A stretch of DNA of 64,000 bases from Halomonas sp. KAO (GTDB lineage Bacteria > Pseudomonadota > Gammaproteobacteria > Pseudomonadales > Halomonadaceae): the NCBI RefSeq assembly GCF_015595025.1, contig NZ_JADNRL010000019.1, positions 868,805-932,804 on the forward strand, in the 5' to 3' direction. Both the position numbers and the translations under genes were made by a program. Position 1 is the stretch's first letter. Every line of letters starts with the position of its first letter. Of this stretch, positions 1-64,000 are shown piece by piece. The notes below the pieces were generated by a model, which was not told the origin of the DNA, searched no databases, and was given only the letters and a program-made list of their open reading frames with translations.

Positions 1-50
1 TACAGGGAAGTATTCACAGCGCCTCCTCGCAGACCTGTCGACGGATCAGC
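1..50 (-). repeat. Dispersed palindromic repeat, copy A (partial at window edge)
   Basis: Positions 11-47 match, in reverse orientation, the left arm of the repeat family described at 18556, 27331, 32361, 42990 and 47856. The shared core reads TTCACAGCGCCTCCTC followed by an ACCTGT block. It lies just downstream of the glnD stop codon; the rest of the element is outside the window. Confidence 0.6.
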
Positions 51-80
51 CCCGAGTGCCTCTGCATGTGGTTTACGATC

Positions 81-2762
81 TCAACCAGACACATCCAGCA
101 CCTCCACCAGGCGCTCGCGCAGGCGCGCCTGGCGCTCGGGGTCGGTGAGGGGGCGGCCGGTCTTGTCGGTGATGAAGAAGACGTCCTCCACCTTCTCGCC
201 CAGGGTGGCGATCTTGGCCGCGGAGAGGGCGATATCCTGTTCCATGAAGATGCGGCCGACCCTGGCCAGCAGGCCGGGGCGGTCCGGGGCGATCAGCTCC
301 AGCAGGGTGCGCTCGTTGGCCGGGTCCTGCTCGATGGTCACCTGGGTAGGGACCTTGAAGTGCCTGAGCTGGCGCGGGGTGTGACGGGTGACGATCTGCG
401 GGTAGTCGTCGGGGTCGTCGAGCTCCTCGACCAGGTGGGCGCGGATCTCCTCCAGGCGGACCGGGTCGCGGATGGGGCGCCCCTGGTCGTCGAGCACGAT
501 AAAGGTGTTCAGTGTCCAGTCGTTGCTGGAGGTGGCGATGCGCGCATCGTGGATGGAGAGGCCGAGCTGGTCGAGGGCGGCGGCGGTGGCGGCGAAGAGG
601 TCATCCACCGAGCGGGTGTGAATAAACACCTTGGTGCCGCCCTCGACCATCCCCTCGGCCGGGGCGCTGAGCAGGATCAGCGGCAGCTGGCTCGCCCCGT
701 GGGCGAGGATGCCCTGGGTCTGCCAGGCGATCTCGCTGGGGGCGTACTGCAGGAAGTACTCCTCGCCCAGAGATTTCCACAGTCGCTGCACCCGCTCCAT
801 GTCGGCGCCGACCGCGGCGAGCAGCGAGAGGGCCTCGTCGCGGGTCTCGTTGACCCAGTCGTTGCGCTCCAGGGGGTTCTCCAGGCCGCGGCGCAGGGCG
901 CGCTTGGTCTCGGCATGAAGCTGGCGCAGCAGCGAGGCGCGCCAGCCGTTCCAGAGGCTGGGGTTGGTGGCATTGATGTCGGCAACGGTCAGCACGTACA
1001 GGTAGTCGAGGCGCGTCTCGTCGCCGACCAGGCGGGCGAAGTCGGCGATCACGTCCGGGTCGGTGATATCGCGCTTCTGGGCCACCATCGACATGGTCAG
1101 ATGTTGCTCCACCAGCCAGCTCACCAGGCGGGTATCCCGGGGGGAGAGGCCATGGCGTTCGGCGAAGGCCTCCACGTCCCGGGCGCCGAGGAGCGAGTGG
1201 TCGCCGCCACGGCCCTTGCCGATATCGTGGTAGAGCCCGGCGATCCACAGCAGCTCCAGCTTGGGCAGCTGGTGGATGATATTGGCGGCCACCGGGAAGG
1301 TCTCGCGGGCCTCGGGCTTGCGGAAGCCGTGGATGAACTTCAGCAGGTGCAGGGTGTGGGCGTCCACGGTGTAGATATGGAACAGATCATGCTGCATCAG
1401 GCCGATGGCACGGCCGAACTCCGGCAGGTACTTGCCCAGCACGCCGTAACGGTTCATGCGCCGTAGCTGACGCGCCACGTTGCCACCGGAGCGCAGCAGC
1501 TCCATGAACAGGCTCTGGTGGCGCACGTCATCGCGGTAGAGATCGTCGATCAGGTGGCGGTGATCGCGGATCTGGCGGATGGTGTCGGCACGTACCCCTT
1601 CGATGCCCGGGTGCTCGGCCATCAGCAGGAAGAGCTCGAGCAGGGCCGAGGGGCGGTCGCGGAAGACGGTTCGCGAGCGCGCCTGAATAAAGCCATCCTT
1701 GACCTCGAAGCGTTCATTGAGAGGTTCGACCGGCAGCACCTCGCCGGCATGCAGGATCGCCTCGTCGAAATGCTGCAGCAGCATGTCGTTGAGGCCCGCC
1801 AGGGCCGTGATATGGCGGTAGTAGCGCTTCATGAACTGCTCGACGGCGAGACGCTCCGGCGTGTCACGAAAGCCGAACAGTTCGGCGATGGTACGCTGAT
1901 GGTCGAACAGCAGGCGGTCCTCGGCCCGGCCGGCAAGCATGTGCAGGGCGTAGCGAACCTGCCACAGGAAGGCCTGACCCTGGCTCAGGATGCGCAGCTC
2001 GGCGTCGTTCATGAAGCCGGCGGCCACCAGGTCGCTGTAGCGCTCGCTGCCGAAGTGACGCTTTGCGACCCAGCCGATCATCTGGATATCGCGCAGCCCG
2101 CCGGGGGCGCTCTTGATATTGGGCTCCAGATGGTACTCGGAGTTGTTGTGGCGCTGGTGGCGGTTGATCTGCTCCTGCCACTTGGCCTCGAAGAAGTGCT
2201 TCGCCGGCCATACGCGATCGGCGGCCAGGCGTGCCTTCATCGACTCGCGCAGCCGTTCGGGGCCGGCGACGGTGCGGCTCTCGAGCAGGTTGGTGATGAC
2301 CGTGAGGTCGGCCCTGGCCTCGCGTTCGCAGTCGGCCAGCGAGCGCACGCTGTGCCCGATCTCCAGGCCGATGTCCCACAGGAAGGTGATAAAGGCCGTC
2401 AGCGGCTCGCGATAGGGCGCGTCGTCGTCGTGCTGGAGCAGCAGCAGGAGGTCGACATCGGAGTAGGGGTGCAGCTCGCCGCGGCCATAGCCACCCACGG
2501 CGAGCAGGGCCACGCCGTCATCGGGCCAGGCGTGGTGCTCCCAGGCCACCGCCAGCAGCCGATCCAGGCACCAGGCGCGACCATGGACGAGGTCGCGAAT
2601 ATCGGCTCCGGCGCGAAACCGCTCGTCGAGGCGCGCCTGGATCTCGCGCAGAGCGGCCTTGAAGGGCGCGATCAGCGAGTGACTGGCGGAGAGCTCCGCC
2701 CGGAAACCGTCGACGTCGAACAGAGACTCGTCCGGCGTGAAGCGGTAGTGGTGGAGCAGCAT
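81..2762 (-). CDS. glnD: Bifunctional PII uridylyltransferase / uridylyl-removing enzyme GlnD
   Basis: This enzyme adds UMP to PII proteins when glutamine is low and removes it when glutamine is high, so it is the cytoplasmic nitrogen sensor. The 893-residue length is close to the 890 of E. coli. The nucleotidyltransferase signature GGYGRGELHPYSDVD is at residues 90-104, with D102 and D104 as likely metal ligands. The HD hydrolase motif (LYHDIGKGRGGDHS) is near residue 510, and two ACT domains fill the last 200 residues (the second contains LLELIAPDRPGLLARVG). It starts 4 nt after the map stop codon, so the two genes are almost certainly cotranscribed, as in many gammaproteobacteria. Confidence 0.97.
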   Translation of the reverse strand: MLLHHYRFTPDESLFDVDGFRAELSASHSLIAPFKAALREIQARLDERFRAGADIRDLVHGRAWCLDRLLAVAWEHHAWPDDGVALLAVGGYGRGELHPYSDVDLLLLLQHDDDAPYREPLTAFITFLWDIGLEIGHSVRSLADCEREARADLTVITNLLESRTVAGPERLRESMKARLAADRVWPAKHFFEAKWQEQINRHQRHNNSEYHLEPNIKSAPGGLRDIQMIGWVAKRHFGSERYSDLVAAGFMNDAELRILSQGQAFLWQVRYALHMLAGRAEDRLLFDHQRTIAELFGFRDTPERLAVEQFMKRYYRHITALAGLNDMLLQHFDEAILHAGEVLPVEPLNERFEVKDGFIQARSRTVFRDRPSALLELFLLMAEHPGIEGVRADTIRQIRDHRHLIDDLYRDDVRHQSLFMELLRSGGNVARQLRRMNRYGVLGKYLPEFGRAIGLMQHDLFHIYTVDAHTLHLLKFIHGFRKPEARETFPVAANIIHQLPKLELLWIAGLYHDIGKGRGGDHSLLGARDVEAFAERHGLSPRDTRLVSWLVEQHLTMSMVAQKRDITDPDVIADFARLVGDETRLDYLYVLTVADINATNPSLWNGWRASLLRQLHAETKRALRRGLENPLERNDWVNETRDEALSLLAAVGADMERVQRLWKSLGEEYFLQYAPSEIAWQTQGILAHGASQLPLILLSAPAEGMVEGGTKVFIHTRSVDDLFAATAAALDQLGLSIHDARIATSSNDWTLNTFIVLDDQGRPIRDPVRLEEIRAHLVEELDDPDDYPQIVTRHTPRQLRHFKVPTQVTIEQDPANERTLLELIAPDRPGLLARVGRIFMEQDIALSAAKIATLGEKVEDVFFITDKTGRPLTDPERQARLRERLVEVLDVSG

Positions 2763-2766
2763 CGGC

Positions 2767-3558
2767 TCAGGGCTCGAGGAAGGAGAGGTCTTCGTCGCTG
2801 CGCGCGGTGAGCACCTCGACGCCGGACTCGGTGACCAGCAGGGTGTGCTCCCACTGGGCGGAGAGGCTGCGGTCGCGGGTCACGGCGGTCCAGCCATCGC
2901 GCAACACCTTGGTGCGGTAGCCTCCCACGTTGATCATCGGCTCGACGGTCAGGCACATGCCGGCGGCGAGTTCGATATCGGCCTCGGGGGCATAGCCATC
3001 GTAGTGCAGCACCTGCGGGTCCTCGTGGAAGCTGGCGCCGATGCCGTGGCCGCAGAAGTCGCGCACCACGGAGTAGCCGTTGGCTTCGGCATGCTTCTGG
3101 ATGGCGCGGGCAAGCTCGGAGAGGCGCACGCCGGGGCGCATCAGCGCCATGCTCTTGTAGAGGCACTCCTGGGTGATGCGGCACAGGCGCTCGCCCTGGA
3201 TATTCTCGCCGACCACGTACATCACGCTGGAGTCGCCATGGTAGCCATCGGCGGTCTTCACGGTGATGTCCAGGTTCATGATGTCGCCGTTCTTGAGCTT
3301 CTTGGCGTCGTCGGGGATGCCGTGACACACCACGTGGTTGATCGAGGTGCACACCGACTTGGGGAAGCCATGGTAATCGAGAGGGGCGGGGGTCGAGCCC
3401 AGCTCCTCGACGATAAAGTCGTGACACAGGCGGTCGATCTCGCCCGTGGAGATGCCGGCCTTGATATGGGGGGTGATCATCTCGATCACACGGGCAGCCT
3501 GGCGGCCCGCCTCACGCATCTTCTCGATCTCGTCGGGCGTCTTGATGGGTACGTTCAT
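2767..3558 (-). CDS. map: Type I methionine aminopeptidase
   Basis: The enzyme removes the initiator Met from nascent proteins with small second residues. The start chosen gives 263 residues beginning MNVPIKTPDEIEKMREAG, matching the 264-residue E. coli protein; an in-frame ATG at 3621 would add 21 residues with no family counterpart and no better ribosome binding site. The pita-bread fold metal ligands are visible in HGIPDD, NLDITV, GHGIG and TVEPM blocks. It faces away from rpsB, the classic map/rpsB divergent pair, and is followed after 4 nt by glnD. Confidence 0.95.
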   Translation of the reverse strand: MNVPIKTPDEIEKMREAGRQAARVIEMITPHIKAGISTGEIDRLCHDFIVEELGSTPAPLDYHGFPKSVCTSINHVVCHGIPDDAKKLKNGDIMNLDITVKTADGYHGDSSVMYVVGENIQGERLCRITQECLYKSMALMRPGVRLSELARAIQKHAEANGYSVVRDFCGHGIGASFHEDPQVLHYDGYAPEADIELAAGMCLTVEPMINVGGYRTKVLRDGWTAVTRDRSLSAQWEHTLLVTESGVEVLTARSDEDLSFLEP

Positions 3559-3776
3559 GGGGTCTCGGATTTGGGGGTGGAGGGCGTCCGCGATAGCCGT
3601 CACGCGCGCGGACTGCTTCATCTCGGGCTTATTCCATGGTATAAAGCTGCGCGCCTTCCTGCAATCGTCGAGCCTTCATGGCTGCGTGTCGTGTGATCCT
3701 CGGGTCGCCCAGCCGTGCCGGAAGCCTTCGATAGCGAGGGTGCAATCAACATAACGCCTTGAAAACACACATGCAC
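3559..3776. promoter_or_regulatory. Divergent map / rpsB promoter region
   Basis: This stretch separates two divergently transcribed essential genes and must hold both promoters. For rpsB the best pair I can see is weak: TTCGAT at 3727-3732, 17 nt, then CATAAC at 3750-3755. On the minus strand TATACC near 3638-3643 with an upstream TTGCAG is a possible map promoter, but the 15-nt spacer is short. Neither is convincing by eye. Confidence 0.35.
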
Positions 3777-3876
3777 CGGCACATGGTCCCGGGTGCCGCA
3801 GCGTCTCCTCCCGGAGGGGTAGCGGTCGGATCCATGGGGTGCATGGAGGCCTAACCCGATATTTCAGGAGTCATCC
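3777..3876 (+). promoter_or_regulatory. rpsB mRNA leader with two hairpins
   Basis: The 5' leader of rpsB can fold into CGGCAC/GTGCCG (3777-3782 with 3793-3798) and CTCCTC/GAGGGG (3805-3810 with 3814-3819). A good Shine-Dalgarno AGGAG lies at 3866-3870. In E. coli and relatives the rpsB leader is the site where free S2 represses its own mRNA; that this leader acts the same way is inference from position. Confidence 0.5.
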
Positions 3877-4626
3877 ATGGCACACGTCAATATGCGTGAC
3901 CTGCTCAAGGCAGGTGCCCACTTCGGTCACCAGACCAAGTACTGGAACCCGAAGATGAGCAAGTTCATCTTCGGTGCACGCAACAAGATCCACATCATCA
4001 ACCTCGAGCACACTCTGCCGGCCCTCAACGAGGCCATCGATGTGGTCGAGAAGATGGCGGCGGCGAACAACAAGATCCTGTTCGTCGGCACCAAGCGCAG
4101 CGCGAGCAAGATCATCAAGGAAGAGGCCACTCGCGCCGGCCAGCCGTTCGTCAACCATCGCTGGCTTGGCGGCATGCTGACCAACTACAAGACCATTCGC
4201 GTCTCCATCAAGCGTCTGCGTGACCTCGAGGCCATGCACGAGGACGGCACCTTCGACAAGCTGACCAAGAAGGAAGTGCTGATGGCGACCCGCGAGCAGG
4301 AGAAGCTCGAGCGGTCCGTGGGTGGTATCAAGGAGATGGGTGGTCTGCCCGACGCCCTGTTCGTGATCGATGTCGACCATGAGCGCATCGCCATCAACGA
4401 GGCGAACAAGCTGGGCATCCCGGTCATCGGTGTGGTGGATACCAACTCCGACCCGGATGGCGTCGACTATGTGATCCCCGGCAACGATGACTCCATCCGC
4501 GCCATCCAGATCTACGTCAAGTCCATCGCCGATGCCTGCGCGCGTGCCAAGGAAGGTCGTCCCGACGAGTTCGTCGAGGTGACCGAAGAGGCCGCCGCTC
4601 AGGAAAGCGACAGCGCCGCCGAGTGA
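3877..4626 (+). CDS. rpsB: 30S ribosomal protein S2
   Basis: S2 binds the small subunit late in assembly, at the junction of head and body, and helps recruit S1. The 249-residue product starts [20 protein letters not shown] and has the family blocks [11 protein letters not shown] and [15 protein letters not shown]. The length is close to the 241 of E. coli, with an acidic C-terminal tail. It is first in the rpsB-tsf-pyrH-frr order, with an AGGAG ribosome binding site 6 nt before the ATG. Confidence 0.98.
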
Positions 4627-4694
4627 TCGCGGCCCGTCTGATCGACGGCGGCCGTCGGCCAGTCATGCTGCTGACAACGCTGTTGGTTGGACGA

Positions 4695-4720
4695 GAAGGG
4701 GGCCGCGGCCCCCTTTCTTC
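4695..4720 (+). terminator. Hairpin terminator or attenuator between rpsB and tsf
   Basis: A near-perfect palindrome AAGGGGGCCGCGGCCCCCTT (4696-4715) is followed by a short T-rich run TTCTTCT. It sits in the 162-nt gap between rpsB and tsf. Enteric bacteria have a partial terminator in the same place that lets tsf be expressed at a different level, and the same role is likely here. Confidence 0.7.
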
Positions 4721-4788
4721 TCCGAATTTTCGAAATCTCCGCCCCGGGGGTTTCGGCCCACTACCCGAGATATTCAGAGGTGACACCC

Positions 4789-5658
4789 ATGGCAGCTATC
4801 AGCGCCTCACAGGTCAAGGAACTGCGCGAGCGTACCGGGCTCGGCATGATGGAGTGCAAGAAGGCCCTCACCGAGACCGGCGGTGATATCGAGCAGGCGA
4901 TCGAGAACCTGCGCAAGAACTCAGGCCTCAAGGCCGCCAAGAAGGCCGACCGCACCGCCGCCGAAGGCGTCGTGGTGACTCGCGTGGCCGAAGACGGCAG
5001 CTACGGCGTGATGATCGAGATCAACTCCGAGACCGACTTCGTCGCTCGTGACGACAACTTCACGGCTTTCGCCGCGAAGATCGCCGACGCCTTCTTCGCC
5101 GCCAAGAGCGAGGACGTGGCCGCCGTGATGGCAGGCGACCTGGAGACCGCTCGCGAGCAGCTGGTCCAGAAGATCGGTGAAAACATCGATGTGCGTCGCA
5201 GCGTGGTGGTCGAGGCCGGCGACGGCAACCTGGTCGGTGAGTACGTCCACGGTGGCCGTATCGGCGTGCTGACCAAGCTCAAGGGCGGCAGCGCCGAGGC
5301 GGCCAAGGACGTTGCCATGCACGTCGCCGCCATCAACCCGGCCGTGGCACGCCCCGAGGACATGCCCCAGGAGCAGCTGGACGCCGAGAAGGCGATCATC
5401 CTGGCGCAGCCCGACATGGCCGGCAAGCCCGAGCAGATTGCCGAGAAGATGGTCCAGGGTCGCCTCAAGAAGTACCTGGCCGAGAACAGCCTGACCGAGC
5501 AGCCCTTCGTCAAGAACCCGGACCAGTCCGTGGCCGAGTTCGTCAAGGCCGCCGGCGGCGAGGTGATCGGCTTTACCCGCTTCGAGGTGGGTGAGGGCAT
5601 CGAGAAGGAGGAGGTCGACTTCGCCAAGGAAGTGATGGAACAGGCCAAGCGCAGCTGA
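4789..5658 (+). CDS. tsf: Elongation factor Ts
   Basis: EF-Ts exchanges GDP for GTP on EF-Tu. The start at 4789 gives 289 residues beginning [20 protein letters not shown], with the [10 protein letters not shown] signature that contacts the EF-Tu nucleotide site. AGAGG at 4776-4780 supports this ATG; an in-frame ATG at 4687 would place the start inside the terminator hairpin and add 34 unrelated residues. It follows rpsB, as in nearly all proteobacteria. Confidence 0.97.
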
Positions 5659-5682
5659 GGTCAGAAGTTCCGCTACCGTGAT

Positions 5683-5733
5683 GGCGTGCGCGCGAGCGCA
5701 CGCCTTCGCGTATCCGGCCGGTCGAACCGGCCG
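5683..5733 (+). terminator. Two adjacent hairpins between tsf and pyrH
   Basis: GGCGTGCGC/GCGCACGCC (5683-5691 with 5696-5704) and CGGCCGGT/ACCGGCCG (5715-5722 with 5726-5733) stand side by side in the 112-nt gap. Neither is followed by a strong T run, so they are more likely RNA stability or partial termination elements than full terminators. Confidence 0.45.
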
Positions 5734-5770
5734 CCCCGTCATGCCACCCCAGATGCCAGGAGATGTTGCC

Positions 5771-6532
5771 ATGTCCACCGCCGAACACCTCGAAGCCCCC
5801 GCCAAGCCACGCTCTCAGAAGTCGAAGTACAAGCGTATCCTGCTCAAGCTCTCCGGTGAGGCGCTGACCGGGGATGCCGAGTTCGGTATCGATCCCAAGG
5901 TACTCGACCGCATGGCGCTGGAGATCGGGCAGCTGGTCGGCATCGGCGTCCAGGTGGGCATCGTGGTCGGAGGTGGCAACCTGTTCCGAGGTGCCGCCCT
6001 GCACGAGGCCGGCATGGAGCGAGTCACCGGTGACCATATGGGCATGTTGGCCACGGTGATGAATGCCCTGGCCATGCGTGACGCCCTGGAGCGTTCCAAT
6101 ATCCGTTCGCGGGTGATGTCGGCGATTCCCATGAGCGGCGTGGTGGAGCACTATGATCGGCGTACCGCCATTCGCTACCTGACCTCCGGCGACGTGGTGC
6201 TGTTCTCCGCGGGGACGGGCAATCCGTTCTTCACCACCGACTCGGCGGCCTGCCTGCGCGGCATCGAGATCGATGCCGATGTGGTGGTCAAGGCCACCAA
6301 GGTGGACGGGGTGTATGACAAGGACCCGGTCAAGCATTCGGACGCGGTGAAGTATGACCAGCTCAGCTACGATGATGCGCTGGACCAGAAGCTCGGTGTC
6401 ATGGATTTGACCGCCATCTGCCTGGTGCGGGACCATGACATGCCGGTACGCGTCTTCAACATGAACAAGCCTGGCGCCCTGCTCAACCTGGTGGTGGGCG
6501 GCGAGGAAGGCACGCTGATAGACAGAGGCTGA
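5771..6532 (+). CDS. pyrH: UMP kinase
   Basis: PyrH phosphorylates UMP to UDP in the cytoplasm, the first step towards UTP and CTP. The ATG at 5771 has AGGAG at 5758-5762 and gives 253 residues; an upstream ATG at 5678 would add 31 residues encoded by the hairpin region. The amino-acid-kinase core begins [16 protein letters not shown], followed by the GGGNLFRG nucleotide-binding loop and [14 protein letters not shown]. It ends 4 nt before frr. Confidence 0.97.
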
Positions 6533-6536
6533 TATC

Positions 6537-7094
6537 GTGATCAATGACATCAAGAAGGACGCAGAGAGCCGCATGAAGAAGAGCGTCGAGGCGCTCCACG
6601 GCAACCTGAACAAGATTCGTACCGGGCGGGCCCACGCCAGCATCCTGGATTCGGTCACCGTCGAGTACTACGGCAGCCAGGTGCCCCTGAACCAGGTGGC
6701 GAACATCAATATCGAAGATGCTCGTACCCTCTCGGTCGTGCCCTGGGAGCAGAGCATGGTGCCCAAGGTCGAGAAGGCGATCATGACCTCCGACCTGGGG
6801 CTGAACCCGTCGACCGCCGGCAACAATATCCGCGTGCCGCTGCCCATGCTTACCGAGGAGACCCGCAAGGGCTACATCAAGCAGGCGCGCCACGAGGCCG
6901 AGAACTCCCGGGTGGCCGTGCGCAACGTGCGGCGTGATGCCAACGGTGATATCAAGTCCCTGCTCAAGGAGAAGGAGATCAGCGAGGACGAGCAGCGCCA
7001 GGCCGAGGAGGCGATCCAGAAGCTGACCGACAAGTACATCGCCGAGATCGACAAGACCCTGGAGTCCAAGGAACGCGACCTGATGCAGGTCTGA
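6537..7094 (+). CDS. frr: Ribosome recycling factor
   Basis: RRF works with EF-G to split ribosomes after termination. The 185-residue length equals that of E. coli, and the N-terminus ([19 protein letters not shown]) aligns with it from residue 2. The start codon is GTG, 4 nt after the pyrH stop, which suggests translational coupling. The family block [17 protein letters not shown] is intact. Confidence 0.97.
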
Positions 7095-7101
7095 GGACAT
7101 C

Positions 7102-7126
7102 CGCCCGGCCCGCTCGCGGCCGGGCG
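7102..7126 (+). terminator. Strong hairpin between frr and uppS
   Basis: A perfect 9-bp GC stem CGCCCGGCC/GGCCGGGCG closes a 7-nt loop (7111-7117). There is no T run after it, so it may slow or partly stop transcription, or protect the 3' end of the upstream mRNA. Confidence 0.4.
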
Positions 7127-7152
7127 TGGCGACACACCCAAAGCGAGACCCC

Positions 7153-7941
7153 ATGACGTCACCGCTCCCCCCCAGCGCCGGCACCCCTGTCGGCACTTCC
7201 ACCGCCACCGAGCCCGGTCTGCCGCGCCACGTGGCGATCATCATGGATGGCAACAACCGCTGGGCGAAGGCCCGTGGCCTCTCCGGCGTACGCGGCCACC
7301 ACGCCGGCGTCGAGGCCGTGCGGGCCACGATTCGACGTGCCGCCGAGCGTGGGGTCGAGGTCCTCACCCTGTTCGCCTTCTCCAGCGAGAACTGGAAGCG
7401 CCCCAAGGCCGAGGTGAGCGCGTTGATGGAGCTGTTCCTGCTGGCGCTCAAGCGCGAGGTTAACAAGCTCCATGCCAACGGCATCCGCCTTACGGTCATC
7501 GGTGATCGCAGTGGTTTCTCCGAGACGATTCAGGCGTACATCGCCCGCGCCGAGGCCAAGACCCGCGACAATACTCGCCTGCACCTGGTGATCGCCGCCA
7601 ACTATGGTGGTCAGTGGGACCTCGCTCAGGCGGCGCGCCGCCTGGGCGAGCGGGTCGCCGCCGGCGAGCTCGCCCCGGATGCCATCGACGAGGCGGCCCT
7701 GGCCTCAGAGCTGAACCTCGCCGGCGTGACGCCGGTGGATCTCTGCATCCGTACCAGTGGTGAGCAGCGTATCTCCAACTTCGTGCTCTGGGAGCTGGCC
7801 TATGCTGAGCTCCATTTCACGCAGCGCCTGTGGCCCGATTTCGACGCCGATGCCTTCGATGCCGCGCTGGAGGACTTCCGGCGGCGCAAGCGGCGCTTCG
7901 GCATGACCGATGACCAGATCGACGAGGCCCGGGGTGCTTAG
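7153..7941 (+). CDS. uppS: Undecaprenyl diphosphate synthase
   Basis: This cis-prenyltransferase makes the C55 lipid carrier for peptidoglycan and O-antigen precursors. The ATG start gives 262 residues; a GTG nine codons upstream is possible but overlaps the hairpin. The catalytic Asp lies in HVAIIMDGNNRWAKARG, and the conserved IRTSGEQRISNFVLWELAYAE region follows near the C-terminus. The ~20-residue Pro/Thr-rich N-terminal extension before the core is not conserved. The 3' end overlaps the start of cdsA. Confidence 0.95.
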   Translation: MTSPLPPSAGTPVGTSTATEPGLPRHVAIIMDGNNRWAKARGLSGVRGHHAGVEAVRATIRRAAERGVEVLTLFAFSSENWKRPKAEVSALMELFLLALKREVNKLHANGIRLTVIGDRSGFSETIQAYIARAEAKTRDNTRLHLVIAANYGGQWDLAQAARRLGERVAAGELAPDAIDEAALASELNLAGVTPVDLCIRTSGEQRISNFVLWELAYAELHFTQRLWPDFDADAFDAALEDFRRRKRRFGMTDDQIDEARGA

Positions 7942-8734
7942 ACAGCGCATTATTACCGCCGCCTGGCTGGCACCGCTGATGCTGGCTGGCCTGTTCGGCC
8001 TCTCGGGGGGCGCCTTCGCGGGCTTCACCGCGGCCATCGTGCTGCTGGGGGGCTGGGAGTGGACCAACCTGGCCGGTATCGCCGGGCGTGCTCGGCGGCT
8101 GGGCGTGGTCGGGCTCCTGGCCCTGGCCATGGCGCTGCTGTGGAGCAGTGGCGGCACCCAGGCCGCCTGGCCGCTCTGGCTGGGCCTGGCCGGCTGGGGG
8201 CTCAATCTCTACTGGGTCACCCACTATCCCGATCGTACGCGTCAGTGGGCCTCGTCTGCTCGGCGGCTGGCCATGGGCCTGTGGGTGCTGCTGCCGGCCT
8301 GGGTGGGGCTCAATGTGCTGCGCGAGACCGGTGGCATCTGGCTGCTGTTCGTGATGCTGCTGGTGTGGAGTGCGGATATCGGTGCCTACTTCGCCGGCCG
8401 CGCCTTCGGCCGACAGAAGCTGGCGCCGCGGGTCAGCCCCGGCAAGAGCTGGGAGGGCGTGCTGGGGGGCATGGCGGCCACGCTGGTGCTGGCCCTGATA
8501 TTCGCCTTCGCTCAGGCGCTGGCGCCGGTCGACGCCGTCCTGCTGGTGCTGACCACCCTGGCGGTGACGCTTGTCTCGGTGCTGGGAGACCTGCTCGAGA
8601 GCATGCTCAAGCGCCAGCGTGGCATCAAGGATTCCAGCGCGCTGCTGCCCGGCCATGGTGGCGTGCTCGACCGTATCGACAGCCTGACCGCGGCCCTGCC
8701 GCTGTTCGCCCTTCTTGCACCGGGGGTGATCTAG
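7934..8734 (+). CDS. cdsA: Phosphatidate cytidylyltransferase
   Basis: CdsA is the integral membrane enzyme that makes CDP-diacylglycerol for all phospholipids. The GTG at 7934 gives 266 residues beginning [20 protein letters not shown], which lines up with the short N-terminus of E. coli CdsA, and overlaps uppS by 8 nt. An ATG at 7910 is the alternative. The product is mostly membrane helices and carries the family signature near the C-terminus ([19 protein letters not shown], then [13 protein letters not shown]). Confidence 0.95.
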
Positions 8735-8735
8735 C

Positions 8736-9935
8736 ATGGGCAGCGACACCCGCCAGCGTCGCCAGGGGGTTACCGTGCTGGGCGCCACCGGCTCCATCGG
8801 CACCAGCACCCTGGATGTGATCGCGAGGCACCCGGAGCGATACCGGGTCCATGCCCTGACCGCCCACCGTTCCCGGGAGCCGATGCTGGCGCTATGCCGG
8901 CACCATCGGCCGGCGGTGGCGGTGCTCGAACGCGAAAGCGATGCCTGCTGGCTCCGTGAGCGCCTGGCCGAGGCGGGCCTCTCCACCGAGGTGCGCAGCG
9001 GACCCGAAGCCCTGGTGGAGGTCGCCGAGGCCGGCGAGGCCGACGTGGTGATGTCGGCCATCGTCGGCGCCGCGGGTCTGCTGCCGACGCTCGCCGCGGT
9101 GCGGTCCGGAAAGCGGGTGCTGCTGGCCAACAAGGAGGCCCTGGTGATGTCCGGGGCGCTGTTCATGGAGGCGGTAGCGCAGCATGGCGCCACTCTGCTG
9201 CCCATCGATTCCGAACATAATGCCATCTACCAGTGTCTACCTCAGGAGCATCGCGGCGGCCTGTCTCGTCATGGGGTGACTCAGCTGCTGCTGACCGCCT
9301 CCGGAGGCCCCTTTCGGGGGTGGGCGGCCGAAGCTCTGGCCGAGGTCACCCCGGCCCAGGCCTGTGCTCACCCCAACTGGAGCATGGGGCAGAAGATCTC
9401 GGTGGACAGCGCCACCCTGATGAACAAGGGGCTAGAGCTGATCGAGGCGTGCTGGCTGTTCGATGCCTCCCCCGACCAGGTTCAGGTGGTGGTGCATCCG
9501 CAGAGCGTGATCCACTCCATGGCAGCCTACAGCGATGGCTCGGTCATCGCCCAGCTCGGTAACCCCGATATGCGCACGCCCATCGCCTATGGGCTGGCCT
9601 GGCCCGAGCGCATCGATGCCGGCGTCCAGTCGCTGGACCTGTTCTCCGTGGCGCGACTCGATTTCGAGCCGCCCGACGAGGCGGCCTTTCCCTGCCTGCG
9701 CCTGGCGCGTGACGCCATGGCGGCGGGAGGGACGGCGCCGGCGGTGCTCAATGCCGCCAACGAAATGGCGGTGGCGGCCTTTCTGGCCGGCAGGCTGCCC
9801 TTCACCGGCATCGCCGAGCTGGTGGCGAGGGTGCGCGATGCCGAACCGGTGCAGCCGGCCACCGAGCTTGAAACGATTCTCGCGGCCGATGCCCAGGCGC
9901 GGCGTGCCGCCGAGAGGCATCTGGCACGCCTGTGA
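8736..9935 (+). CDS. dxr: 1-deoxy-D-xylulose 5-phosphate reductoisomerase
   Basis: Dxr converts DXP to MEP, the committed step of the non-mevalonate isoprenoid pathway, using NADPH. The 399-residue product has the N-terminal Rossmann motif [15 protein letters not shown], the metal-binding [10 protein letters not shown], the flexible-loop SGGPFRGW and the [19 protein letters not shown] block. It begins 1 nt after cdsA and is followed by rseP, as is usual in gammaproteobacteria. Together with uppS it supplies undecaprenyl phosphate. Confidence 0.97.
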
Positions 9936-9983
9936 GGCGAGGCCGTAACGTCATGGCGTCTACGATGTCAGGAGGAGAGTGAC

Positions 9984-11342
9984 TTGGGCGTGATCCAGAA
10001 TATCCTGGCCGTGGTCGTGGTGCTGGGCCTGCTGGTGACCTTTCACGAGTTCGGCCACTTCTGGGTGGCACGGCGCTGTGGTGTGAAGGTGCTGCGTTTT
10101 TCGGTGGGCTTCGGCGCGCCGATCTGGTCGTGGCATGATCGCCACGGCACCGAGTACGCCATCGCCGCCATCCCGCTGGGTGGCTACGTCAAGATGCTCG
10201 ACGAGCGCGAGGGCGATGTGCCCCCCGACGAGCTCGACCGTGCCTTCAATCGCAAGAGTGTCTGGCAGCGTATCGCCATCGTGGCCGCCGGGCCTCTGGC
10301 CAACTTCCTGCTGGCCCTGGTGGCGTACTGGATGCTGTTCGTTGCCGGCACGGTAACGGTGGCGCCGGTGATCGGCGAGGTGGCGCCCGGCTCACCCGCC
10401 GAGCGGGGCGGGTTGAGGGTCGACCATGAGATCACCGCCGTTCAGGGCGAGGCCGTGCGCTCCTGGGAGGAGATCAATCTCAAGCTGGTGGCGGCCATCG
10501 GCGAGCCCGAGGCACTCTCCATCGCCACCCGGGCGAATGCCACCGCCGAGCCGCGCGAGCACCGGGTGCCGGTAGACAACTGGCTGGTGCGACAGGATCC
10601 GCCTCAGCCGCTGGCCACGCTTGGCGTGACACCCTGGCGGCCGCCGATACCGGCGGTGCTGGACCAGGTGGTTGCGGGCGAGGCCGCGGCGCTGGCGGGC
10701 CTCGAGGCGGGGGACGAGATCCTCCGTGTGGACGGCCAGCCGGTGGAGGGCTGGCGCGACTTCGTCGAGAGCGTGCGCGCCCACCCCGGTGAGCCGCTCG
10801 AGCTCGAGGTGAGTCGGGAGGGGCGGCGGCTGACGCTGACCGTCACGCCGGGCCGCCGCGAGCTGGATGGGGGCGTCAGCATCGGTTATGTCGGTGCCGG
10901 GGTGGTGCCGGTGGAGTGGCCCGAGGAGTACCGTCGCGAGATCCGCTACGGACCGGTGGCCGCGGTGGGCGAAGCATTCTCGCGCACCGGCGAGATGATC
11001 CTGCTCACCTTCGATGCGGTGCGCAAGATGCTGGTGGGGCTGATCTCACCCTCCAACCTCTCGGGGCCGATCACCATCGCCCAGATCTCCGGCGACTCGG
11101 CGCGTGCCGGCCTGGAGAGCTTCGTCAGCTTCATGGCCTACCTGTCGATCAGCCTGGGTGTGCTCAATCTGTTGCCGATTCCGGTGCTGGATGGCGGCCA
11201 CCTGCTCTACTATGCCATGGAACTGGTGCGCGGCCGGCCGGTCTCGGAGCGCACTCAGGCCATTGGGCTGCGCATCGGCCTGGCCCTGGTGGGTGGCCTG
11301 ATGTTGATGGCGATCTATTTCGATCTGATGCGGCTCTGGTAG
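9984..11342 (+). CDS. rseP: Site-2 intramembrane zinc protease RseP
   Basis: RseP makes the second cut in anti-sigma factor RseA during the sigma-E envelope stress response and clears signal peptides from the membrane. The HEFGH zinc motif is at residues 21-25 inside the first membrane helix, two PDZ domains follow in the periplasm, and the second metal motif (IPVLDGGHLLYY) is near the C-terminus. Length 452 is close to the 450 of E. coli. The start codon is TTG but is preceded by a very strong AGGAGGAG at 9970-9977. Confidence 0.96.
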   Translation: MGVIQNILAVVVVLGLLVTFHEFGHFWVARRCGVKVLRFSVGFGAPIWSWHDRHGTEYAIAAIPLGGYVKMLDEREGDVPPDELDRAFNRKSVWQRIAIVAAGPLANFLLALVAYWMLFVAGTVTVAPVIGEVAPGSPAERGGLRVDHEITAVQGEAVRSWEEINLKLVAAIGEPEALSIATRANATAEPREHRVPVDNWLVRQDPPQPLATLGVTPWRPPIPAVLDQVVAGEAAALAGLEAGDEILRVDGQPVEGWRDFVESVRAHPGEPLELEVSREGRRLTLTVTPGRRELDGGVSIGYVGAGVVPVEWPEEYRREIRYGPVAAVGEAFSRTGEMILLTFDAVRKMLVGLISPSNLSGPITIAQISGDSARAGLESFVSFMAYLSISLGVLNLLPIPVLDGGHLLYYAMELVRGRPVSERTQAIGLRIGLALVGGLMLMAIYFDLMRLW

Positions 11343-11355
11343 GCACTCCCTCGCC

Positions 11356-11400
11356 TTGTCAGTAGACTGCACAAATGTATAAGGTGCCTGTCTGGACAGG
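11356..11400 (+). promoter_or_regulatory. sigma-70-type promoter and palindrome upstream of bamA
   Basis: TTGTCA (11356-11361), a 16-nt spacer and TATAAG (11378-11383) are each 5 of 6 to consensus. It starts just after the rseP stop codon. A perfect inverted repeat CCTGTC-TG-GACAGG (11387-11400) sits at the expected transcription start and could be an operator or a 5' mRNA hairpin. bamA can therefore be transcribed apart from the rseP operon. Confidence 0.65.
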
Positions 11401-11431
11401 TTTGGCAGATCAACGCGAGCGAATCGATTGC

Positions 11432-13777
11432 ATGAAAATCAAGACCATCGGACTGGCGGCGCTGCTGCTCGCCGGGGCCAGCGTGGCCCAGGCGGAACCT
11501 TTCGACGTTGCCGACATTCGGGTAGAGGGTCTGCAGCGCATCTCTGCTGCCTCCGTCTTCAACGCCTTTCCTGTCACCGCCCGTGATCGCGTCGACGAGA
11601 ATGAACTCGCCGAGGCCGCTCGCGAACTCTTCGCCACCGGCCTGTTCGAGGATGTCAGGCTGGCCCGCGAGGGCGATGTCCTGATCATTCAGGTGGTCGA
11701 GCGCCCCACCATCAGCCGCCTCAACATCGACGGCAACCGCCAGCTCGACGATGACCAGCTACGTCAGGGCCTGCGCGAGGCGGGCCTCGACGAGGGTCAG
11801 GTCCTGCAGCTCTCCACCCTGGAGGAGATCGAGCGTGAGCTCGAGGGCGTCTATCAGGCCCAGGGCCGCTACAGCGCCAGTATCGAGACCAGCGTGCGCG
11901 AGGTCGACGAGGGGCGGGTGCAGGTCGATATCGAGATCAATGAAGGGGCGGTGGCCAAGATCCGCCAGATCAATATCGTCGGCAATCGGGCCTTCGATGA
12001 CGCGACCCTGCGTGAGGTGTTCGAGCTCAACGATCGCCCCGGTCGCATCTTCGGCTGGTTCTCCAAGGATGAGTATTCGCGGGAGGCCCTGGCCGGTGAC
12101 CTCGAGCGCCTGCGCTCGTTCTATCTGGATCGCGGCTATGTCAACTTCAACATCGAGTCGACCCAGGTCTCGATCAGCCCCGACAAGTCCGAGATCTTCG
12201 TCACCATCAATGTCGACGAAGGCGCCGAGTACCGCCTGGGCGACGTGCGCTTCGTGGGCGACCTGACGATCAGCGAGCGTGAGGCGCGTGAGCTGCTGAA
12301 GGTCACGCCCGGGGAGACCTTCTCGCGCAGCGACGTGACCGCCTCCAGCGAGGCGCTGCGTGCACGCCTGGGCGCCGACGGCTTCGCCTTCGCCAGCGTC
12401 GATGGCATTCCCGAGACAGGCGCCGACGGCGAGACCGTCGACCTGGTGTTCCGGGTCGACCCGGGCCGTCGCGCCTATGTGCGGCGCATCGAGTTCGTCG
12501 GCAATACCACCACCATGGATGAGGTGCTGCGCCGCGAGATGGTCCAGATGGAGGGGGCGCCGGCCTCCACCGAGGCGATCAGCAAGTCCCAGCAGCGCCT
12601 CGAGCGCCTGGGCTTCTTCAAGCAGGTCGAGGTCGAGACCCAGCCGGTGGCCGGCGAGCCCGACAAGCTCGACGTTACCTACAGCGTCGAGGAGCAGCCC
12701 TCCGGGTCGATCTCGGCGAGCATCGGCTTCTCCCAGAGTGCCGGGGTGATCTACGGTGTGGGCCTCTCCCAGAGCAACTTCCTGGGTACCGGCAACCGGG
12801 TGAATATCGGCGCCCAGCGCAGTGATACCTTCACCAGCCTCAACTTCGGCTTCACCGACCCCTACTGGACCATGGATGGCATCTCCCGGGGCTATAACCT
12901 CTACTATCGCGAGTCTGACTACGAGGACTCCGATATCTCGACCTACTCCACCGACGCCTACGGGGCGGGGATCAACTTCGGTTATCCGATCAACGAGATC
13001 ACACGCCTGAACTTCGGCACCGCGGTGGAAGACCTGAGCATCAAGACCTACAACGACACGGCGTCCGAGATCAAGCGCTACGTCGATGATCAGGGTCGCG
13101 ATGCCCAGGCGTTGAAGCTGACCGCCAGCTGGACCCGCAACAACCTCAACCGCGGCATCATGCCCACCGACGGCAGCTACCAGCGCCTGTCGCTGGAGAC
13201 CGCGGTGCCGGGCAGCGATGCGGAGTATGCCAAGGTGCGCGCCCAGGCTCGCCAGCTCTTCGCGCTGGATGACAACCATGACTGGGCACTGAAGTTCGCC
13301 GGCGAGCTGGGCTATGCCGATACCCTGGGGGGCAGCGACCCCTATCCCTTCTACGAGAACTTCTACGCCGGCGGCCTGGGCTCGGTGCGCGGCTTCACCG
13401 GCAATACCCTGGGCCAGCCCACCACGCCGTCGGGCAATTCCACCCGTGATCGCACCCTGGGGGGTAACGTGCTGGTTCAGGGCAGCGCCGAGCTGATCTT
13501 CCCGACCCCCTTCGTGAGCGATCAACGCTCGGTGCAGAGCTCGCTGTTCATCGACGGCGGCAATACCTTCCTGACCGACTGCTACCCCGTGGAGGCGGGC
13601 GTCACCTCCAGCTGCAACTCGGGGGTCGACCTCGGTGATCTGCGCTACAGCGTCGGCCTGGGCCTCTCCTGGCTGACCCCGGTGGGCCCCTTGACCTTCA
13701 GTGTCGCCGAACCGCTCAACGACAAGAGCGGTGATGATACCCAGTTCTTCCAGTTCTCCCTCGGGCAGACCTTCTGA
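11432..13777 (+). CDS. bamA: Outer membrane protein assembly factor BamA
   Basis: BamA is the essential Omp85 barrel that folds other beta-barrels into the outer membrane. The start used gives 781 residues with a clean signal peptide (MKIKTIGLAALLLAGASVAQA, cut before EPF); the longer in-frame start at 11375 falls inside the promoter. Five POTRA domains are followed by a C-terminal barrel that ends in Phe, the usual outer-membrane signal. The conserved VRGF motif is present in SVRGFTGNTLG. skp and the lpx genes follow. Confidence 0.97.
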   Translation: MKIKTIGLAALLLAGASVAQAEPFDVADIRVEGLQRISAASVFNAFPVTARDRVDENELAEAARELFATGLFEDVRLAREGDVLIIQVVERPTISRLNIDGNRQLDDDQLRQGLREAGLDEGQVLQLSTLEEIERELEGVYQAQGRYSASIETSVREVDEGRVQVDIEINEGAVAKIRQINIVGNRAFDDATLREVFELNDRPGRIFGWFSKDEYSREALAGDLERLRSFYLDRGYVNFNIESTQVSISPDKSEIFVTINVDEGAEYRLGDVRFVGDLTISEREARELLKVTPGETFSRSDVTASSEALRARLGADGFAFASVDGIPETGADGETVDLVFRVDPGRRAYVRRIEFVGNTTTMDEVLRREMVQMEGAPASTEAISKSQQRLERLGFFKQVEVETQPVAGEPDKLDVTYSVEEQPSGSISASIGFSQSAGVIYGVGLSQSNFLGTGNRVNIGAQRSDTFTSLNFGFTDPYWTMDGISRGYNLYYRESDYEDSDISTYSTDAYGAGINFGYPINEITRLNFGTAVEDLSIKTYNDTASEIKRYVDDQGRDAQALKLTASWTRNNLNRGIMPTDGSYQRLSLETAVPGSDAEYAKVRAQARQLFALDDNHDWALKFAGELGYADTLGGSDPYPFYENFYAGGLGSVRGFTGNTLGQPTTPSGNSTRDRTLGGNVLVQGSAELIFPTPFVSDQRSVQSSLFIDGGNTFLTDCYPVEAGVTSSCNSGVDLGDLRYSVGLGLSWLTPVGPLTFSVAEPLNDKSGDDTQFFQFSLGQTF

Positions 13778-13837
13778 TCCGGAGACATGCTCCCTTTACC
13801 CCTGGCCGCCATCGGCGGCCCCAACAGGAGTCCCACC

Positions 13838-14317
13838 ATGCGCAAGTTGACCATTGCCCTCATCCTGCTGCTGTCCACCGCTGCCCTGCCGGCCCTGGCC
13901 GACGACGTGGCGGTGCTGGACTGGCGCCGTGCCCTGATGGAAACCGACGCGGCCCAGCGCTCCATGAGCGACCTGGAGAGTCGTGTCGGCAGCCAGCAGC
14001 AGCAGGCCCAGGCCCTCGAGCAGGAGCTCAACCAGCTGCAGCAGCGCGCCGACAGCCTGACTGACAGCGAGCGCCAGCAGGCCAACCAGAAGGTCGCCGA
14101 GCTCAATCGTCTGATGGGAGAGGTCATGCAGGCGCGGCAGGAGTCGGAGCAGGCTTTGCTGCAGCGTGCCGAACCCAAGCTGCAGCAGGCGGTGGAGCAG
14201 ATCATCGCCCGCCACAGCATTCAGGTGCTGGTGGAGCCCCAGGGAGTGCTGCATGCCGAGAGCGACCTGCAGAACGTCACCGCCGAGGTGACCGAGATCC
14301 TTAACAGCATGCTGTAA
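13838..14317 (+). CDS. skp: Periplasmic chaperone Skp (OmpH family)
   Basis: Skp is a trimeric periplasmic holdase that carries unfolded porins to the Bam complex. The ATG at 13838 with AGGAG upstream gives 159 residues; the signal peptide ends at LPALA before DDVAVLDWRR. The middle is a long Gln-rich coiled coil (residues about 45-110), typical of the tentacles of the family. It sits directly between bamA and lpxD. Confidence 0.94.
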   Translation: MRKLTIALILLLSTAALPALADDVAVLDWRRALMETDAAQRSMSDLESRVGSQQQQAQALEQELNQLQQRADSLTDSERQQANQKVAELNRLMGEVMQARQESEQALLQRAEPKLQQAVEQIIARHSIQVLVEPQGVLHAESDLQNVTAEVTEILNSML

Positions 14318-14335
14318 CCGCGGCGGAACCTTGCC

Positions 14336-15373
14336 ATGACGCGAAGCGCTACCCCCAAGATGACCCTGGGCGACCTGGCCGAACGACTCGGGGCGCGCCT
14401 GGTCGGCGATGCCGGGCGAGAGGTCAGTGGCCTGGCGACGCTCAACGCCGCCGAGCCGGGGCAGGTGGCCTTTCTGGCCAACCGAGCCTATCTCAAGGAC
14501 CTTCCCGGCACACGCGCCGCGGCGGTGCTGCTGCACCCCCAGCATGCCGAGAGCTGCCCGGTGGATCGTCTCGAGCTCGACAACCCCTATCTGGGCTATG
14601 CCGCGGCGTCGCGACTGTTCGACCCGCTGGTCGGCCGTGAGCCGGCCGGTATTCACCCCTCGGCGGTGGTGGATCCCACGGCCACCCTGGGCGCCCGGGT
14701 CGAGATCGGGCCGCTGGCGGTGGTCGAGGCCGGCGCCTGCCTGGGCGACGATGTCATCGTCGGCCCCGGCTCGGTGGTGGGAGCCGACACCACCATCGGT
14801 GCCGAGTCCCGCCTGCATGCCAATGTCACGGTCTATCACGGCGTGGTGATCGGTCGGCGTGCGGTCCTGCACAGTGGTTGCGTGGTAGGCGGCGACGGCT
14901 TTGGCTTCGCCCACGATGGCAGTCGCTGGCACAAGATCGCCCAGCTCGGCGGGGTGGTGCTGGGAGACGACGTCGAGGTAGGCAGCTGCTCGAGCATCGA
15001 TCGTGGCGCGCTGGGCGACACCCTGATCGGAAATGACGTCAAGATCGACAGCCAGGTACAGATCGCCCACAACGTGCAGATCGGCGAGCATAGTGCGCTG
15101 GCCGGTTGCGTGGGCATCGCCGGCTCGACGAAGGTGGGACGCCACTGCATGCTGGGAGGTGGCGTGGGGCTGGCCGGTCACCTGACCCTCTGCGATGGCG
15201 TCCAGGTGACGGGCATGAGCCTGGTCACCAACTCGATTCATGAGCCGGGGGTCTACTCATCGGGTACCGGCGCCATGAGCAATGCTCAGTGGCGAAAGAA
15301 TGCAGTGCGTTTCAAGCACCTGGATGATATGGCCAAGCGGCTCGCCCGACTCGAGAAGGGGCGTGGCGCTTGA
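14336..15373 (+). CDS. lpxD: UDP-3-O-(3-hydroxyacyl)glucosamine N-acyltransferase
   Basis: LpxD adds the second hydroxyacyl chain in lipid A synthesis. The 345-residue protein has the N-terminal uridine-binding domain and a long left-handed beta-helix of hexapeptide repeats. The likely catalytic His is in QIAHNVQIG, with [11 protein letters not shown] upstream. The last 30 residues form a basic helix. The stop codon overlaps the -35 element of the next promoter. Confidence 0.96.
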
Positions 15374-15447
15374 GGGCTCCGCGAGGGACGCTATAATCCC
15401 CGCCTGACCGGCATGATCGCCGGCTCTCGCCTGCCGGGACGGCAGGC
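15370..15447 (+). promoter_or_regulatory. Promoter and leader hairpin of the fabZ-lpxA-lpxB-rnhB unit
   Basis: TTGAGG (15370-15375), 16 nt, then a perfect TATAAT (15392-15397). The -35 hexamer overlaps the lpxD stop codon. The leader contains a perfect 8-bp hairpin GCCTGCCG/CGGCAGGC (15429-15436 with 15440-15447) about 30 nt before the start codon. Confidence 0.7.
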
Positions 15448-15473
15448 ACCCCGAGACTTCAGAGGTTGTGACG

Positions 15474-15917
15474 ATGGTAATGGACATCAACGAGATCCGT
15501 GAGTATCTGCCCCACCGGTATCCTTTTCTGCTGGTGGACCGGGTCACCGAGCTGGCCCTGGGCGAGACCATCGTTGCCTACAAGAATGTCAGCATCAATG
15601 AGCCCTTCTTCAATGGCCACTTTCCCCACCACCCGATCATGCCGGGAGTGCTGGTGATCGAGGCGCTGGCCCAGGCGTGTGGCATCCTCGGCTTCAAGAC
15701 CGTCAACAAGCTGCCGGCCGATGGCTATGTCTACTACTTGGTGGGCAGTGACAACGTGCGCTTCAAGCGCCCGGTCATGCCCGGAGACAAGCTCGACCTG
15801 CGTGCCGATGTGGTGCGCGAGAAGCGCGGGATCTGGAAGTTTGCCTGCAAGGCCAGCGTGGCCGGTGAACTGGCCTGCGAGGCCGATATCATCTGCGCCG
15901 AGAGGAAGGTTGCTTGA
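15474..15917 (+). CDS. fabZ: 3-hydroxyacyl-[acyl-carrier-protein] dehydratase FabZ
   Basis: FabZ dehydrates 3-hydroxyacyl-ACP in fatty acid elongation and competes with LpxA for 3-hydroxyacyl-ACP. The ATG at 15474 lies 8 nt after AGAGG (15461-15465) and gives 147 residues; a GTG two codons earlier is possible. The hot-dog fold active site is in [20 protein letters not shown] (His and Glu). The C-terminal end overlaps lpxA by 4 nt. Confidence 0.96.
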
Positions 15918-16681
15918 TTCATCCCACCGCCCTTATTGACCCCGCCGCCAGGCTGGCCGATGACGTCGAGATCGGCCCCTTTACGGTGGTCGGTCCCGAT
16001 GTCGAGATCGGGCCGGGCTCGCGCATCGGCCCCCATGTCGTGATCAAGGGGCCGACGGTACTCGGCGCACGCACGCGTATCTTCCAGTTCGCCTCGGTGG
16101 GCGAGGATTGCCAGGACAAGAAATATAACGGTGAGCCGACACGCCTGGTGATGGGCGATGACAATGTGGTTCGCGAGGGCGTCACCCTGCATCGCGGCAC
16201 CGTTCAGGATCGTGGCGAGACGACCATCGGCTCGCGCAACCTGTTCATGGCCTACGTGCATGTGGGCCACGACTGCGTGATCGGCAGCGACTGCATCCTG
16301 GCCAACCAGGTGACCCTGGCCGGCCACGTCAAGATGGGTGACTTCGCGATTATCGGCGGGCTCTCCGCGGTGCACCAGTTCTGCCACTTCGGCACTCACG
16401 CCATGGCCGGCGGCGGCTCCATCATCACCAAGGACACGCCGGCCTACGTGATGATCAACGGCAACCCCGCCCAGGTACACGGCCTCAACCTGGTCGGGCT
16501 CAAGCGCCGCGGCTTCTCCCGTGACGCCCTCAAGGCGCTGGGCGAGGCCTACAAGCTGGTCTATCGCCAGGGGCTTACCGTCGATCAGGCGCTGGTCGAG
16601 ATTCGTCGCCGCTTTCGGGCCGTCGAGACCGAGGCCTTCGCCGCCTCCATCGAGGCCTCGACCCGCGGCATCGTCCGCTAG
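15914..16681 (+). CDS. lpxA: Acyl-ACP-UDP-N-acetylglucosamine O-acyltransferase
   Basis: LpxA catalyses the first step of lipid A synthesis. The 255-residue product is a hexapeptide-repeat beta-helix ([20 protein letters not shown]) with the catalytic His in [11 protein letters not shown] and a helical C-terminal domain. The start codon is TTG in a TTGA overlap with the fabZ stop, with AGAGGAAGG upstream, so translation is probably coupled to fabZ. Confidence 0.96.
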
Positions 16682-16683
16682 TC

Positions 16684-17898
16684 ATGGACGGCGACGCGGA
16701 AAGCGCCGTGCAGCGTATCTATCTGGTGGCCGGCGAGCTCTCCGGCGATATCCTCGGCGCCGGCCTGATGCGCGCGCTCAAGGCGCGTCATCCCGATGTC
16801 GAGTTCCGCGGTATCGGCGGGCCGCGCATGATCAAGGAGGGCATCGAGAGCCGCTTTCCCCTTGAGACCCTGTCGGTCATGGGGCTGGTCGAGGTGCTCA
16901 GGCACCTGCCTCGACTGGTCGGTGTGCGCCGCGAGCTCAGGCGCGATGCCCTGGCCTGGCAGCCCGATATCATGATCGGCATCGATGCCCCCGACTTCAA
17001 TCTGGGTCTGGAGCGTCAGCTGCGCGAGGCCGGGGTGACCACCGCCCATTATGTCAGCCCCTCCGTGTGGGCGTGGCGCCAGGGGCGAGTCAAGGGGATC
17101 GCGCGCTCCGTCGACGCCATGCTTACCTTCCTGCCCTTCGAGGCCGCCTTCTACGCCCGCCACCGCGTCCCGGTGGCCTTCGTCGGCCACCCGCTGGCCG
17201 ATGAGCTGCCGCTGGAGAACGATCGCGCCGCCGCTCGCGCGGCACTCGAGGTGTCGGCCACCGCCCCGCTGCTCGCCGTGTTGCCCGGCTCCCGGGCGAG
17301 CGAGATTCGCTTCCTGGGCGAGACCTTCCTCGCCGCCGCCGAACGGCTATGTGCCGCGCGGCCCGAGCTGCGCGTGGTGATCCCGGCCGCGACCCCCCAG
17401 CGCCGCGACGAACTCGAGGCGCTGCTCACCGCCTATCCCGCCCTCGCCGGGCGCCTGACGCTGCTCGACGGCAAGGCCCGGGAAGCCATGGTGGCCGCGG
17501 ATGCCGTGCTGCTGGCCTCGGGTACCGCGGCCCTGGAGGCGATGCTCTGCCACCGGCCGATGCTGGTGGCCTACCGCATGGCGCCGGCCACTCACTGGCT
17601 GGCGAGGAAGCTGGTCAAGACCGAGTGGGTCTCGTTGCCCAACCTGATTGCCCGGGAGAGCCTGGTGCCGGAACTGATCCAGGAGGCGGCGAACCCGGAG
17701 ACGATCGCCGAGCGGCTAGGCGAGATGCTCGACGACCCACCGGGGCGTGCAGCCCTGGAGGCGCGCTTCGCCGCGATGCATGCCGGCCTGCAGCGCGATG
17801 CCAGCCGCCGTGCCGCGGAGACCATCGAGGCGCTGGTGGCGGGGAAGCCGTTGCCGGCCAGTGTCGCTCCCGCACGCGGCGAGGAGGTGGCGTCTTGA
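16684..17898 (+). CDS. lpxB: Lipid A disaccharide synthase
   Basis: LpxB is a peripheral inner-membrane GT19 glycosyltransferase joining lipid X to UDP-diacylglucosamine. The 404-residue product has [17 protein letters not shown] at the N-terminus, [14 protein letters not shown] in the acceptor region and [13 protein letters not shown] near the donor site. It starts 2 nt after the lpxA stop and overlaps rnhB by 4 nt. The last 20 residues are a non-conserved tail. Confidence 0.96.
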
Positions 17899-18533
17899 CC
17901 CGCTCGAAAACGGCGAGGGCCAGGGCGAAGAGTGACCTGCCGCCGCTGGTGGTCGACTACCGCGGGGAGCGGCTGGCCGGGGTCGATGAGGTAGGCCGTG
18001 GCCCCCTGGTCGGCAGCGTCGTGGCCGCCGCGGTGATCCTCGATCCGGCGCGGCCGATCAAGGGGCTGAGCGATTCCAAGGCGCTGACGGCGAAACGCCG
18101 GGAGGCACTGGACGCCGAGATTCGCGAGCAGGCCCTGGCCTTCGCGGTGGCAGAGGCTTCCGCCACCGAAGTGGATGAACTCAATATCTTCCACGCCACG
18201 CATCTGGCCATGCGTCGCGCCATCGATGCCCTGGCCCCGGCGGCCGAATATCTGCTGGTGGACGGCAATCGTCTGCCCGGGCATCATGTGCCCGGCCAGG
18301 CGGTGGTCAAGGGCGACGCCCGTCATCCGGCGATCGGCGCGGCCTCGATACTGGCCAAGGTCGCGCGCGACGCCCAGATGCTGGCCCTCGATACCCGCCA
18401 CCCCGACTACGGCTTCGCCCGCCACAAGGGCTATCCGACCCGCGAGCACCTGGCCGCCCTGGAGCGCCTGGGGCCGCTGCCCGAGCACCGCCGCTCCTTT
18501 GGCCCGGTCAAGCGCCAGCTGGCGCTGTTCTAG
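17895..18533 (+). CDS. rnhB: Ribonuclease HII
   Basis: RNase HII removes ribonucleotides from DNA. The start is a TTG in a TTGA overlap with lpxB, preceded by GAGGAGGTGG, giving 212 residues. The active-site acidic residues are in [14 protein letters not shown] (Asp-Glu), LVDGN and the [16 protein letters not shown] block; the C-terminal HKGYPT motif is intact. About 25 basic N-terminal residues precede the core. rnhB next to lpxB and dnaE is a common gammaproteobacterial order. Confidence 0.94.
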
Positions 18534-18555
18534 GCCTTTCAAGCAACACCACGAG

Positions 18556-18657
18556 AGGCGCCGGGAGCAGGTCGTAGAGGAGGTCCTATGCCATGGATGG
18601 CATCGGTAGCGCCCAGGGAGGGGTTCACAGCGCCTCCTCATCGACCTGCTGCCGGGA
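18556..18657 (-). repeat. Dispersed palindromic repeat, copy B (short form)
   Basis: A ~100-bp element in reverse orientation between rnhB and dnaE. It begins GGCGCCGGGAGCAGGTCG, has a TATGCCATGGATGGCAT centre and ends with CGACCTGCTGCCGG, so its ends are inverted repeats. It matches copy C (27331-27430) in the opposite orientation over its whole length, with scattered changes. Confidence 0.75.
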
Positions 18658-18708
18658 TTAGCCTCGAGCTTCCTGTATTGACTATTCACCGCCAAGCCCG
18701 AGCCCCCT

Positions 18709-22212
<3,504 letters not shown>

Positions 22213-22272
22213 CGCCGCAAGGTGCCGGGCTCGCAGCTATCCACGGCGCTTCTCGCCCCTGTTCCTGCCGCC

Positions 22273-22352
22273 TTGCGTGTCGCGTTGAGGGTGCGATAAT
22301 GCCTGTCACTTTCCTTTATACGTGCCGGTCGTGCCGCTTGTGGCGGCCGGCA
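22273..22352 (+). promoter_or_regulatory. Probable accA promoter and leader hairpin
   Basis: TTGCGT (22273-22278), 16 nt, then GATAAT (22295-22300). The leader then holds a stem TGCCGG/CCGGCA (22323-22328 with 22347-22352) that ends 23 nt before the accA ATG. The -10 is good (5 of 6), the -35 is poor. Confidence 0.5.
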
Positions 22353-22375
22353 GAACACCATAAGGCCAGCCGCCA

Positions 22376-23329
22376 ATGAATCCCAACTATCTCGACTTCG
22401 AACAGCCCATCGCCGAGCTCCAGGCCAAGATCGAGGAGCTCAGGCTGGTCGGCAACGACAGCCAGGTCAGCCTCAGTGACGAGATCGAGCGCCTCGAGGA
22501 GAAGAGCCGCAAGCTCACCGAGTCGATCTTCAAGGACCTCACCCCGTGGCAGGTCTCGCAGCTCTCTCGGCATCCCCAGCGTCCCTACACCCTGGACTAC
22601 CTGGAGCACGTCTTCAGCGATTTCGACGAGCTTCACGGCGATCGTCGTTTCGCCGATGATGCCGCCATCGTCGGCGGGGTGGCACGCCTCGACGACCGCC
22701 CGGTCATGGTGATCGGCCACCAGAAGGGGCGTGATGTCCACGAGAAGGTACGTCGCAACTTCGGGATGCCGCGTCCCGAGGGGTATCGCAAGGCGTGTCG
22801 ACTGATGGAGATGGCCGAGCGCTTCGGCATGCCGGTGCTGACCTTTATCGACACCCCCGGCGCCTACCCCGGCATCGACGCCGAGGAGCGGGGCCAGTCG
22901 GAGGCCATCGCCTACAACCTGGGCGTGATGTCGCGCCTGCGCACGCCGGTGCTGGCCACCGTGGTGGGCGAGGGTGGCTCCGGCGGGGCGCTCGCCATCG
23001 GCGTCTGCGACGAGCTGGCCATGCTGCAGTACTCCACCTACTCGGTGATCTCCCCCGAGGGCTGCGCCTCGATCCTGTGGAAGAGCGCCGACAAGGCGTC
23101 CGATGCGGCCCAGGCCATGGGGATCACCGCCGAACGCCTCAAGGAGCTGGGACTGGTCGATACCCTGATCCCCGAGCCCCTGGGCGGCGCCCACCGCCAG
23201 CCGGAAGCCACCGCCGAGCGCGTCAAGGAGGCCTTGCTGGCTAGCCTGGAGCGTCTCGATGCCATGGATACCGATGCCCTGCTGGAGCGTCGCTATCAGC
23301 GCCTGATGAGTTATGGAGCGCCGGCGTAA
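22376..23329 (+). CDS. accA: Acetyl-CoA carboxylase carboxyltransferase subunit alpha
   Basis: AccA pairs with AccD to move carboxyl from biotin to acetyl-CoA, the committed step of fatty acid synthesis. The 317-residue product (E. coli 319) starts [20 protein letters not shown] and carries the oxyanion-hole glycines in [15 protein letters not shown] and [19 protein letters not shown]. It follows dnaE as in E. coli and precedes tilS. Confidence 0.97.
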
Positions 23330-23351
23330 CGGCTCGCCTCCGGGTGCCGGC

Positions 23352-24629
23352 ATGGACCTGCAGATCTTGATCGACAACGCCCTGGCGCAGACTGCGCCGG
23401 GGCGTTGTGTATGGGTAGCCCTCTCCGGTGGCCTGGACTCCTCCCTGCTGCTGACCCTGGCCGCCGATGCCTGTCGGCGTCATCCCCGTCCCCTTCGCGC
23501 GATTCATGTTCACCATGGCCTGCAGGCCGCCGCCGATGATTTCGAGGCACACTGCCGGGTGCTGTGCGAGCGCCTTGAGGTGCCGCTCAGCGTGGCGCGG
23601 GTCGATGTCGACCTTGCCACCGGCCAGGGGCTCGAGGGCGCCGCCCGAGAGGCGCGCTACGCGGCCTTCCATCGGCATGTGGCGCCAGGCGAGAGCCTGA
23701 TGCTGGCCCAGCATCGCGATGATCAGGCGGAAACGCTTCTGCTCGCCGCCCTGCGCGGGAGCGGGGTTCGCGGCCTGGCCGGCATGCCTGCCGAGCGAGA
23801 CTGGCGGGGTCGGCGTCTGCTGCGCCCGTTGCTGGAGACCTCCCGAGCGCGACTCGAGGCCGAGGCGGCTCGCCGTGGCCTCGCCTGGACGGAAGATCCC
23901 AGCAACGCGGTTAGCGATCAGGATCGCAACTATCTGCGCCATGCCATCCTGCCGCGTCTCGCCGAGCGCTGGCCCCAGGCCACTCGATCGCTGGGGCGCA
24001 GTGCGGCGCTCTGTGCCGAGGCCGATGGCTTGTTGGGGGAGCTGGCGGAGCTTGATCTGGCCTCCCTGAACGGCGATCCGGGCTGCCTGCCCCTCGATGG
24101 CCTGGCCCGGCTGTCGTCGCCGCGTCGTCGCCTGCTGGTGCGTCACTGTTGTGGGCGGTTGGGGCTGGTGCTACCGCCGGCGCGTCGCCTGGAGAGCCTG
24201 CTGGCGCAGCTGCATGCGCGCCGGGACGCCGAGACGCGAATCACCTGGCGTGGTGGCGAGGCGCGAATATGGCGAGGTCATCTGTATCTGATGGCGCCGA
24301 TGCCCCCTCTCTCGACTTCATGGCAGGTGGAGTGGGATGGCGCCTCGCCGCTCGTCACGCCCTACGGTCACTGTGAGGTCGCGCTGGCGGGGCCGGAGGG
24401 GGGCGAGCAGCGATTGAGGGCCATGCCGCGCCGCGGTGGCGAACGCCTGCGCCTGGCCGGGCGTGGACGGCGCGATCTCAAACGGTTGCTTCAGGAGCTG
24501 GGAGTGCCGCCCTGGGAGCGCGCGCGGCTGGTGGTGATCCTGGCGGGGGAAACGCCGGTGGCGGTCCTCGCGCCGGACGCCGGGCGCTGGCTGGCGCTGG
24601 CCGAGGGGTGGCAGGCGGCCGCGCCCTAG
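23352..24629 (+). CDS. tilS: tRNA(Ile)-lysidine synthase
   Basis: TilS changes C34 of the minor tRNA-Ile (CAU anticodon) to lysidine so that it reads AUA. The PP-loop ATP motif SGGLDSS is at residues 25-31. The N-terminal ATPase domain is followed by the tRNA-binding domains (C-terminal MPRRGGERLRLAGRGRRDLK). The ATG at 23352 gives 425 residues; an ATG at 23313 overlapping the end of accA would add 13 residues and cannot be excluded. The stop codon TAG overlaps the stop codon of the convergent ppx gene. Confidence 0.93.
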   Translation: MDLQILIDNALAQTAPGRCVWVALSGGLDSSLLLTLAADACRRHPRPLRAIHVHHGLQAAADDFEAHCRVLCERLEVPLSVARVDVDLATGQGLEGAAREARYAAFHRHVAPGESLMLAQHRDDQAETLLLAALRGSGVRGLAGMPAERDWRGRRLLRPLLETSRARLEAEAARRGLAWTEDPSNAVSDQDRNYLRHAILPRLAERWPQATRSLGRSAALCAEADGLLGELAELDLASLNGDPGCLPLDGLARLSSPRRRLLVRHCCGRLGLVLPPARRLESLLAQLHARRDAETRITWRGGEARIWRGHLYLMAPMPPLSTSWQVEWDGASPLVTPYGHCEVALAGPEGGEQRLRAMPRRGGERLRLAGRGRRDLKRLLQELGVPPWERARLVVILAGETPVAVLAPDAGRWLALAEGWQAAAP

Positions 24630-25612
24630 CCGTGCAGCCCCACCAGGTCGTAGAGCACACCTTCGCGCAGGGCGCCATCGGTGTAGTCCATCTGCTCGAG
24701 CCCGAAGGCCTCGAAGATGGCACCAAGTATCGCCATGCCCGCCGGGAAGACCCGTGCACGATCGGGCTTCAGCCCCTCCAGGGAGACCCTGTCCAGATGC
24801 TTGAACTTGATCAGCCGGCGGCGCAGTTCGGTCAAGCCCCCACGGGTGATCTGCCCCTCCCGGCAGTCACCACTCTTCGCCAGCACCGCGGCGGCGGCCT
24901 GGAGGGTGCCACTGGTGCCAATCGCCCGCTGCCACCCCAGTTCTCGATAGGCCGGACAGATCGCGGCCAGCTCGGAGAGGGCGGCCAGCTCGGCCCGACG
25001 CATGCGCTGCTCGGTGATCTCGCCGTCGGCGAAGAAGCGGCGAGAAAAGGTCACGCAGCCCATGCTCAGACTCTCCAGCGCCAGCGGCGCGAAGCCTTCG
25101 CCGATGATGACCTCGGTGGAGCCGCCACCGATGTCGGTGACCAGTCGCCTGTTGGCTGGTCCGAGAGTCTGGTCGGCGAGGTTACGGTCGGCGAGGGCAT
25201 GGGCGGCGCCCAGGTAGATCAGGCGTGCCTCCTCGCGGCCGGAGATGATCTCGACCCGGTGCCCCAGGCGGGTCCTGGCAAGCTCGATAAAGGTCCCGCT
25301 GTTGGTGGCTTCGCGCAGCGCGCTGGTACCCACGATGCGCAGGTGGCGCGGCGTGACGCCCTCCAACAGGGGGGCAAAGTGTTCCAGGCACCGCAGGCCC
25401 CTTGCCATACTGGCGTCGTCGAGGGTGCCGCTATCGTCGAGACCCGCGGCGAGCTGCACCTTCTCGCCGAGGCGCGAGATAATCTGCAGGCGGTGGTTCC
25501 GGTAGCCGGCCACCAGCAGATGAAAGCTGTTGGAGCCCAGGTCGATGGCGGCCAGGCGGGGGGCGCTGGTGCCATCCTGGGCGAGGGGAGCCGGGTCCTG
25601 TGGCGAGGTCAT
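24626..25612 (-). CDS. ppx: Ppx/GppA family phosphatase (short form)
   Basis: This is an ASKHA-fold exopolyphosphatase / pppGpp phosphatase-like protein. GGAAG 6 nt upstream supports the ATG at 25612 and 328 residues. The phosphate-binding loop LAAIDLGSNSFHLLVA is at the N-terminus and VTDIGGGSTEVIIGEG at the second loop. E. coli Ppx and GppA are about 500 residues; this one lacks the C-terminal HD-like domain. Short forms of this family exist elsewhere, often as exopolyphosphatases, but the true substrate (polyP or pppGpp) cannot be told from sequence. It faces away from rho. Confidence 0.85.
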   Translation of the reverse strand: MTSPQDPAPLAQDGTSAPRLAAIDLGSNSFHLLVAGYRNHRLQIISRLGEKVQLAAGLDDSGTLDDASMARGLRCLEHFAPLLEGVTPRHLRIVGTSALREATNSGTFIELARTRLGHRVEIISGREEARLIYLGAAHALADRNLADQTLGPANRRLVTDIGGGSTEVIIGEGFAPLALESLSMGCVTFSRRFFADGEITEQRMRRAELAALSELAAICPAYRELGWQRAIGTSGTLQAAAAVLAKSGDCREGQITRGGLTELRRRLIKFKHLDRVSLEGLKPDRARVFPAGMAILGAIFEAFGLEQMDYTDGALREGVLYDLVGLHG

Positions 25613-26048
25613 GAATCTTCCTTCGACGGGTCTCGAAAAAGGGTGCTGCCAAGCCGCGGCGCTGTCAATCGCCACGAATGGCAGGGCTTGCGTTCATCGG
25701 CGGGCTTGTCTAGTATCGAGGCGTTCGCCTGTTCCAAATGCTTTCCGACCGAACCGGCGATTCGTCTCGGTCACTTCCAAGTCGTCAGACAGCCCACTGC
25801 ATCAGATCGTGTTCCCGGCCTAGCGGCCCCGAACCCCTGATCAGGCGAAATGAACCTGCTTCCTCGCTCTCGCTATCGGTTCGGCAGCCCCGTGCGGCCG
25901 ACCGCCCATGGCCATACGACGCATCATGTCCAGAGGTAGCCTGTCCGGGCTCTGAACGCACCTACAGGGCGTCTACTTCTCGCCTCCTGTCGCTTTTCCT
26001 CACGGCGCATGCCGCCCGGCTTACCAAGAGCAACGTCTGAACACACCG
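25613..26048 (+). promoter_or_regulatory. ppx / rho intergenic region and rho leader
   Basis: This 436-nt gap between divergent ppx and rho has no credible gene. Many relatives have trxA directly upstream of rho, but no thioredoxin is encoded here. A possible promoter is TTGCGT (25688-25693), 17 nt, TAGTAT (25711-25716), which would leave a leader of about 325 nt. Long rho leaders are known in enterics, where Rho terminates its own transcript; that is only a suggestion here. Confidence 0.35.
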
Positions 26049-27308
26049 ATGAATCTTACCGAACTCAAGCAAAAGCCCGTGCCGGAACTGCTGGAGATGG
26101 CCCGCGAGATGGGCATCGACAACCTGGCACGTTCTCGCAAGCAGGACATCATCTTTGCCATCCTCAAGAAGCACGCCAAGAGCGGCGAGCCGATCTATGG
26201 CGATGGCGTGCTGGAGATCCTTCAGGATGGCTTCGGCTTCCTGCGCAGCGCCGACAGTTCCTACCTGGCCGGGCCCGATGACATCTATGTCTCGCCGTCA
26301 CAGATTCGCCGCTTCAACCTGCGCAAGGGCGACTCCATCTCCGGCAAGATTCGCCCGCCCAAGGAGGGAGAGCGCTACTTCGCCCTGCTCAAGGTCAGCC
26401 AGATCAACTTCGATCGGCCGGAGAACGCCAAGCACAAGATCCTGTTCGAGAACCTCACGCCGCTGTTCCCTCAGGAGCGGCTGCGCACGGAGATCGGCAA
26501 CGGCTCCACCGAGGATCTCACGGCGCGGATCATCGATCTGGTGGCCCCCATCGGCAAGGGGCAGCGCGGCCTGCTGGTCTCTCCGCCCAAGGCGGGCAAG
26601 ACGCTGATGCTGCAGAATATCGCCACCTCGATCACCCGCAACAACCCCGAGTGTCACCTGATCGTGCTGCTGATCGACGAGCGCCCGGAGGAGGTGACCG
26701 AGATGTCACGCACCGTGCGCGGCGAGGTGGTGGCCTCGACCTTCGATGAGCCACCGGCACGCCATGTGCAGGTCGCCGAGATGGTGATCGAGAAGGCCAA
26801 GCGCCTGGTGGAGCACAAGAAGGACGTGGTGATCCTGCTCGACTCCATCACCCGTCTGGCGCGTGCCTACAATACCGTGGTGCCGAGCTCCGGCAAGGTG
26901 CTCACCGGTGGTGTCGATGCCCACGCCCTCGAGAAGCCCAAGCGCTTCTTCGGTGCGGCGCGCAATATCGAGGAGGGCGGCAGCCTGACCATCATCGCCA
27001 CCGCGCTGGTCGACACCGGCTCCAAGATGGACGAGGTGATCTTCGAGGAGTTCAAGGGCACCGGCAACATGGAGGCGCACCTCGATCGCAAGCTGGCCGA
27101 GCGTCGCGTCTATCCGGCGATCAATATCCGCCGTTCCGGTACCCGTCGCGAGGATCTGCTGGCCTCCGAGGACGAGATGCAGCGCATGTGGATCCTGCGC
27201 AAGCTGCTCAATCCCATGGAGGATACCGCGGCCACCGAGTTCCTGATCGACCGCCTCAAGGATACCAAGACCAACATCGAGTTCTTCGAGGCGATGAAAC
27301 GACGTTGA
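26049..27308 (+). CDS. rho: Transcription termination factor Rho
   Basis: Rho is the hexameric RNA-dependent ATPase that ends transcription of untranslated RNA. The 419-residue length equals that of E. coli. The N-terminal helix bundle ([18 protein letters not shown]) and the cold-shock-like RNA-binding domain (GFGFLRS) come first. The Walker A motif PPKAGKT is at residues 179-185 with K184. The Q-loop and R-loop regions ([17 protein letters not shown]) are intact. Repeat copy C follows the gene. Confidence 0.98.
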
Positions 27309-27330
27309 TTCTGGCCATGGCGCGGCTAAC

Positions 27331-27430
27331 CCGGCGACAGGCCTGCGAGGGGGCGCTGTAAACCCCTCCCTGGGCGCTACCGATGCCGTCCCTGGCATAG
27401 GACCCCCTCTTCGACCTGTCCCCGGCGCCG
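27331..27430 (+). repeat. Dispersed palindromic repeat, copy C (short form)
   Basis: A 100-bp element between rho and ubiD. The left end CCGGCGACAGG and right end CCTGTCCCCGGCGCC are inverted repeats, with GAGGGGGC and CCCCCTCTTC pairing further in. The apex is CGATGCC-GTCCCT-GGCATAGG. It is the short-form copy in the plus orientation. Confidence 0.75.
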
Positions 27431-27510
27431 CTTACACTGGCAACTCATCAGACCTATTCAAGGGGCGTGCTATGCTGCCCCTTTCGTCATTCTGGGATCG
27501 GGAAGTCCGA

Positions 27511-28998
27511 ATGAAGTACAAGGATCTGCGCGAGTTTATCGCTGCCCTGGAGGCTCAGGGAGAGCTCAAGCGCATCAGCGCCGAGGTGGACCCCTACCTC
27601 GAGATCACCGAGATCTGCGACCGCACCCTGCGCGCGGGAGGTCCGGCCCTGCTGTTCGAGAACGTCAAGGGCCATGATATGCCGCTGCTGGGCAACCTCT
27701 TCGGCACGCCGCGCCGGGTGGCCCTGGGCATGGGCCAGGACTCGGTTGCCGCCCTGCGTGAGGTGGGTGAGCTGCTCGCCTTCCTCAAGGAGCCGGAGCC
27801 TCCCAAGGGCTTTCGTGATGCCTGGGACAAGCTGCCGATCTTCAAGCAGGTGATGAGCATGGGGCCCAAGAGCGTGCGCTCGGCCCCGGTGCAGGCGCTG
27901 GTCTACGAGGGAGAGGAGGTCGATCTCGACCGCCTGCCGATCCAGCACTGCTGGCCCGGTGATGCCGCACCACTGGTCACCTGGCCGCTGGTGATCACCC
28001 GGGGGCCCCACAAGAAGCGCCAGAACCTGGGCATCTATCGGCAGCAGAAGCTCGGCCGGAACCGGCTGATAATGCGCTGGCTCTCCCATCGTGGCGGGGC
28101 GCTGGACTTCCAGGAGTTCCAGCAGGCACACCCCGGCGAGCCCTTCCCGGTGGCGGTGGCGCTGGGGGCCGACCCGGCCACCATCCTGGGTGCGGTGACC
28201 CCGGTGCCCGACTCGCTCTCCGAATACGCCTTCGCGGGGCTGCTGCGCGGCTCGCGCACCGAGCTGGTCAAGTGTGGCCATGTCGACCTGGAGGTGCCGG
28301 CCTCGGCGGAGATCATCCTCGAGGGCTTCATCTACCCCGATGACATGGCGCCGGAAGGCCCCTATGGCGACCATACCGGCTACTACAACGAGGTCGACAG
28401 CTTCCCGGTATTCACGGTGACGCGCATGACCATGCGCGAGAATGCCATCTATCACTCCACCTATACCGGACGCCCCCCCGATGAGCCGGCGATCCTGGGC
28501 CTGGCGCTGAACGAGGTGTTCGTGCCGATCCTGCGTCGACAGTTCCCGGAGATCGTCGACTTCTATCTGCCGCCGGAGGGGTGCTCCTACCGCATGGCCG
28601 TGGTGACCATGAAGAAGCAGTATCCCGGTCACGCCAAGCGGGTGATGATGGGTGTCTGGAGCTTCCTGCGCCAGTTCATGTACACCAAGTTCGTGGTGGT
28701 GCTCGATGACGACGTCGATGCCCGGGACTGGAAGGATGTGATCTGGGCCATCACCACGCGCATGGACCCGGCCCGCGATACCGTGATGGTGGAGAACACG
28801 CCCATCGACTATCTGGACTTCGCCTCGCCCGTCTCGGGCCTGGGCTCCAAGATGGGCCTGGATGCCACCAGCAAGTGGCCCGGCGAAACCGACCGCGAGT
28901 GGGGCGAGCCCATCGTCATGGACGAGGCCGTCAAGGCCCGCGTCAGCGAGCGCTGGAACGAGCTGGGCATCGAACTCCCCGACAACACGACCCCCTGA
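27511..28998 (+). CDS. ubiD: 4-hydroxy-3-polyprenylbenzoate decarboxylase
   Basis: UbiD uses prenylated FMN to decarboxylate the ubiquinone precursor. The ATG at 27511 with GGAAG upstream gives 495 residues starting [20 protein letters not shown] (E. coli UbiD 497). The start of the family block [19 protein letters not shown] and the [25 protein letters not shown] region with its conserved acidic residues are visible. It is followed after 18 nt by the flavin reductase gene fre, a partner known next to ubiD in enterics and pseudomonads. Confidence 0.96.
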
Positions 28999-29016
28999 CA
29001 TGCGTACGAGGATTTC

Positions 29017-29796
29017 ATGACCCCAAGGATCCTGACCTGCCCGGTCACCGAGGTCGAGGACCTCAGCCAGGACGTCTTCCGCGTCCGACTCGACGGACGC
29101 GCCGAGGCGGCCGCCCACGACCCCGGCCAATATCTGGAGCTCAAGCTCGCCGAAGAGGTCTGGGTGCCGTTCTCCATCGCCAATGCCTGGCGTGGCGACG
29201 GCGAGATCGAGCTGCATATCCAGCACTGGCCGGAGCGCGGCAACTCCGTGCGGCTGCGCGAGCTGGTCAAGGTGGCCAACCACCTGACCCTGCGCCTGCC
29301 TGGCGGTGACTGCGTGCTCGACCCCGACAGTCGGCGGCCGTTGCTGCTGATCGCCGCCGGTACCGGCTTCGCCCAGTTGAAGGCGCTGGTCGAGGGGGCG
29401 CTGGCCGCCGACCCCGAGCGCGAGATCGCCCTGTGGTGGGCGGCGCGGGAGGAGCGCGATCTCTATCTGGAGAGCCTGCCCCGGGAGTGGGCCGAGTCGC
29501 ATCGCCACTTCCACTTCCACCCGGTCACCGAGGTGGCCCCGGCGCTGCCCTGGGCCGGCGAACGGGTGGTTGGGCATCACGGCCGCATCGACCAGGCGCT
29601 GGCCAATGGGCTCGAGGATGTCTCGGAGCAGGATGTCTACCTCTCCGGTTCACCGGGCATGGTCTACGCCTGCGTCGATGTGCTGGCCTCGTTGGGCCTG
29701 TCGCCCTCGCGGGTGTTCTCCGACGTGTTCGCCTATGCGCCCCGCGACCCCATCGTGCCCACCGCGGGAAGCCTGCGGCATGAGGCCGGTGCATGA
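29017..29796 (+). CDS. fre: NAD(P)H-flavin reductase
   Basis: Fre reduces free FMN, FAD or riboflavin with NAD(P)H; reduced FMN is what UbiX needs to make the UbiD cofactor, which fits the ubiD-fre order. The 259-residue product has a ferredoxin-reductase fold: the flavin site in DPGQYLELKL and WVPFSIANAW, and the nucleotide site in LLLIAAGTGFAQLKALVEG. The C-terminal VYLSGSPGMVYA motif is conserved. It overlaps the next gene by 4 nt (ATGA). Confidence 0.92.
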   Translation: MTPRILTCPVTEVEDLSQDVFRVRLDGRAEAAAHDPGQYLELKLAEEVWVPFSIANAWRGDGEIELHIQHWPERGNSVRLRELVKVANHLTLRLPGGDCVLDPDSRRPLLLIAAGTGFAQLKALVEGALAADPEREIALWWAAREERDLYLESLPREWAESHRHFHFHPVTEVAPALPWAGERVVGHHGRIDQALANGLEDVSEQDVYLSGSPGMVYACVDVLASLGLSPSRVFSDVFAYAPRDPIVPTAGSLRHEAGA

Positions 29797-30506
29797 GCGC
29801 TTCGCCGATCCTGATCACCGGCGGCGCTCAGCGGTTGGGTCGCCACTGCGCCGAGCAGCTGATCAACGACGGCCATCCGGTGATCATCAGCTATCGTCGC
29901 GAGCGACCCGAGCTCGAGGCGCTGCGCGAGCGAGGTATCGTCACCCTGCAGGCCGACTTCGCCAGCGAGGCGGGTATTCTCGACTTCCTGGCGCGGCTCA
30001 AGCGCGAGACGGCGTCGCTGCGTGCCATCGTGCATAACGCCAGCGACTGGGCGCCAGACTCCTGTGGGGAGGAGGCGGGGGCGACCTTCGAGCGGCTGTT
30101 CCGGGTGCATATGCAGGCCCCCTATCTGATCAACCTGCACGCCCGGGGGTTGCTCGAGGCGTGCAGCGAGCCCCAGCGCGATATCGTGCATATGACCGAC
30201 TACGTGGTGCAGAAGGGCTCCCGGAAGCACGCGGCCTACGCCGCCAGCAAGGCGGGGCTCGATAACCTGACCCTCTCGTTCGCCGCCATGTACGCCCCCG
30301 ATATTCAGGTCAACGCCATCGCCCCGGCGCTGATCATGCTGGGTGAGGATGATGACGAGGCCTATGCCGAGAAGGCGCGTGCCAAGTCGGTGATGCAGAA
30401 GGTGCCCGGCCCCGGGGTCATCTATCAGACCCTGCGCTACCTGCTCGACAACCGCTATGTCACCGGCGCTACCCTGCCGGTGGATGGCGGTCGCCATCTG
30501 CGCTGA
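29793..30506 (+). CDS. folM: Dihydromonapterin reductase FolM (SDR family)
   Basis: FolM is an NADPH-dependent short-chain dehydrogenase that makes tetrahydromonapterin and has weak dihydrofolate reductase activity. The 237-residue product shows the cofactor motif TGGAQRLG near residue 10, VHNASDW, the IVHMTDYVVQKGS block and catalytic YAASKAG. It ends with the VDGGRHLR tail found in E. coli FolM. The 4-nt overlap with fre suggests one transcript. Assignment rests on these FolM-type blocks rather than generic SDR similarity. Confidence 0.88.
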   Translation: MSASPILITGGAQRLGRHCAEQLINDGHPVIISYRRERPELEALRERGIVTLQADFASEAGILDFLARLKRETASLRAIVHNASDWAPDSCGEEAGATFERLFRVHMQAPYLINLHARGLLEACSEPQRDIVHMTDYVVQKGSRKHAAYAASKAGLDNLTLSFAAMYAPDIQVNAIAPALIMLGEDDDEAYAEKARAKSVMQKVPGPGVIYQTLRYLLDNRYVTGATLPVDGGRHLR

Positions 30507-30567
30507 GCCTGCAAAAAGATCAGCAGAGTGCGACCATCGGCGCCGTGCCGGGGGGCGTCATCTTCGC

Positions 30568-30573
30568 TAGAAT
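30568..30573 (+). promoter_or_regulatory. Possible -10 element before the small membrane protein gene
   Basis: TAGAAT is a 5-of-6 match to the -10 consensus and lies about 50 nt before the ATG at 30622. I see no matching -35 at the right distance, so this is weak. Confidence 0.3.
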
Positions 30574-30621
30574 AGTGCCTTACCCTGATCCAATATCCTG
30601 ACGCAATCGAAGGAGCGACAC

Positions 30622-30750
30622 ATGGCGGGACATGACGAGAATTTCAGCGACAACAGCGGCCTGCTGTCCATCATCATGGGCCTGATCGTGCTGGTGGCCA
30701 TGAGCTGCCTGCCGGCCACCATCGGCTGGTACCAGCTGTTCGCCGGCTGA
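30622..30750 (+). CDS. Small single-pass membrane protein, 42 residues
   Basis: An AAGGAG ribosome binding site at 30610-30615 precedes this short gene, which is preceded by a candidate -10. The product has a polar acidic N-terminus (MAGHDENFSDNSG), one hydrophobic helix of about 20 residues with a Cys (about residues 14-36) and ends WYQLFAG. I do not recognise a family. Its place between folM and the aroG leaders may be coincidental. The good ribosome binding site and clear membrane helix make it more likely than not a real protein. Confidence 0.6.
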   Translation: MAGHDENFSDNSGLLSIIMGLIVLVAMSCLPATIGWYQLFAG

Positions 30751-30777
30751 ACCATTCGGCCTTTAGCGTGATGGGCC

Positions 30778-30806
30778 TTGTCAGCCCTGCCGCGATGCGG
30801 CACGAT
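30778..30806 (+). promoter_or_regulatory. Candidate promoter of the aroG leader transcript
   Basis: TTGTCA (30778-30783, 5 of 6 to consensus) is followed after 17 nt by CACGAT (30801-30806), a weak -10; GATAAA at 30804-30809 is a better hexamer but 20 nt away. Transcription would start near 30813, just before the first leader ribosome binding site. Confidence 0.35.
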
Positions 30807-30830
30807 AAAGCGACTGCACAGGAGAGACCC

Positions 30831-30959
30831 ATGACCGCATCCGCCACCCACCGCTTTCACCATCACGCCGCCAGCGAGCGTGTGGTATCGCTGTGCGCGG
30901 CTACGGGCGGTTTCTGGTATGGCTATTTTATGACCGGTGTGCCGGCGGCCATGTCCTGA
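30831..30959 (+). CDS. Aromatic-rich leader peptide 1 of aroG, 42 residues
   Basis: The ATG follows AGGAGAGACCC, a strong ribosome binding site. The peptide begins MTAS, has a His run at residues 10-12 and a cluster Gly-Gly-Phe-Trp-Tyr-Gly-Tyr-Phe at residues 26-33. Five aromatic residues within six codons, including Trp, are far above what a random 42-codon ORF would show. It lies upstream of DAHP synthase, the enzyme that Phe, Tyr and Trp feedback-control. A perfect hairpin follows 51 nt after the stop codon. These are the hallmarks of a leader peptide for attenuation; the call is inference from sequence. Confidence 0.72.
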   Translation: MTASATHRFHHHAASERVVSLCAATGGFWYGYFMTGVPAAMS

Positions 30960-31010
30960 ACGCGCAAGAGACGACATCGCCGGAGGCACACCCCCAGGGC
31001 CGCCTCCACC

Positions 31011-31050
31011 AGAACCCCCGGACGGCAGCCCCGCCCGGGGGTTCTGCGTT
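31011..31050 (+). terminator. Candidate attenuator hairpin of aroG leader 1
   Basis: An 11-bp perfect stem AGAACCCCCGG/CCGGGGGTTCT (31011-31021 with 31035-31045) closes a 13-nt loop and is followed by GCGTTCC, a poor T run. An upstream 6-bp stem GGAGGC/GCCTCC (30982-30987 with 31002-31007) precedes it. The control codons of leader 1 contain TTCTGGT (30912-30918), complementary to ACCAGAA (31008-31014) at the base of the terminator, giving a possible competing structure. Confidence 0.6.
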
Positions 31051-31115
31051 CCAGGCTACCCGACACCATCACGGCCACGTCGCCCGACAGCATAGTAGAC
31101 ATCGAGGAGAGAACC

Positions 31116-31274
31116 ATGACCGCATCCATCGCCATCCGCCAGACCCTCTGCTGCGTGGGCTATTACGGCTACTGGCGATTTAGCGAGCTGCGGTCGGCTC
31201 ACTCCGCCACATCCGACCGTAGCGAGATCGGTGGCATCCGACAAACACGATGTATGACCGCTACCCGGAGTTGA
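31116..31274 (+). CDS. Aromatic-rich leader peptide 2 of aroG, 52 residues
   Basis: The ATG follows GAGGAGAGAACC. The ribosome binding site and first codons (MTAS) are nearly identical to those of leader 1, so the two probably arose by duplication. The cluster Gly-Tyr-Tyr-Gly-Tyr-Trp-Arg-Phe lies at residues 15-22. The rest is polar and low-complexity-like, with no known domain. The stop codon ends 7 nt before the aroG ATG, inside the aroG ribosome binding region, so aroG translation may be coupled to it. An 11-bp hairpin begins 6 nt after the last aromatic codon. Confidence 0.65.
   Translation: MTASIAIRQTLCCVGYYGYWRFSELRSAHSATSDRSEIGGIRQTRCMTATRS
31187..31223 (+). promoter_or_regulatory. 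Hairpin inside leader 2, upstream of the aroG start
   Basis: GCTGCGGTCGG (31187-31197) pairs with CCGACCGTAGC (31213-31223), with one G-U pair. A ribosome stalled on the Tyr/Trp/Phe codons at 31161-31181 would cover its 5' arm. Its loop contains CTCCG (31202-31206), complementary to CGGAG (31266-31270) of the aroG ribosome binding site. There is no T run after it. Confidence 0.45.
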
Positions 31275-31281
31275 TGACGCC

Positions 31282-32346
31282 ATGAATGCGACCCTTGCCG
31301 CCGCCCCCCTGAACGATTCCCTGCGCCCCGCCGTCCATCCCGCTCGAGTGTTGCCCACGCCCGGCGATCTGTGCCGTGAGCTACCGCTCGCCGCTGGTCT
31401 GAAGCGCCGCGTCGAGAGCCAGCGCCGAGCCGTGCACAATATTCTTGCCGGCCACGATGATCGCCTGCTGGTGGTGGTCGGCCCCTGCTCCATCCACGAC
31501 CCCCGGGCAGCCCTGGAGTATGCCCAGCGGCTGGCAGAACTATCGGCACGAGTGGAAGACCGCCTGCTGCTTGTGATGCGGGTCTATGTCGAGAAGCCGC
31601 GCACTACCGTGGGATGGAAGGGGCTGGCCTATGACCCCGGCCTCGACGGCACGGGGGACATGGCTCGCGGCCTCGAGGTCTCGCGCCGGCTGATGCACGA
31701 TGTGACGGCACTGGGCCTGCCGGTGGCCACCGAACTTCTGCAGCCGATGCTGGCGCCCTATCTGGAGGATCTGCTCTCCTGGGTGGCGATCGGCGCCCGT
31801 ACCACCGAGTCCCAGCTGCACCGTGAGCTGGCCAGTGGTCTCGCGGCGGCGGTGGGCTTCAAGAATGCCACCGGCGGTGATATCGGCGTGGCCCTGGATG
31901 CCATGCGTGCCGCGGCTCATCCCCATAGCCATTTCGGCATGGATAGCGAGGGGCGGCCGGTGATCCGCGATACCGCGGGCAATCCTTACACCCAGCTGGT
32001 GCTGCGCGGCGGTCACGGCGAGCCCAACTACCAGGCGCACCATGTTCAGGCGGCTCGTCGCGCCCTGGAAGAGGGTGGCCTCTCCCCGCGGCTGATGGTG
32101 GACTGCAGCCACGCCAACGCCCGCAAGGATCATCGCCGCCAGAGCGAGGTGCTGCTCGACGTGCTGGCACAGCGCCAGGCCGGCGAGACGGCGATCACCG
32201 GAGTGATGCTGGAGAGTCATCTTCACGAGGGCAAGCAGGCGCTGGAGCCGGGGCGCTTACGCCACGGGGTGTCGGTCACCGACGCCTGCATTGGCTGGGA
32301 GACCACCGAGCATCTGCTGCTCTCCGCCGCCGAGCGCTTGAGGTAG
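31282..32346 (+). CDS. aroG: 3-deoxy-7-phosphoheptulonate (DAHP) synthase, class I
   Basis: This enzyme condenses phosphoenolpyruvate and erythrose 4-phosphate in the first step of the shikimate pathway. The 354-residue product has VGPCSIHDP (Cys69 as likely metal ligand), the IGARTTESQLHRELASG block and MVDCSHANA, and ends with a DACIGWE motif as in E. coli AroF/G/H. Which aromatic amino acid inhibits it cannot be read safely by eye. It is preceded by two aromatic-rich leader ORFs, suggesting control by charged tRNA supply. GGAG at 31267-31270 is the ribosome binding site. Repeat copy D follows. Confidence 0.95.
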   Translation: MNATLAAAPLNDSLRPAVHPARVLPTPGDLCRELPLAAGLKRRVESQRRAVHNILAGHDDRLLVVVGPCSIHDPRAALEYAQRLAELSARVEDRLLLVMRVYVEKPRTTVGWKGLAYDPGLDGTGDMARGLEVSRRLMHDVTALGLPVATELLQPMLAPYLEDLLSWVAIGARTTESQLHRELASGLAAAVGFKNATGGDIGVALDAMRAAAHPHSHFGMDSEGRPVIRDTAGNPYTQLVLRGGHGEPNYQAHHVQAARRALEEGGLSPRLMVDCSHANARKDHRRQSEVLLDVLAQRQAGETAITGVMLESHLHEGKQALEPGRLRHGVSVTDACIGWETTEHLLLSAAERLR

Positions 32347-32360
32347 CACACGAGGCTGAT

Positions 32361-32556
32361 CCGGCGACAGGCCCCGGGGTGCCGGACCATCGAGGGGGCG
32401 CTGTAACCCCATCCCTGGGCGCTACCGATGCCCTGCTTCGCTCTCGCGTCCTGCTCCGCTTGCAGGACCTGTGCTGACCATCCATGGCCAGCCCGTTCGA
32501 AGCAGTGCTTCTCACCCCTGGCATAGGCCCCCCTCTTCGGCCTGTCCCCCGGCGCC
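32361..32556 (+). repeat. Dispersed palindromic repeat, copy D (long form)
   Basis: A 196-bp element with the same ends as copy C (CCGGCGACAGG and CCTGTCCCCCGGCGCC) but with an extra ~90-bp centre. The centre is itself bounded by CTGCTTCG and CGAAGCAG and contains GTCCTGC/GCAGGAC and a CCATCCATGG hairpin. Copy E (42990-43166) shares this centre almost unchanged. It fills most of the 317-nt gap between aroG and the DUF3087 gene; the rest (32557-32663) holds only a GATAAT hexamer at 32622-32627 with no clear -35. Confidence 0.8.
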
Positions 32557-32663
32557 ACTCACCTGTAGTGGCACTGCGTGGTGGTACATCGTCCGCACTG
32601 TACCCTGGGTGGCGATGCCGGGATAATGCGCCCGATTCCCGACTCGTTACCCAGGAGAGCGCC

Positions 32664-33176
32664 ATGTCGTTTCACTTCGAGGAGCACGACCCCGAGACTT
32701 ACCGCCGCAAGGGTCGCCTGATCAGCCTGGCCATGGCGGCCCAGCTGGTGGTCTTCGGACTGCTGTTTTCCCAGTTGCTGCAGGCCGCCTTCGACGGCGG
32801 CTTCTGGCTCAATGTGTTGGGGGTGGTGCTGGGCCTGATATCGACCAGCCTGGTATTTGCCGTGGTGCGTGAGCGCCCCTGGATGGCGGAGGTGCGTTAT
32901 GCGTGGCAGCTCAAGCATCACCTCGCACGGGTCAGCGGCTACCTGCCGGGGCTGCGGCGTGCCTCCGAGGAGGGCAATGATACCGCCCTGGACCTGCTCG
33001 CGTTCTACCACCAGGGCATGCTGCAGCTAGCCGACCTCAACGGTCGCACCCTGGATGATGATGGCGAAGCCGTTGCCGAGCGCCTGAGGGTGCGTCAGGC
33101 CCGGGAGGAGCGGGGCCTGCCCGAGCGCGTCGAGGGGTTCGACCCCCACGACCTCGCGGCCTTCCGCAAGGGATAG
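32664..33176 (+). CDS. DUF3087 family membrane protein
   Basis: The ATG at 32664 with AGGAG upstream gives 170 residues. Two membrane helices lie at about residues 18-38 and 47-68, separated by a short loop (FDGGFWLN). A soluble helical C-terminal half follows (YAWQLKHHLARVSGYLPGL). This two-helix plus helical-tail layout matches the DUF3087 family of gammaproteobacterial proteins, whose function is unknown. Upstream in-frame codons would extend it into repeat D and are not believable. Confidence 0.75.
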   Translation: MSFHFEEHDPETYRRKGRLISLAMAAQLVVFGLLFSQLLQAAFDGGFWLNVLGVVLGLISTSLVFAVVRERPWMAEVRYAWQLKHHLARVSGYLPGLRRASEEGNDTALDLLAFYHQGMLQLADLNGRTLDDDGEAVAERLRVRQAREERGLPERVEGFDPHDLAAFRKG

Positions 33177-33185
33177 CTCGAGCGT

Positions 33186-33204
33186 GGCCGCCTGACAGGC
33201 GGCC
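33186..33204 (+). terminator. Hairpin after the DUF3087 gene
   Basis: A perfect 8-bp stem GGCCGCCT/AGGCGGCC with a 3-nt loop starts 10 nt after the stop codon. No T run follows, so termination here is uncertain. Confidence 0.4.
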
Positions 33205-33314
33205 AGGGTGTCGCCTCCCTTCCGGTGGTTCATCGTACTGTCACCTCTATCGCCTAGCCTGACCTCGTTAGCTGGAAGCGACTGACGCTCCCCCCACCCG
33301 ACGAGGAGAGCAGC

Positions 33315-35438
33315 ATGAGCAAGGAAATCGAGGATCACCGCGTCCTGAATCCCGGCACCAACGAGCCCTTCGCCTCCGTTCTCGAGCGTCATGTCTCGCG
33401 GCGCAGCGTGATGCGTGGCGGCCTGGGGCTGGCGGCCGCCTCGATGCTGGGTTTCGGTGGGGCCGCTCGGGTGCTGGCTTCGAGTGTCGACCAGAAAACG
33501 CCACTGGCCCTGGCCTTCGAATCGGTACGCGGCTCGTGCACCGACGCCGTGGTGGTGCCGCCGGGCTATACCGCCCAGGTGCTGGTGCCCTGGGGCACAT
33601 CGCTCGCCGAGGAGACCCAGGGGTGGCATGACGGGCTGCCCATGACCGCGGAGCGTCAGGCCACCAGCGTGGGCATGCACCATGATGGCATGCATGGCTT
33701 TGCGCTGGATGAGTCGACGGCCTCCCGGCGCTTCGTGCTGGCGCTGAACAACGAGTATATCGACCAGCAGGCGCTGTGGGCGCCTGAGGGAGGCCCGACC
33801 AATGCTGAGGAGGGTGTCCGCCCCGCCGAGGAGTCGCGCACCGAGATCAATGCCCATGGCGTGACACTGGTGGAGGTGGAGGCGTCCGCCGATGGCCACT
33901 GGCGCCATGTGCCAGGCTCCCCCTATAACCGTCGGCTTACCAGTGCGTCCGTGATGGATATCGCCGGACCGGTCGCCGGCAGCGACTATGTGCGTACGCG
34001 CTTCTCGCCGGAGGGCAGGCTTGCCCGCGGCACCAACAATAATTGCGGCAACGGCTTCACTCCCTGGGGCACCTACCTGGCCTGCGAGGAGAACTGGCCG
34101 AATATCTTCGTCAATAGCGGCGAGCGCTTTCGGGACGATGCTCGCATCGGGGTCCCCACCCGGCGTTCCCGCTATGGCTGGGAGACCTCGGCCGGTGACC
34201 CCACCGAGCGGAACGACGAGTTCGCCCGCTTCGATATCACCCCGCGGGGCGCCGATGCCCGCGAGGACTATCGCAACGAGGCGCGCACCTTCGGTTACCA
34301 GGTGGAAGTCGATCCCTACGACGGCTCTCGCCGAGCCATGAAGCGCACCGCGATGGGGCGCTTTCGTCACGAGGGCTGCTGGCTCGGCAAGCTTGAGCCG
34401 GGCAGGCCGGTGGTCTTCTACTCCGGGCACGACGCCCGCAACGAGTATATCTACAAGTTCGTCTCCGCCGCCGCCTGGGAGCCGGCCGATGCCAACCGCC
34501 CCGGGGAGGCCTACGACCGGCTGGCCATCGGGGCCAAGTACCTGGATCACGGCGTGCTGTATGCCGCGCGCTTCGATGCCGACGGTCGAGGGGAGTGGTT
34601 GCCACTGACCCCGGAGGCGAAGACCGTTGACGGTCGCCGCCTCCACCAGGCCCTGGGGCTGGCCGCCGACGATCTGGCAGGCATCATCATCAATACCTGC
34701 GACGCCGCCGATCTGATGGGGGCCACGCCCATGGATCGTCCCGAGTGGGCCAGCGTGGATCCCGCCTCCGGCGAGGTCTATATCACCCTGACCAACAACA
34801 GCCAGCGCACCGGGGAGGGGAGCGAGTCGACCTTCACCAATGGCGGCGGTGCGGTCGAGGAGCCGGGTGTGGGGTTTGCCACCGCTCCGACCAACCCCGC
34901 CAATCCGCGACCCGACAACGGTGCGGGACATATCATCCGCTGGCGGGAAGGCGATGGAGTGACTCGCTTCGCATGGGAAGTGTTCGTCTTCGGGGCGGCA
35001 GCCGCCGATAGCGACAACCCCTCAGGGCTGACCGAGATGAAACAGTTCGCCAGCCCCGATGGCCTCTGGTACGACGACCGTGGTGATGGGCAGGGGATCC
35101 TGTGGATCCAGACCGATAACGGCTACGCGGGGGTCGCCGAGCACACCAATGATCAGCTGCTGGCGGTGGTGCCGGGGGCCCTGGGGGTGGGCGGCGAGCA
35201 GGCCGTGGTGACTGCCGATAACCAGCAGCACCTCAAGCGCTTCGCGGTGGGGCCCAATGGCTGTGAGGTCACCGGGATTTTCGCCACCCCGGATAGGACG
35301 GCGCTGTTTATCAATATCCAGCACCCGGGCAACTGGCCGGCCTCGGAGGATGCCACCGAGCAGGCCCGGGGCAGTGTGCGGCCCCGGGCGTCTACCGTGG
35401 TGATTCAGAGGCAGGATGGCGGCCAGATCGCGGTATAG
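33315..35438 (+). CDS. PhoX-like (DUF839) alkaline phosphatase family protein, Tat-exported
   Basis: The 707-residue product has the twin-arginine motif SRRSVMRGG at residues 28-36, then a hydrophobic stretch and an Ala-rich cleavage region (RVLAS), so it should be exported folded by Tat. The body is a DUF839/PhoX beta-propeller; conserved blocks include NNCGNGFTPWGTYLACEENW and GRFRHEGCW, and the C-terminal IQHPGNWPA. PhoX enzymes are calcium/iron phosphatases often induced by phosphate starvation. I see no convincing Pho box. GAGGAG precedes the ATG. Confidence 0.85.
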   Translation: MSKEIEDHRVLNPGTNEPFASVLERHVSRRSVMRGGLGLAAASMLGFGGAARVLASSVDQKTPLALAFESVRGSCTDAVVVPPGYTAQVLVPWGTSLAEETQGWHDGLPMTAERQATSVGMHHDGMHGFALDESTASRRFVLALNNEYIDQQALWAPEGGPTNAEEGVRPAEESRTEINAHGVTLVEVEASADGHWRHVPGSPYNRRLTSASVMDIAGPVAGSDYVRTRFSPEGRLARGTNNNCGNGFTPWGTYLACEENWPNIFVNSGERFRDDARIGVPTRRSRYGWETSAGDPTERNDEFARFDITPRGADAREDYRNEARTFGYQVEVDPYDGSRRAMKRTAMGRFRHEGCWLGKLEPGRPVVFYSGHDARNEYIYKFVSAAAWEPADANRPGEAYDRLAIGAKYLDHGVLYAARFDADGRGEWLPLTPEAKTVDGRRLHQALGLAADDLAGIIINTCDAADLMGATPMDRPEWASVDPASGEVYITLTNNSQRTGEGSESTFTNGGGAVEEPGVGFATAPTNPANPRPDNGAGHIIRWREGDGVTRFAWEVFVFGAAAADSDNPSGLTEMKQFASPDGLWYDDRGDGQGILWIQTDNGYAGVAEHTNDQLLAVVPGALGVGGEQAVVTADNQQHLKRFAVGPNGCEVTGIFATPDRTALFINIQHPGNWPASEDATEQARGSVRPRASTVVIQRQDGGQIAV

Positions 35439-35457
35439 CGCGAGTCGGCAGGTCATC

Positions 35458-35497
35458 GGCGTCGGCCGGGGGCGCCTGTTGCCCGGAGGCCGACGCC
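35458..35497. terminator. Bidirectional hairpin between phoX-like gene and hemB
   Basis: A 10-bp stem GGCGTCGGCC/GGCCGACGCC (35458-35467 with 35488-35497) lies between two convergent genes. It has an inner GGGC/GCCC pair and no strong T run on either side. Confidence 0.5.
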
Positions 35498-35505
35498 TGA
35501 AGCCG

Positions 35506-36600
<1,095 letters not shown>

Positions 36601-36630
36601 TCAGTGTGGCCTGGTGCCGAAAGGCTCGCC

Positions 36631-36659
36631 TTGTCGCACCCGGGGGATGGCTCTAGAGT
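36631..36659 (+). promoter_or_regulatory. Probable elbB promoter
   Basis: TTGTCG (36631-36636), a 17-nt spacer and TAGAGT (36654-36659) are each 4 of 6 to consensus, 61 nt before the elbB ATG, in the 203-nt divergent gap with hemB. Confidence 0.45.
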
Positions 36660-36719
36660 GTCATATTCGATTATTGGTCCTGTCGCTCGTTGGCAGGCGA
36701 CTTCTGCAAGGAGATAGGC

Positions 36720-37382
36720 ATGAGCAAACAGGTGGCGGTGATCCTCTCGGGCTGTGGTGTCCATGATGGCGCCGAGATCTACGAGACCACCCTGACGCTG
36801 CTGCGGCTCGACCAGCTGGGTCTCGGCTATCGCTGTTTTGCCCCGGATATTCCCCAGCACCACGTCATCGATCATCGAAGCGGCGAGGAGGTTGAAGGGG
36901 AGACGCGCAGTGTGCTCAGTGAGTCGGCTCGCCTGGCGCGGGGTGATATCCAGGCACTGGACGAACTGGACGCCGACGAGTTCGATGCGGTGATTCTGCC
37001 CGGTGGTTTCGGTGCCGCCAAGAACCTCTCCAGCTTCGCCGTGGATGGCGCCGAGATGCGGGTACTCGACGAGCTCAAGGAGACGCTGCAGGGCTTCCAT
37101 GAGGCGCGCAAGCCCATCGGGCTGATGTGCATCAGCCCGGTGATGGTGCCCAAGCTGCTCGGTACAGGCATCGCCGTCACCATCGGTCAGGACCCCGGGG
37201 TGTCGGGTGCCATCAGCGCCATGGGGGGCCTGCACCGCAGCTGCGGCGTCGAGGATATCGTGGTCGACTTCGAGCACCGGGTGGTCACCACACCGGCCTA
37301 CATGCTCGCCACCCGCATCAGCGAGGCCGCCACCGGCATCTTCAAGCTGGTCGACAGGGTCGATGAGCTGATGGATCTCTGA
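36720..37382 (+). CDS. elbB: Isoprenoid biosynthesis glyoxalase ElbB (DJ-1/PfpI family)
   Basis: The ATG at 36720 follows AAGGAGATAGGC and gives 220 residues. ElbB is a class I glutamine-amidotransferase-like fold with glyoxalase activity in E. coli; its cellular role is unclear. The signature VAVILSGCGVHDGAEIYE is at the N-terminus, LPGGFGAAKNLSSF in the middle and the nucleophile Cys137 in LMCISPVM. A longer start at 36690 would lack a ribosome binding site. Confidence 0.92.
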   Translation: MSKQVAVILSGCGVHDGAEIYETTLTLLRLDQLGLGYRCFAPDIPQHHVIDHRSGEEVEGETRSVLSESARLARGDIQALDELDADEFDAVILPGGFGAAKNLSSFAVDGAEMRVLDELKETLQGFHEARKPIGLMCISPVMVPKLLGTGIAVTIGQDPGVSGAISAMGGLHRSCGVEDIVVDFEHRVVTTPAYMLATRISEAATGIFKLVDRVDELMDL

Positions 37383-37445
37383 CCCGGCGTGCCGGGAGCC
37401 GTAAGCTTGTAGAGCGGCGCTTCGCGCCTGGAAGCTGGAAGAAAA

Positions 37446-37476
37446 ATCGCCCCCATGGCGTTGCCATGGGGGCGAT
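37446..37476. terminator. Strong bidirectional terminator between elbB and tatC
   Basis: A perfect 14-bp stem ATCGCCCCCATGGC/GCCATGGGGGCGAT with a 3-nt loop (GTT). On the minus strand it is followed by TTTTTC, so it should end the tatABC transcript well; on the plus strand it is flanked by TCTGTTCC and may end elbB. Confidence 0.85.
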
Positions 37477-37493
37477 CTGTTCCAGGCTGCGAA

Positions 37494-37528
37494 CCAGCTT
37501 CCAGCTTCCAGCTTCCAGCTTCCAGCTT
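37494..37528. repeat. Heptamer tandem repeat CCAGCTT x5
   Basis: Five exact copies of CCAGCTT run to the end of tatC; the last overlaps its stop codon. Copies in the opposite sense (CTGGAAGCTGGAAG) lie on the other side of the terminator at about 37427-37441, so the whole region is palindromic. Confidence 0.8.
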
Positions 37529-38294
37529 ACGAGTCGTCCTCCAGCTCGCGGCGCTCCTTCTTGCGTCGGGCCAGGCGGCCGAACAGCAGCCCCACCTCGT
37601 AGAGCAGATACATGGGGATCGCCAGCAGGCTCTGGGAGATCACATCCGGCGGGGTGAGCAGCATGCCGACCACGAAGCAGCCAAGCACCATGTAGGGACG
37701 CTTCCTGGACAGGCTCTCCACCGTGGTGGCACCCGAGGCGATCAGCAGGAAGGTGGCGATGGGAATCTCGAAGGCCATGCCGAAGGCGAAGAACAGCTTA
37801 AGGACGAAGTTGAGGTAGGCGTTGATATCGGTCATCACCGTCACGTTCTCCGGCCCGGTCTGGGTGAAGAACTCGAACAGCAGCGGGAAGACCGCGTAAT
37901 AGGCGAAGGCCGCACCGGCGTAGAACAGCAGCACGCTGGAGGCCAGGATCGGGATGGCCAGGGCCTTCTCGTTGTCGTAGAGGCCCGGGGCCACGAAGGC
38001 CCATGCCTGATGCAGGACATAGGGCACGGCGATAAACACGGCCGCCACCAGGGTCAGCTTGAAGGGGGCCAGGAAGGGCGATGCGACTTCGGTCGCGATC
38101 ATCTGTGACCCTTCCGGCAGCAGCGCCATCAGCGGCTGGGCCACGAAGAGATAGATGTCGTTGGCGAAGGCGTAGAGGCCGAGGAAGATCACCAGCACCG
38201 CCACCACCGCGCGCAACAGGCGCGAGCGCAGCTCGATCAGGTGCTCGATCAGCGGGGCCTGGTGCTGTTCCGGGCCGTCACCGGGGTTGCTCAT
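37527..38294 (-). CDS. tatC: Sec-independent protein translocase subunit TatC
   Basis: TatC is the six-helix membrane receptor for twin-arginine signal peptides. The 255-residue product has IEHLIELRSRLLRAVVAV at the N-terminus, the conserved periplasmic FTQTGPENV region and AFGMAFEIPI in the fourth helix. It overlaps tatB by 4 nt. The C-terminal tail is charged (RRKKERRELEDDS). The tandem heptamer repeat touches the stop codon. Confidence 0.97.
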   Translation of the reverse strand: MSNPGDGPEQHQAPLIEHLIELRSRLLRAVVAVLVIFLGLYAFANDIYLFVAQPLMALLPEGSQMIATEVASPFLAPFKLTLVAAVFIAVPYVLHQAWAFVAPGLYDNEKALAIPILASSVLLFYAGAAFAYYAVFPLLFEFFTQTGPENVTVMTDINAYLNFVLKLFFAFGMAFEIPIATFLLIASGATTVESLSRKRPYMVLGCFVVGMLLTPPDVISQSLLAIPMYLLYEVGLLFGRLARRKKERRELEDDS

Positions 38295-38713
38295 CGTTGT
38301 GGGGCGTCCTTGTCGACGGAGGAGGGCTGGGGGGCGGCGTCAGCGTCGGCGGCACCCTCGCGAGCGCGTGCCAGGGCATCATCCAGGCGCTGCTCCGGGG
38401 ATGATTCGGGCCCCTGCCGAGGGGGCTTCTCGGCATCGTGGGTCCCACCCTCGGGCTTGGCGAGGCCCTCGACGCCGTGTTTCACCCGGGAGACGCTGTC
38501 GTCCAGCTTCTTCTGCTGCTCGTCGAGCTTCTGGCGCAGCTCCTCCGCCTCCAGCTGGGCGCTGATCTCGCGCTGCATGCCGGAAACGGTTCGCTTGATC
38601 TTGCCGATCCACAGGCCCAGGGTGCGCGCCGCCTTGGGCAGCCGCTCCGGTCCCAGCACCAGCAGGCCTACCACGCCGAGCAGCAGGAGTTCGAGAAAGC
38701 CGATATCGAACAT
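38291..38713 (-). CDS. tatB: Sec-independent protein translocase subunit TatB
   Basis: TatB forms the substrate-binding complex with TatC. The 140-residue product begins MFDIGFLELLLLGVVGLLVLGPERLP, a single helix with the Glu and the GPERLP hinge that set TatB apart from TatA. A long amphipathic and charged helix follows, with a disordered acidic tail rich in Pro, Asp and Ala. It lies 6 nt after tatA. Confidence 0.95.
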   Translation of the reverse strand: MFDIGFLELLLLGVVGLLVLGPERLPKAARTLGLWIGKIKRTVSGMQREISAQLEAEELRQKLDEQQKKLDDSVSRVKHGVEGLAKPEGGTHDAEKPPRQGPESSPEQRLDDALARAREGAADADAAPQPSSVDKDAPQR

Positions 38714-38719
38714 GGCAGT

Positions 38720-38992
38720 TTATTTGCGCTCTTCTTGTTCCTCGGGCTTTCGCTCGGCCTGAACATCGTAGGTGTTGGGTTCTTCCTTGTGGTCGACGCG
38801 GGCCTGCGCTTCGCTCTCGGCGCCGTTCTTCTCGTCCTGCTCGCCCTTCTCATCCTCGCTCATCGCCTTCTTGAAGCCCTTCACGGCGCCACCCAGATCG
38901 GTGCCGACGTTGCGCAGCTTCTTGGTGCCGAAGATCAGGATGATGATGCCGAGTACGATTAGCAGCTGCCAGATACTGATGCCACCTAACAT
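38720..38992 (-). CDS. tatA: Sec-independent protein translocase subunit TatA
   Basis: TatA oligomers form the size-fitting pore of the Tat system. The ATG at 38992 with GGAAG upstream gives 90 residues: [20 protein letters not shown] then the [20 protein letters not shown] amphipathic helix, then an acidic tail. An ATG-like start at 39025 would add 11 residues before the membrane helix and is less likely. It sits between hisE and tatB, the usual pseudomonad order. Confidence 0.95.
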
Positions 38993-39057
38993 TAGTGCTT
39001 CCTCTTGTTGGGGGTTCCGGCTCACCCGGAACGGCCAGTGATGTCGTGTTCAGCGGG

Positions 39058-39393
39058 TTATGGCTCGCGTGCGGCCTTCTCGTCGTGGCCGGAGATGCCG
39101 AAGCGACGCGCCAGTTCGTCGAGTAGTGCACCATGCTCGAGCCCGAGATGCGACAGCATCACCAGGCTATGAAACCACAGGTCGGCCGTTTCGGCGATCA
39201 ATGCCTGACGTTCGGCATCACCGCCGGCCTCGGCGTCCTTCGCCGCGAGCAGGGTCTCGGTAGCCTCTTCGCCGACCTTCTCGAGTATCTTGTTCAAGCC
39301 CTTGTGATGCAAGGCAGCGACGTAGGAGTCTGCCGGATTGGCCTCGCGGCGTTGATCCAGGACAACCTGAAGCCGCTCAAGAATATCGCTCAT
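39058..39393 (-). CDS. hisE: Phosphoribosyl-ATP pyrophosphatase
   Basis: HisE hydrolyses phosphoribosyl-ATP in the second step of histidine synthesis. The ATG at 39393, with GAGAC 7 nt upstream, gives 111 residues. The acidic metal-binding motif is [13 protein letters not shown], with [15 protein letters not shown] further on. In many pseudomonads hisI precedes hisE here; in this window ubiB ends only 42 nt before hisE and no hisI is present. Confidence 0.93.
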
Positions 39394-39435
39394 CGATGAC
39401 GTCTCCATGAAAAAAGGGCGAGCGTGAAACGGGGG

Positions 39436-41061
39436 TCAGTACCAGGCCAGCAGCAACAGCCCGATGACGGTGGCGACCAGCGCCGGCCAGGGTTGGCCAT
39501 CGGCCCATTCGACCAGAGGCTGCCAGGCCATGGCCAGCGCTACCAGCAGCAGGCCCAGTCGCAACCGGCGATGGCGCCGCCCCTGGCGTTCCAGCTGGTA
39601 CTGGATGCCCCCCAGTGCCTCGCCCTGGCGCCGTCGCTGGCGCTTTTCCAGCTCGGCCTGAGCCAGCGCCTGGTGGGCCAGGGTTGGCAGCTCGGGCAAC
39701 TGGTGGCTGAGCTCGGGGGCGTGGCGCTTGAGAGAGGCCCACAGCCCCTTTACCCCGGCGCGCTCCTCCATCCAGCGCTCCAGGTAGGGCTTGGCGGTCT
39801 GCCACAGGTCCAGCTCGGGATAGAGCTGACGCCCCAGGCCCTCGATATTGAGCAGGGTCTTCTGCAGCAGGACCAGCTGGGGCTGTACCTCCATGTCGAA
39901 GCGACGGGCGGTCTGGAACAGGCCCAGCAGCACCTGGCCGAAGGAGATGTCCTTGAGCGGCTTCTCGAGGATCGGCTCGCACACGGTGCGAATCGCCGCG
40001 GCAAACTCGTTGGCGCGGGTGTGCTCGCCGACCCAGCCCGACTCGATATGCAGCGCCGCCACCTCGTAGTAGTCCTGGTGGAAGAAGGCCAGCAGGTTGC
40101 GGGCGAGGTAGTCCTGATCCTCGCGGGTCAGGCTGCCGACGATGCCACAGTCGATCGCGATGTACTGGGGGTCGTGGGGATGCTTGCGAGAGACGAAGAT
40201 ATTCCCCGGATGCATGTCGGCGTGGAAGAAGTTGTCACGGAACACCTGGGTGAAGAAGATCTCCACGCCGCGCTCGGCAAGTTTCCTGAGGTCGGTGCCC
40301 TGGGCCTCGAGCGCGTCGGTATCGGCGACCGGCACGCCATAGATACGTTCCTGGACCATGACCCGCTGGCGGGTCAGCTCCCAGTGAATGGCGGGCACAT
40401 AGAGCAGTGGAGAGTCCTTGAAGTTGCGCTTGAGCTGGGAGGTGTTGGCGGCCTCCTTGTGCAGGTCGAGCTCGTCGAACAGGGTGGTCTCGTAGTCGCG
40501 CACCACCTCCACCGGACGCAGGCGTCGCGCCTCGGGCACGCAGCTCAGCAGTCGCGCGAAACGGTAGAGCAGGGCCATGTCCTGGCGCATCACCCGCTCG
40601 ATGCCGGGGCGGATGATCTTGACGACGACCTCCTCGCCGCCGTGCAGCCGGGCACCGTGCACCTGGGCGATCGAGGCCGAGGCCAACGGCTCGGTGTCGA
40701 AGCGGGCGAAGGCCTCGGTCACCGGCAGCCCGAGCTCCGCTTCCACCACCTCACGGGCCTGTTGGCCGGGGAAGGGGGGAACCTGGTCCTGCAGCCGCTT
40801 GAGCTCGTCGGCCACGTCCTCGGGCAGCAGGTCGCGGCGGGTGGAGAGTACCTGGCCGAACTTGACGAAGATGGGACCCAGCGACTCCAGGGCCAGGCGC
40901 AGGCGCTCTCCGCGGGAGCGCGCGCCGATGGGGACCAGCCGCAGCGGCGAAAGCCTGAGCAGCATCCGCAGCGGCCAGGGGAGGCGCTCGAGGGGCAGCA
41001 GGGTGTCGAGACGGTAGCGGGTGATCACCCACAGGATGCGCAGCAGACGCAGCAGGATCAT
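39436..41061 (-). CDS. ubiB: Ubiquinone biosynthesis protein kinase-like UbiB
   Basis: UbiB is an atypical kinase/ATPase of the ADCK family needed for early ubiquinone steps. The 541-residue product has the KxGQ motif ([14 protein letters not shown]), an Ala-rich loop ([12 protein letters not shown]) in place of the usual glycine-rich loop, and catalytic HADMHPGN and DCGIVG. Two membrane helices lie at the C-terminus ([15 protein letters not shown] and [17 protein letters not shown]). It overlaps ubiJ by 4 nt. Confidence 0.96.
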
Positions 41062-41696
41062 GCCGTCACCCTGTCCGCCAGGCGCCGGTGCAGGCGGGCC
41101 AGGCGTGCCTCGAGGCGGTCGGAGGCCACCTCGAGCTCGGTAAGGTGGTCGCGCAGCACCTCGAGCTGGGGGCGGCCCGGCAGCAGGCGCGCCTCCTCGA
41201 CCAGGTACTCCGAGAGGTCGGCATAGAACTCGTCGCGGGAGCGCAGCCCGAAGCGGCCCAGGCGGCGCAGACCCTCGGCCAGGCTGTGAGCCGGGATATC
41301 GCCGAGCCAGCGGGCCAGCTCCCCCTCCCAGTCCAGGTCGAGGTCCAGCAGCAGGTCGCGGGTAGCCTCCAGCAGCGGGATGCGGCCACGCACCGCCAGC
41401 CGCCCCTGGAACATCAGGCGTTCCATGGAGGCGCCACCGAGCAGGGCACCGAGGCTCTCGGCATCAAGCTCGACCACGGCATCATGGTCCTCCTCGGCGC
41501 CGCCTTCGGCGCGCAGCAGGTCGAGGCCACCGGGATGGAAGTGGATGGCGAGTGCCAGCTCGGGATTCTCGAGGCGCAGCAGCAGGCGCTGGCCCGCGAG
41601 GCGGGCGAGGCGTGAGGAGGCCGCCGGGTCACGGGCCAGCAGGGCGTTCAGGGTTCTCTCGGCGGCGGCGAGCAGCAGGGTCGGGGTCACGGCCAT
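41058..41696 (-). CDS. ubiJ: Ubiquinone biosynthesis accessory factor UbiJ
   Basis: UbiJ is an SCP2-domain lipid-binding scaffold that, with UbiK, holds the late ubiquinone enzymes. The 212-residue product shows an N-terminal SCP2-like domain ([13 protein letters not shown]) and a C-terminal coiled coil ([19 protein letters not shown]). An ATG is used here; a GTG two codons upstream is also possible. It lies between ubiE and ubiB in a tight row with overlapping or touching ends. Confidence 0.9.
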
Positions 41697-41703
41697 GCCC
41701 ACC

Positions 41704-42471
41704 TCAGAGCTTTATGCCGCGGTGCAGGGCAACGATGCCCCCGGTCATGTTGGTGTACTCCACCCGCTCGAGGCCGGCCGCTTCCATCATCGACTTGAGT
41801 GTCTCCTGGTCGGGATGCATGCGGATCGACTCGGCCAGGTAGCGGTAGCTGTCGGCATCGCTGGCCACCACCTGCCCGATCCTCGGCAGCAGACGAAAGG
41901 AGTACTCGTCATAGGCACGGGTCAGCAGGGGGTTGCGCGGCTTGGAGAACTCCAGCACCAGCAGTCGGCCGCCGGGCTTGAGTACCCGGGTCATCGAGCG
42001 CAGGGCGGCATTCTTGTCGGTCACGTTGCGCAGGCCGAAGGCGATGGTGATGCAGTCGAAGGTATTGTCCGGAAAGGGCAGGCACTCGGCATTGGCCTGA
42101 ACATACTCGACATTGCCGCCCACGCCGTGGTCGAGCAGCTTGTCGCGGCCGACGCGCAGCATCGACTCGTTGATATCGGCCAGGACGACGCGTCCGCGTG
42201 GCCCCACGGTGCGCGAGAACTTCAGCGTCAGGTCGCCGGTGCCGCCGGCGATGTCGAGCACACTGTGCCCCGGACGCACGCCGGCACGCTCGATGGTCAG
42301 GCGCTTCCAGAGGCGGTGGATGCCGAACGACATCAGGTCGTTCATGACGTCGTAGCGAGCCGCCACGGAGTGAAATACATCGGCGACCCGCGAGGCCTTC
42401 TCGTCGAGAGGCACTTCCTGGTAGCCGAAATCGGTGGTCTGCTGGTCCCTGGAGCTGGAGTTGGCGCTCAT
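41704..42471 (-). CDS. ubiE: Ubiquinone/menaquinone methyltransferase UbiE
   Basis: UbiE is the SAM-dependent C-methyltransferase of ubiquinone synthesis. The ATG at 42471 with GGGAG upstream gives 255 residues (E. coli 251). The signature [20 protein letters not shown] comes first, then the SAM motif [10 protein letters not shown], and [20 protein letters not shown]. An ATG at 42528 would add 19 unconserved residues. Confidence 0.97.
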
Positions 42472-42564
42472 GCGATGGGGCTCCCGAATCGCTGCATGGG
42501 AGAGGTCAAGGCCTCGGATGGGCGCCATTGTAGCCTTCCGCAGCGGCGGTTGTCTTGACGCGGG

Positions 42565-42948
42565 TTACAGCTGCTTGATTTCTATACCCAGTGGCGCGCG
42601 GCTGGCGCCGGCCGCCTCCAGACGCTGGAGATAGTCGGCCCAGTTGGCCTCGCGGTGGTTGATCAGCCACCACAGGTAGTCCCAGCTGAACAGGCCACTG
42701 TCGTGACCATCATCGAAGTGCAGCTTGAGGGCGTAGCGGCCGGCAGGCGTGATGTCCTTGAGGCCGACGAACTGCTTGCCCGTCTGCAGGGTCTCCTGGC
42801 CGCGGCCATGGCCGCGGACCTCGGCGGAGGGGGAGAAGACCCTGAGGTACTCGATGGCGAGCCGGTAACTCTGGCCATCGGCATAGCCGAGCTCCAGCTC
42901 GCGGGCCTGCTTGTGGTAGTGCACTCGGGTCGGGACTGGGGCGGTCAT
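42565..42948 (-). CDS. DUF971 domain protein
   Basis: The 127-residue product matches the DUF971 family (the domain also found at the N-terminus of gamma-butyrobetaine hydroxylase), with YHKQARELELGYADG, a VFSPSAEVRGHG core and the GHDSGLFSWDYL motif near residue 88. Its function is unknown; it sits next to hslVU in many gammaproteobacteria. GAGG lies 8 nt before the ATG. Extending the frame upstream would translate repeat copy E and is not believable. Confidence 0.85.
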   Translation of the reverse strand: MTAPVPTRVHYHKQARELELGYADGQSYRLAIEYLRVFSPSAEVRGHGRGQETLQTGKQFVGLKDITPAGRYALKLHFDDGHDSGLFSWDYLWWLINHREANWADYLQRLEAAGASRAPLGIEIKQL

Positions 42949-42989
42949 GGCATGCCTCGGCTTCTGACGTGGTGGAAGAGCGGCTACTC

Positions 42990-43166
42990 CAGCGACAGGC
43001 CTGCGAGGGGGCGCTGTGAATCCGTCCCTGGACGCTAGATGCCCTGCTTCACTCTCGCGTCCTGCTCCGCTTGCAGGACCGGTGCTGGCCATCCATGGCC
43101 AGCCCGTTCGAAGCAGTGCTTCTCACCCCCGGCATAGGACTCCCTCTGCGGCCTGTCCCTGGCGCC
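42990..43166 (+). repeat. Dispersed palindromic repeat, copy E (long form)
   Basis: A ~177-bp element between hslU and the DUF971 gene. It shares the ends of copy C and the central domain of copy D: CTGCTTCA...CGAAGCAG bounding GTCCTGC/GCAGGAC and a perfect GCTGGCCAT-CC-ATGGCCAGC hairpin. It differs from copy D by a few substitutions and a small deletion near the left arm. Confidence 0.8.
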
Positions 43167-43176
43167 GCGCAGCCTG

Positions 43177-43214
43177 CTGCCTCAAGGCTTATCGCTTAAG
43201 GCTTACGGCTGGGT
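43177..43214. repeat. Short direct repeat AAGGCTTA after hslU
   Basis: AAGGCTTA occurs twice (from about 43186 and 43199) separated by TCGCT, just past the hslU stop codon. It may be an unrelated small repeat or the worn edge of an element. Confidence 0.35.
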
Positions 43215-44537
43215 TTACAGGATATACCGAGACAGGTCCTCGTCCATCGCCAGCTCGCCGAGCTGGGAGTCGACGTAGGCGGCGTCGATGGTCAGCGGGG
43301 TACCGATATCGCTGCCCTGGAAGGAGGCCTCCTCCAGCAGTCGCTCCATCACCGTGTGCAGGCGGCGTGCGCCGATGTTCTCGGTGCCCTCGTTGACCTT
43401 CCAGGCGATCTCGGCGATGCGCTCGATACCGTCATCGGTGAAGGCGACCTCCAGCCCCTCGGTGGCCAGCAGCGCCTGGTACTGCTTAGTCAGCGCCGCG
43501 GAGGGCTCGGTGAGGATGCGCTTGAAGTCATCCGGGGAGAGGGCGTTGAGCTCGACGCGGATCGGCAGGCGACCCTGCAGCTCCGGAATCAGGTCCGAGG
43601 GGCGCGATAGATGGAAGGCGCCGGACGCGATAAACAGCACATGATCGGTCTTCACGATGCCGTACTTGGTCGAGACCGAGGAGCCCTCGATCAGCGGCAG
43701 CAGGTCACGTTGCACCCCCTCGCGGGAGACCTCCCCACCGCTGGACTGGCCGCCGCCCTTGCAGACCTTGTCGATCTCGTCGAGGAAGACGATGCCATTC
43801 TGTTCCACCGATTCGATGGCGCGGGCCTTGATCTCCTCCTCGTTGACCAGCTTGCCGGCCTCCTCGTCGCGCAGCACGGCGAAGGCATCCTTGACCGCGA
43901 TGCGGCGCGTCTCGGTCTTCTGCTTGCCCATGCCCGAGAAGAGGCTCTGCAGCTGGTTGGTCATCTCCTCCATGCCCGGCGGGGTCATGATGTCGACATT
44001 GGGGCCCTGCTGGGAGACCTCGATATCGATCTCCTTGTCGTCGAGCTGCCCCTCGCGAAGCTTCTTGCGGAAGATCTGGCGGGTGGAGCTGTCCTGACGG
44101 GGCTCATCCTCCTGGCCACGGGGCGGTGGCAGCAGGGCATCGAGGATGCGCTCTTCGGCGGCATCCTCAGCGCGGTGCGCGACCTCCTCCTTGCCCTGTT
44201 CGCGAACCAGCTTGATGGCCGCCTCGGTCAGGTCGCGCACGATCGATTCCACGTCGCGGCCCACGTAACCCACCTCGGTGAACTTGGTGGCCTCGACCTT
44301 GATGAAGGGGGCGCGGGCCAGCTTGGCCAGGCGGCGGGCGATCTCGGTCTTGCCGACGCCGGTGGGACCGATCATCAGGATGTTCTTGGGCGTCACTTCC
44401 TGGCGCAGGTCGCCGTCGAGCTGCATGCGCCGCCAGCGGTTGCGCAGGGCGATGGCCACGGCGCGCTTGGCATCCTGCTGGCCGATGATGAACTGGTCCA
44501 GGGCGTGGACGATCTCGCGGGGGGTCATCTGGGTCAT
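43215..44537 (-). CDS. hslU: ATP-dependent protease ATPase subunit HslU
   Basis: HslU is the AAA+ unfoldase that feeds HslV. The 440-residue length is close to the 443 of E. coli. Walker A is [15 protein letters not shown] near residue 55, Walker B is FLDEID near residue 250, and the protease-docking C-terminus ends LSRYIL. The intermediate domain is present at about residues 110-220. It starts 10 nt after hslV. Confidence 0.97.
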
Positions 44538-44547
44538 GGTGTCGGCC

Positions 44548-45081
44548 TTAGCCCGCCTTGGCAGGCAGCTCCTCGAGGGTGACGTTGTGGTTGGTGAACA
44601 CGCAGATGTCGCCGGCGATCTCGAGCGACTTCTCGGTGATCTCGCGGGCCCCGAGGTCGGTGTTCTCGATCAGGGCACGCGCCGCGGCCAGGGCGTAATT
44701 GCCACCGGAGCCGATGGCGATGATGCCGCCCTCGGGCTCCAGCACATCGCCGTTGCCGGTGATGATCAGCGAGGCGTCCTTGTTGGCCACGGCGAGCAGC
44801 GCCTCCAGGCGGCGCAGGGCGCGGTCGGTGCGCCACTCCTTGGCCAGCTCCACGGCGGCCTTGACCAGATTGCCCTGGTACTTTTCCAGTTGAGCCTCGA
44901 AGCGCTCGAAGAGGGTGAAGGCATCGGCGGTGCCGCCGGCGAAACCGGCCAGCACCTCGCCGCGATAGAGGCGCCGCACCTTGCTGGCGTTGCCCTTCAT
45001 CACGGTGTTGCCCAGCGATACCTGGCCGTCGCCGGCCAACGCCACCTGGTCACCGCGGCGCACGGATACGATCGTGGTCAT
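44548..45081 (-). CDS. hslV: ATP-dependent protease peptidase subunit HslV
   Basis: HslV is the proteasome-like threonine peptidase of the HslVU machine. The ATG at 45081 follows AAGGAG and gives 177 residues; removal of Met exposes the catalytic Thr (TTIVSVRRG). The family blocks [25 protein letters not shown] and [15 protein letters not shown] are intact. A start upstream at 45198 would bury the catalytic Thr and can be rejected. A heat-shock-like promoter precedes it. Confidence 0.97.
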
Positions 45082-45129
45082 GGAGGGGGACTCCTTGGGG
45101 GAGCGGGTCAACGGCTCCCGATGACTTTC

Positions 45130-45146
45130 GGCGCCCTTGGGGCGCC
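45130..45146 (-). promoter_or_regulatory. hslVU leader hairpin
   Basis: GGCGCCC/GGGCGCC with a 3-nt loop lies in the leader between the proposed promoter and the hslV ATG. The E. coli hslVU leader also has a stem-loop that stabilises the mRNA; a similar role is inferred. Confidence 0.5.
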
Positions 45147-45172
45147 GTAACGAATCTGTCTGGTGGGAGTAG

Positions 45173-45199
45173 GTGTGGGCGTGGCGCCCGAAATTCAAG
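45173..45199 (-). promoter_or_regulatory. sigma-32-like heat-shock promoter of hslVU
   Basis: On the minus strand CTTGAA (45194-45199) exactly matches the heat-shock -35, followed after 13 nt by GCCCACAC (45173-45180), a partial match to the CCCCATNT -10. The E. coli hslVU operon is a known heat-shock operon. Confidence 0.55.
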
Positions 45200-45228
45200 C
45201 GGTCAGCGTGCAGATGCGGCGTGCCGGC

Positions 45229-45975
45229 TCAGTTGTTGAGCTGGATAAGCAGTGGTTCGATGCCCTGGGTGGTCATCAGGTCCTGGGCACGCGACAGCTC
45301 GCGACGGTCCTCGTAGGGTCCCACCTGAACGCGGTGCCAGGTCTGGCCGCCGCCTGCCTTGACCTCGCTGACCTGCGCCAGCAGGCCGAAGTCCCGGAGT
45401 CGGCTGCGCAGCTGCCGGGCATCGCCGGCCTCGCGGAAGGAGGCGGCCTGCAGCATATAGCGCTGCCCCGAGGCGCTGGTGGCGGCCGTGGCCTGCTGAG
45501 TCGACCGCTCCGTCGCCTGGCGGCCACTGGCCATGCGGTCGTTGGATAAGTTGGCGGCGATCACCTCGGCGATCGGGTCGTCCGCGGGAGCCGAGTCAGC
45601 GTCGGCTGCAACCTCCTCTGCCGGTGGCGGAGTCGCCGTGGAGGCGGGCATCTCACCGCCGGGGGCGATCACCTCGGACTCCGGCAGCAGGGTATAGAAC
45701 TCGAAGGTCGGCATCGGCGGCTCGCTGGGCTCCGCGGGTGCTGCCGGTGCGCTTTCGGGCGAGGCACTGCGCGGCAGTACCGTGGCCAGCGGTGAGTCCT
45801 CGACCTGCCAGGGTGCCACGCCGTGCTGATGCTGGGAGAGCAGGAAGCCGGCCACCAGGCCGGCCAGGCCCCATACCCAGCCGGGAAGGCGCCATTCGCG
45901 GCGGGGCTTCTTGCTGGGCTGGCGCCGGCTGTTGGTGGCACCGCGCTTCTTCGCAGGCTGCTTGCGAGTCGCCAT
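45229..45975 (-). CDS. SPOR-domain cell division protein, FtsN-like
   Basis: The 248-residue product has a basic cytoplasmic N-terminus (residues 1-28), one membrane helix (about 32-47, WVWGLAGLVAGFLLSQ), a Pro/Ala/Glu-rich periplasmic linker and a C-terminal SPOR domain (YMLQAASFREAGDARQLRSR to the end) that should bind denuded septal peptidoglycan. The FYTLLPESEV motif after the linker is shared by FtsN-like proteins found next to argS in pseudomonads. This place and layout suggest FtsN, but essential-core similarity to E. coli FtsN cannot be judged by eye. Confidence 0.82.
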   Translation of the reverse strand: MATRKQPAKKRGATNSRRQPSKKPRREWRLPGWVWGLAGLVAGFLLSQHQHGVAPWQVEDSPLATVLPRSASPESAPAAPAEPSEPPMPTFEFYTLLPESEVIAPGGEMPASTATPPPAEEVAADADSAPADDPIAEVIAANLSNDRMASGRQATERSTQQATAATSASGQRYMLQAASFREAGDARQLRSRLRDFGLLAQVSEVKAGGGQTWHRVQVGPYEDRRELSRAQDLMTTQGIEPLLIQLNN

Positions 45976-45978
45976 GGG

Positions 45979-47664
45979 TTACATTTCCTCCGGGGCGCCG
46001 ACTCCCATCAGCTCCAGGCCGTTGCGCAGCACCTGGCGGGTGGCCAGGCCCAAGGCCAGACGGGCGTTGCGCAGGGCGTCATCCTCGACCATGACCTTCA
46101 CCGCGTTGTAGCAGGTGTGGAAATCGGCGGCCAGATCGAGGAGGTACTGGGCGATCTGCTGAGGCTCGCGGGCGGCGGCCGCGTGTGACACCGCCTCGGG
46201 GAAGCGGGCCAGACGGTTCAGCAGCGCCTTCTCCTGGTCCTCCTCCAGACGGCCCAGATGGTCCATGGCCAGGGCATGGTCGAAGGGCAGGCCGTCATTC
46301 GCTGCGCGACGCTCGACGCTGCACACCCGGGCGTGGGCGTACTGCACGTAGTAGACCGGGTTGTCGTTGGACTGCGAGCGGGCCAGGTCGATATCGAAGG
46401 TGAGCTGGGAGTCGGCCCGTCGCGCGGCTAGGAAGAAGCGGGTGGCATCGCGCCCCACCTCGTCGATCAGGTCGCGGACGGTCACGTAGCTGCCGGCACG
46501 CTTGGAGAGCTTCACCTCCACGCCGGAGCGGGTCACCATCACCATCTGATGCAGCACGTAGTCGGGCCAGCCCTGAGGGATGCCGGCTTCCAGGGCCTGC
46601 AGGCCGGCGCGCACCCGGGTCACGGTGGAGTGGTGGTCGGCCCCCTGTTCGTTGATTACGGTGGTGAAGCCACGCTGCCACTTGTCGAGGTGATAGGCCA
46701 CATCGGGCAGGAAATAGGTGTACTGCCCGTCGGTCTTGCGCATCACCCGGTCCTTGTCGTCACCGAAATCGGTGGTGCGCAGCCACAGGGCGCCATCCTG
46801 CTCGTAGGTGTGTCCATTCTCGACCAGGCGCTCGACGGTCGCCTCCACCTTGCCGTCGCGGTAGAGCGAGGACTCGAGGAAGTAGACGTCGAAGTTCACG
46901 CCGAAGGCCTTGAGGTCGAGGTCCTGCTCGCGGCGCAGATAGGCCACGGCAAACTCCTGGATCGCCGCCAGGTCGTCCGGGTCGGCCTTGGCGGTAACGT
47001 GGCGGTCGTCGGCGTGCACGGTCTCGCCACCCAGGTAGGCATTGGCCACATCGATGATATAGCCGCCGCGGTAACCGTCCGCCGGCCAGCCTTCATCCTC
47101 GGGACTGAGCCCCTTGGCGCGGGCCTGTACCGAGAGCGCCAGGTTGGTGATCTGGGCGCCCGCGTCGTTGTAGTAGAACTCGCGGGTCACATCGTAGCCG
47201 GTGGCTTCGAGCAGGCGACAGACGCAGTCGCCGATGGCCGCCCCGCGACCGTGGCCGACATGCAGCGGTCCGGTGGGGTTGGCGGAGACGAACTCCACCT
47301 GCACCTTCTGCCCCTGGCCGGCGAGGCTGCGTCCGTAGGCATCGCCCGAATCGAGCACCTGGCGGACCACCTGGGCGGCGGCGTCGGTGGCGGCGAAGAA
47401 GTTGACGAAGCCGGGGCCGGCGATTTCGACCCGACTGACCGCCGGGCTCTCGGGCAGGGCGGCCACCAGGGTGTCGGCCAGCTCGCGGGGCTTGCGGCCG
47501 GCCGGCTTGGCCAGCATCAGCGCCAGGTTGGTGGCGTAATCGCCATGCGCCTTGTCTCGGGTAGGGTCGACCTTGATGGTCGGAGCGAGGTCGGCGGGCA
47601 GCACACCCTGCTGCTTGAGGGAGTCGAGGGCGTCCTCGAGCAGCGCAACGATGGTCTCTTTCAT
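45979..47664 (-). CDS. argS: Arginyl-tRNA synthetase
   Basis: ArgS charges tRNA-Arg. The ATG at 47664 gives 561 residues starting [20 protein letters not shown]; an earlier in-frame ATG at 47766 adds 34 residues without homology. The class I HIGH motif is HVGHGR in [16 protein letters not shown], and KLSKRAG stands for KMSKS. The C-terminal anticodon-binding helices end with [10 protein letters not shown]. It ends 3 nt before the SPOR gene. Confidence 0.97.
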
Positions 47665-47855
47665 GGGGCGTTGGTGTCCTGTGGCGTCGGGGTAAGCGGC
47701 CGATGAACCGGCGATAAAGAGGCGCTCGGCCCGGCGTGGGCATGGAAACGGGCCCTGATCGGGCATGGCCGGCCATTATCGGCAATTGCGCGCTGGCTTT
47801 AAAGGGCGGGGCTCAAGCCTGGCGAGTCAATCGCTGCGGGCTCGCTCGAAGCTTG

Positions 47856-47908
47856 CCCGGCGACAGGTCCTGGAGCGCCGGCTCCCCTCTTCGATCTGCC
47901 CCCGGCAC
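47856..47908 (+). repeat. Dispersed palindromic repeat, copy F (remnant)
   Basis: A 53-bp remnant holding CCCGGCGACAGGTCC and then CCCCTCTTCGATCTGCCCCCGG, that is both ends of the family with the middle gone. It lies in the 275-nt gap between the priA 3' end and the argS 5' end; the rest of this gap shows no gene and no clear promoter. Confidence 0.6.
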
Positions 47909-47939
47909 TTCTTGCTGCGTATGGCGGCAATGGCCATGT

Positions 47940-50174
47940 TCAACTCAGCGTCTGCGGATCGATATCCAGCGACCAGCGCACTCGACGCGCCTCGGGAGTG
48001 GCCTCCAGCCAGGCGGTGAGCCAGGCGCTGGCCTCGTGAAGGGCGCTACGCTTTTCGGCGCCGAGCATCAGCTGCAGGTGATAGCGGCCCTGGCGCCGCT
48101 CCATGGGGGCCGGCACCGGGCCCAGGCAGTCCACCGCCAGCTGGCGTTCGGCCAGCCAGGCCCGCAGTGCGGTGGCGGTGCGGCGACCCAGGTCGCCGGC
48201 GGCCTCTTCCTTCGCGCTCTCCAGGCGCAGGAGGGCCAGGAAGCGGAATGGTGGCAGTGCGGCGGCGCGTCGCTCTTCCAGGAGGCGCTCGGCGAGGGCG
48301 GCATAGCCACGCTCGGCCAGCAGGCGCAGGTGAGGATCGTCGGGATGCATGGTCTGGACCAGCACTCGACCGGGGTGGGCGGCACGACCGGCGCGGCCGG
48401 CTACCTGCACCAGCAGCTGGGCCCCCTGCTCCAGGGCGCGGAAGTCACTGGCATAGAGGCCGGCATCGGCATTGACCACCACGACCAGTGTGACATGAGG
48501 CAGGTGGTGCCCCTTGGCGAGCATCTGGGTGCCCACCAGCAGGCAGGGATCGCCGCGGCGAACCTCGGTCAGGGTCTGCTCGAAGGCGTCGCGTCGGCGG
48601 GTGCTGTCGCGGTCGATGCGGTGCACCGGCACCCTGGGGAAGCGCTCGGCGAGCGTCTCCTCGGTGCGCTCGGTGCCGCTGCCCAGCGGCCGCAGGTCGA
48701 TGCTCTGGCACTCGGGGCAGGCGTCGGGCAGGACGCGGCGGCGATCGCAGTGGTGGCAGGCCAGCAGCGGCGGCTGGCGGTGGAGGGTCATGCGTGCGTC
48801 GCAGGCGTCGCACTCGGCCATCCAGCCGCAGGCATGGCAGGCCAGGGTGGGAGCGAAGCCGCGGCGATTGATGAAGACCAGTACCTGGTGGCCCGCGTCG
48901 AGGGTCTCCGAGATCGCCTCCAGCGCCGGTGGGGCCAGGCCACCCAGGCGAGGACGACCCCGCAGGTCGAGAAGTTCCAGGCGCGCGGGGGCGTGGCGGG
49001 TGGCGCGCCGGGTCAAGGGCAGGTGGCGCCACTCACCGCGGTGCGCCCGGGCCAGGCTCTCCAGCGAGGGCGTGGCGCTGCCCAGCAGTAGCGGGATGCG
49101 GTGATGATGGGCACGAGCCACGGCGAGGTCCCGGGCATGATAGCGCAGCCCATCCTGCTGCTTGTAGGAGGCGTCGTGCTCCTCGTCGACGATAAGCGCG
49201 CCGGGGCGGGCCAGTGGGGTGAAGATCGCCGAACGGGTGCCGACCACGATGGGAGCCCGGCCGCTGGCGGCGGCCTCCCAGGCATCCAGCCGCTCATGCT
49301 CGGTGAGTCCCGAGTGCAGGGCGACCACCGGGACTCGGAAGCGCTTGCGGAAACGTGACAGGGTCTGGGGGGTGAGGCCGATCTCCGGTACCAGTATCAG
49401 CGCCTGGCGGCCGCGTCCCACGACCGCCTCGATCAACTGCAGGTAGACCTCGGTCTTGCCGCTGCCGGTGACTCCCTCCAGCAAGCAGGGGTGGTAGCCA
49501 TCGAGCCGCTCGTGGAGGGCCGAAAGGGCGTGGGCCTGCTCGCGGTTGAGCGGCAGCGCTGGGCTGGCCAGCAGATGGTCAGGGTCGGGGAGAGACGCGG
49601 CGGTGAGGGGCTCCTCGTGGCGCTCGACCAACCCCTTGGCGGTGAGCGCCTTGAGCTGATCGCGGCTGAATGACTGGGCGAGGATCGCCTGGCTGGCCAG
49701 ACCGTGGGGGTGCTGGCGCAGCATCTCCAGCAATGCCGCCTGGCGTGGGGCGCGGGGCAGGGCATCGCTCCCCGAGGCGTGCCCCGCGGGGGTAAGCGCC
49801 CAGCGCTCGCGTGTGCGGGGGGTTAGCGCACGCCCCTGGCGCAGCAGGACCGGCAGCGCCTGGTGCAGGGTGTCGCCCAGCGGGTGCTGATAGTAGCGTG
49901 CGGTAAAGCGGCACAGCCATAGCCAGTCCGGGGGGAGCGGGGCGTCGTCCAGGCAGGCAGTGACTCGCTTGAGGGCGGTCAGCGGCAGGTCACTCTGCTC
50001 GCGACACTCCACCACGATGCCGACCACCTCGCGGCGACCGAAGGGCGCACGCACTCGTAGCCCCGGCTGCCAGCCGCAGGCCGGCACGTCGTGGGCCGGG
50101 CGGTAGTCGAACAGGCGATGCAGCGGCGAGGGAATGGCGACGCGTAGCACTCGCGGAATCGGTGAATCTGGCAA
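47940..50174 (-). CDS. priA: Replication restart helicase PriA
   Basis: PriA rebuilds the replisome at stalled forks. The 744-residue product has the N-terminal DNA-binding domain (VLRVAIPSPLHRLFDY), Walker A GVTGSGKTEVYLQLI, DEEHDASYKQ, and a zinc module of CxxC pairs (CHACGWMAECDACDARM, then CHHC and CPEC). The C-terminal helicase motif VAGRAGRA is present. Length is close to the 732 of E. coli. It faces away from rpmE, as in E. coli. Confidence 0.97.
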   Translation of the reverse strand: MPDSPIPRVLRVAIPSPLHRLFDYRPAHDVPACGWQPGLRVRAPFGRREVVGIVVECREQSDLPLTALKRVTACLDDAPLPPDWLWLCRFTARYYQHPLGDTLHQALPVLLRQGRALTPRTRERWALTPAGHASGSDALPRAPRQAALLEMLRQHPHGLASQAILAQSFSRDQLKALTAKGLVERHEEPLTAASLPDPDHLLASPALPLNREQAHALSALHERLDGYHPCLLEGVTGSGKTEVYLQLIEAVVGRGRQALILVPEIGLTPQTLSRFRKRFRVPVVALHSGLTEHERLDAWEAAASGRAPIVVGTRSAIFTPLARPGALIVDEEHDASYKQQDGLRYHARDLAVARAHHHRIPLLLGSATPSLESLARAHRGEWRHLPLTRRATRHAPARLELLDLRGRPRLGGLAPPALEAISETLDAGHQVLVFINRRGFAPTLACHACGWMAECDACDARMTLHRQPPLLACHHCDRRRVLPDACPECQSIDLRPLGSGTERTEETLAERFPRVPVHRIDRDSTRRRDAFEQTLTEVRRGDPCLLVGTQMLAKGHHLPHVTLVVVVNADAGLYASDFRALEQGAQLLVQVAGRAGRAAHPGRVLVQTMHPDDPHLRLLAERGYAALAERLLEERRAAALPPFRFLALLRLESAKEEAAGDLGRRTATALRAWLAERQLAVDCLGPVPAPMERRQGRYHLQLMLGAEKRSALHEASAWLTAWLEATPEARRVRWSLDIDPQTLS

Positions 50175-50355
50175 TTGGCCTCCGGCGGCGACTCTGGTAG
50201 TATGCGGCGCTCCCCGGCGCCCGGTCGGCGACTCGGGGTTCCGGTGATCCCATGATTGTTTGGCAATCGATAGTGTTGCTCGTCAATCGATAGACAACCG
50301 TGTGCGGTGCCTGGCAGCGGATCAGGTGGCGGCATACAGCGCAACGAGGCTCAAG
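50175..50355. promoter_or_regulatory. Divergent priA / rpmE promoter region with 20-bp-spaced direct repeat
   Basis: The exact decamer CAATCGATAG occurs at 50264-50273 and 50284-50293, 20 bp apart, or two helical turns. The repeat lies on the rpmE side of the gap. I see no good -35/-10 pair. Confidence 0.4.
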
Positions 50356-50568
50356 ATGAAACAAGGTATCCACCCCGAATACAAGACGATCAGCGCGACC
50401 TGTTCCTGCGGCGCCACCTTCGAGGTCGGCTCCACCGCCGGTCGCGATCTGGAGCTGGACGTCTGCTCGCAGTGCCACCCTTTCTATACCGGCAAGCAGA
50501 AGCAGGCCACCACCGGTGGTCGCGTCGAGCGCTTCAACAAGCGCTTTGGCGCCGCGCTCAAGCGCTGA
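50356..50568 (+). CDS. rpmE: 50S ribosomal protein L31 (zinc-binding type)
   Basis: The ATG at 50356 with GAGG upstream gives 70 residues starting [12 protein letters not shown], the length of E. coli L31. Zinc ligands are the CSCG and [13 protein letters not shown] cysteines, so this is the zinc (C+) form; the gene for a zinc-free paralogue is not in the window. The [12 protein letters not shown] tail is conserved. An upstream in-frame ATG at 50260 would add 32 unlike residues. Confidence 0.97.
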
Positions 50569-50594
50569 TCGCGACCGATATCGGTCAGCCGTCA

Positions 50595-50629
50595 CGAGAA
50601 CCCGCCTTTCCGGCGGGTTCTCGCGTTTT
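50595..50629 (+). terminator. Rho-independent terminator of rpmE
   Basis: A 12-bp stem CGAGAACCCGCC/GGCGGGTTCTCG (50595-50606 with 50612-50623) with a 5-nt loop is followed by CGTTTT. Confidence 0.88.
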
Positions 50630-50691
50630 GGCGGCAAGTTGCCGGCCGACAACGGCCTCAATGAGCGTCCTGCAGGCGCTCCGTGGGGCGC

Positions 50692-50732
50692 TGTTCAGTA
50701 GTGGAATAATTTTCTATACTTGTTTGACAAGT
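50692..50732 (+). promoter_or_regulatory. Malic enzyme promoter with GntR/FCD-type palindrome
   Basis: TATACT (50715-50720) is a good -10; TGTTCA (50692-50697) at 17 nt is a poor -35. Overlapping the -10 is a perfect palindrome ACTTGT-TTG-ACAAGT (50718-50732). Its core TTGTTTGACAA fits the TNGTNNNACNA consensus of FCD-type GntR regulators. Confidence 0.5.
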
Positions 50733-50756
50733 CACCCTTCCTGATGGACTTCGAGC

Positions 50757-52025
50757 ATGACTGACGCAAGACAGGCGGCGCTGGACTACCACGCGAAACC
50801 CATTCCCGGAAAACTCTCCATCGAGCTCACCAAGCCCACCGCCACTGCCAAGGACCTGGCACTGGCCTACAGCCCCGGTGTGGCCGAGCCGGTGCGCGAG
50901 ATCGCCCGGGACCCTGAAAATGCCTACCGTTACACCGGCAAGGGTAACCTGGTAGCCGTGATCTCCGATGGTACTGCCATCCTTGGCCTGGGTAATCTCG
51001 GGGCGTTGGCCAGCAAGCCGGTCATGGAAGGGAAGGGGGTGCTGTTCAAGCGCTTTGCCGGTATCAACTCCGTTGACATCGAGGTCAATGCCGAGAGCCC
51101 ACAGGCCTTTATCGATACCGTGGCGCGCATCGCCGATACCTGGGGGGGGATCAACCTCGAGGACATCAAGGCCCCCGAGTGCTTCGAGATCGAGCGCACG
51201 CTAATCGAACAGTGCAGCATCCCGGTGTTCCATGATGACCAGCATGGCACCGCCATCGTCACCGCTGCCGGCATGCTCAATGCCCTGGATATTGCCGGCA
51301 AGAGTCTGTCCGAGGCGAAAATTGTCTGCATGGGGGCGGGTGCGGCGGCCATCGCCTGCATGAAGCTGCTCGTCTCCTGTGGAGCACGTGCCGAGAATAT
51401 CGTGATGCTCGATCGCAAGGGCGTGATCCACAACGGGCGTGAGGATCTTAATCAGTACAAGGCGATGTTTGCCGTGGAGACCGACAAGCGCACCCTCGAT
51501 GATGCCATCGATGGCGCCGACGTCTTCGTGGGGCTCTCCGGTCCCGGGCTGATGAGTGCCGACCATCTGCTCAAGATGGCTTCCAATCCGGTGGTATTTG
51601 CGTGCACCAACCCGGACCCGGAAATCCATCCGGATGTCGCTCACGAGACCCGTGATGACGTGATCATGGCCACCGGTCGCTCCGACTACCCCAATCAGGT
51701 CAACAATGTACTGGGTTTCCCGTTCATCTTCCGCGGCGCCCTGGATGTTCGGGCCACGCGCATCAACGAGGAGATGAAGGTGGCGGCGGTGCATGCGCTC
51801 AAGGACCTGGCGCGGGAGCCGGTGCCCGGTGATGTGCTCGAGGCCTATGGCAAGGAGAGCATGAGTTTCGGTCGCGACTACATCATTCCCACGCCGGTCG
51901 ATGTACGCCTGCTGGACCGAGTGACCTCCGCCGTCGCCCAGGCGGCCGTGGATTCCGGTGTGGCGCGCCGCCCCTACCCCTCGCACTACCCACTCAAGAC
52001 CGTGGACGATGTCTACGGAGCATGA
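50757..52025 (+). CDS. maeB: NAD(P)-dependent malic enzyme, short form
   Basis: The enzyme decarboxylates malate to pyruvate, linking the TCA cycle to gluconeogenesis and NADPH supply. The 422-residue product has the catalytic SPGVAEPVREIA and PVFHDDQHGTAIVTAAG regions, the Rossmann GAGAAAIACMKLL and the conserved VFACTNPDPEIHPD. Unlike E. coli MaeB (about 760 residues) it lacks the C-terminal phosphotransacetylase-like domain. NAD or NADP preference is not clear by eye. A GntR-type operator candidate overlaps its promoter. Confidence 0.93.
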   Translation: MTDARQAALDYHAKPIPGKLSIELTKPTATAKDLALAYSPGVAEPVREIARDPENAYRYTGKGNLVAVISDGTAILGLGNLGALASKPVMEGKGVLFKRFAGINSVDIEVNAESPQAFIDTVARIADTWGGINLEDIKAPECFEIERTLIEQCSIPVFHDDQHGTAIVTAAGMLNALDIAGKSLSEAKIVCMGAGAAAIACMKLLVSCGARAENIVMLDRKGVIHNGREDLNQYKAMFAVETDKRTLDDAIDGADVFVGLSGPGLMSADHLLKMASNPVVFACTNPDPEIHPDVAHETRDDVIMATGRSDYPNQVNNVLGFPFIFRGALDVRATRINEEMKVAAVHALKDLAREPVPGDVLEAYGKESMSFGRDYIIPTPVDVRLLDRVTSAVAQAAVDSGVARRPYPSHYPLKTVDDVYGA

Positions 52026-52054
52026 GCCCCTGCGTGCTAGACGCTGCCCATGAT

Positions 52055-52078
52055 GACGCCGGCCCTCGAGCCGGCGTC
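52055..52078. terminator. Hairpin between malic enzyme gene and DUF481 gene
   Basis: A perfect 9-bp stem GACGCCGGC/GCCGGCGTC with a 6-nt loop lies between the two convergent genes. It likely serves both transcripts, though T runs are absent. Confidence 0.6.
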
Positions 52079-52098
52079 AGTCTATGGGCGCTGCTGGT

Positions 52099-52863
52099 TT
52101 ACCAGTCGTAGAGAATGGAAGCGCTGGTGGTATGGTCGGTGCGCGCCTCAGCGTCTGCCGGCGGTCGGGAGGTATCCTTGATCTCGTGTGACAGCTTCAA
52201 TGCCAGATGTGAGTTGAGTCGGGCGGTGAGTGACGAAAGTGAGCGCGAGGTGGTGTTGTCGTCGGTGGCTTCCACTGAAAGCTCTTGTTCCAGGCTGGCG
52301 GTCTTCGAGAAAGCCCACTCGTAGGCCATCGCGCCGTATGCCACGCCCAGCGAGGCGTTCTCCTTCCCTTCGATGCGGTCGTAGCGGTAACCCGGGCCCG
52401 CCTCCAGTGAAAGTCGGTGACACTCGTCGTCGAGCAGGTCTCGCCCATAGCCGGCTATGGTGGTGAATTGTCGGTCATAGCCGCTGAAGCGGTCTCTCTC
52501 TCCGCGGGCGAAACCAAAGAGGTAGTGGGGGCCTTCGAGATTAAAGCGCTCGCGGCCGGCGACGAGGTACTGCTCGGCGCTGGTGTCACCGTCACGACTG
52601 ACATGGCGGACCTCGCCGCGCAGGGTATGAGTCCAGCTGTCGGTCAACCAGGTGAGTCGGCCTTTTGCGATCAGGGTCTGGCTGTCGGTGTTGCCGGACA
52701 TATGGGTGTAGCCCAGCTCGGTGCTGCCGCTGAAGGCCTCGTCGTCCTCGGTGGGCAAGGGCGGGGCATAAAAGGGGGTGGAGTGCACCTTGCCCGCGAT
52801 TGCTAACAGGCCGAAAAGCACCAGCCATACAGCTGTGCAGGGCCGAATCGCAGAATACGGCAT
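52099..52863 (-). CDS. DUF481 (YdiY-like) outer membrane protein
   Basis: The ATG at 52863 with GAGA upstream gives 254 residues, with a signal peptide (hydrophobic core WLVLFGLLAIAG, likely cut after KVHS). The mature part shows alternating beta-strand patterning with GYTHMSGNTDSQTLIAKGRL near the start, a DUF481 hallmark, and ends in a C-terminal aromatic (YDW), as outer-membrane barrels do. DUF481 proteins are poorly understood; some are salt-induced. It follows mrcA by 110 nt on the same strand and may share its transcript. Confidence 0.85.
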   Translation of the reverse strand: MPYSAIRPCTAVWLVLFGLLAIAGKVHSTPFYAPPLPTEDDEAFSGSTELGYTHMSGNTDSQTLIAKGRLTWLTDSWTHTLRGEVRHVSRDGDTSAEQYLVAGRERFNLEGPHYLFGFARGERDRFSGYDRQFTTIAGYGRDLLDDECHRLSLEAGPGYRYDRIEGKENASLGVAYGAMAYEWAFSKTASLEQELSVEATDDNTTSRSLSSLTARLNSHLALKLSHEIKDTSRPPADAEARTDHTTSASILYDW

Positions 52864-52973
52864 GGTCGATCTCTCGGATTGCCAGGTGTCGTGATGGTTG
52901 AGCGGCGTGTAAGGCAGTAAAGGGATGGGAGCCTTCACGCCGCTTCCAGCGAATGCCGGGGTTGGTCGAAGCG

Positions 52974-55490
52974 CTAGAAGATCGCCTCATAGACGCCCGT
53001 GCCCTGGGAGCCGCTCTGTTGCTCCACCTCGCGCTCCACGCGGCGTGGTTGTTGCTCAGGCAGATGCTCGGGATGGAAGAGCTCGCTGATGCCGCCGCGC
53101 GATACGCGTCGCCCGGTCTCGGGGTCGACACGTGCGGTGACCAGCTCGCCAGGCGCCTCAGGCATTGCCGAGGGCTTGCCGTCGAGGGCCTGGCCCATGA
53201 ACGCTATCCAGATCGGCAGGGCAGCATTGGCGCCATATTCGGCGGTGGTGGTGTTGTCATCCTTGCCCAGCCAGACCGTGGCCACCAGGTTGCTGTTGAA
53301 GCCGGCGAACCAGGTGTCGCGCTGGCCGTTGGTGGTGCCGGTCTTGCCAACGATATCTTCGCGGCCCAGCTCCAGGGCACGGCGACCGGTGCCGTTCTCG
53401 ATCACGTCACGCAGCATGTCACGCAGGATATAGAGGTTGATGGGATCGACCACGCGCTCGGCGACGGCATGGCGTTCACCGTCGAACGTTACCTCCTCCT
53501 GATCGGCACTGCACTCGCGGCATGCCACGGCCGCCTGCGTCTCTTCAACAAGCGTTTCGCCTCTGGTGACGCGCTCGATAAACCAGGGCGAGACCTTGAA
53601 GCCGCCATTGGCCAGAATCGCGTAGGCGCTGGTCATCTCCAGCGGGGTCAGGCTGGCGCTGCCCAGTGCCAGGGAGAGGCCGTGGGGCAGGCGCGCCTCG
53701 TCGAAACCGAACCCCTTGAGAAACTCGATGGTCTCGTTGAGGCCTACTTCGCGAAGCACACGGATGGTCACCAGGTTGCGAGAGCGCGCCAGGGCATTGC
53801 GCAGGCGCATCGGGCCGAGGAAGTCTCCGCTGGAGTTGACCGGACGCCACATCTCGTTGCTGCCGTCGTCGATCACCACCGGGGCGTCGTTGACGACGCT
53901 GGCGGCGGTCATCATGCCGCTCTCGAGTGCCGCCAGATAGATGAAGGGCTTGAAGATGGAGCCCGACTGGCGCTGGGCCTGTACGGCACGATTGAACTTG
54001 CTGGCGTTGAAGTCGAACCCGCCCTGCAGGGCGAGAATGGCTCCGGTGTCGGGGTGCATTACCACCAAGGAGCCTTCCGCATCGGGGCGCTGGGCCAGGC
54101 GCAGGCTGCCATCTTCACGCTCCATCACGCGCACCAGGTCGCCACGGCCGGCGATCTCGGCCGCCGAGCCCGGCTCGGGGCCGCGGTACCGCGCGCTCTT
54201 GTACTCGCGGGCCCAGGAGAGGCCGTCCCACTCGATGGTCCGCAGCTTGCCTTCGCGCATCAGCACGCGCATCTGGCGGCCTTCACTCTCTACCACGATG
54301 GCGGGGTGAAGAAGGCCATAGCGCGGAGTGCGCTCCAGCACCTGAACCCAGTTGCTGACGTCACCGTCGATTCCCTCGACACGGGTCTCGCTGCGCTCGG
54401 CGGCGCGCCGGGCGGTCTCCAGCACTTCGGGGGACTCCTCGAGCTCCTCCTCCAGGCCGCTGCGCTCGGTGCGATCCTGAGCCTCTGCCAGGCTCGGCGG
54501 CAGTTGCTTCTCCTCCGGGCCACGCCAGCCGTGACGGGTGTCGTAATCGATCAGGCCACGGGCCAGGGCGCGGCGCGCCATGGGCTGGAGCTCGCTGTCC
54601 AGGCTGGTGGTGATCTTGTATCCACCGGTGTAGACCTCACTCTCGCCGAAGCGCTCCACGGCATACTGGCGGGCCATCTCGGCGACGTAATCGGCATCGA
54701 CTTCCGCCTGGGCGATATTGCGTTCGGCGGTGATGGGGGCCTGCACCGCTTCATCATAGGTGGCCTGGTCGATATGCCCCAGCTCCCGCATGCGGAACAG
54801 GATCCAGTTGCGGCGAATCAGCGCGCGCTCCGGGTTGGTCAACGGATTGAAGCTGGAGGGGGCCTTGGGCAGGCCGGCAATCATCGCCTTCTCGGCCAGG
54901 GTCAGCTCTGCCAGCGGGCGGTTGTAGTAGATTTCGGCGGCGGCGGCGATGCCGTAGGCACGGTGACCCAGGAAGATCTTGTTGACGTAGAGCTCGAGGA
55001 TCTCCTCCTTGCTGAGTACCTGCTCCATCTGCAGGGCGAGCAGGATCTCGCGAATCTTGCGGGTAAAGGTACGATCCAGGGTCAGCAGGTAGTTACGCGC
55101 TACCTGCATGGTAATGGTGGAGCCGCCGGACTGGATTTCACCGCCACTGACCACCAGTTCTCCGGCCGCCCGCAGCAGGCCCTTGGGGTCGACGCCACGA
55201 TGTTCGAAGAAGGCGTCATCCTCGGCGGCCAGCAGTGCCTGGATAAACTCCACGGGAATTTCATCATGGTCGATCGGAAGGCGGCGCTCCTCGCCATATT
55301 CGCCGATCAGCTTGTCGTCGCGGGTATAGATGCGCAGCGGTGAGTGCAGCTCGAAGTCCTGGAGCTGGCGTACGTCGGGGAGCCCGGGGGCAAAATAGAG
55401 GGCGGCGCCCACCACGCCCAGACCGGCCGCGGCAATCAGCGAGAGGGTCAGCCAGACCAGGGAAAAGAGCAGGGTTCTGATAAACGTCAT
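52974..55490 (-). CDS. mrcA: Penicillin-binding protein 1A (class A PBP)
   Basis: PBP1A polymerises and cross-links peptidoglycan. The ATG at 55490 gives 838 residues; longer in-frame starts up to 55733 would run through the promoter. A membrane helix lies at residues about 7-30. The glycosyltransferase motif EDDAFFEHRGVDPKG comes near residue 90, the catalytic SxxK Ser is in QSGSIFKPFIYLAALESG and the KTGTTNGQRDTWFAG box is near residue 740. It has the extra inserted OB-like domain (VLMREGKLRTIEWDG) typical of PBP1A. It faces away from pilM, as in pseudomonads. Confidence 0.96.
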   Translation of the reverse strand: MTFIRTLLFSLVWLTLSLIAAAGLGVVGAALYFAPGLPDVRQLQDFELHSPLRIYTRDDKLIGEYGEERRLPIDHDEIPVEFIQALLAAEDDAFFEHRGVDPKGLLRAAGELVVSGGEIQSGGSTITMQVARNYLLTLDRTFTRKIREILLALQMEQVLSKEEILELYVNKIFLGHRAYGIAAAAEIYYNRPLAELTLAEKAMIAGLPKAPSSFNPLTNPERALIRRNWILFRMRELGHIDQATYDEAVQAPITAERNIAQAEVDADYVAEMARQYAVERFGESEVYTGGYKITTSLDSELQPMARRALARGLIDYDTRHGWRGPEEKQLPPSLAEAQDRTERSGLEEELEESPEVLETARRAAERSETRVEGIDGDVSNWVQVLERTPRYGLLHPAIVVESEGRQMRVLMREGKLRTIEWDGLSWAREYKSARYRGPEPGSAAEIAGRGDLVRVMEREDGSLRLAQRPDAEGSLVVMHPDTGAILALQGGFDFNASKFNRAVQAQRQSGSIFKPFIYLAALESGMMTAASVVNDAPVVIDDGSNEMWRPVNSSGDFLGPMRLRNALARSRNLVTIRVLREVGLNETIEFLKGFGFDEARLPHGLSLALGSASLTPLEMTSAYAILANGGFKVSPWFIERVTRGETLVEETQAAVACRECSADQEEVTFDGERHAVAERVVDPINLYILRDMLRDVIENGTGRRALELGREDIVGKTGTTNGQRDTWFAGFNSNLVATVWLGKDDNTTTAEYGANAALPIWIAFMGQALDGKPSAMPEAPGELVTARVDPETGRRVSRGGISELFHPEHLPEQQPRRVEREVEQQSGSQGTGVYEAIF

Positions 55491-55571
55491 GAAGTGGCGG
55501 TGTCCATGCAGGGAACTGGAGCGGATGTGAAGCGATGACGATGCATAGGTTGCGACCTTGGTTGCGGGGCC

Positions 55572-55600
55572 ATTATAGAAAGCCCGGACGAGGGTCACCA
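55572..55600 (-). promoter_or_regulatory. Probable mrcA promoter
   Basis: On the minus strand a perfect TATAAT (55572-55577) is found 81 nt before the ATG, with TGGTGA 17 nt upstream as a weak -35. It lies in the divergent mrcA/pilM region (55491-55762), where I see no equally good promoter for pilM. Confidence 0.55.
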
Positions 55601-55762
55601 GCGTTGACGATGCTAGCCCAAGGTTTACCGTGTTAGTAATGGCAAGATCATGTAACCTCATGCGACAAGACTGAGGTGAATAATCCAGACCTGCCGCCGT
55701 GTAATAAGGCAGGCACCATGTCAAGGCGAGCAAGCCGCAGACTCAGCAAGGGCAGGACAGAG

Positions 55763-56824
55763 ATGCGACTGATGGCATCAAGCAAGGGACTGATCGGCGT
55801 CGATATCACCTCGGCCACGGTCAAGCTCGTGGAGCTCAGGCGAGCCGGGTCCACGTATCAAGTGGAGAGCTATGCAGTCAGGCCGCTGCGCGAGGGCGCC
55901 GTGATCGAGCGTCGCATCCAGGATATGGACGAAGTGGTTGACGCCCTTGGCCGAGCCGTTCATCAGGCGAAGCCGCATACCCGCCAGGCAGTGGTGGCAG
56001 TGCCTGCCAGCGCAGCGATCACCAAGACGCTGACGCTGCCCGCATCGCTCAGCAGTGACGAGATCGAGTCACGCATCGAGCTTGAGTCAGACAAGCATAT
56101 TCCCTTTCCGTTCAGTGATGTCGCCTACGATTTCCAGCGCCTGGGGCTCAATGCCCGCTATGCCGACCAGCAGGACATCCTGCTGGTGGCCTGCCGGCAG
56201 CAGGAGGTCAGCCAGCTGACCGATGCCGTGATACAGGCAGGCCTGACGCCGGCGGCCGTGGATGTCGAGACCTTTGCCATGGAGCGAGCCTTCACCGAGT
56301 TGCGCCGCCAGCTGCCGGCGGATATCGGGGAGGAGGACAGCGTGGCGCTGGTGGATATCGGGGCCAACATGAATACCTTCCATGTATTGCGTCAGGGGCG
56401 CATCGTCTACAGCCGTGACACCGTGTTCGGTGGCCGTCAGCTGACCGAGGAGATCCGTAATCGTTACGGCCTGAGCTATGACGAGGCGGGGCTGGCCAAG
56501 AAGCGTGGTGGCCTGCCGGAAGACTATCAGCACAGTGTCCTCACCCCCTTCATCGACACCCTGGCCCAGCAGGTCGGGCGTTCGCTGCAACTCTACTATA
56601 CCGCCGGCCGCAAGCAGGAGGTGCGTCATATGGTGCTGGCCGGAGGCGCCAGCGTGTTGCCGGGGCTGGCCGAGCGCCTGGCCCGGGAGAGCGGCATGGA
56701 GGTCTCCATCGCCAACCCGTTGGCGCGCATGAAGGTCCACAGCCGCATCGACGTGCAGACCCTTTCCGGAGAGGCGTCGGCCATGCTGACGGCCTGTGGA
56801 CTGGCATTGAGGGCGCGCTCATGA
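55763..56824 (+). CDS. pilM: Type IV pilus assembly protein PilM
   Basis: PilM is an actin/FtsA-like cytoplasmic ATPase that binds the PilN N-terminus and the alignment complex. The ATG at 55763 gives 353 residues, near the usual 354; MASSKG at 55772 is an alternative. The actin-fold motif is GLIGVDITSATVKLVELR, with LVDIGANMNTFHVL and VLAGGASVLPGL as the later phosphate and adenosine loops. It overlaps pilN by 4 nt and begins the pilMNOPQ operon. Confidence 0.95.
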   Translation: MRLMASSKGLIGVDITSATVKLVELRRAGSTYQVESYAVRPLREGAVIERRIQDMDEVVDALGRAVHQAKPHTRQAVVAVPASAAITKTLTLPASLSSDEIESRIELESDKHIPFPFSDVAYDFQRLGLNARYADQQDILLVACRQQEVSQLTDAVIQAGLTPAAVDVETFAMERAFTELRRQLPADIGEEDSVALVDIGANMNTFHVLRQGRIVYSRDTVFGGRQLTEEIRNRYGLSYDEAGLAKKRGGLPEDYQHSVLTPFIDTLAQQVGRSLQLYYTAGRKQEVRHMVLAGGASVLPGLAERLARESGMEVSIANPLARMKVHSRIDVQTLSGEASAMLTACGLALRARS

Positions 56825-57408
56825 CGATCGAGATCAATCTGCTGCCGTGGCGAGAGGAAAAACGGGCGCGGCGCAGCAAGCATTTCTATATGGCGCTGGG
56901 GGTGGCGGCTCTGCTGGGAGTAGCCGGAGGCTACGCCATGACCTGGTACTACCAGCAGCAGGCCGAGGTCCAGCGCCAGCGCAATGCTTATATCGAGACT
57001 CAGACTCGCCAGTTCGACTCGTTGATCGGTGGAGTCAGCGATCTGGAGAAGATTCGTGATCAGGTGGTCGAGAAGGTTGGGGTCTTTACCGAGCTGCAGA
57101 ACGGACGCAGCCAGACGGTTCATGTGATGAGCGACCTGATCACCAGTCTCGAGGAGGGAGTGCATTACACCCAGTTCAGCCGGCAGGGTGATAGCCTGCG
57201 TCTCTCGGGGCGAGCCGAGGATAATGGCCAGGTGTCCGATCAGCTGCGACGCCTGGGAGCGGCGGCATCCTTTACCGAGCCCGTGCTCTCGGGAGTCGAG
57301 GCCGAGGGCGGCGGGGAGCGTAGAAGCTTCAGTCTCAGCATGAGCCAGCGCATGCCCGCAACGCACGCGGAAACGTCATCCGGCGGAACCGAGGAGGAGA
57401 GGCCATGA
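56821..57408 (+). CDS. pilN: Type IV pilus assembly protein PilN
   Basis: PilN is an inner-membrane protein whose cytoplasmic N-terminus (MTIEINLLPWREEKR) binds PilM. One membrane helix lies at about residues 20-40 (FYMALGVAALLGVAGGYAM), then a periplasmic coiled coil (residues about 45-90). The 195-residue length is typical. A Thr/Ser/Glu-rich tail ends the protein. ATGA overlaps join it to pilM and pilO. Confidence 0.94.
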   Translation: MTIEINLLPWREEKRARRSKHFYMALGVAALLGVAGGYAMTWYYQQQAEVQRQRNAYIETQTRQFDSLIGGVSDLEKIRDQVVEKVGVFTELQNGRSQTVHVMSDLITSLEEGVHYTQFSRQGDSLRLSGRAEDNGQVSDQLRRLGAAASFTEPVLSGVEAEGGGERRSFSLSMSQRMPATHAETSSGGTEEERP

Positions 57409-58028
57409 ACCTCAATGCCGAGATGCGTCGGCTGCGCGAGCTCGACTGGCGCGAGCTCGATATCAAGGAGGCCGGGGTATGGCCCTGGTCTCTGCAGCTA
57501 CTGCTCTGCCTGTTGATGCTGGGCGTGACCCTGTTCGCCATGCACTGGTATCTGGCCGCGCCCGCCAAGGAGCGGCTCGAGCAGCTCAAGGCCGAAGAGC
57601 CACAGCTGATTCGCGCCTACCGAAACAAAGCGGCGCTGGCCTCAAGGCTCGACCCCTTGCGTGAGCAGGTGGAGGCCCTCGAGGCGCGGATGGAGGCCTT
57701 GCGCGAGATGCTGCCCAGTGGCGCCGAGATACCGGCTCTGCTCGACAATATCACCGAGACCGCCCTCGATAACCAGCTGGCGATCGACTACATCCGACTG
57801 CGTGGCACGGCGGCCCGGGAGCACTACGTCGAGCAGCCCTTCGATATCCAGGTGCGTGGCGATTATCACCGTATAGCCGCCTTTCTGGCCGGGGTCGCGG
57901 GCCTGCCCCGTATCGTTACCCTGCATGACATGACGCTGGCGCCGGAGGAGGGTGACGGGCAGAACCTGCGGCTTACCTTGGTGGCGCGAACCTACAGTTA
58001 TCGGCAGGACGTGGAGAGCGGTTCATGA
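57405..58028 (+). CDS. pilO: Type IV pilus assembly protein PilO
   Basis: PilO dimerises with PilN in the periplasm and couples to PilP. The 207-residue product has a membrane helix at about residues 25-48 (PWSLQLLLCLLMLGVTLFAM), then a coiled coil with QVEALEARMEALREMLPS, and a ferredoxin-like C-terminal domain (VRGDYHRIAAFLAGVAGLPRI). It overlaps pilN and pilP by 4 nt each. Confidence 0.94.
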   Translation: MNLNAEMRRLRELDWRELDIKEAGVWPWSLQLLLCLLMLGVTLFAMHWYLAAPAKERLEQLKAEEPQLIRAYRNKAALASRLDPLREQVEALEARMEALREMLPSGAEIPALLDNITETALDNQLAIDYIRLRGTAAREHYVEQPFDIQVRGDYHRIAAFLAGVAGLPRIVTLHDMTLAPEEGDGQNLRLTLVARTYSYRQDVESGS

Positions 58029-58561
58029 GGGGCTGGCTGAGGGGAGTTGCAGGGGGGGCAGGCCTGTTGCTGATCGCCGGTTGCGCCGATCCGCAGTTGA
58101 CCAGCCTCGATCGTGAGCTGGCCGAGATTCGCAACAGCCCGGCTCCGGTGCCGACGATCGAGCTGCCGGAGATACCCGACTACGAGACGTTGCCCTACGA
58201 TCATGCCGATCTGCGTAGCCCCTTCGTGCCGCGTTTGCCCGAGGTGGAGGAGCCGACCGAGGTAGCCACCGACCTGGCGCCCGATCTGGATCGTGAACGG
58301 GAAGCGCTGGAGGCCTACAACCTCAGTGAGCTACGCCTGGTAGGTACCCTGACCGAGGGCGGCCAGCCCTCCGCGCTGGTGCGTGCACCGGACGGCCAGG
58401 TTCACCGGCTGCGGGTGGGCAACCATATGGGCAGCGATTTCGGCCGTATCGTCAGTATCACCTCGTCAACGGTACAGTTGATCGAAATCGTGCCAACCGG
58501 GCGTGGGGGGTGGGTCGAGCGCACCACGCGGCTCGAGCTCAATGGCCAGCAGGGTGGCTAG
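58025..58561 (+). CDS. pilP: Type IV pilus assembly lipoprotein PilP
   Basis: PilP is an inner-membrane lipoprotein that links PilN/PilO to the PilQ secretin. The 178-residue product has a short signal with lipobox (LLLIAGC, Cys at about residue 20), a low-complexity linker and a C-terminal beta-sandwich domain (LSELRLVGTLTEGGQPSALV). PilQ follows after a 96-nt gap. Confidence 0.93.
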   Translation: MRGWLRGVAGGAGLLLIAGCADPQLTSLDRELAEIRNSPAPVPTIELPEIPDYETLPYDHADLRSPFVPRLPEVEEPTEVATDLAPDLDREREALEAYNLSELRLVGTLTEGGQPSALVRAPDGQVHRLRVGNHMGSDFGRIVSITSSTVQLIEIVPTGRGGWVERTTRLELNGQQGG

Positions 58562-58657
58562 CTCAGAAAGCCCGGCAGTCAACAACAAGCGTGAACAGCG
58601 CTGCAGTCTATTATCGCTCCCGGGGAGCGGCGTCAAGCAGGGGGAAGGGAACCAACC

Positions 58658-60724
58658 ATGCAAGCACACATTATCAAGCGTACCGTGGCGCTGCTCGCCA
58701 TGCTGGCGGTGTCAGGAGCCGCCCTGGCGGCCTCGACGCTCGAAGAGCTCGATTTTCGGCAAGGGGCCAGCGGCGAGCTTGAGGTCGATCTTGAGTTCTC
58801 CGGCCTGGTTCCCGAGGTGCGTGGTTATCGCATCGACGACCCCGCACGGCTGACCATCGACCTGATGGAGACCGACAACCGTCTCGCGCGCCGCAGCTAC
58901 ACCCTGGGCATCGGCGGGGTCCAGCGGGTCACCGCCCTGGAGGCCGGCTCACGGACCCGCCTGGTGTTTGACCTCGATGGGCCGCTGCCCTACAACACCC
59001 GAGAGCAGGGTAGCCGCTTGCGCCTGGCCATCGGCGGCGGCGCCGCCGATACCGTCGAGGCGTCGGCTGCCGACGCCTCGACGGCTGAACCCGAATCGGC
59101 GCTATCCCAGCCGGCCAGCCGTGGCCCCAACATCGAGGATATCGACTTTCGCCGTGGCAGCGATGGTGCCGGCCGACTGGTTGTCACCTTCGATCGTGCC
59201 GGCATCGATGCCCGGGTGCGCGAGACCGGCCGCAACCGGATCACCGCCGAGCTGGTGGGGGTCAACCTGCCCGCCTCGCTGGATCAGGTCTACGATGTCA
59301 GCGACTTCGACACCCCGCTGCAGCGGGTGACGCCACAGGTAGGGCGCAACGGTGTGGTCCTGAATATTCAGGGAAGTGGAGACTATGCCATGGTCTCCAC
59401 CCAGAGCGGTCGCCAGCTGACCATCGAGGCTCAGCCGGTCACCCGCCAGCAGCAGGAGCAGCGGGTGCGCGAGCAGTTTGCCTACACCGGCAAGCGGATC
59501 ACCCTCAATTTCCAGGATATCGAGGTGCGTTCGGTGCTGGCGATCATCGCTGACTTCACCGGTCTCAACCTGGTGGCCAGCGACAGCGTGCAGGGTCGCG
59601 TGACCCTCAATCTCGAGGATGTGCCCTGGGATCAGGCGCTGGACCTGGTGCTCAAGAGCCATGGCCTGTCCAGCCGCCAGGACGGCAACGTGATCGTGGT
59701 GGCCCCGGCCGCCGAGCTGGCCCAGCGCGAGCAACTGGAGCTCGAGACCCGCGAGCAGCTGGAGGTCCTGGCGCCACTGGAGACCGAATATATCGAAGTG
59801 AAGTACGCCAAGGCGAGTGATATCGCCGCTCTGCTGCGCGGTGGGGGGCAGGCAGGTTTCGGCCTGTTGACCGAGCGCGGCAAGGTGGCGGTGGATCCGC
59901 GTACCAATACCCTGCTGATTCAGGATACCGCCGAGCAGATCGACAGCGTCATGGATACCCTGGAGCGTCTCGATGTGGCGGTACGCCAGGTACAGATCGA
60001 GGCGCGTATCGTCATCGCCGGACAGACTGCATCCCGTGAGCTTGGTGTGAACTGGGGGGTCTCGGGAAGTGGTGGCCGGTTCGACCTGGGGGGCGCCTCC
60101 GATGGCGAGCCAGTTTCGGGGCTGGGTGGTCTGGCAGTAGACTTTGGCCCTGTCGAGCGTGGCGCCGGTGGTATGACAAGCTTCGGTTTCGGCTATCTCT
60201 CCGGAGATGTGTTGCTCGACCTCGAGCTGCGCGCCATGGAGAGCGATGGCAAGAGCTATACGATCTCCCAGCCGCGGGTAATCACCGCCAATCAGACCAC
60301 CGCGGTGATCAAGCAGGGCCAGGAGCGCGCCTACCGCGAGGCGGCGGCCAGTGGCGCCTCGGCGGTGGAGTTCAAGGAGGCGGTGCTGTCCCTGGAGGTG
60401 ACGCCGCAGATCACTCCGGATAACCGCATCATCATGGACGTGGCGATCACCAACGATACCTTCGGCGAGTTCAACCCCGGCGAGGAGCCCCCTGTTAACA
60501 AGAACGAGATCGAGACCCAGGTGCTGGTGGATAATGGCCAGACCGTGGTGCTGGGGGGGATCCTGCAGACCGAGGAGTTGGAAAACCTGGTCAAGACGCC
60601 CTTCCTGGGAGACCTTCCGGTGCTCGGCAACCTGTTCCGCTATACCCAACAGAGCGATGACAAGGTAGAGTTGCTGGTATTCATTACCCCACGAATCCTC
60701 GATGAAGGTATGGCCCTTCGCTGA
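58658..60724 (+). CDS. pilQ: Type IV pilus secretin PilQ
   Basis: PilQ forms the outer-membrane gate for the pilus. The 688-residue product has a signal peptide ([20 protein letters not shown], cut near AALA). Two AMIN domains follow for peptidoglycan binding (about residues 30-130 and 160-250), then the secretin N domains ([20 protein letters not shown], and [20 protein letters not shown]). The secretin core includes [17 protein letters not shown] and [12 protein letters not shown]. The stop codon overlaps the aroK ATG by 1 nt. Confidence 0.96.
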
Positions 60725-61266
60725 TGCTGGCACTACCCAACCTGATACTGATCGGCCCCATGGGGGCCGGCAAGAGCACCATCGGCCGCCTCCTGGCGGC
60801 CGAGCTTTCTCGCGACTTCCTGGATACCGACCACGAGATCCAGGACCGCTGCGGTGCCGATATCCCGTGGATCTTCGACGTCGAAGGCGAGGGCGGCTTT
60901 CGCGACCGCGAGACCCTGATGATCGACGAGTTGACCCATCGCGAGGGCGTGGTGATCGCCACCGGCGGTGGTGCGGTACTGCGCGAGGAGAATCGTCGCA
61001 TGCTGCGTGAGCGTGGCACCGTTGTCTATCTCTTCACCACCGTGGAGCAGCAGCTCAGGCGAACCGCCAAGGATCGCAATCGCCCGCTGCTGCAGCGCCC
61101 CGACAAGGAGGCGGTGCTGCGCGAGATGTTCGGCGAGCGCGACCCGCTCTACCGTGCCACCGCCGACCTTACGGTGCGTACCGACCGGCGCGGTCCGCGC
61201 TCGGTGGTCAACGATATCGTCCGCCGCGTAACGCGGCTGGTCGATCCCCTGCAAGCCAAGGCCTGA
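60724..61266 (+). CDS. aroK: Shikimate kinase
   Basis: AroK phosphorylates shikimate in the fifth step of the aromatic pathway. The 180-residue product has the P-loop [16 protein letters not shown], the DTDHEIQ substrate motif, [15 protein letters not shown] and the lid RNRPLLQ. The ATG overlaps the pilQ TGA (ATGA-like one-base overlap), so it is in the pil transcript. The pilQ-aroK-aroB order is common in gammaproteobacteria. Confidence 0.96.
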
Positions 61267-61269
61267 ACC

Positions 61270-62376
61270 ATGACCCAGACCCCTTCCGGCCCGCACACCC
61301 TCGAGGTGGCGCTGGGCAGTCGCAGCTACCCCATTCATATCGGTCCCGGCCTGCTCGCCGAGCCGGGTGTCCTGGCCCCCTGGCTGGTCGGGCAGCAGGT
61401 GATGATCGTCACCAACGAGACGGTGGCGCCACTCTACCTCGAGCGCTGTCGCGCTGCCCTGCCCGAGGGCGTGGAGGTGCGCGAGCTGGTGCTGCCGGAT
61501 GGCGAGGCCACCAAGAACCTCGAGCATGTCTCGCGCATCTGGGATGCGCTGCTCGAGGCGGGCTTCAACCGACGCTGCACCCTGGTGGCCCTGGGCGGAG
61601 GGGTGATCGGTGATATGGTGGGCTTCGCCGCGGCCTGCTATCAGCGTGGCGTGGCCTTTATCCAGGTGCCGACCACCCTGCTGGCCCAGGTGGACTCGTC
61701 GGTGGGTGGCAAGACCGGAATCAACCATCCGTTGGGCAAGAACATGGTCGGTGCCTTCTGGCAGCCGCGAGGGGTGCTGATCGATACCGATACCCTGGAT
61801 ACCCTGCCGCCCCGCGAGCTTTCCGCCGGTCTGGCCGAGGTGATCAAGTATGGCCTGATTCGTGATGCGGACTTCCTCGTCTGGCTGGAGCGGGAGCTGC
61901 CCGCCTTGCGCGAGCTGGATCCGGACGCCCTGGCAGGCGCCATCCAGCGCAGCTGTGCGCTCAAGGCGGAGATCGTCGCCGAGGATGAGACCGAGCAGGG
62001 GGTGCGGGCGCTGCTCAACCTTGGGCATACCTTCGGTCACGCCATCGAGGCGCATCAGGGCTATGGCGACTGGCTGCACGGTGAAGCGGTGGGTGCCGGG
62101 ATGCTGATGGCCGCCGAGCTTTCGGCACGACTGGGCTGGCTCTCGGATCGTGATGTCGAACGGTTGCGGGTGATCCTGCGGGTGGCGGGGTTGCCGCTGG
62201 ATGCCCCGGCCGGGATGGGCGCCGATGACTTCCTGTCGCGCATGCGTCTCGACAAGAAGAACGTCGACAGTCGCCTGCGCCTGGTGCTGCTGCGTGCCAT
62301 GGGCGATGCCCGTGTGTATGACGCCACCCCGGAAGCGCTCCTGGTGGAGTTGCTGGAGCAGTTCCCTCGCGGCTGA
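61270..62376 (+). CDS. aroB: 3-dehydroquinate synthase
   Basis: AroB makes dehydroquinate from DAHP, the product of the aroG enzyme, using NAD and a metal. The 368-residue product shows [18 protein letters not shown], the [19 protein letters not shown] block and the metal-binding His residues in [12 protein letters not shown] and GDWLHGEAV. It is 3 nt after aroK. No damX follows, unlike in E. coli; the next gene is gltB. Confidence 0.97.
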
Positions 62377-62413
62377 CCTCGTCTTTCTCTTTTGATCGGT
62401 ACCTCGTTTGACC

Positions 62414-62446
62414 GGAACGCCCGCGCCACCTTGGTGCGGGCGTTCC
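62414..62446 (+). terminator. Hairpin terminator after aroB
   Basis: An 11-bp stem GGAACGCCCGC/GCGGGCGTTCC (62414-62424 with 62436-62446) with an 11-nt loop, followed by TCGTCTATG. The T run is weak, but the stem is strong and it closes the pil-aro operon. Confidence 0.65.
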
Positions 62447-62834
62447 TCGTCTATGCTGCTGAGTAGGCGGCTCCGGAGAAGGCGGTAGCCATTGATTGGC
62501 ATGGAGTATGCGCTATTGGCATGGGCAATATGGCCCTTTTTAGCCAAAAGTCTAATGCGAGAACCGTTTCGTTTGTTTTCCGTTTATGGTGATTGCAAGT
62601 GACTGAGCGGTGGGGTTTTTTTCAGCGAGTCCGAAAGGCAACCCACGGATTTATCGGTGATTTTTGGGTAGGGAGAGGCCGTCGGTATTGCGCTGCAGTG
62701 TGGCGGCTGGCTATTCTGGGCGCACCTTTGCCGCGCAGGTCGGTGCGAGTCATTCGTCTGGCATCATAAGATAAAAACCCTTGAATATAGCATGGGGTTC
62801 CTGCGAGAAAAACCCATTTCATCGAGGCACACCT
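62447..62834 (+). promoter_or_regulatory. gltB upstream region with direct repeat and possible sigma-54 site
   Basis: This 388-nt stretch has no gene. It is AT-richer than its neighbours. The decamer ATTGGCATGG occurs at 62495-62504 and 62515-62524, exactly 20 bp apart. The first copy belongs to TTGGCATGGAGTATGCG (62496-62512), which has the GG-N10-GC spacing of a sigma-54 promoter but an imperfect -12. TCTAAT at 62551-62556 has no clear -35. Confidence 0.35.
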
Positions 62835-64000
62835 ATGAACAGCGGTCTATATCAGCCCGGCGAGTTCCGCGACAACTGCGGGTTCGGCCTGATCGCCCAT
62901 ATGGAGGGGCGTGCCAGCCATGAGCTGCTGCGCACCGCCATTGAATCCCTCACCTGCATGACGCATCGCGGTGGTATTGCCGCCGACGGCAAGACCGGCG
63001 ACGGTTGCGGCCTGCTGCTGCAGTTGCCCGATACCTTCATGCGTGAAGTGGCCGAGGAGGCGCTGGGCGCCACCCTGGGCGAGCGTTATGCGGTGGGGGT
63101 GGTGTTCCTGCCCGACGACGATGCCCGTGCCGCTCGGGCCGCCGAGGTGCTCGAGGGCGAACTGCGCGCCCGCGGCCTGGTGATTCGTGGCTGGCGTGAG
63201 GTGCCGGTGGATGCTTCGGTGTGTGGCCCCATGGCACTGGAGTGTCTGCCGCGTATTCGCCATCTGTTCGTGGAGCCAGGCAGAAACGGCGGCTCCGAGC
63301 GTTTCGAGGTCGACCTGTTCATGGCTCGCCGCCTGGCCGAGCAGTCGCTGCGCCAGGAGGAGGCGTTCTACGTCTGCTCGCTCTCCGAGAGGGTGATCTC
63401 CTACAAGGGGCTGGTGATGCCGGTGGACCTGCCGGCCTTCTATCGGGACCTGGGTGACGAGCGCCTGGAGACCGCCATCTGCGTCTTCCATCAGCGCTTC
63501 TCCACCAATACCGCGCCACGCTGGCCGCTGGCGCAGCCGTTTCGTCTGCTGGCCCATAACGGCGAGATCAATACCATCGAGGCCAATCGCGGCTGGGCCA
63601 ATTCGCGCAAGGAGAATTTCGTCTGCGAGCGGCTTCCCGACATTGTCGAGCTCGACGAGATCGTCAACACCGTGGGCTCCGACTCCTCGAGCATGGATAA
63701 CATGCTCGAGGTGCTGCTGATGGGGGGGATGGGTCTGCACCGTGCGGTGCGCATGATGGTGCCCCCGGCCTGGCAGAACGTCGAGCTGATGGACCCCGAG
63801 CTGCGCGCCTTCTATGAATACAATTCCATGCATGTGGAGCCCTGGGATGGCCCCGCCGGCGTGGTGATGACCGACGGGCGTCAGGCACTCTGCATGCTCG
63901 ACCGTAACGGCCTGAGGCCGGCGCGCTGGGTGATCACCAAGAATGGCTTTATCACCCTGGCCTCGGAGATCGGCACCTACGACTATGCGCCGGAGGACGT
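62835..64000 (+). CDS. gltB: Glutamate synthase large subunit (partial, runs off window)
   Basis: GOGAT converts glutamine and 2-oxoglutarate to two glutamates. The 388 codons in the window cover the N-terminal glutaminase domain. Cys15 follows [14 protein letters not shown] and starts the mature enzyme at [11 protein letters not shown], so the propeptide is only 14 residues, against about 42 in E. coli. The blocks [35 protein letters not shown] and [12 protein letters not shown] are intact. The gene continues beyond the right edge, and gltD is expected after it. Confidence 0.96.

Follow-up and report, generated by a model that had tools for sequence, protein, structure and literature searches.

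The gene under control at this locus is aroG (31282..32346, + strand), which encodes a DAHP synthase. Its product scores 495.6 bits against the NCBIfam model PRK12755 (cut-off 343) and 443.2 bits against the aroFGH model (cut-off 173.2), and its closest named relatives, among the best 80 of 559 confirmed matches, are Halomonas. Two mini-ORFs precede the gene on the same strand of the window, i.e., the whole 64-kb stretch of DNA that was analysed. Leader peptide 1 (30831..30959) has 42 codons, an AGGAG ribosome site at 30820 and, in its translation, the aromatic run F-W-Y-G-Y-F (30912-30929). Leader peptide 2 (31116..31274) has 52 codons, AGGAG at 31105 and the run Y-Y-G-Y-W-R-F; the ribosome site of aroG itself, GGAG (31267-31270, + strand), lies inside it. 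The leader region is bordered by aroG on one side and, upstream, by the gene of a short-chain dehydrogenase resembling dihydromonapterin reductase. The original prediction of two aromatic-rich mini-ORFs with ribosome sites before aroG proved to be real, and the case for it is stronger than first put forward. Under a rule requiring an ATG start, at most 70 codons, a ribosome site with at least four matching bases and at least five Phe, Trp or Tyr within seven residues, they are the sole mini-ORFs in the window on both strands. The idea that they arose by chance was rejected, since only these two occur in the window and they are conserved across families.

A promoter-like element, TTGTCA-17 nt-CACGAT (30778..30806, + strand), is found 53 to 24 nt before the start of leader 1. 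The interval first proposed for the whole arrangement, 30831-31281, is correct but omits this element. In a sigma-70 scan of the window, the element scores under the threshold. Pairs resembling TTGYCA-17-CASGAT are present in many of the printed loci, often at the same place, and a pair scoring at least 8 occurs within 100 nt before leader 1 in 95 of the 144 loci with leader 1, a count made with no shuffled control. As a similar pair stands before leader 1 in many relatives, both leaders would lie on one aroG transcript. An ORF of 42 codons (30622-30750, + strand; MAGHDENFSDNSGLLSIIMGLIVLVAMSCLPATIGWYQLFAG) also lies in the interval from the dehydrogenase gene to leader 1. Small hydrophobic proteins like it are encoded at the same place in the halomonad loci L026, L049 and L095.

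Regions upstream of this DAHP synthase were sampled at the genus, family, order and class levels. The family sample comprised 120 regions from 275 genomes and covered 23 of 24 genera, with none of genus g15. The leader count took 149 of 176 loci, reduced to 148 when L024 was dropped as too short; the 27 loci skipped were a paralogue (L002) and 26 loci fetched later, most of them from genomes already included. Genomes G150, G164, G175, G208, G216, G240, G251 and G265 are not part of the count. The rules for calling the two leaders and the choice of the aroG start were defined by us, and L164 and L170 were counted as having leader 2 with one mismatch.

On this basis, leader 1 was present in 144 and leader 2 in 126 of the 148 evaluable regions, and both were present in 126. 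Several of the 18 leader 1 loci without a recognisable leader 2 have another short aromatic ORF in its place. The loci without leader 1 (L120, L121, L175 and L176) belong to DAHP synthases of at most 50.2% identity, and the paralogous DAHP synthase L002 in the window's own genome (50% identity) is likewise without such a leader. Both leaders are conserved in Halomonadaceae, in a Pseudomonas family and in part of a third family. In the order sample, the DAHP synthase scores show a gap, with E values of at most 1e-127 in the window's family and in families f21 and f43, and of 1e-118 or worse elsewhere. The class search added L174 (1e-129, with leader 1) as well as two genomes of small size that have no leader 1 (1e-124 to 1e-126). 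Family f21 is probably Pseudomonas, since named Pseudomonas contigs encode identical leader peptides. The alignment of relatives suggested together with the original prediction was carried out: the frames and aromatic runs are kept, and the N-terminal parts drift. Loss of the runs or frames was looked for in close relatives and was not seen, as the 68 genus loci with leader 2 all have leader 1.

In named genomes (best 80 of 559 confirmed matches, overlapping the unnamed set and not independent of it), leader 1 was found in 79 of 80 loci and leader 2 in 72 of 80. All 13 named Pseudomonas loci have both leaders, and the eight named loci without leader 2 are six Salinicola, MFB021 and L203. In L239, L240 and L242-L246 (Salinicola, MFB021), and also in L099, L102 and L103, leader 1 lies near aroG with no leader 2 motif. 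These loci are natural single-leader forms.

The end of leader 1 and the spacer behind it contain a series of segments able to pair with one another. Segment 1, GGTGTGCC (30936..30943, + strand), falls within the GVP codons and pairs with 30985-30992. The latter belongs to segment 2 (30982..30992, + strand), where GGAGGC (helix 2:3) overlaps GGCACACC (helix 1:2). Segment 3 (30997..31007, + strand) holds GGGCCGCC (helix 3:4) overlapping GCCTCC (helix 2:3), and segment 4 (31024-31031, + strand) is part of a terminator-like hairpin (31010..31046, + strand) whose arms, 31010-31025 and 31031-31046, are 94% complementary. Between lineages, the two sides of helix 1:2 are replaced together, as in GGTGTGCC/GGCACACC, GGCGTGCC/GGCACGCC and GGCACGCCT/GGGCGTGCC, and elsewhere GGCACGCC with GGCGTGCC and GGGGTGCC with GGCACCCC. 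The C-terminal codons of leader 1 (GVPxAMS in the window's clade) thus appear to be held because their RNA pairs with the segment after the stop codon. Helix 3:4, in which the spacer pairs with the terminator on its loop side, takes the forms GGGTTGCC/GGCAACCC, CGGGCTGCC/GGCAGCCCG and CGTGCTGCC/GGCAGCACG in relatives. The window's own 3:4 has one mismatch in eight by eye, its longest unbroken run being GCCG/CGGC (four pairs).

Pairing was compared with that of shuffled spacers at the 5% level, at most 2 of 40 shuffled spacers reaching the observed pairing. Helix 1:2 stood above the shuffles in 48 of 143 loci and helix 3:4 in 67, with about seven expected for each; helix 2:3 did so in just 14 (about seven expected). 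Masking segment 1 in silico, in a model with the terminator loop made and its 3' arm not yet, increased 2:3 pairing in 131 of 143 loci. Under the same masking, 3:4 pairing went down, as predicted, in 74 loci, went up in 23 and stayed flat in 46. The first three aromatic codons of the window's leader 1 start 24, 21 and 18 nt before segment 1, and the last two 12 and 9 nt before it. In this model, the pattern fits a five-segment switch in which a ribosome stalled at the upstream aromatic codons would leave segment 1 free and a ribosome at the stop codon would cover it. The fit is poor in several Pseudomonas loci, where the model of the Rfam family P15, considered below, pairs the control codons themselves. 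A hairpin follows leader 1 in 143 of 144 loci, with a mean of 4.4 T in the next 12 nt. The T tract is clear in many relatives and poor in the window, and the terminator scan of the window gave no match at this hairpin. As judged from these comparisons, leader 1 is a well-supported candidate for a leader-peptide transcription attenuator.

Initial Rfam and consensus scans of the window returned nothing, and P15 (RF00627) emerged via the Pseudomonas loci. All nine Pseudomonas-type loci compared match this family with 87-138 bits (cut-off 70). Indeed, leader 1 of Pseudomonas together with its terminator is P15, and it is collinear with leader 1 of the window. The window itself reaches 18.6 bits at 30924-31041 (E 0.14), under the cut-off of 70 and beside families at chance level. 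Other loci scored 70.6 bits (L158, family f43), 69.8 bits (the outgroup L174) and 28.8 bits (the halomonad L113). Among 14 other halomonad loci, 12 gave a sense match and two (L114 and L103) had none listed; the scores extend from 82.3 bits (L115, the sole one over the cut-off) over 65, 55, 53, 48 and 45 down to 25.5 (L032). Since these loci serve as intermediates and the position in front of aroG is identical, leader 1 of the window can be considered a homologue of P15, though not a member of the Rfam family. The locus L174, a class-level outgroup, has a P15-like leader 1 with a strong terminator before its DAHP synthase. As it lies outside the order and scores just under the cut-off, P15 is probably not confined to Pseudomonas. 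When P15 was searched genome-wide and independently of the gene, a single place over the cut-off came up in 55 of the 59 genomes taken from the Pseudomonas-type genus, and none of 14 control genomes had any. Thirty of the 55 loci were read, and all 30 have this DAHP synthase 244-274 nt downstream on the same strand. In the available excerpt of an earlier study, P15 was guessed from synteny to be a riboswitch (Livny 2008; PMC2527527), and no paper calling it a leader-peptide attenuator was found in open-access text.

The core of leader 2 is of another kind. The near-invariant UGGCGAUUUA (31173..31182, + strand) reads in frame Trp(UGG)-Arg(CGA)-Phe(UUU)-A. An exact copy is present in 103 of the 120 family loci (paralogue L002 not counted), and the wobble positions are fixed too. 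CGA is a rare codon in the aroG genes of these loci, accounting for 168 of 3712 Arg codons, and Phe is encoded there by UUU in a minority of cases (52 of 323). Seven nt after the motif, still within the frame of leader 2, an H-type pseudoknot begins. Stem 1 (31190..31220, + strand) pairs GCGGTCGG (31190-31197) with CCGACCGT (31213-31220). Stem 2 (31206..31235, + strand) is formed by GCCAC (31206-31210), which belongs to the loop of stem 1, and GTGGC (31231-31235). Alignment A1 was built from 105 motif-bearing loci, with six of other spacing set aside (L101, L104, L111, L113, L117 and L118) and identical rows merged to give 88. In these distinct rows, 99.0% of the cells of stem 1 are paired, with changes on both sides in 4 of 8 pairs; the corresponding values are 99.8% and 3 of 5 for stem 2, and 99.3% and 7 of 13 for the whole knot. 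None of 500 shuffles reached this level, and slid partners were paired in 24-54% of cells.

The loci of other spacing come from three genera (L101 and L104; L111, L113 and L117; L118) and form knots of unrelated sequence, with stems of 9 and 6-7 pairs (G-U allowed), which none of 40 shuffles reached. In 11 Pseudomonas loci of the longer type, stem 2 is full and stem 1 has 6-7 of its 8 pairs; for one of them, L139, taken alone in a generic knot search, 6 of 40 shuffles reached the observed value. The 30 P15 loci all have UGGCGAUUUA in an open frame between P15 and aroG, with knot stems of 7/8 and 5/5 pairs. Ten loci were searched among the Pseudomonas loci with a short leader 2 and the f43 locus L157; they keep UGGCGAUUUA and have no such knot, the L146 knot being reached by 7 of 40 shuffles and the other nine loci giving none. 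Going by this pattern, the conserved part of leader 2 is RNA more than peptide, and leader 2 is not a copy of leader 1. Attenuation by aromatic codons had been proposed for both leaders. For leader 1, the idea is well supported by the compensatory helices, the hairpin with a T tract in many relatives and the homology with P15, whereas leader 2, with its pseudoknot RNA, its UGGCGAUUUA and a frame running to the aroG start, differs from a second copy of the same device.

The leader 2 part of the window has no Rfam match. A search for further copies in the genome found UGGCGAUUUA three times (a control pattern once), and the covariance model went below E 1 only at aroG. The motif is fixed even where the pseudoknot is absent, and no conserved pairing partner for it was found in the leader. 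Complements of its GC part are in excess, with ATCGCC present in 76 of the 126 loci (mean of 30 and maximum of 69 for permuted k-mers); such complements are located between the two leaders in 29 of the 68 genus loci, in 1 of 37 other halomonads and in 1 of 21 f21 and f43 loci. For the AUUUA part, there was no excess of complements in the leader. A conserved contact between the leaders through UGGCGAUUUA was considered and found unsupported, as the complements sit in differing places.

Relative to the start of aroG, the stop codon of leader 2 lies between -5 and +12 nt in 67 of the 68 genus loci and in 20 of 37 other halomonads. In the 21 loci of f21 and f43, 26-48 nt are left between the two, and several of these loci have a hairpin in the gap. 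Three loci of Pseudomonas type (L148, L150 and L162) have a GC-rich hairpin between the leader 2 stop and the aroG ribosome site, for instance GGCGGCAACGCCGCC followed by GAGGA in L162. Such a hairpin may shorten the gap for reinitiation. In 89 of 126 loci, the frame of leader 2 is uninterrupted as far as 10 nt before aroG; for the other frames, this holds in 52 and 8. In all 126, UGGCGAUUUA follows a start codon in an open frame (the strength of the ribosome site was not thresholded), with at least three aromatic residues among the 13 that end at the motif's own W and F. The adjacency of the stop codon and the open frame point to translation of leader 2 to its end and, within the genus, to coupling with aroG. 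The window scan found no terminator-like site between leader 2 and aroG; the same scan was negative for leader 1 too.

Sequence comparison supports the two frames, the aromatic codons, helices 1:2 and 3:4 of leader 1, its hairpin, the leader 2 knot, and the adjacency of leader 2 and aroG. We consider it likely, with a probability of roughly 0.7, that the 5' leader of the aroG mRNA consists of two ribosome-sensing stations in series. At the first station, a ribosome slowed at the Phe, Trp or Tyr codons of leader 1 would favour one set of helices, letting RNA polymerase read through; a ribosome reaching the stop codon would lead to the alternative helices and the terminator. The second station would be reached solely by transcripts that have passed this terminator. 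There, the ribosome would encounter the aromatic codons, UGG-CGA-UUU, the H-type pseudoknot and then the aroG start. Its position most likely decides whether the knot folds, which would set the rate of aroG translation by way of coupling or clearing of the aroG start site. The role of tRNA charging as the signal is our inference, as are the direction in which leader 2 acts and the step under its control.

Several other explanations have to be weighed, most of which concern leader 2. Its region could be a ligand- or protein-binding RNA, a riboswitch-like knot with a conserved 5' strand for which the frame is secondary. H-type pseudoknots are a common riboswitch fold, and the fixed wobble positions of UGGCGAUUUA, its AUUUA part devoid of excess complements and the lack of an Rfam match in this part would all agree with such a role. 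It is nonetheless unlikely, given that the motif sits in an aromatic-bearing open frame in 126 of 126 loci, most often open to aroG, that L094 has UAU for UUU and so keeps an aromatic residue, and that Pseudomonas loci with a short leader 2 keep the frame without the knot. Similarly, leader 2 could act as a translational attenuator of the ermC type, in which the aroG ribosome site would be masked by alternative pairing until a ribosome stalls within leader 2. The proximity of the end of leader 2 to aroG is compatible with this, as are the hairpins that several Pseudomonas loci have ahead of the aroG ribosome site. Against it, the predicted mean exposure of the site in 96 loci, based on nested folds only, was 0.35 with the knot region taken out as folded, 0.36 with its 3' strands free, 0.335 with these strands shuffled and 0.30 when the entire stretch was folded with no ribosome on it. 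The 21 f21 and f43 loci showed no consistent shift either. Sequestration of the Shine-Dalgarno sequence by leader 2 was thus tested and is unsupported, which makes this explanation rather improbable. Hence, our reading goes no further than a pseudoknot that is gated by the ribosome and acts on the translation of aroG.

Programmed frameshifting stimulated by the leader 2 pseudoknot would account for stem 1 beginning 7 nt after UUUA, which is the spacing of frameshift pseudoknots. CGA-UUU-A, however, is no X-XXY-YYZ slippery site in the leader 2 frame, and the two other frames reach aroG without a stop in no more than 52 and 8 of 126 loci, so that frameshifting seems very improbable. As for leader 1, P15 might be a small RNA acting in trans, with an incidental frame, or might combine both roles, as reported for S. 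meliloti trpL. Rfam files P15 as a gene, and a leader peptide needed in trans has been described, according to the part of the source available (PMC7298713). The conservation of both the aromatic codons and the alternative helices argues against a trans-acting role, as does the position of all 30 P15 loci read before this DAHP synthase in a gene-independent search, and we regard this role as quite unlikely, though a second role in trans might exist. The two ribosome-sensing stations are retained as the main reading. A more far-reaching version of it is offered tentatively, as we would sooner doubt than accept it: leader 2 might be the first case where a ribosome translating a leader peptide gates an H-type pseudoknot within the frame being read, UGG-CGA-UUU might be a fixed slow-decoding site directly ahead of the knot, and aromatic tRNA charging might control one gene twice, at transcription (leader 1/P15) and at translation (leader 2).

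The trp, pheA and his attenuators of enterobacteria consist of a short ORF with codons for the end product, alternative helices and a terminator before a biosynthetic gene. Leader 1 resembles them in each of these features. It differs from them in its mixture of Phe, Tyr and Trp codons, in the second leader downstream and in the halomonad helices, which appear to form five segments. The filing of P15 as a gene in Rfam likewise differs from the reading of leader 1 as a leader attenuator. In Salmonella mgtCBR, as in the present case, two short ORFs are arranged in series on one leader mRNA; the signals there are ATP and proline-tRNA, the gene is another one, and the available part of the source mentions no in-frame pseudoknot (PMC3641672). 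According to the same excerpt, tandem leader control as such is already known from mgtCBR. A Phe-Tyr-Phe leader peptide precedes the DAHP synthase gene aroF of Corynebacterium glutamicum, which, in the excerpt available, has one leader and belongs to another phylum (PMC4046766). The DAHP synthase gene aroF of Shewanella was predicted to be preceded by an attenuator that senses Tyr-tRNA, and the accessible portion of that paper mentions neither tandem leaders nor a pseudoknot (PMC2659441).

The statement that no tandem leader pair had been described for a DAHP synthase agrees with the open-access literature, in which none was found, but the RNA of the first leader had already been filed as P15. 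Leader 1 looks like a classical device, for which this function was not stated in the open-access text found. The new part, to go by sequence, is leader 2, a second, different and conserved leader with a pseudoknot in frame. With the present reading, P15, an orphan RNA filed as a gene, gains a testable function. Moreover, two leader elements precede the gene for the first enzyme of aromatic synthesis in Pseudomonas and halomonads, and the leader 2 knot with UGGCGAUUUA is a conserved RNA that has no Rfam match. Pseudomonas and halomonads are both used as production hosts. If the leaders act in series, they would represent a natural controller with two stages, which could be targeted to increase the output of aromatic compounds.

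The two leaders also share a direct repeat of 35 nt with 83% identity (30820-30854 and 31105-31139), which spans both ribosome sites and start codons. A recent duplication of one leader, as suggested by this repeat, was rejected, since both leaders occur in three families and the core of leader 2 differs. The repeat at the leader starts perhaps reflects gene conversion and not the origin of the pair.
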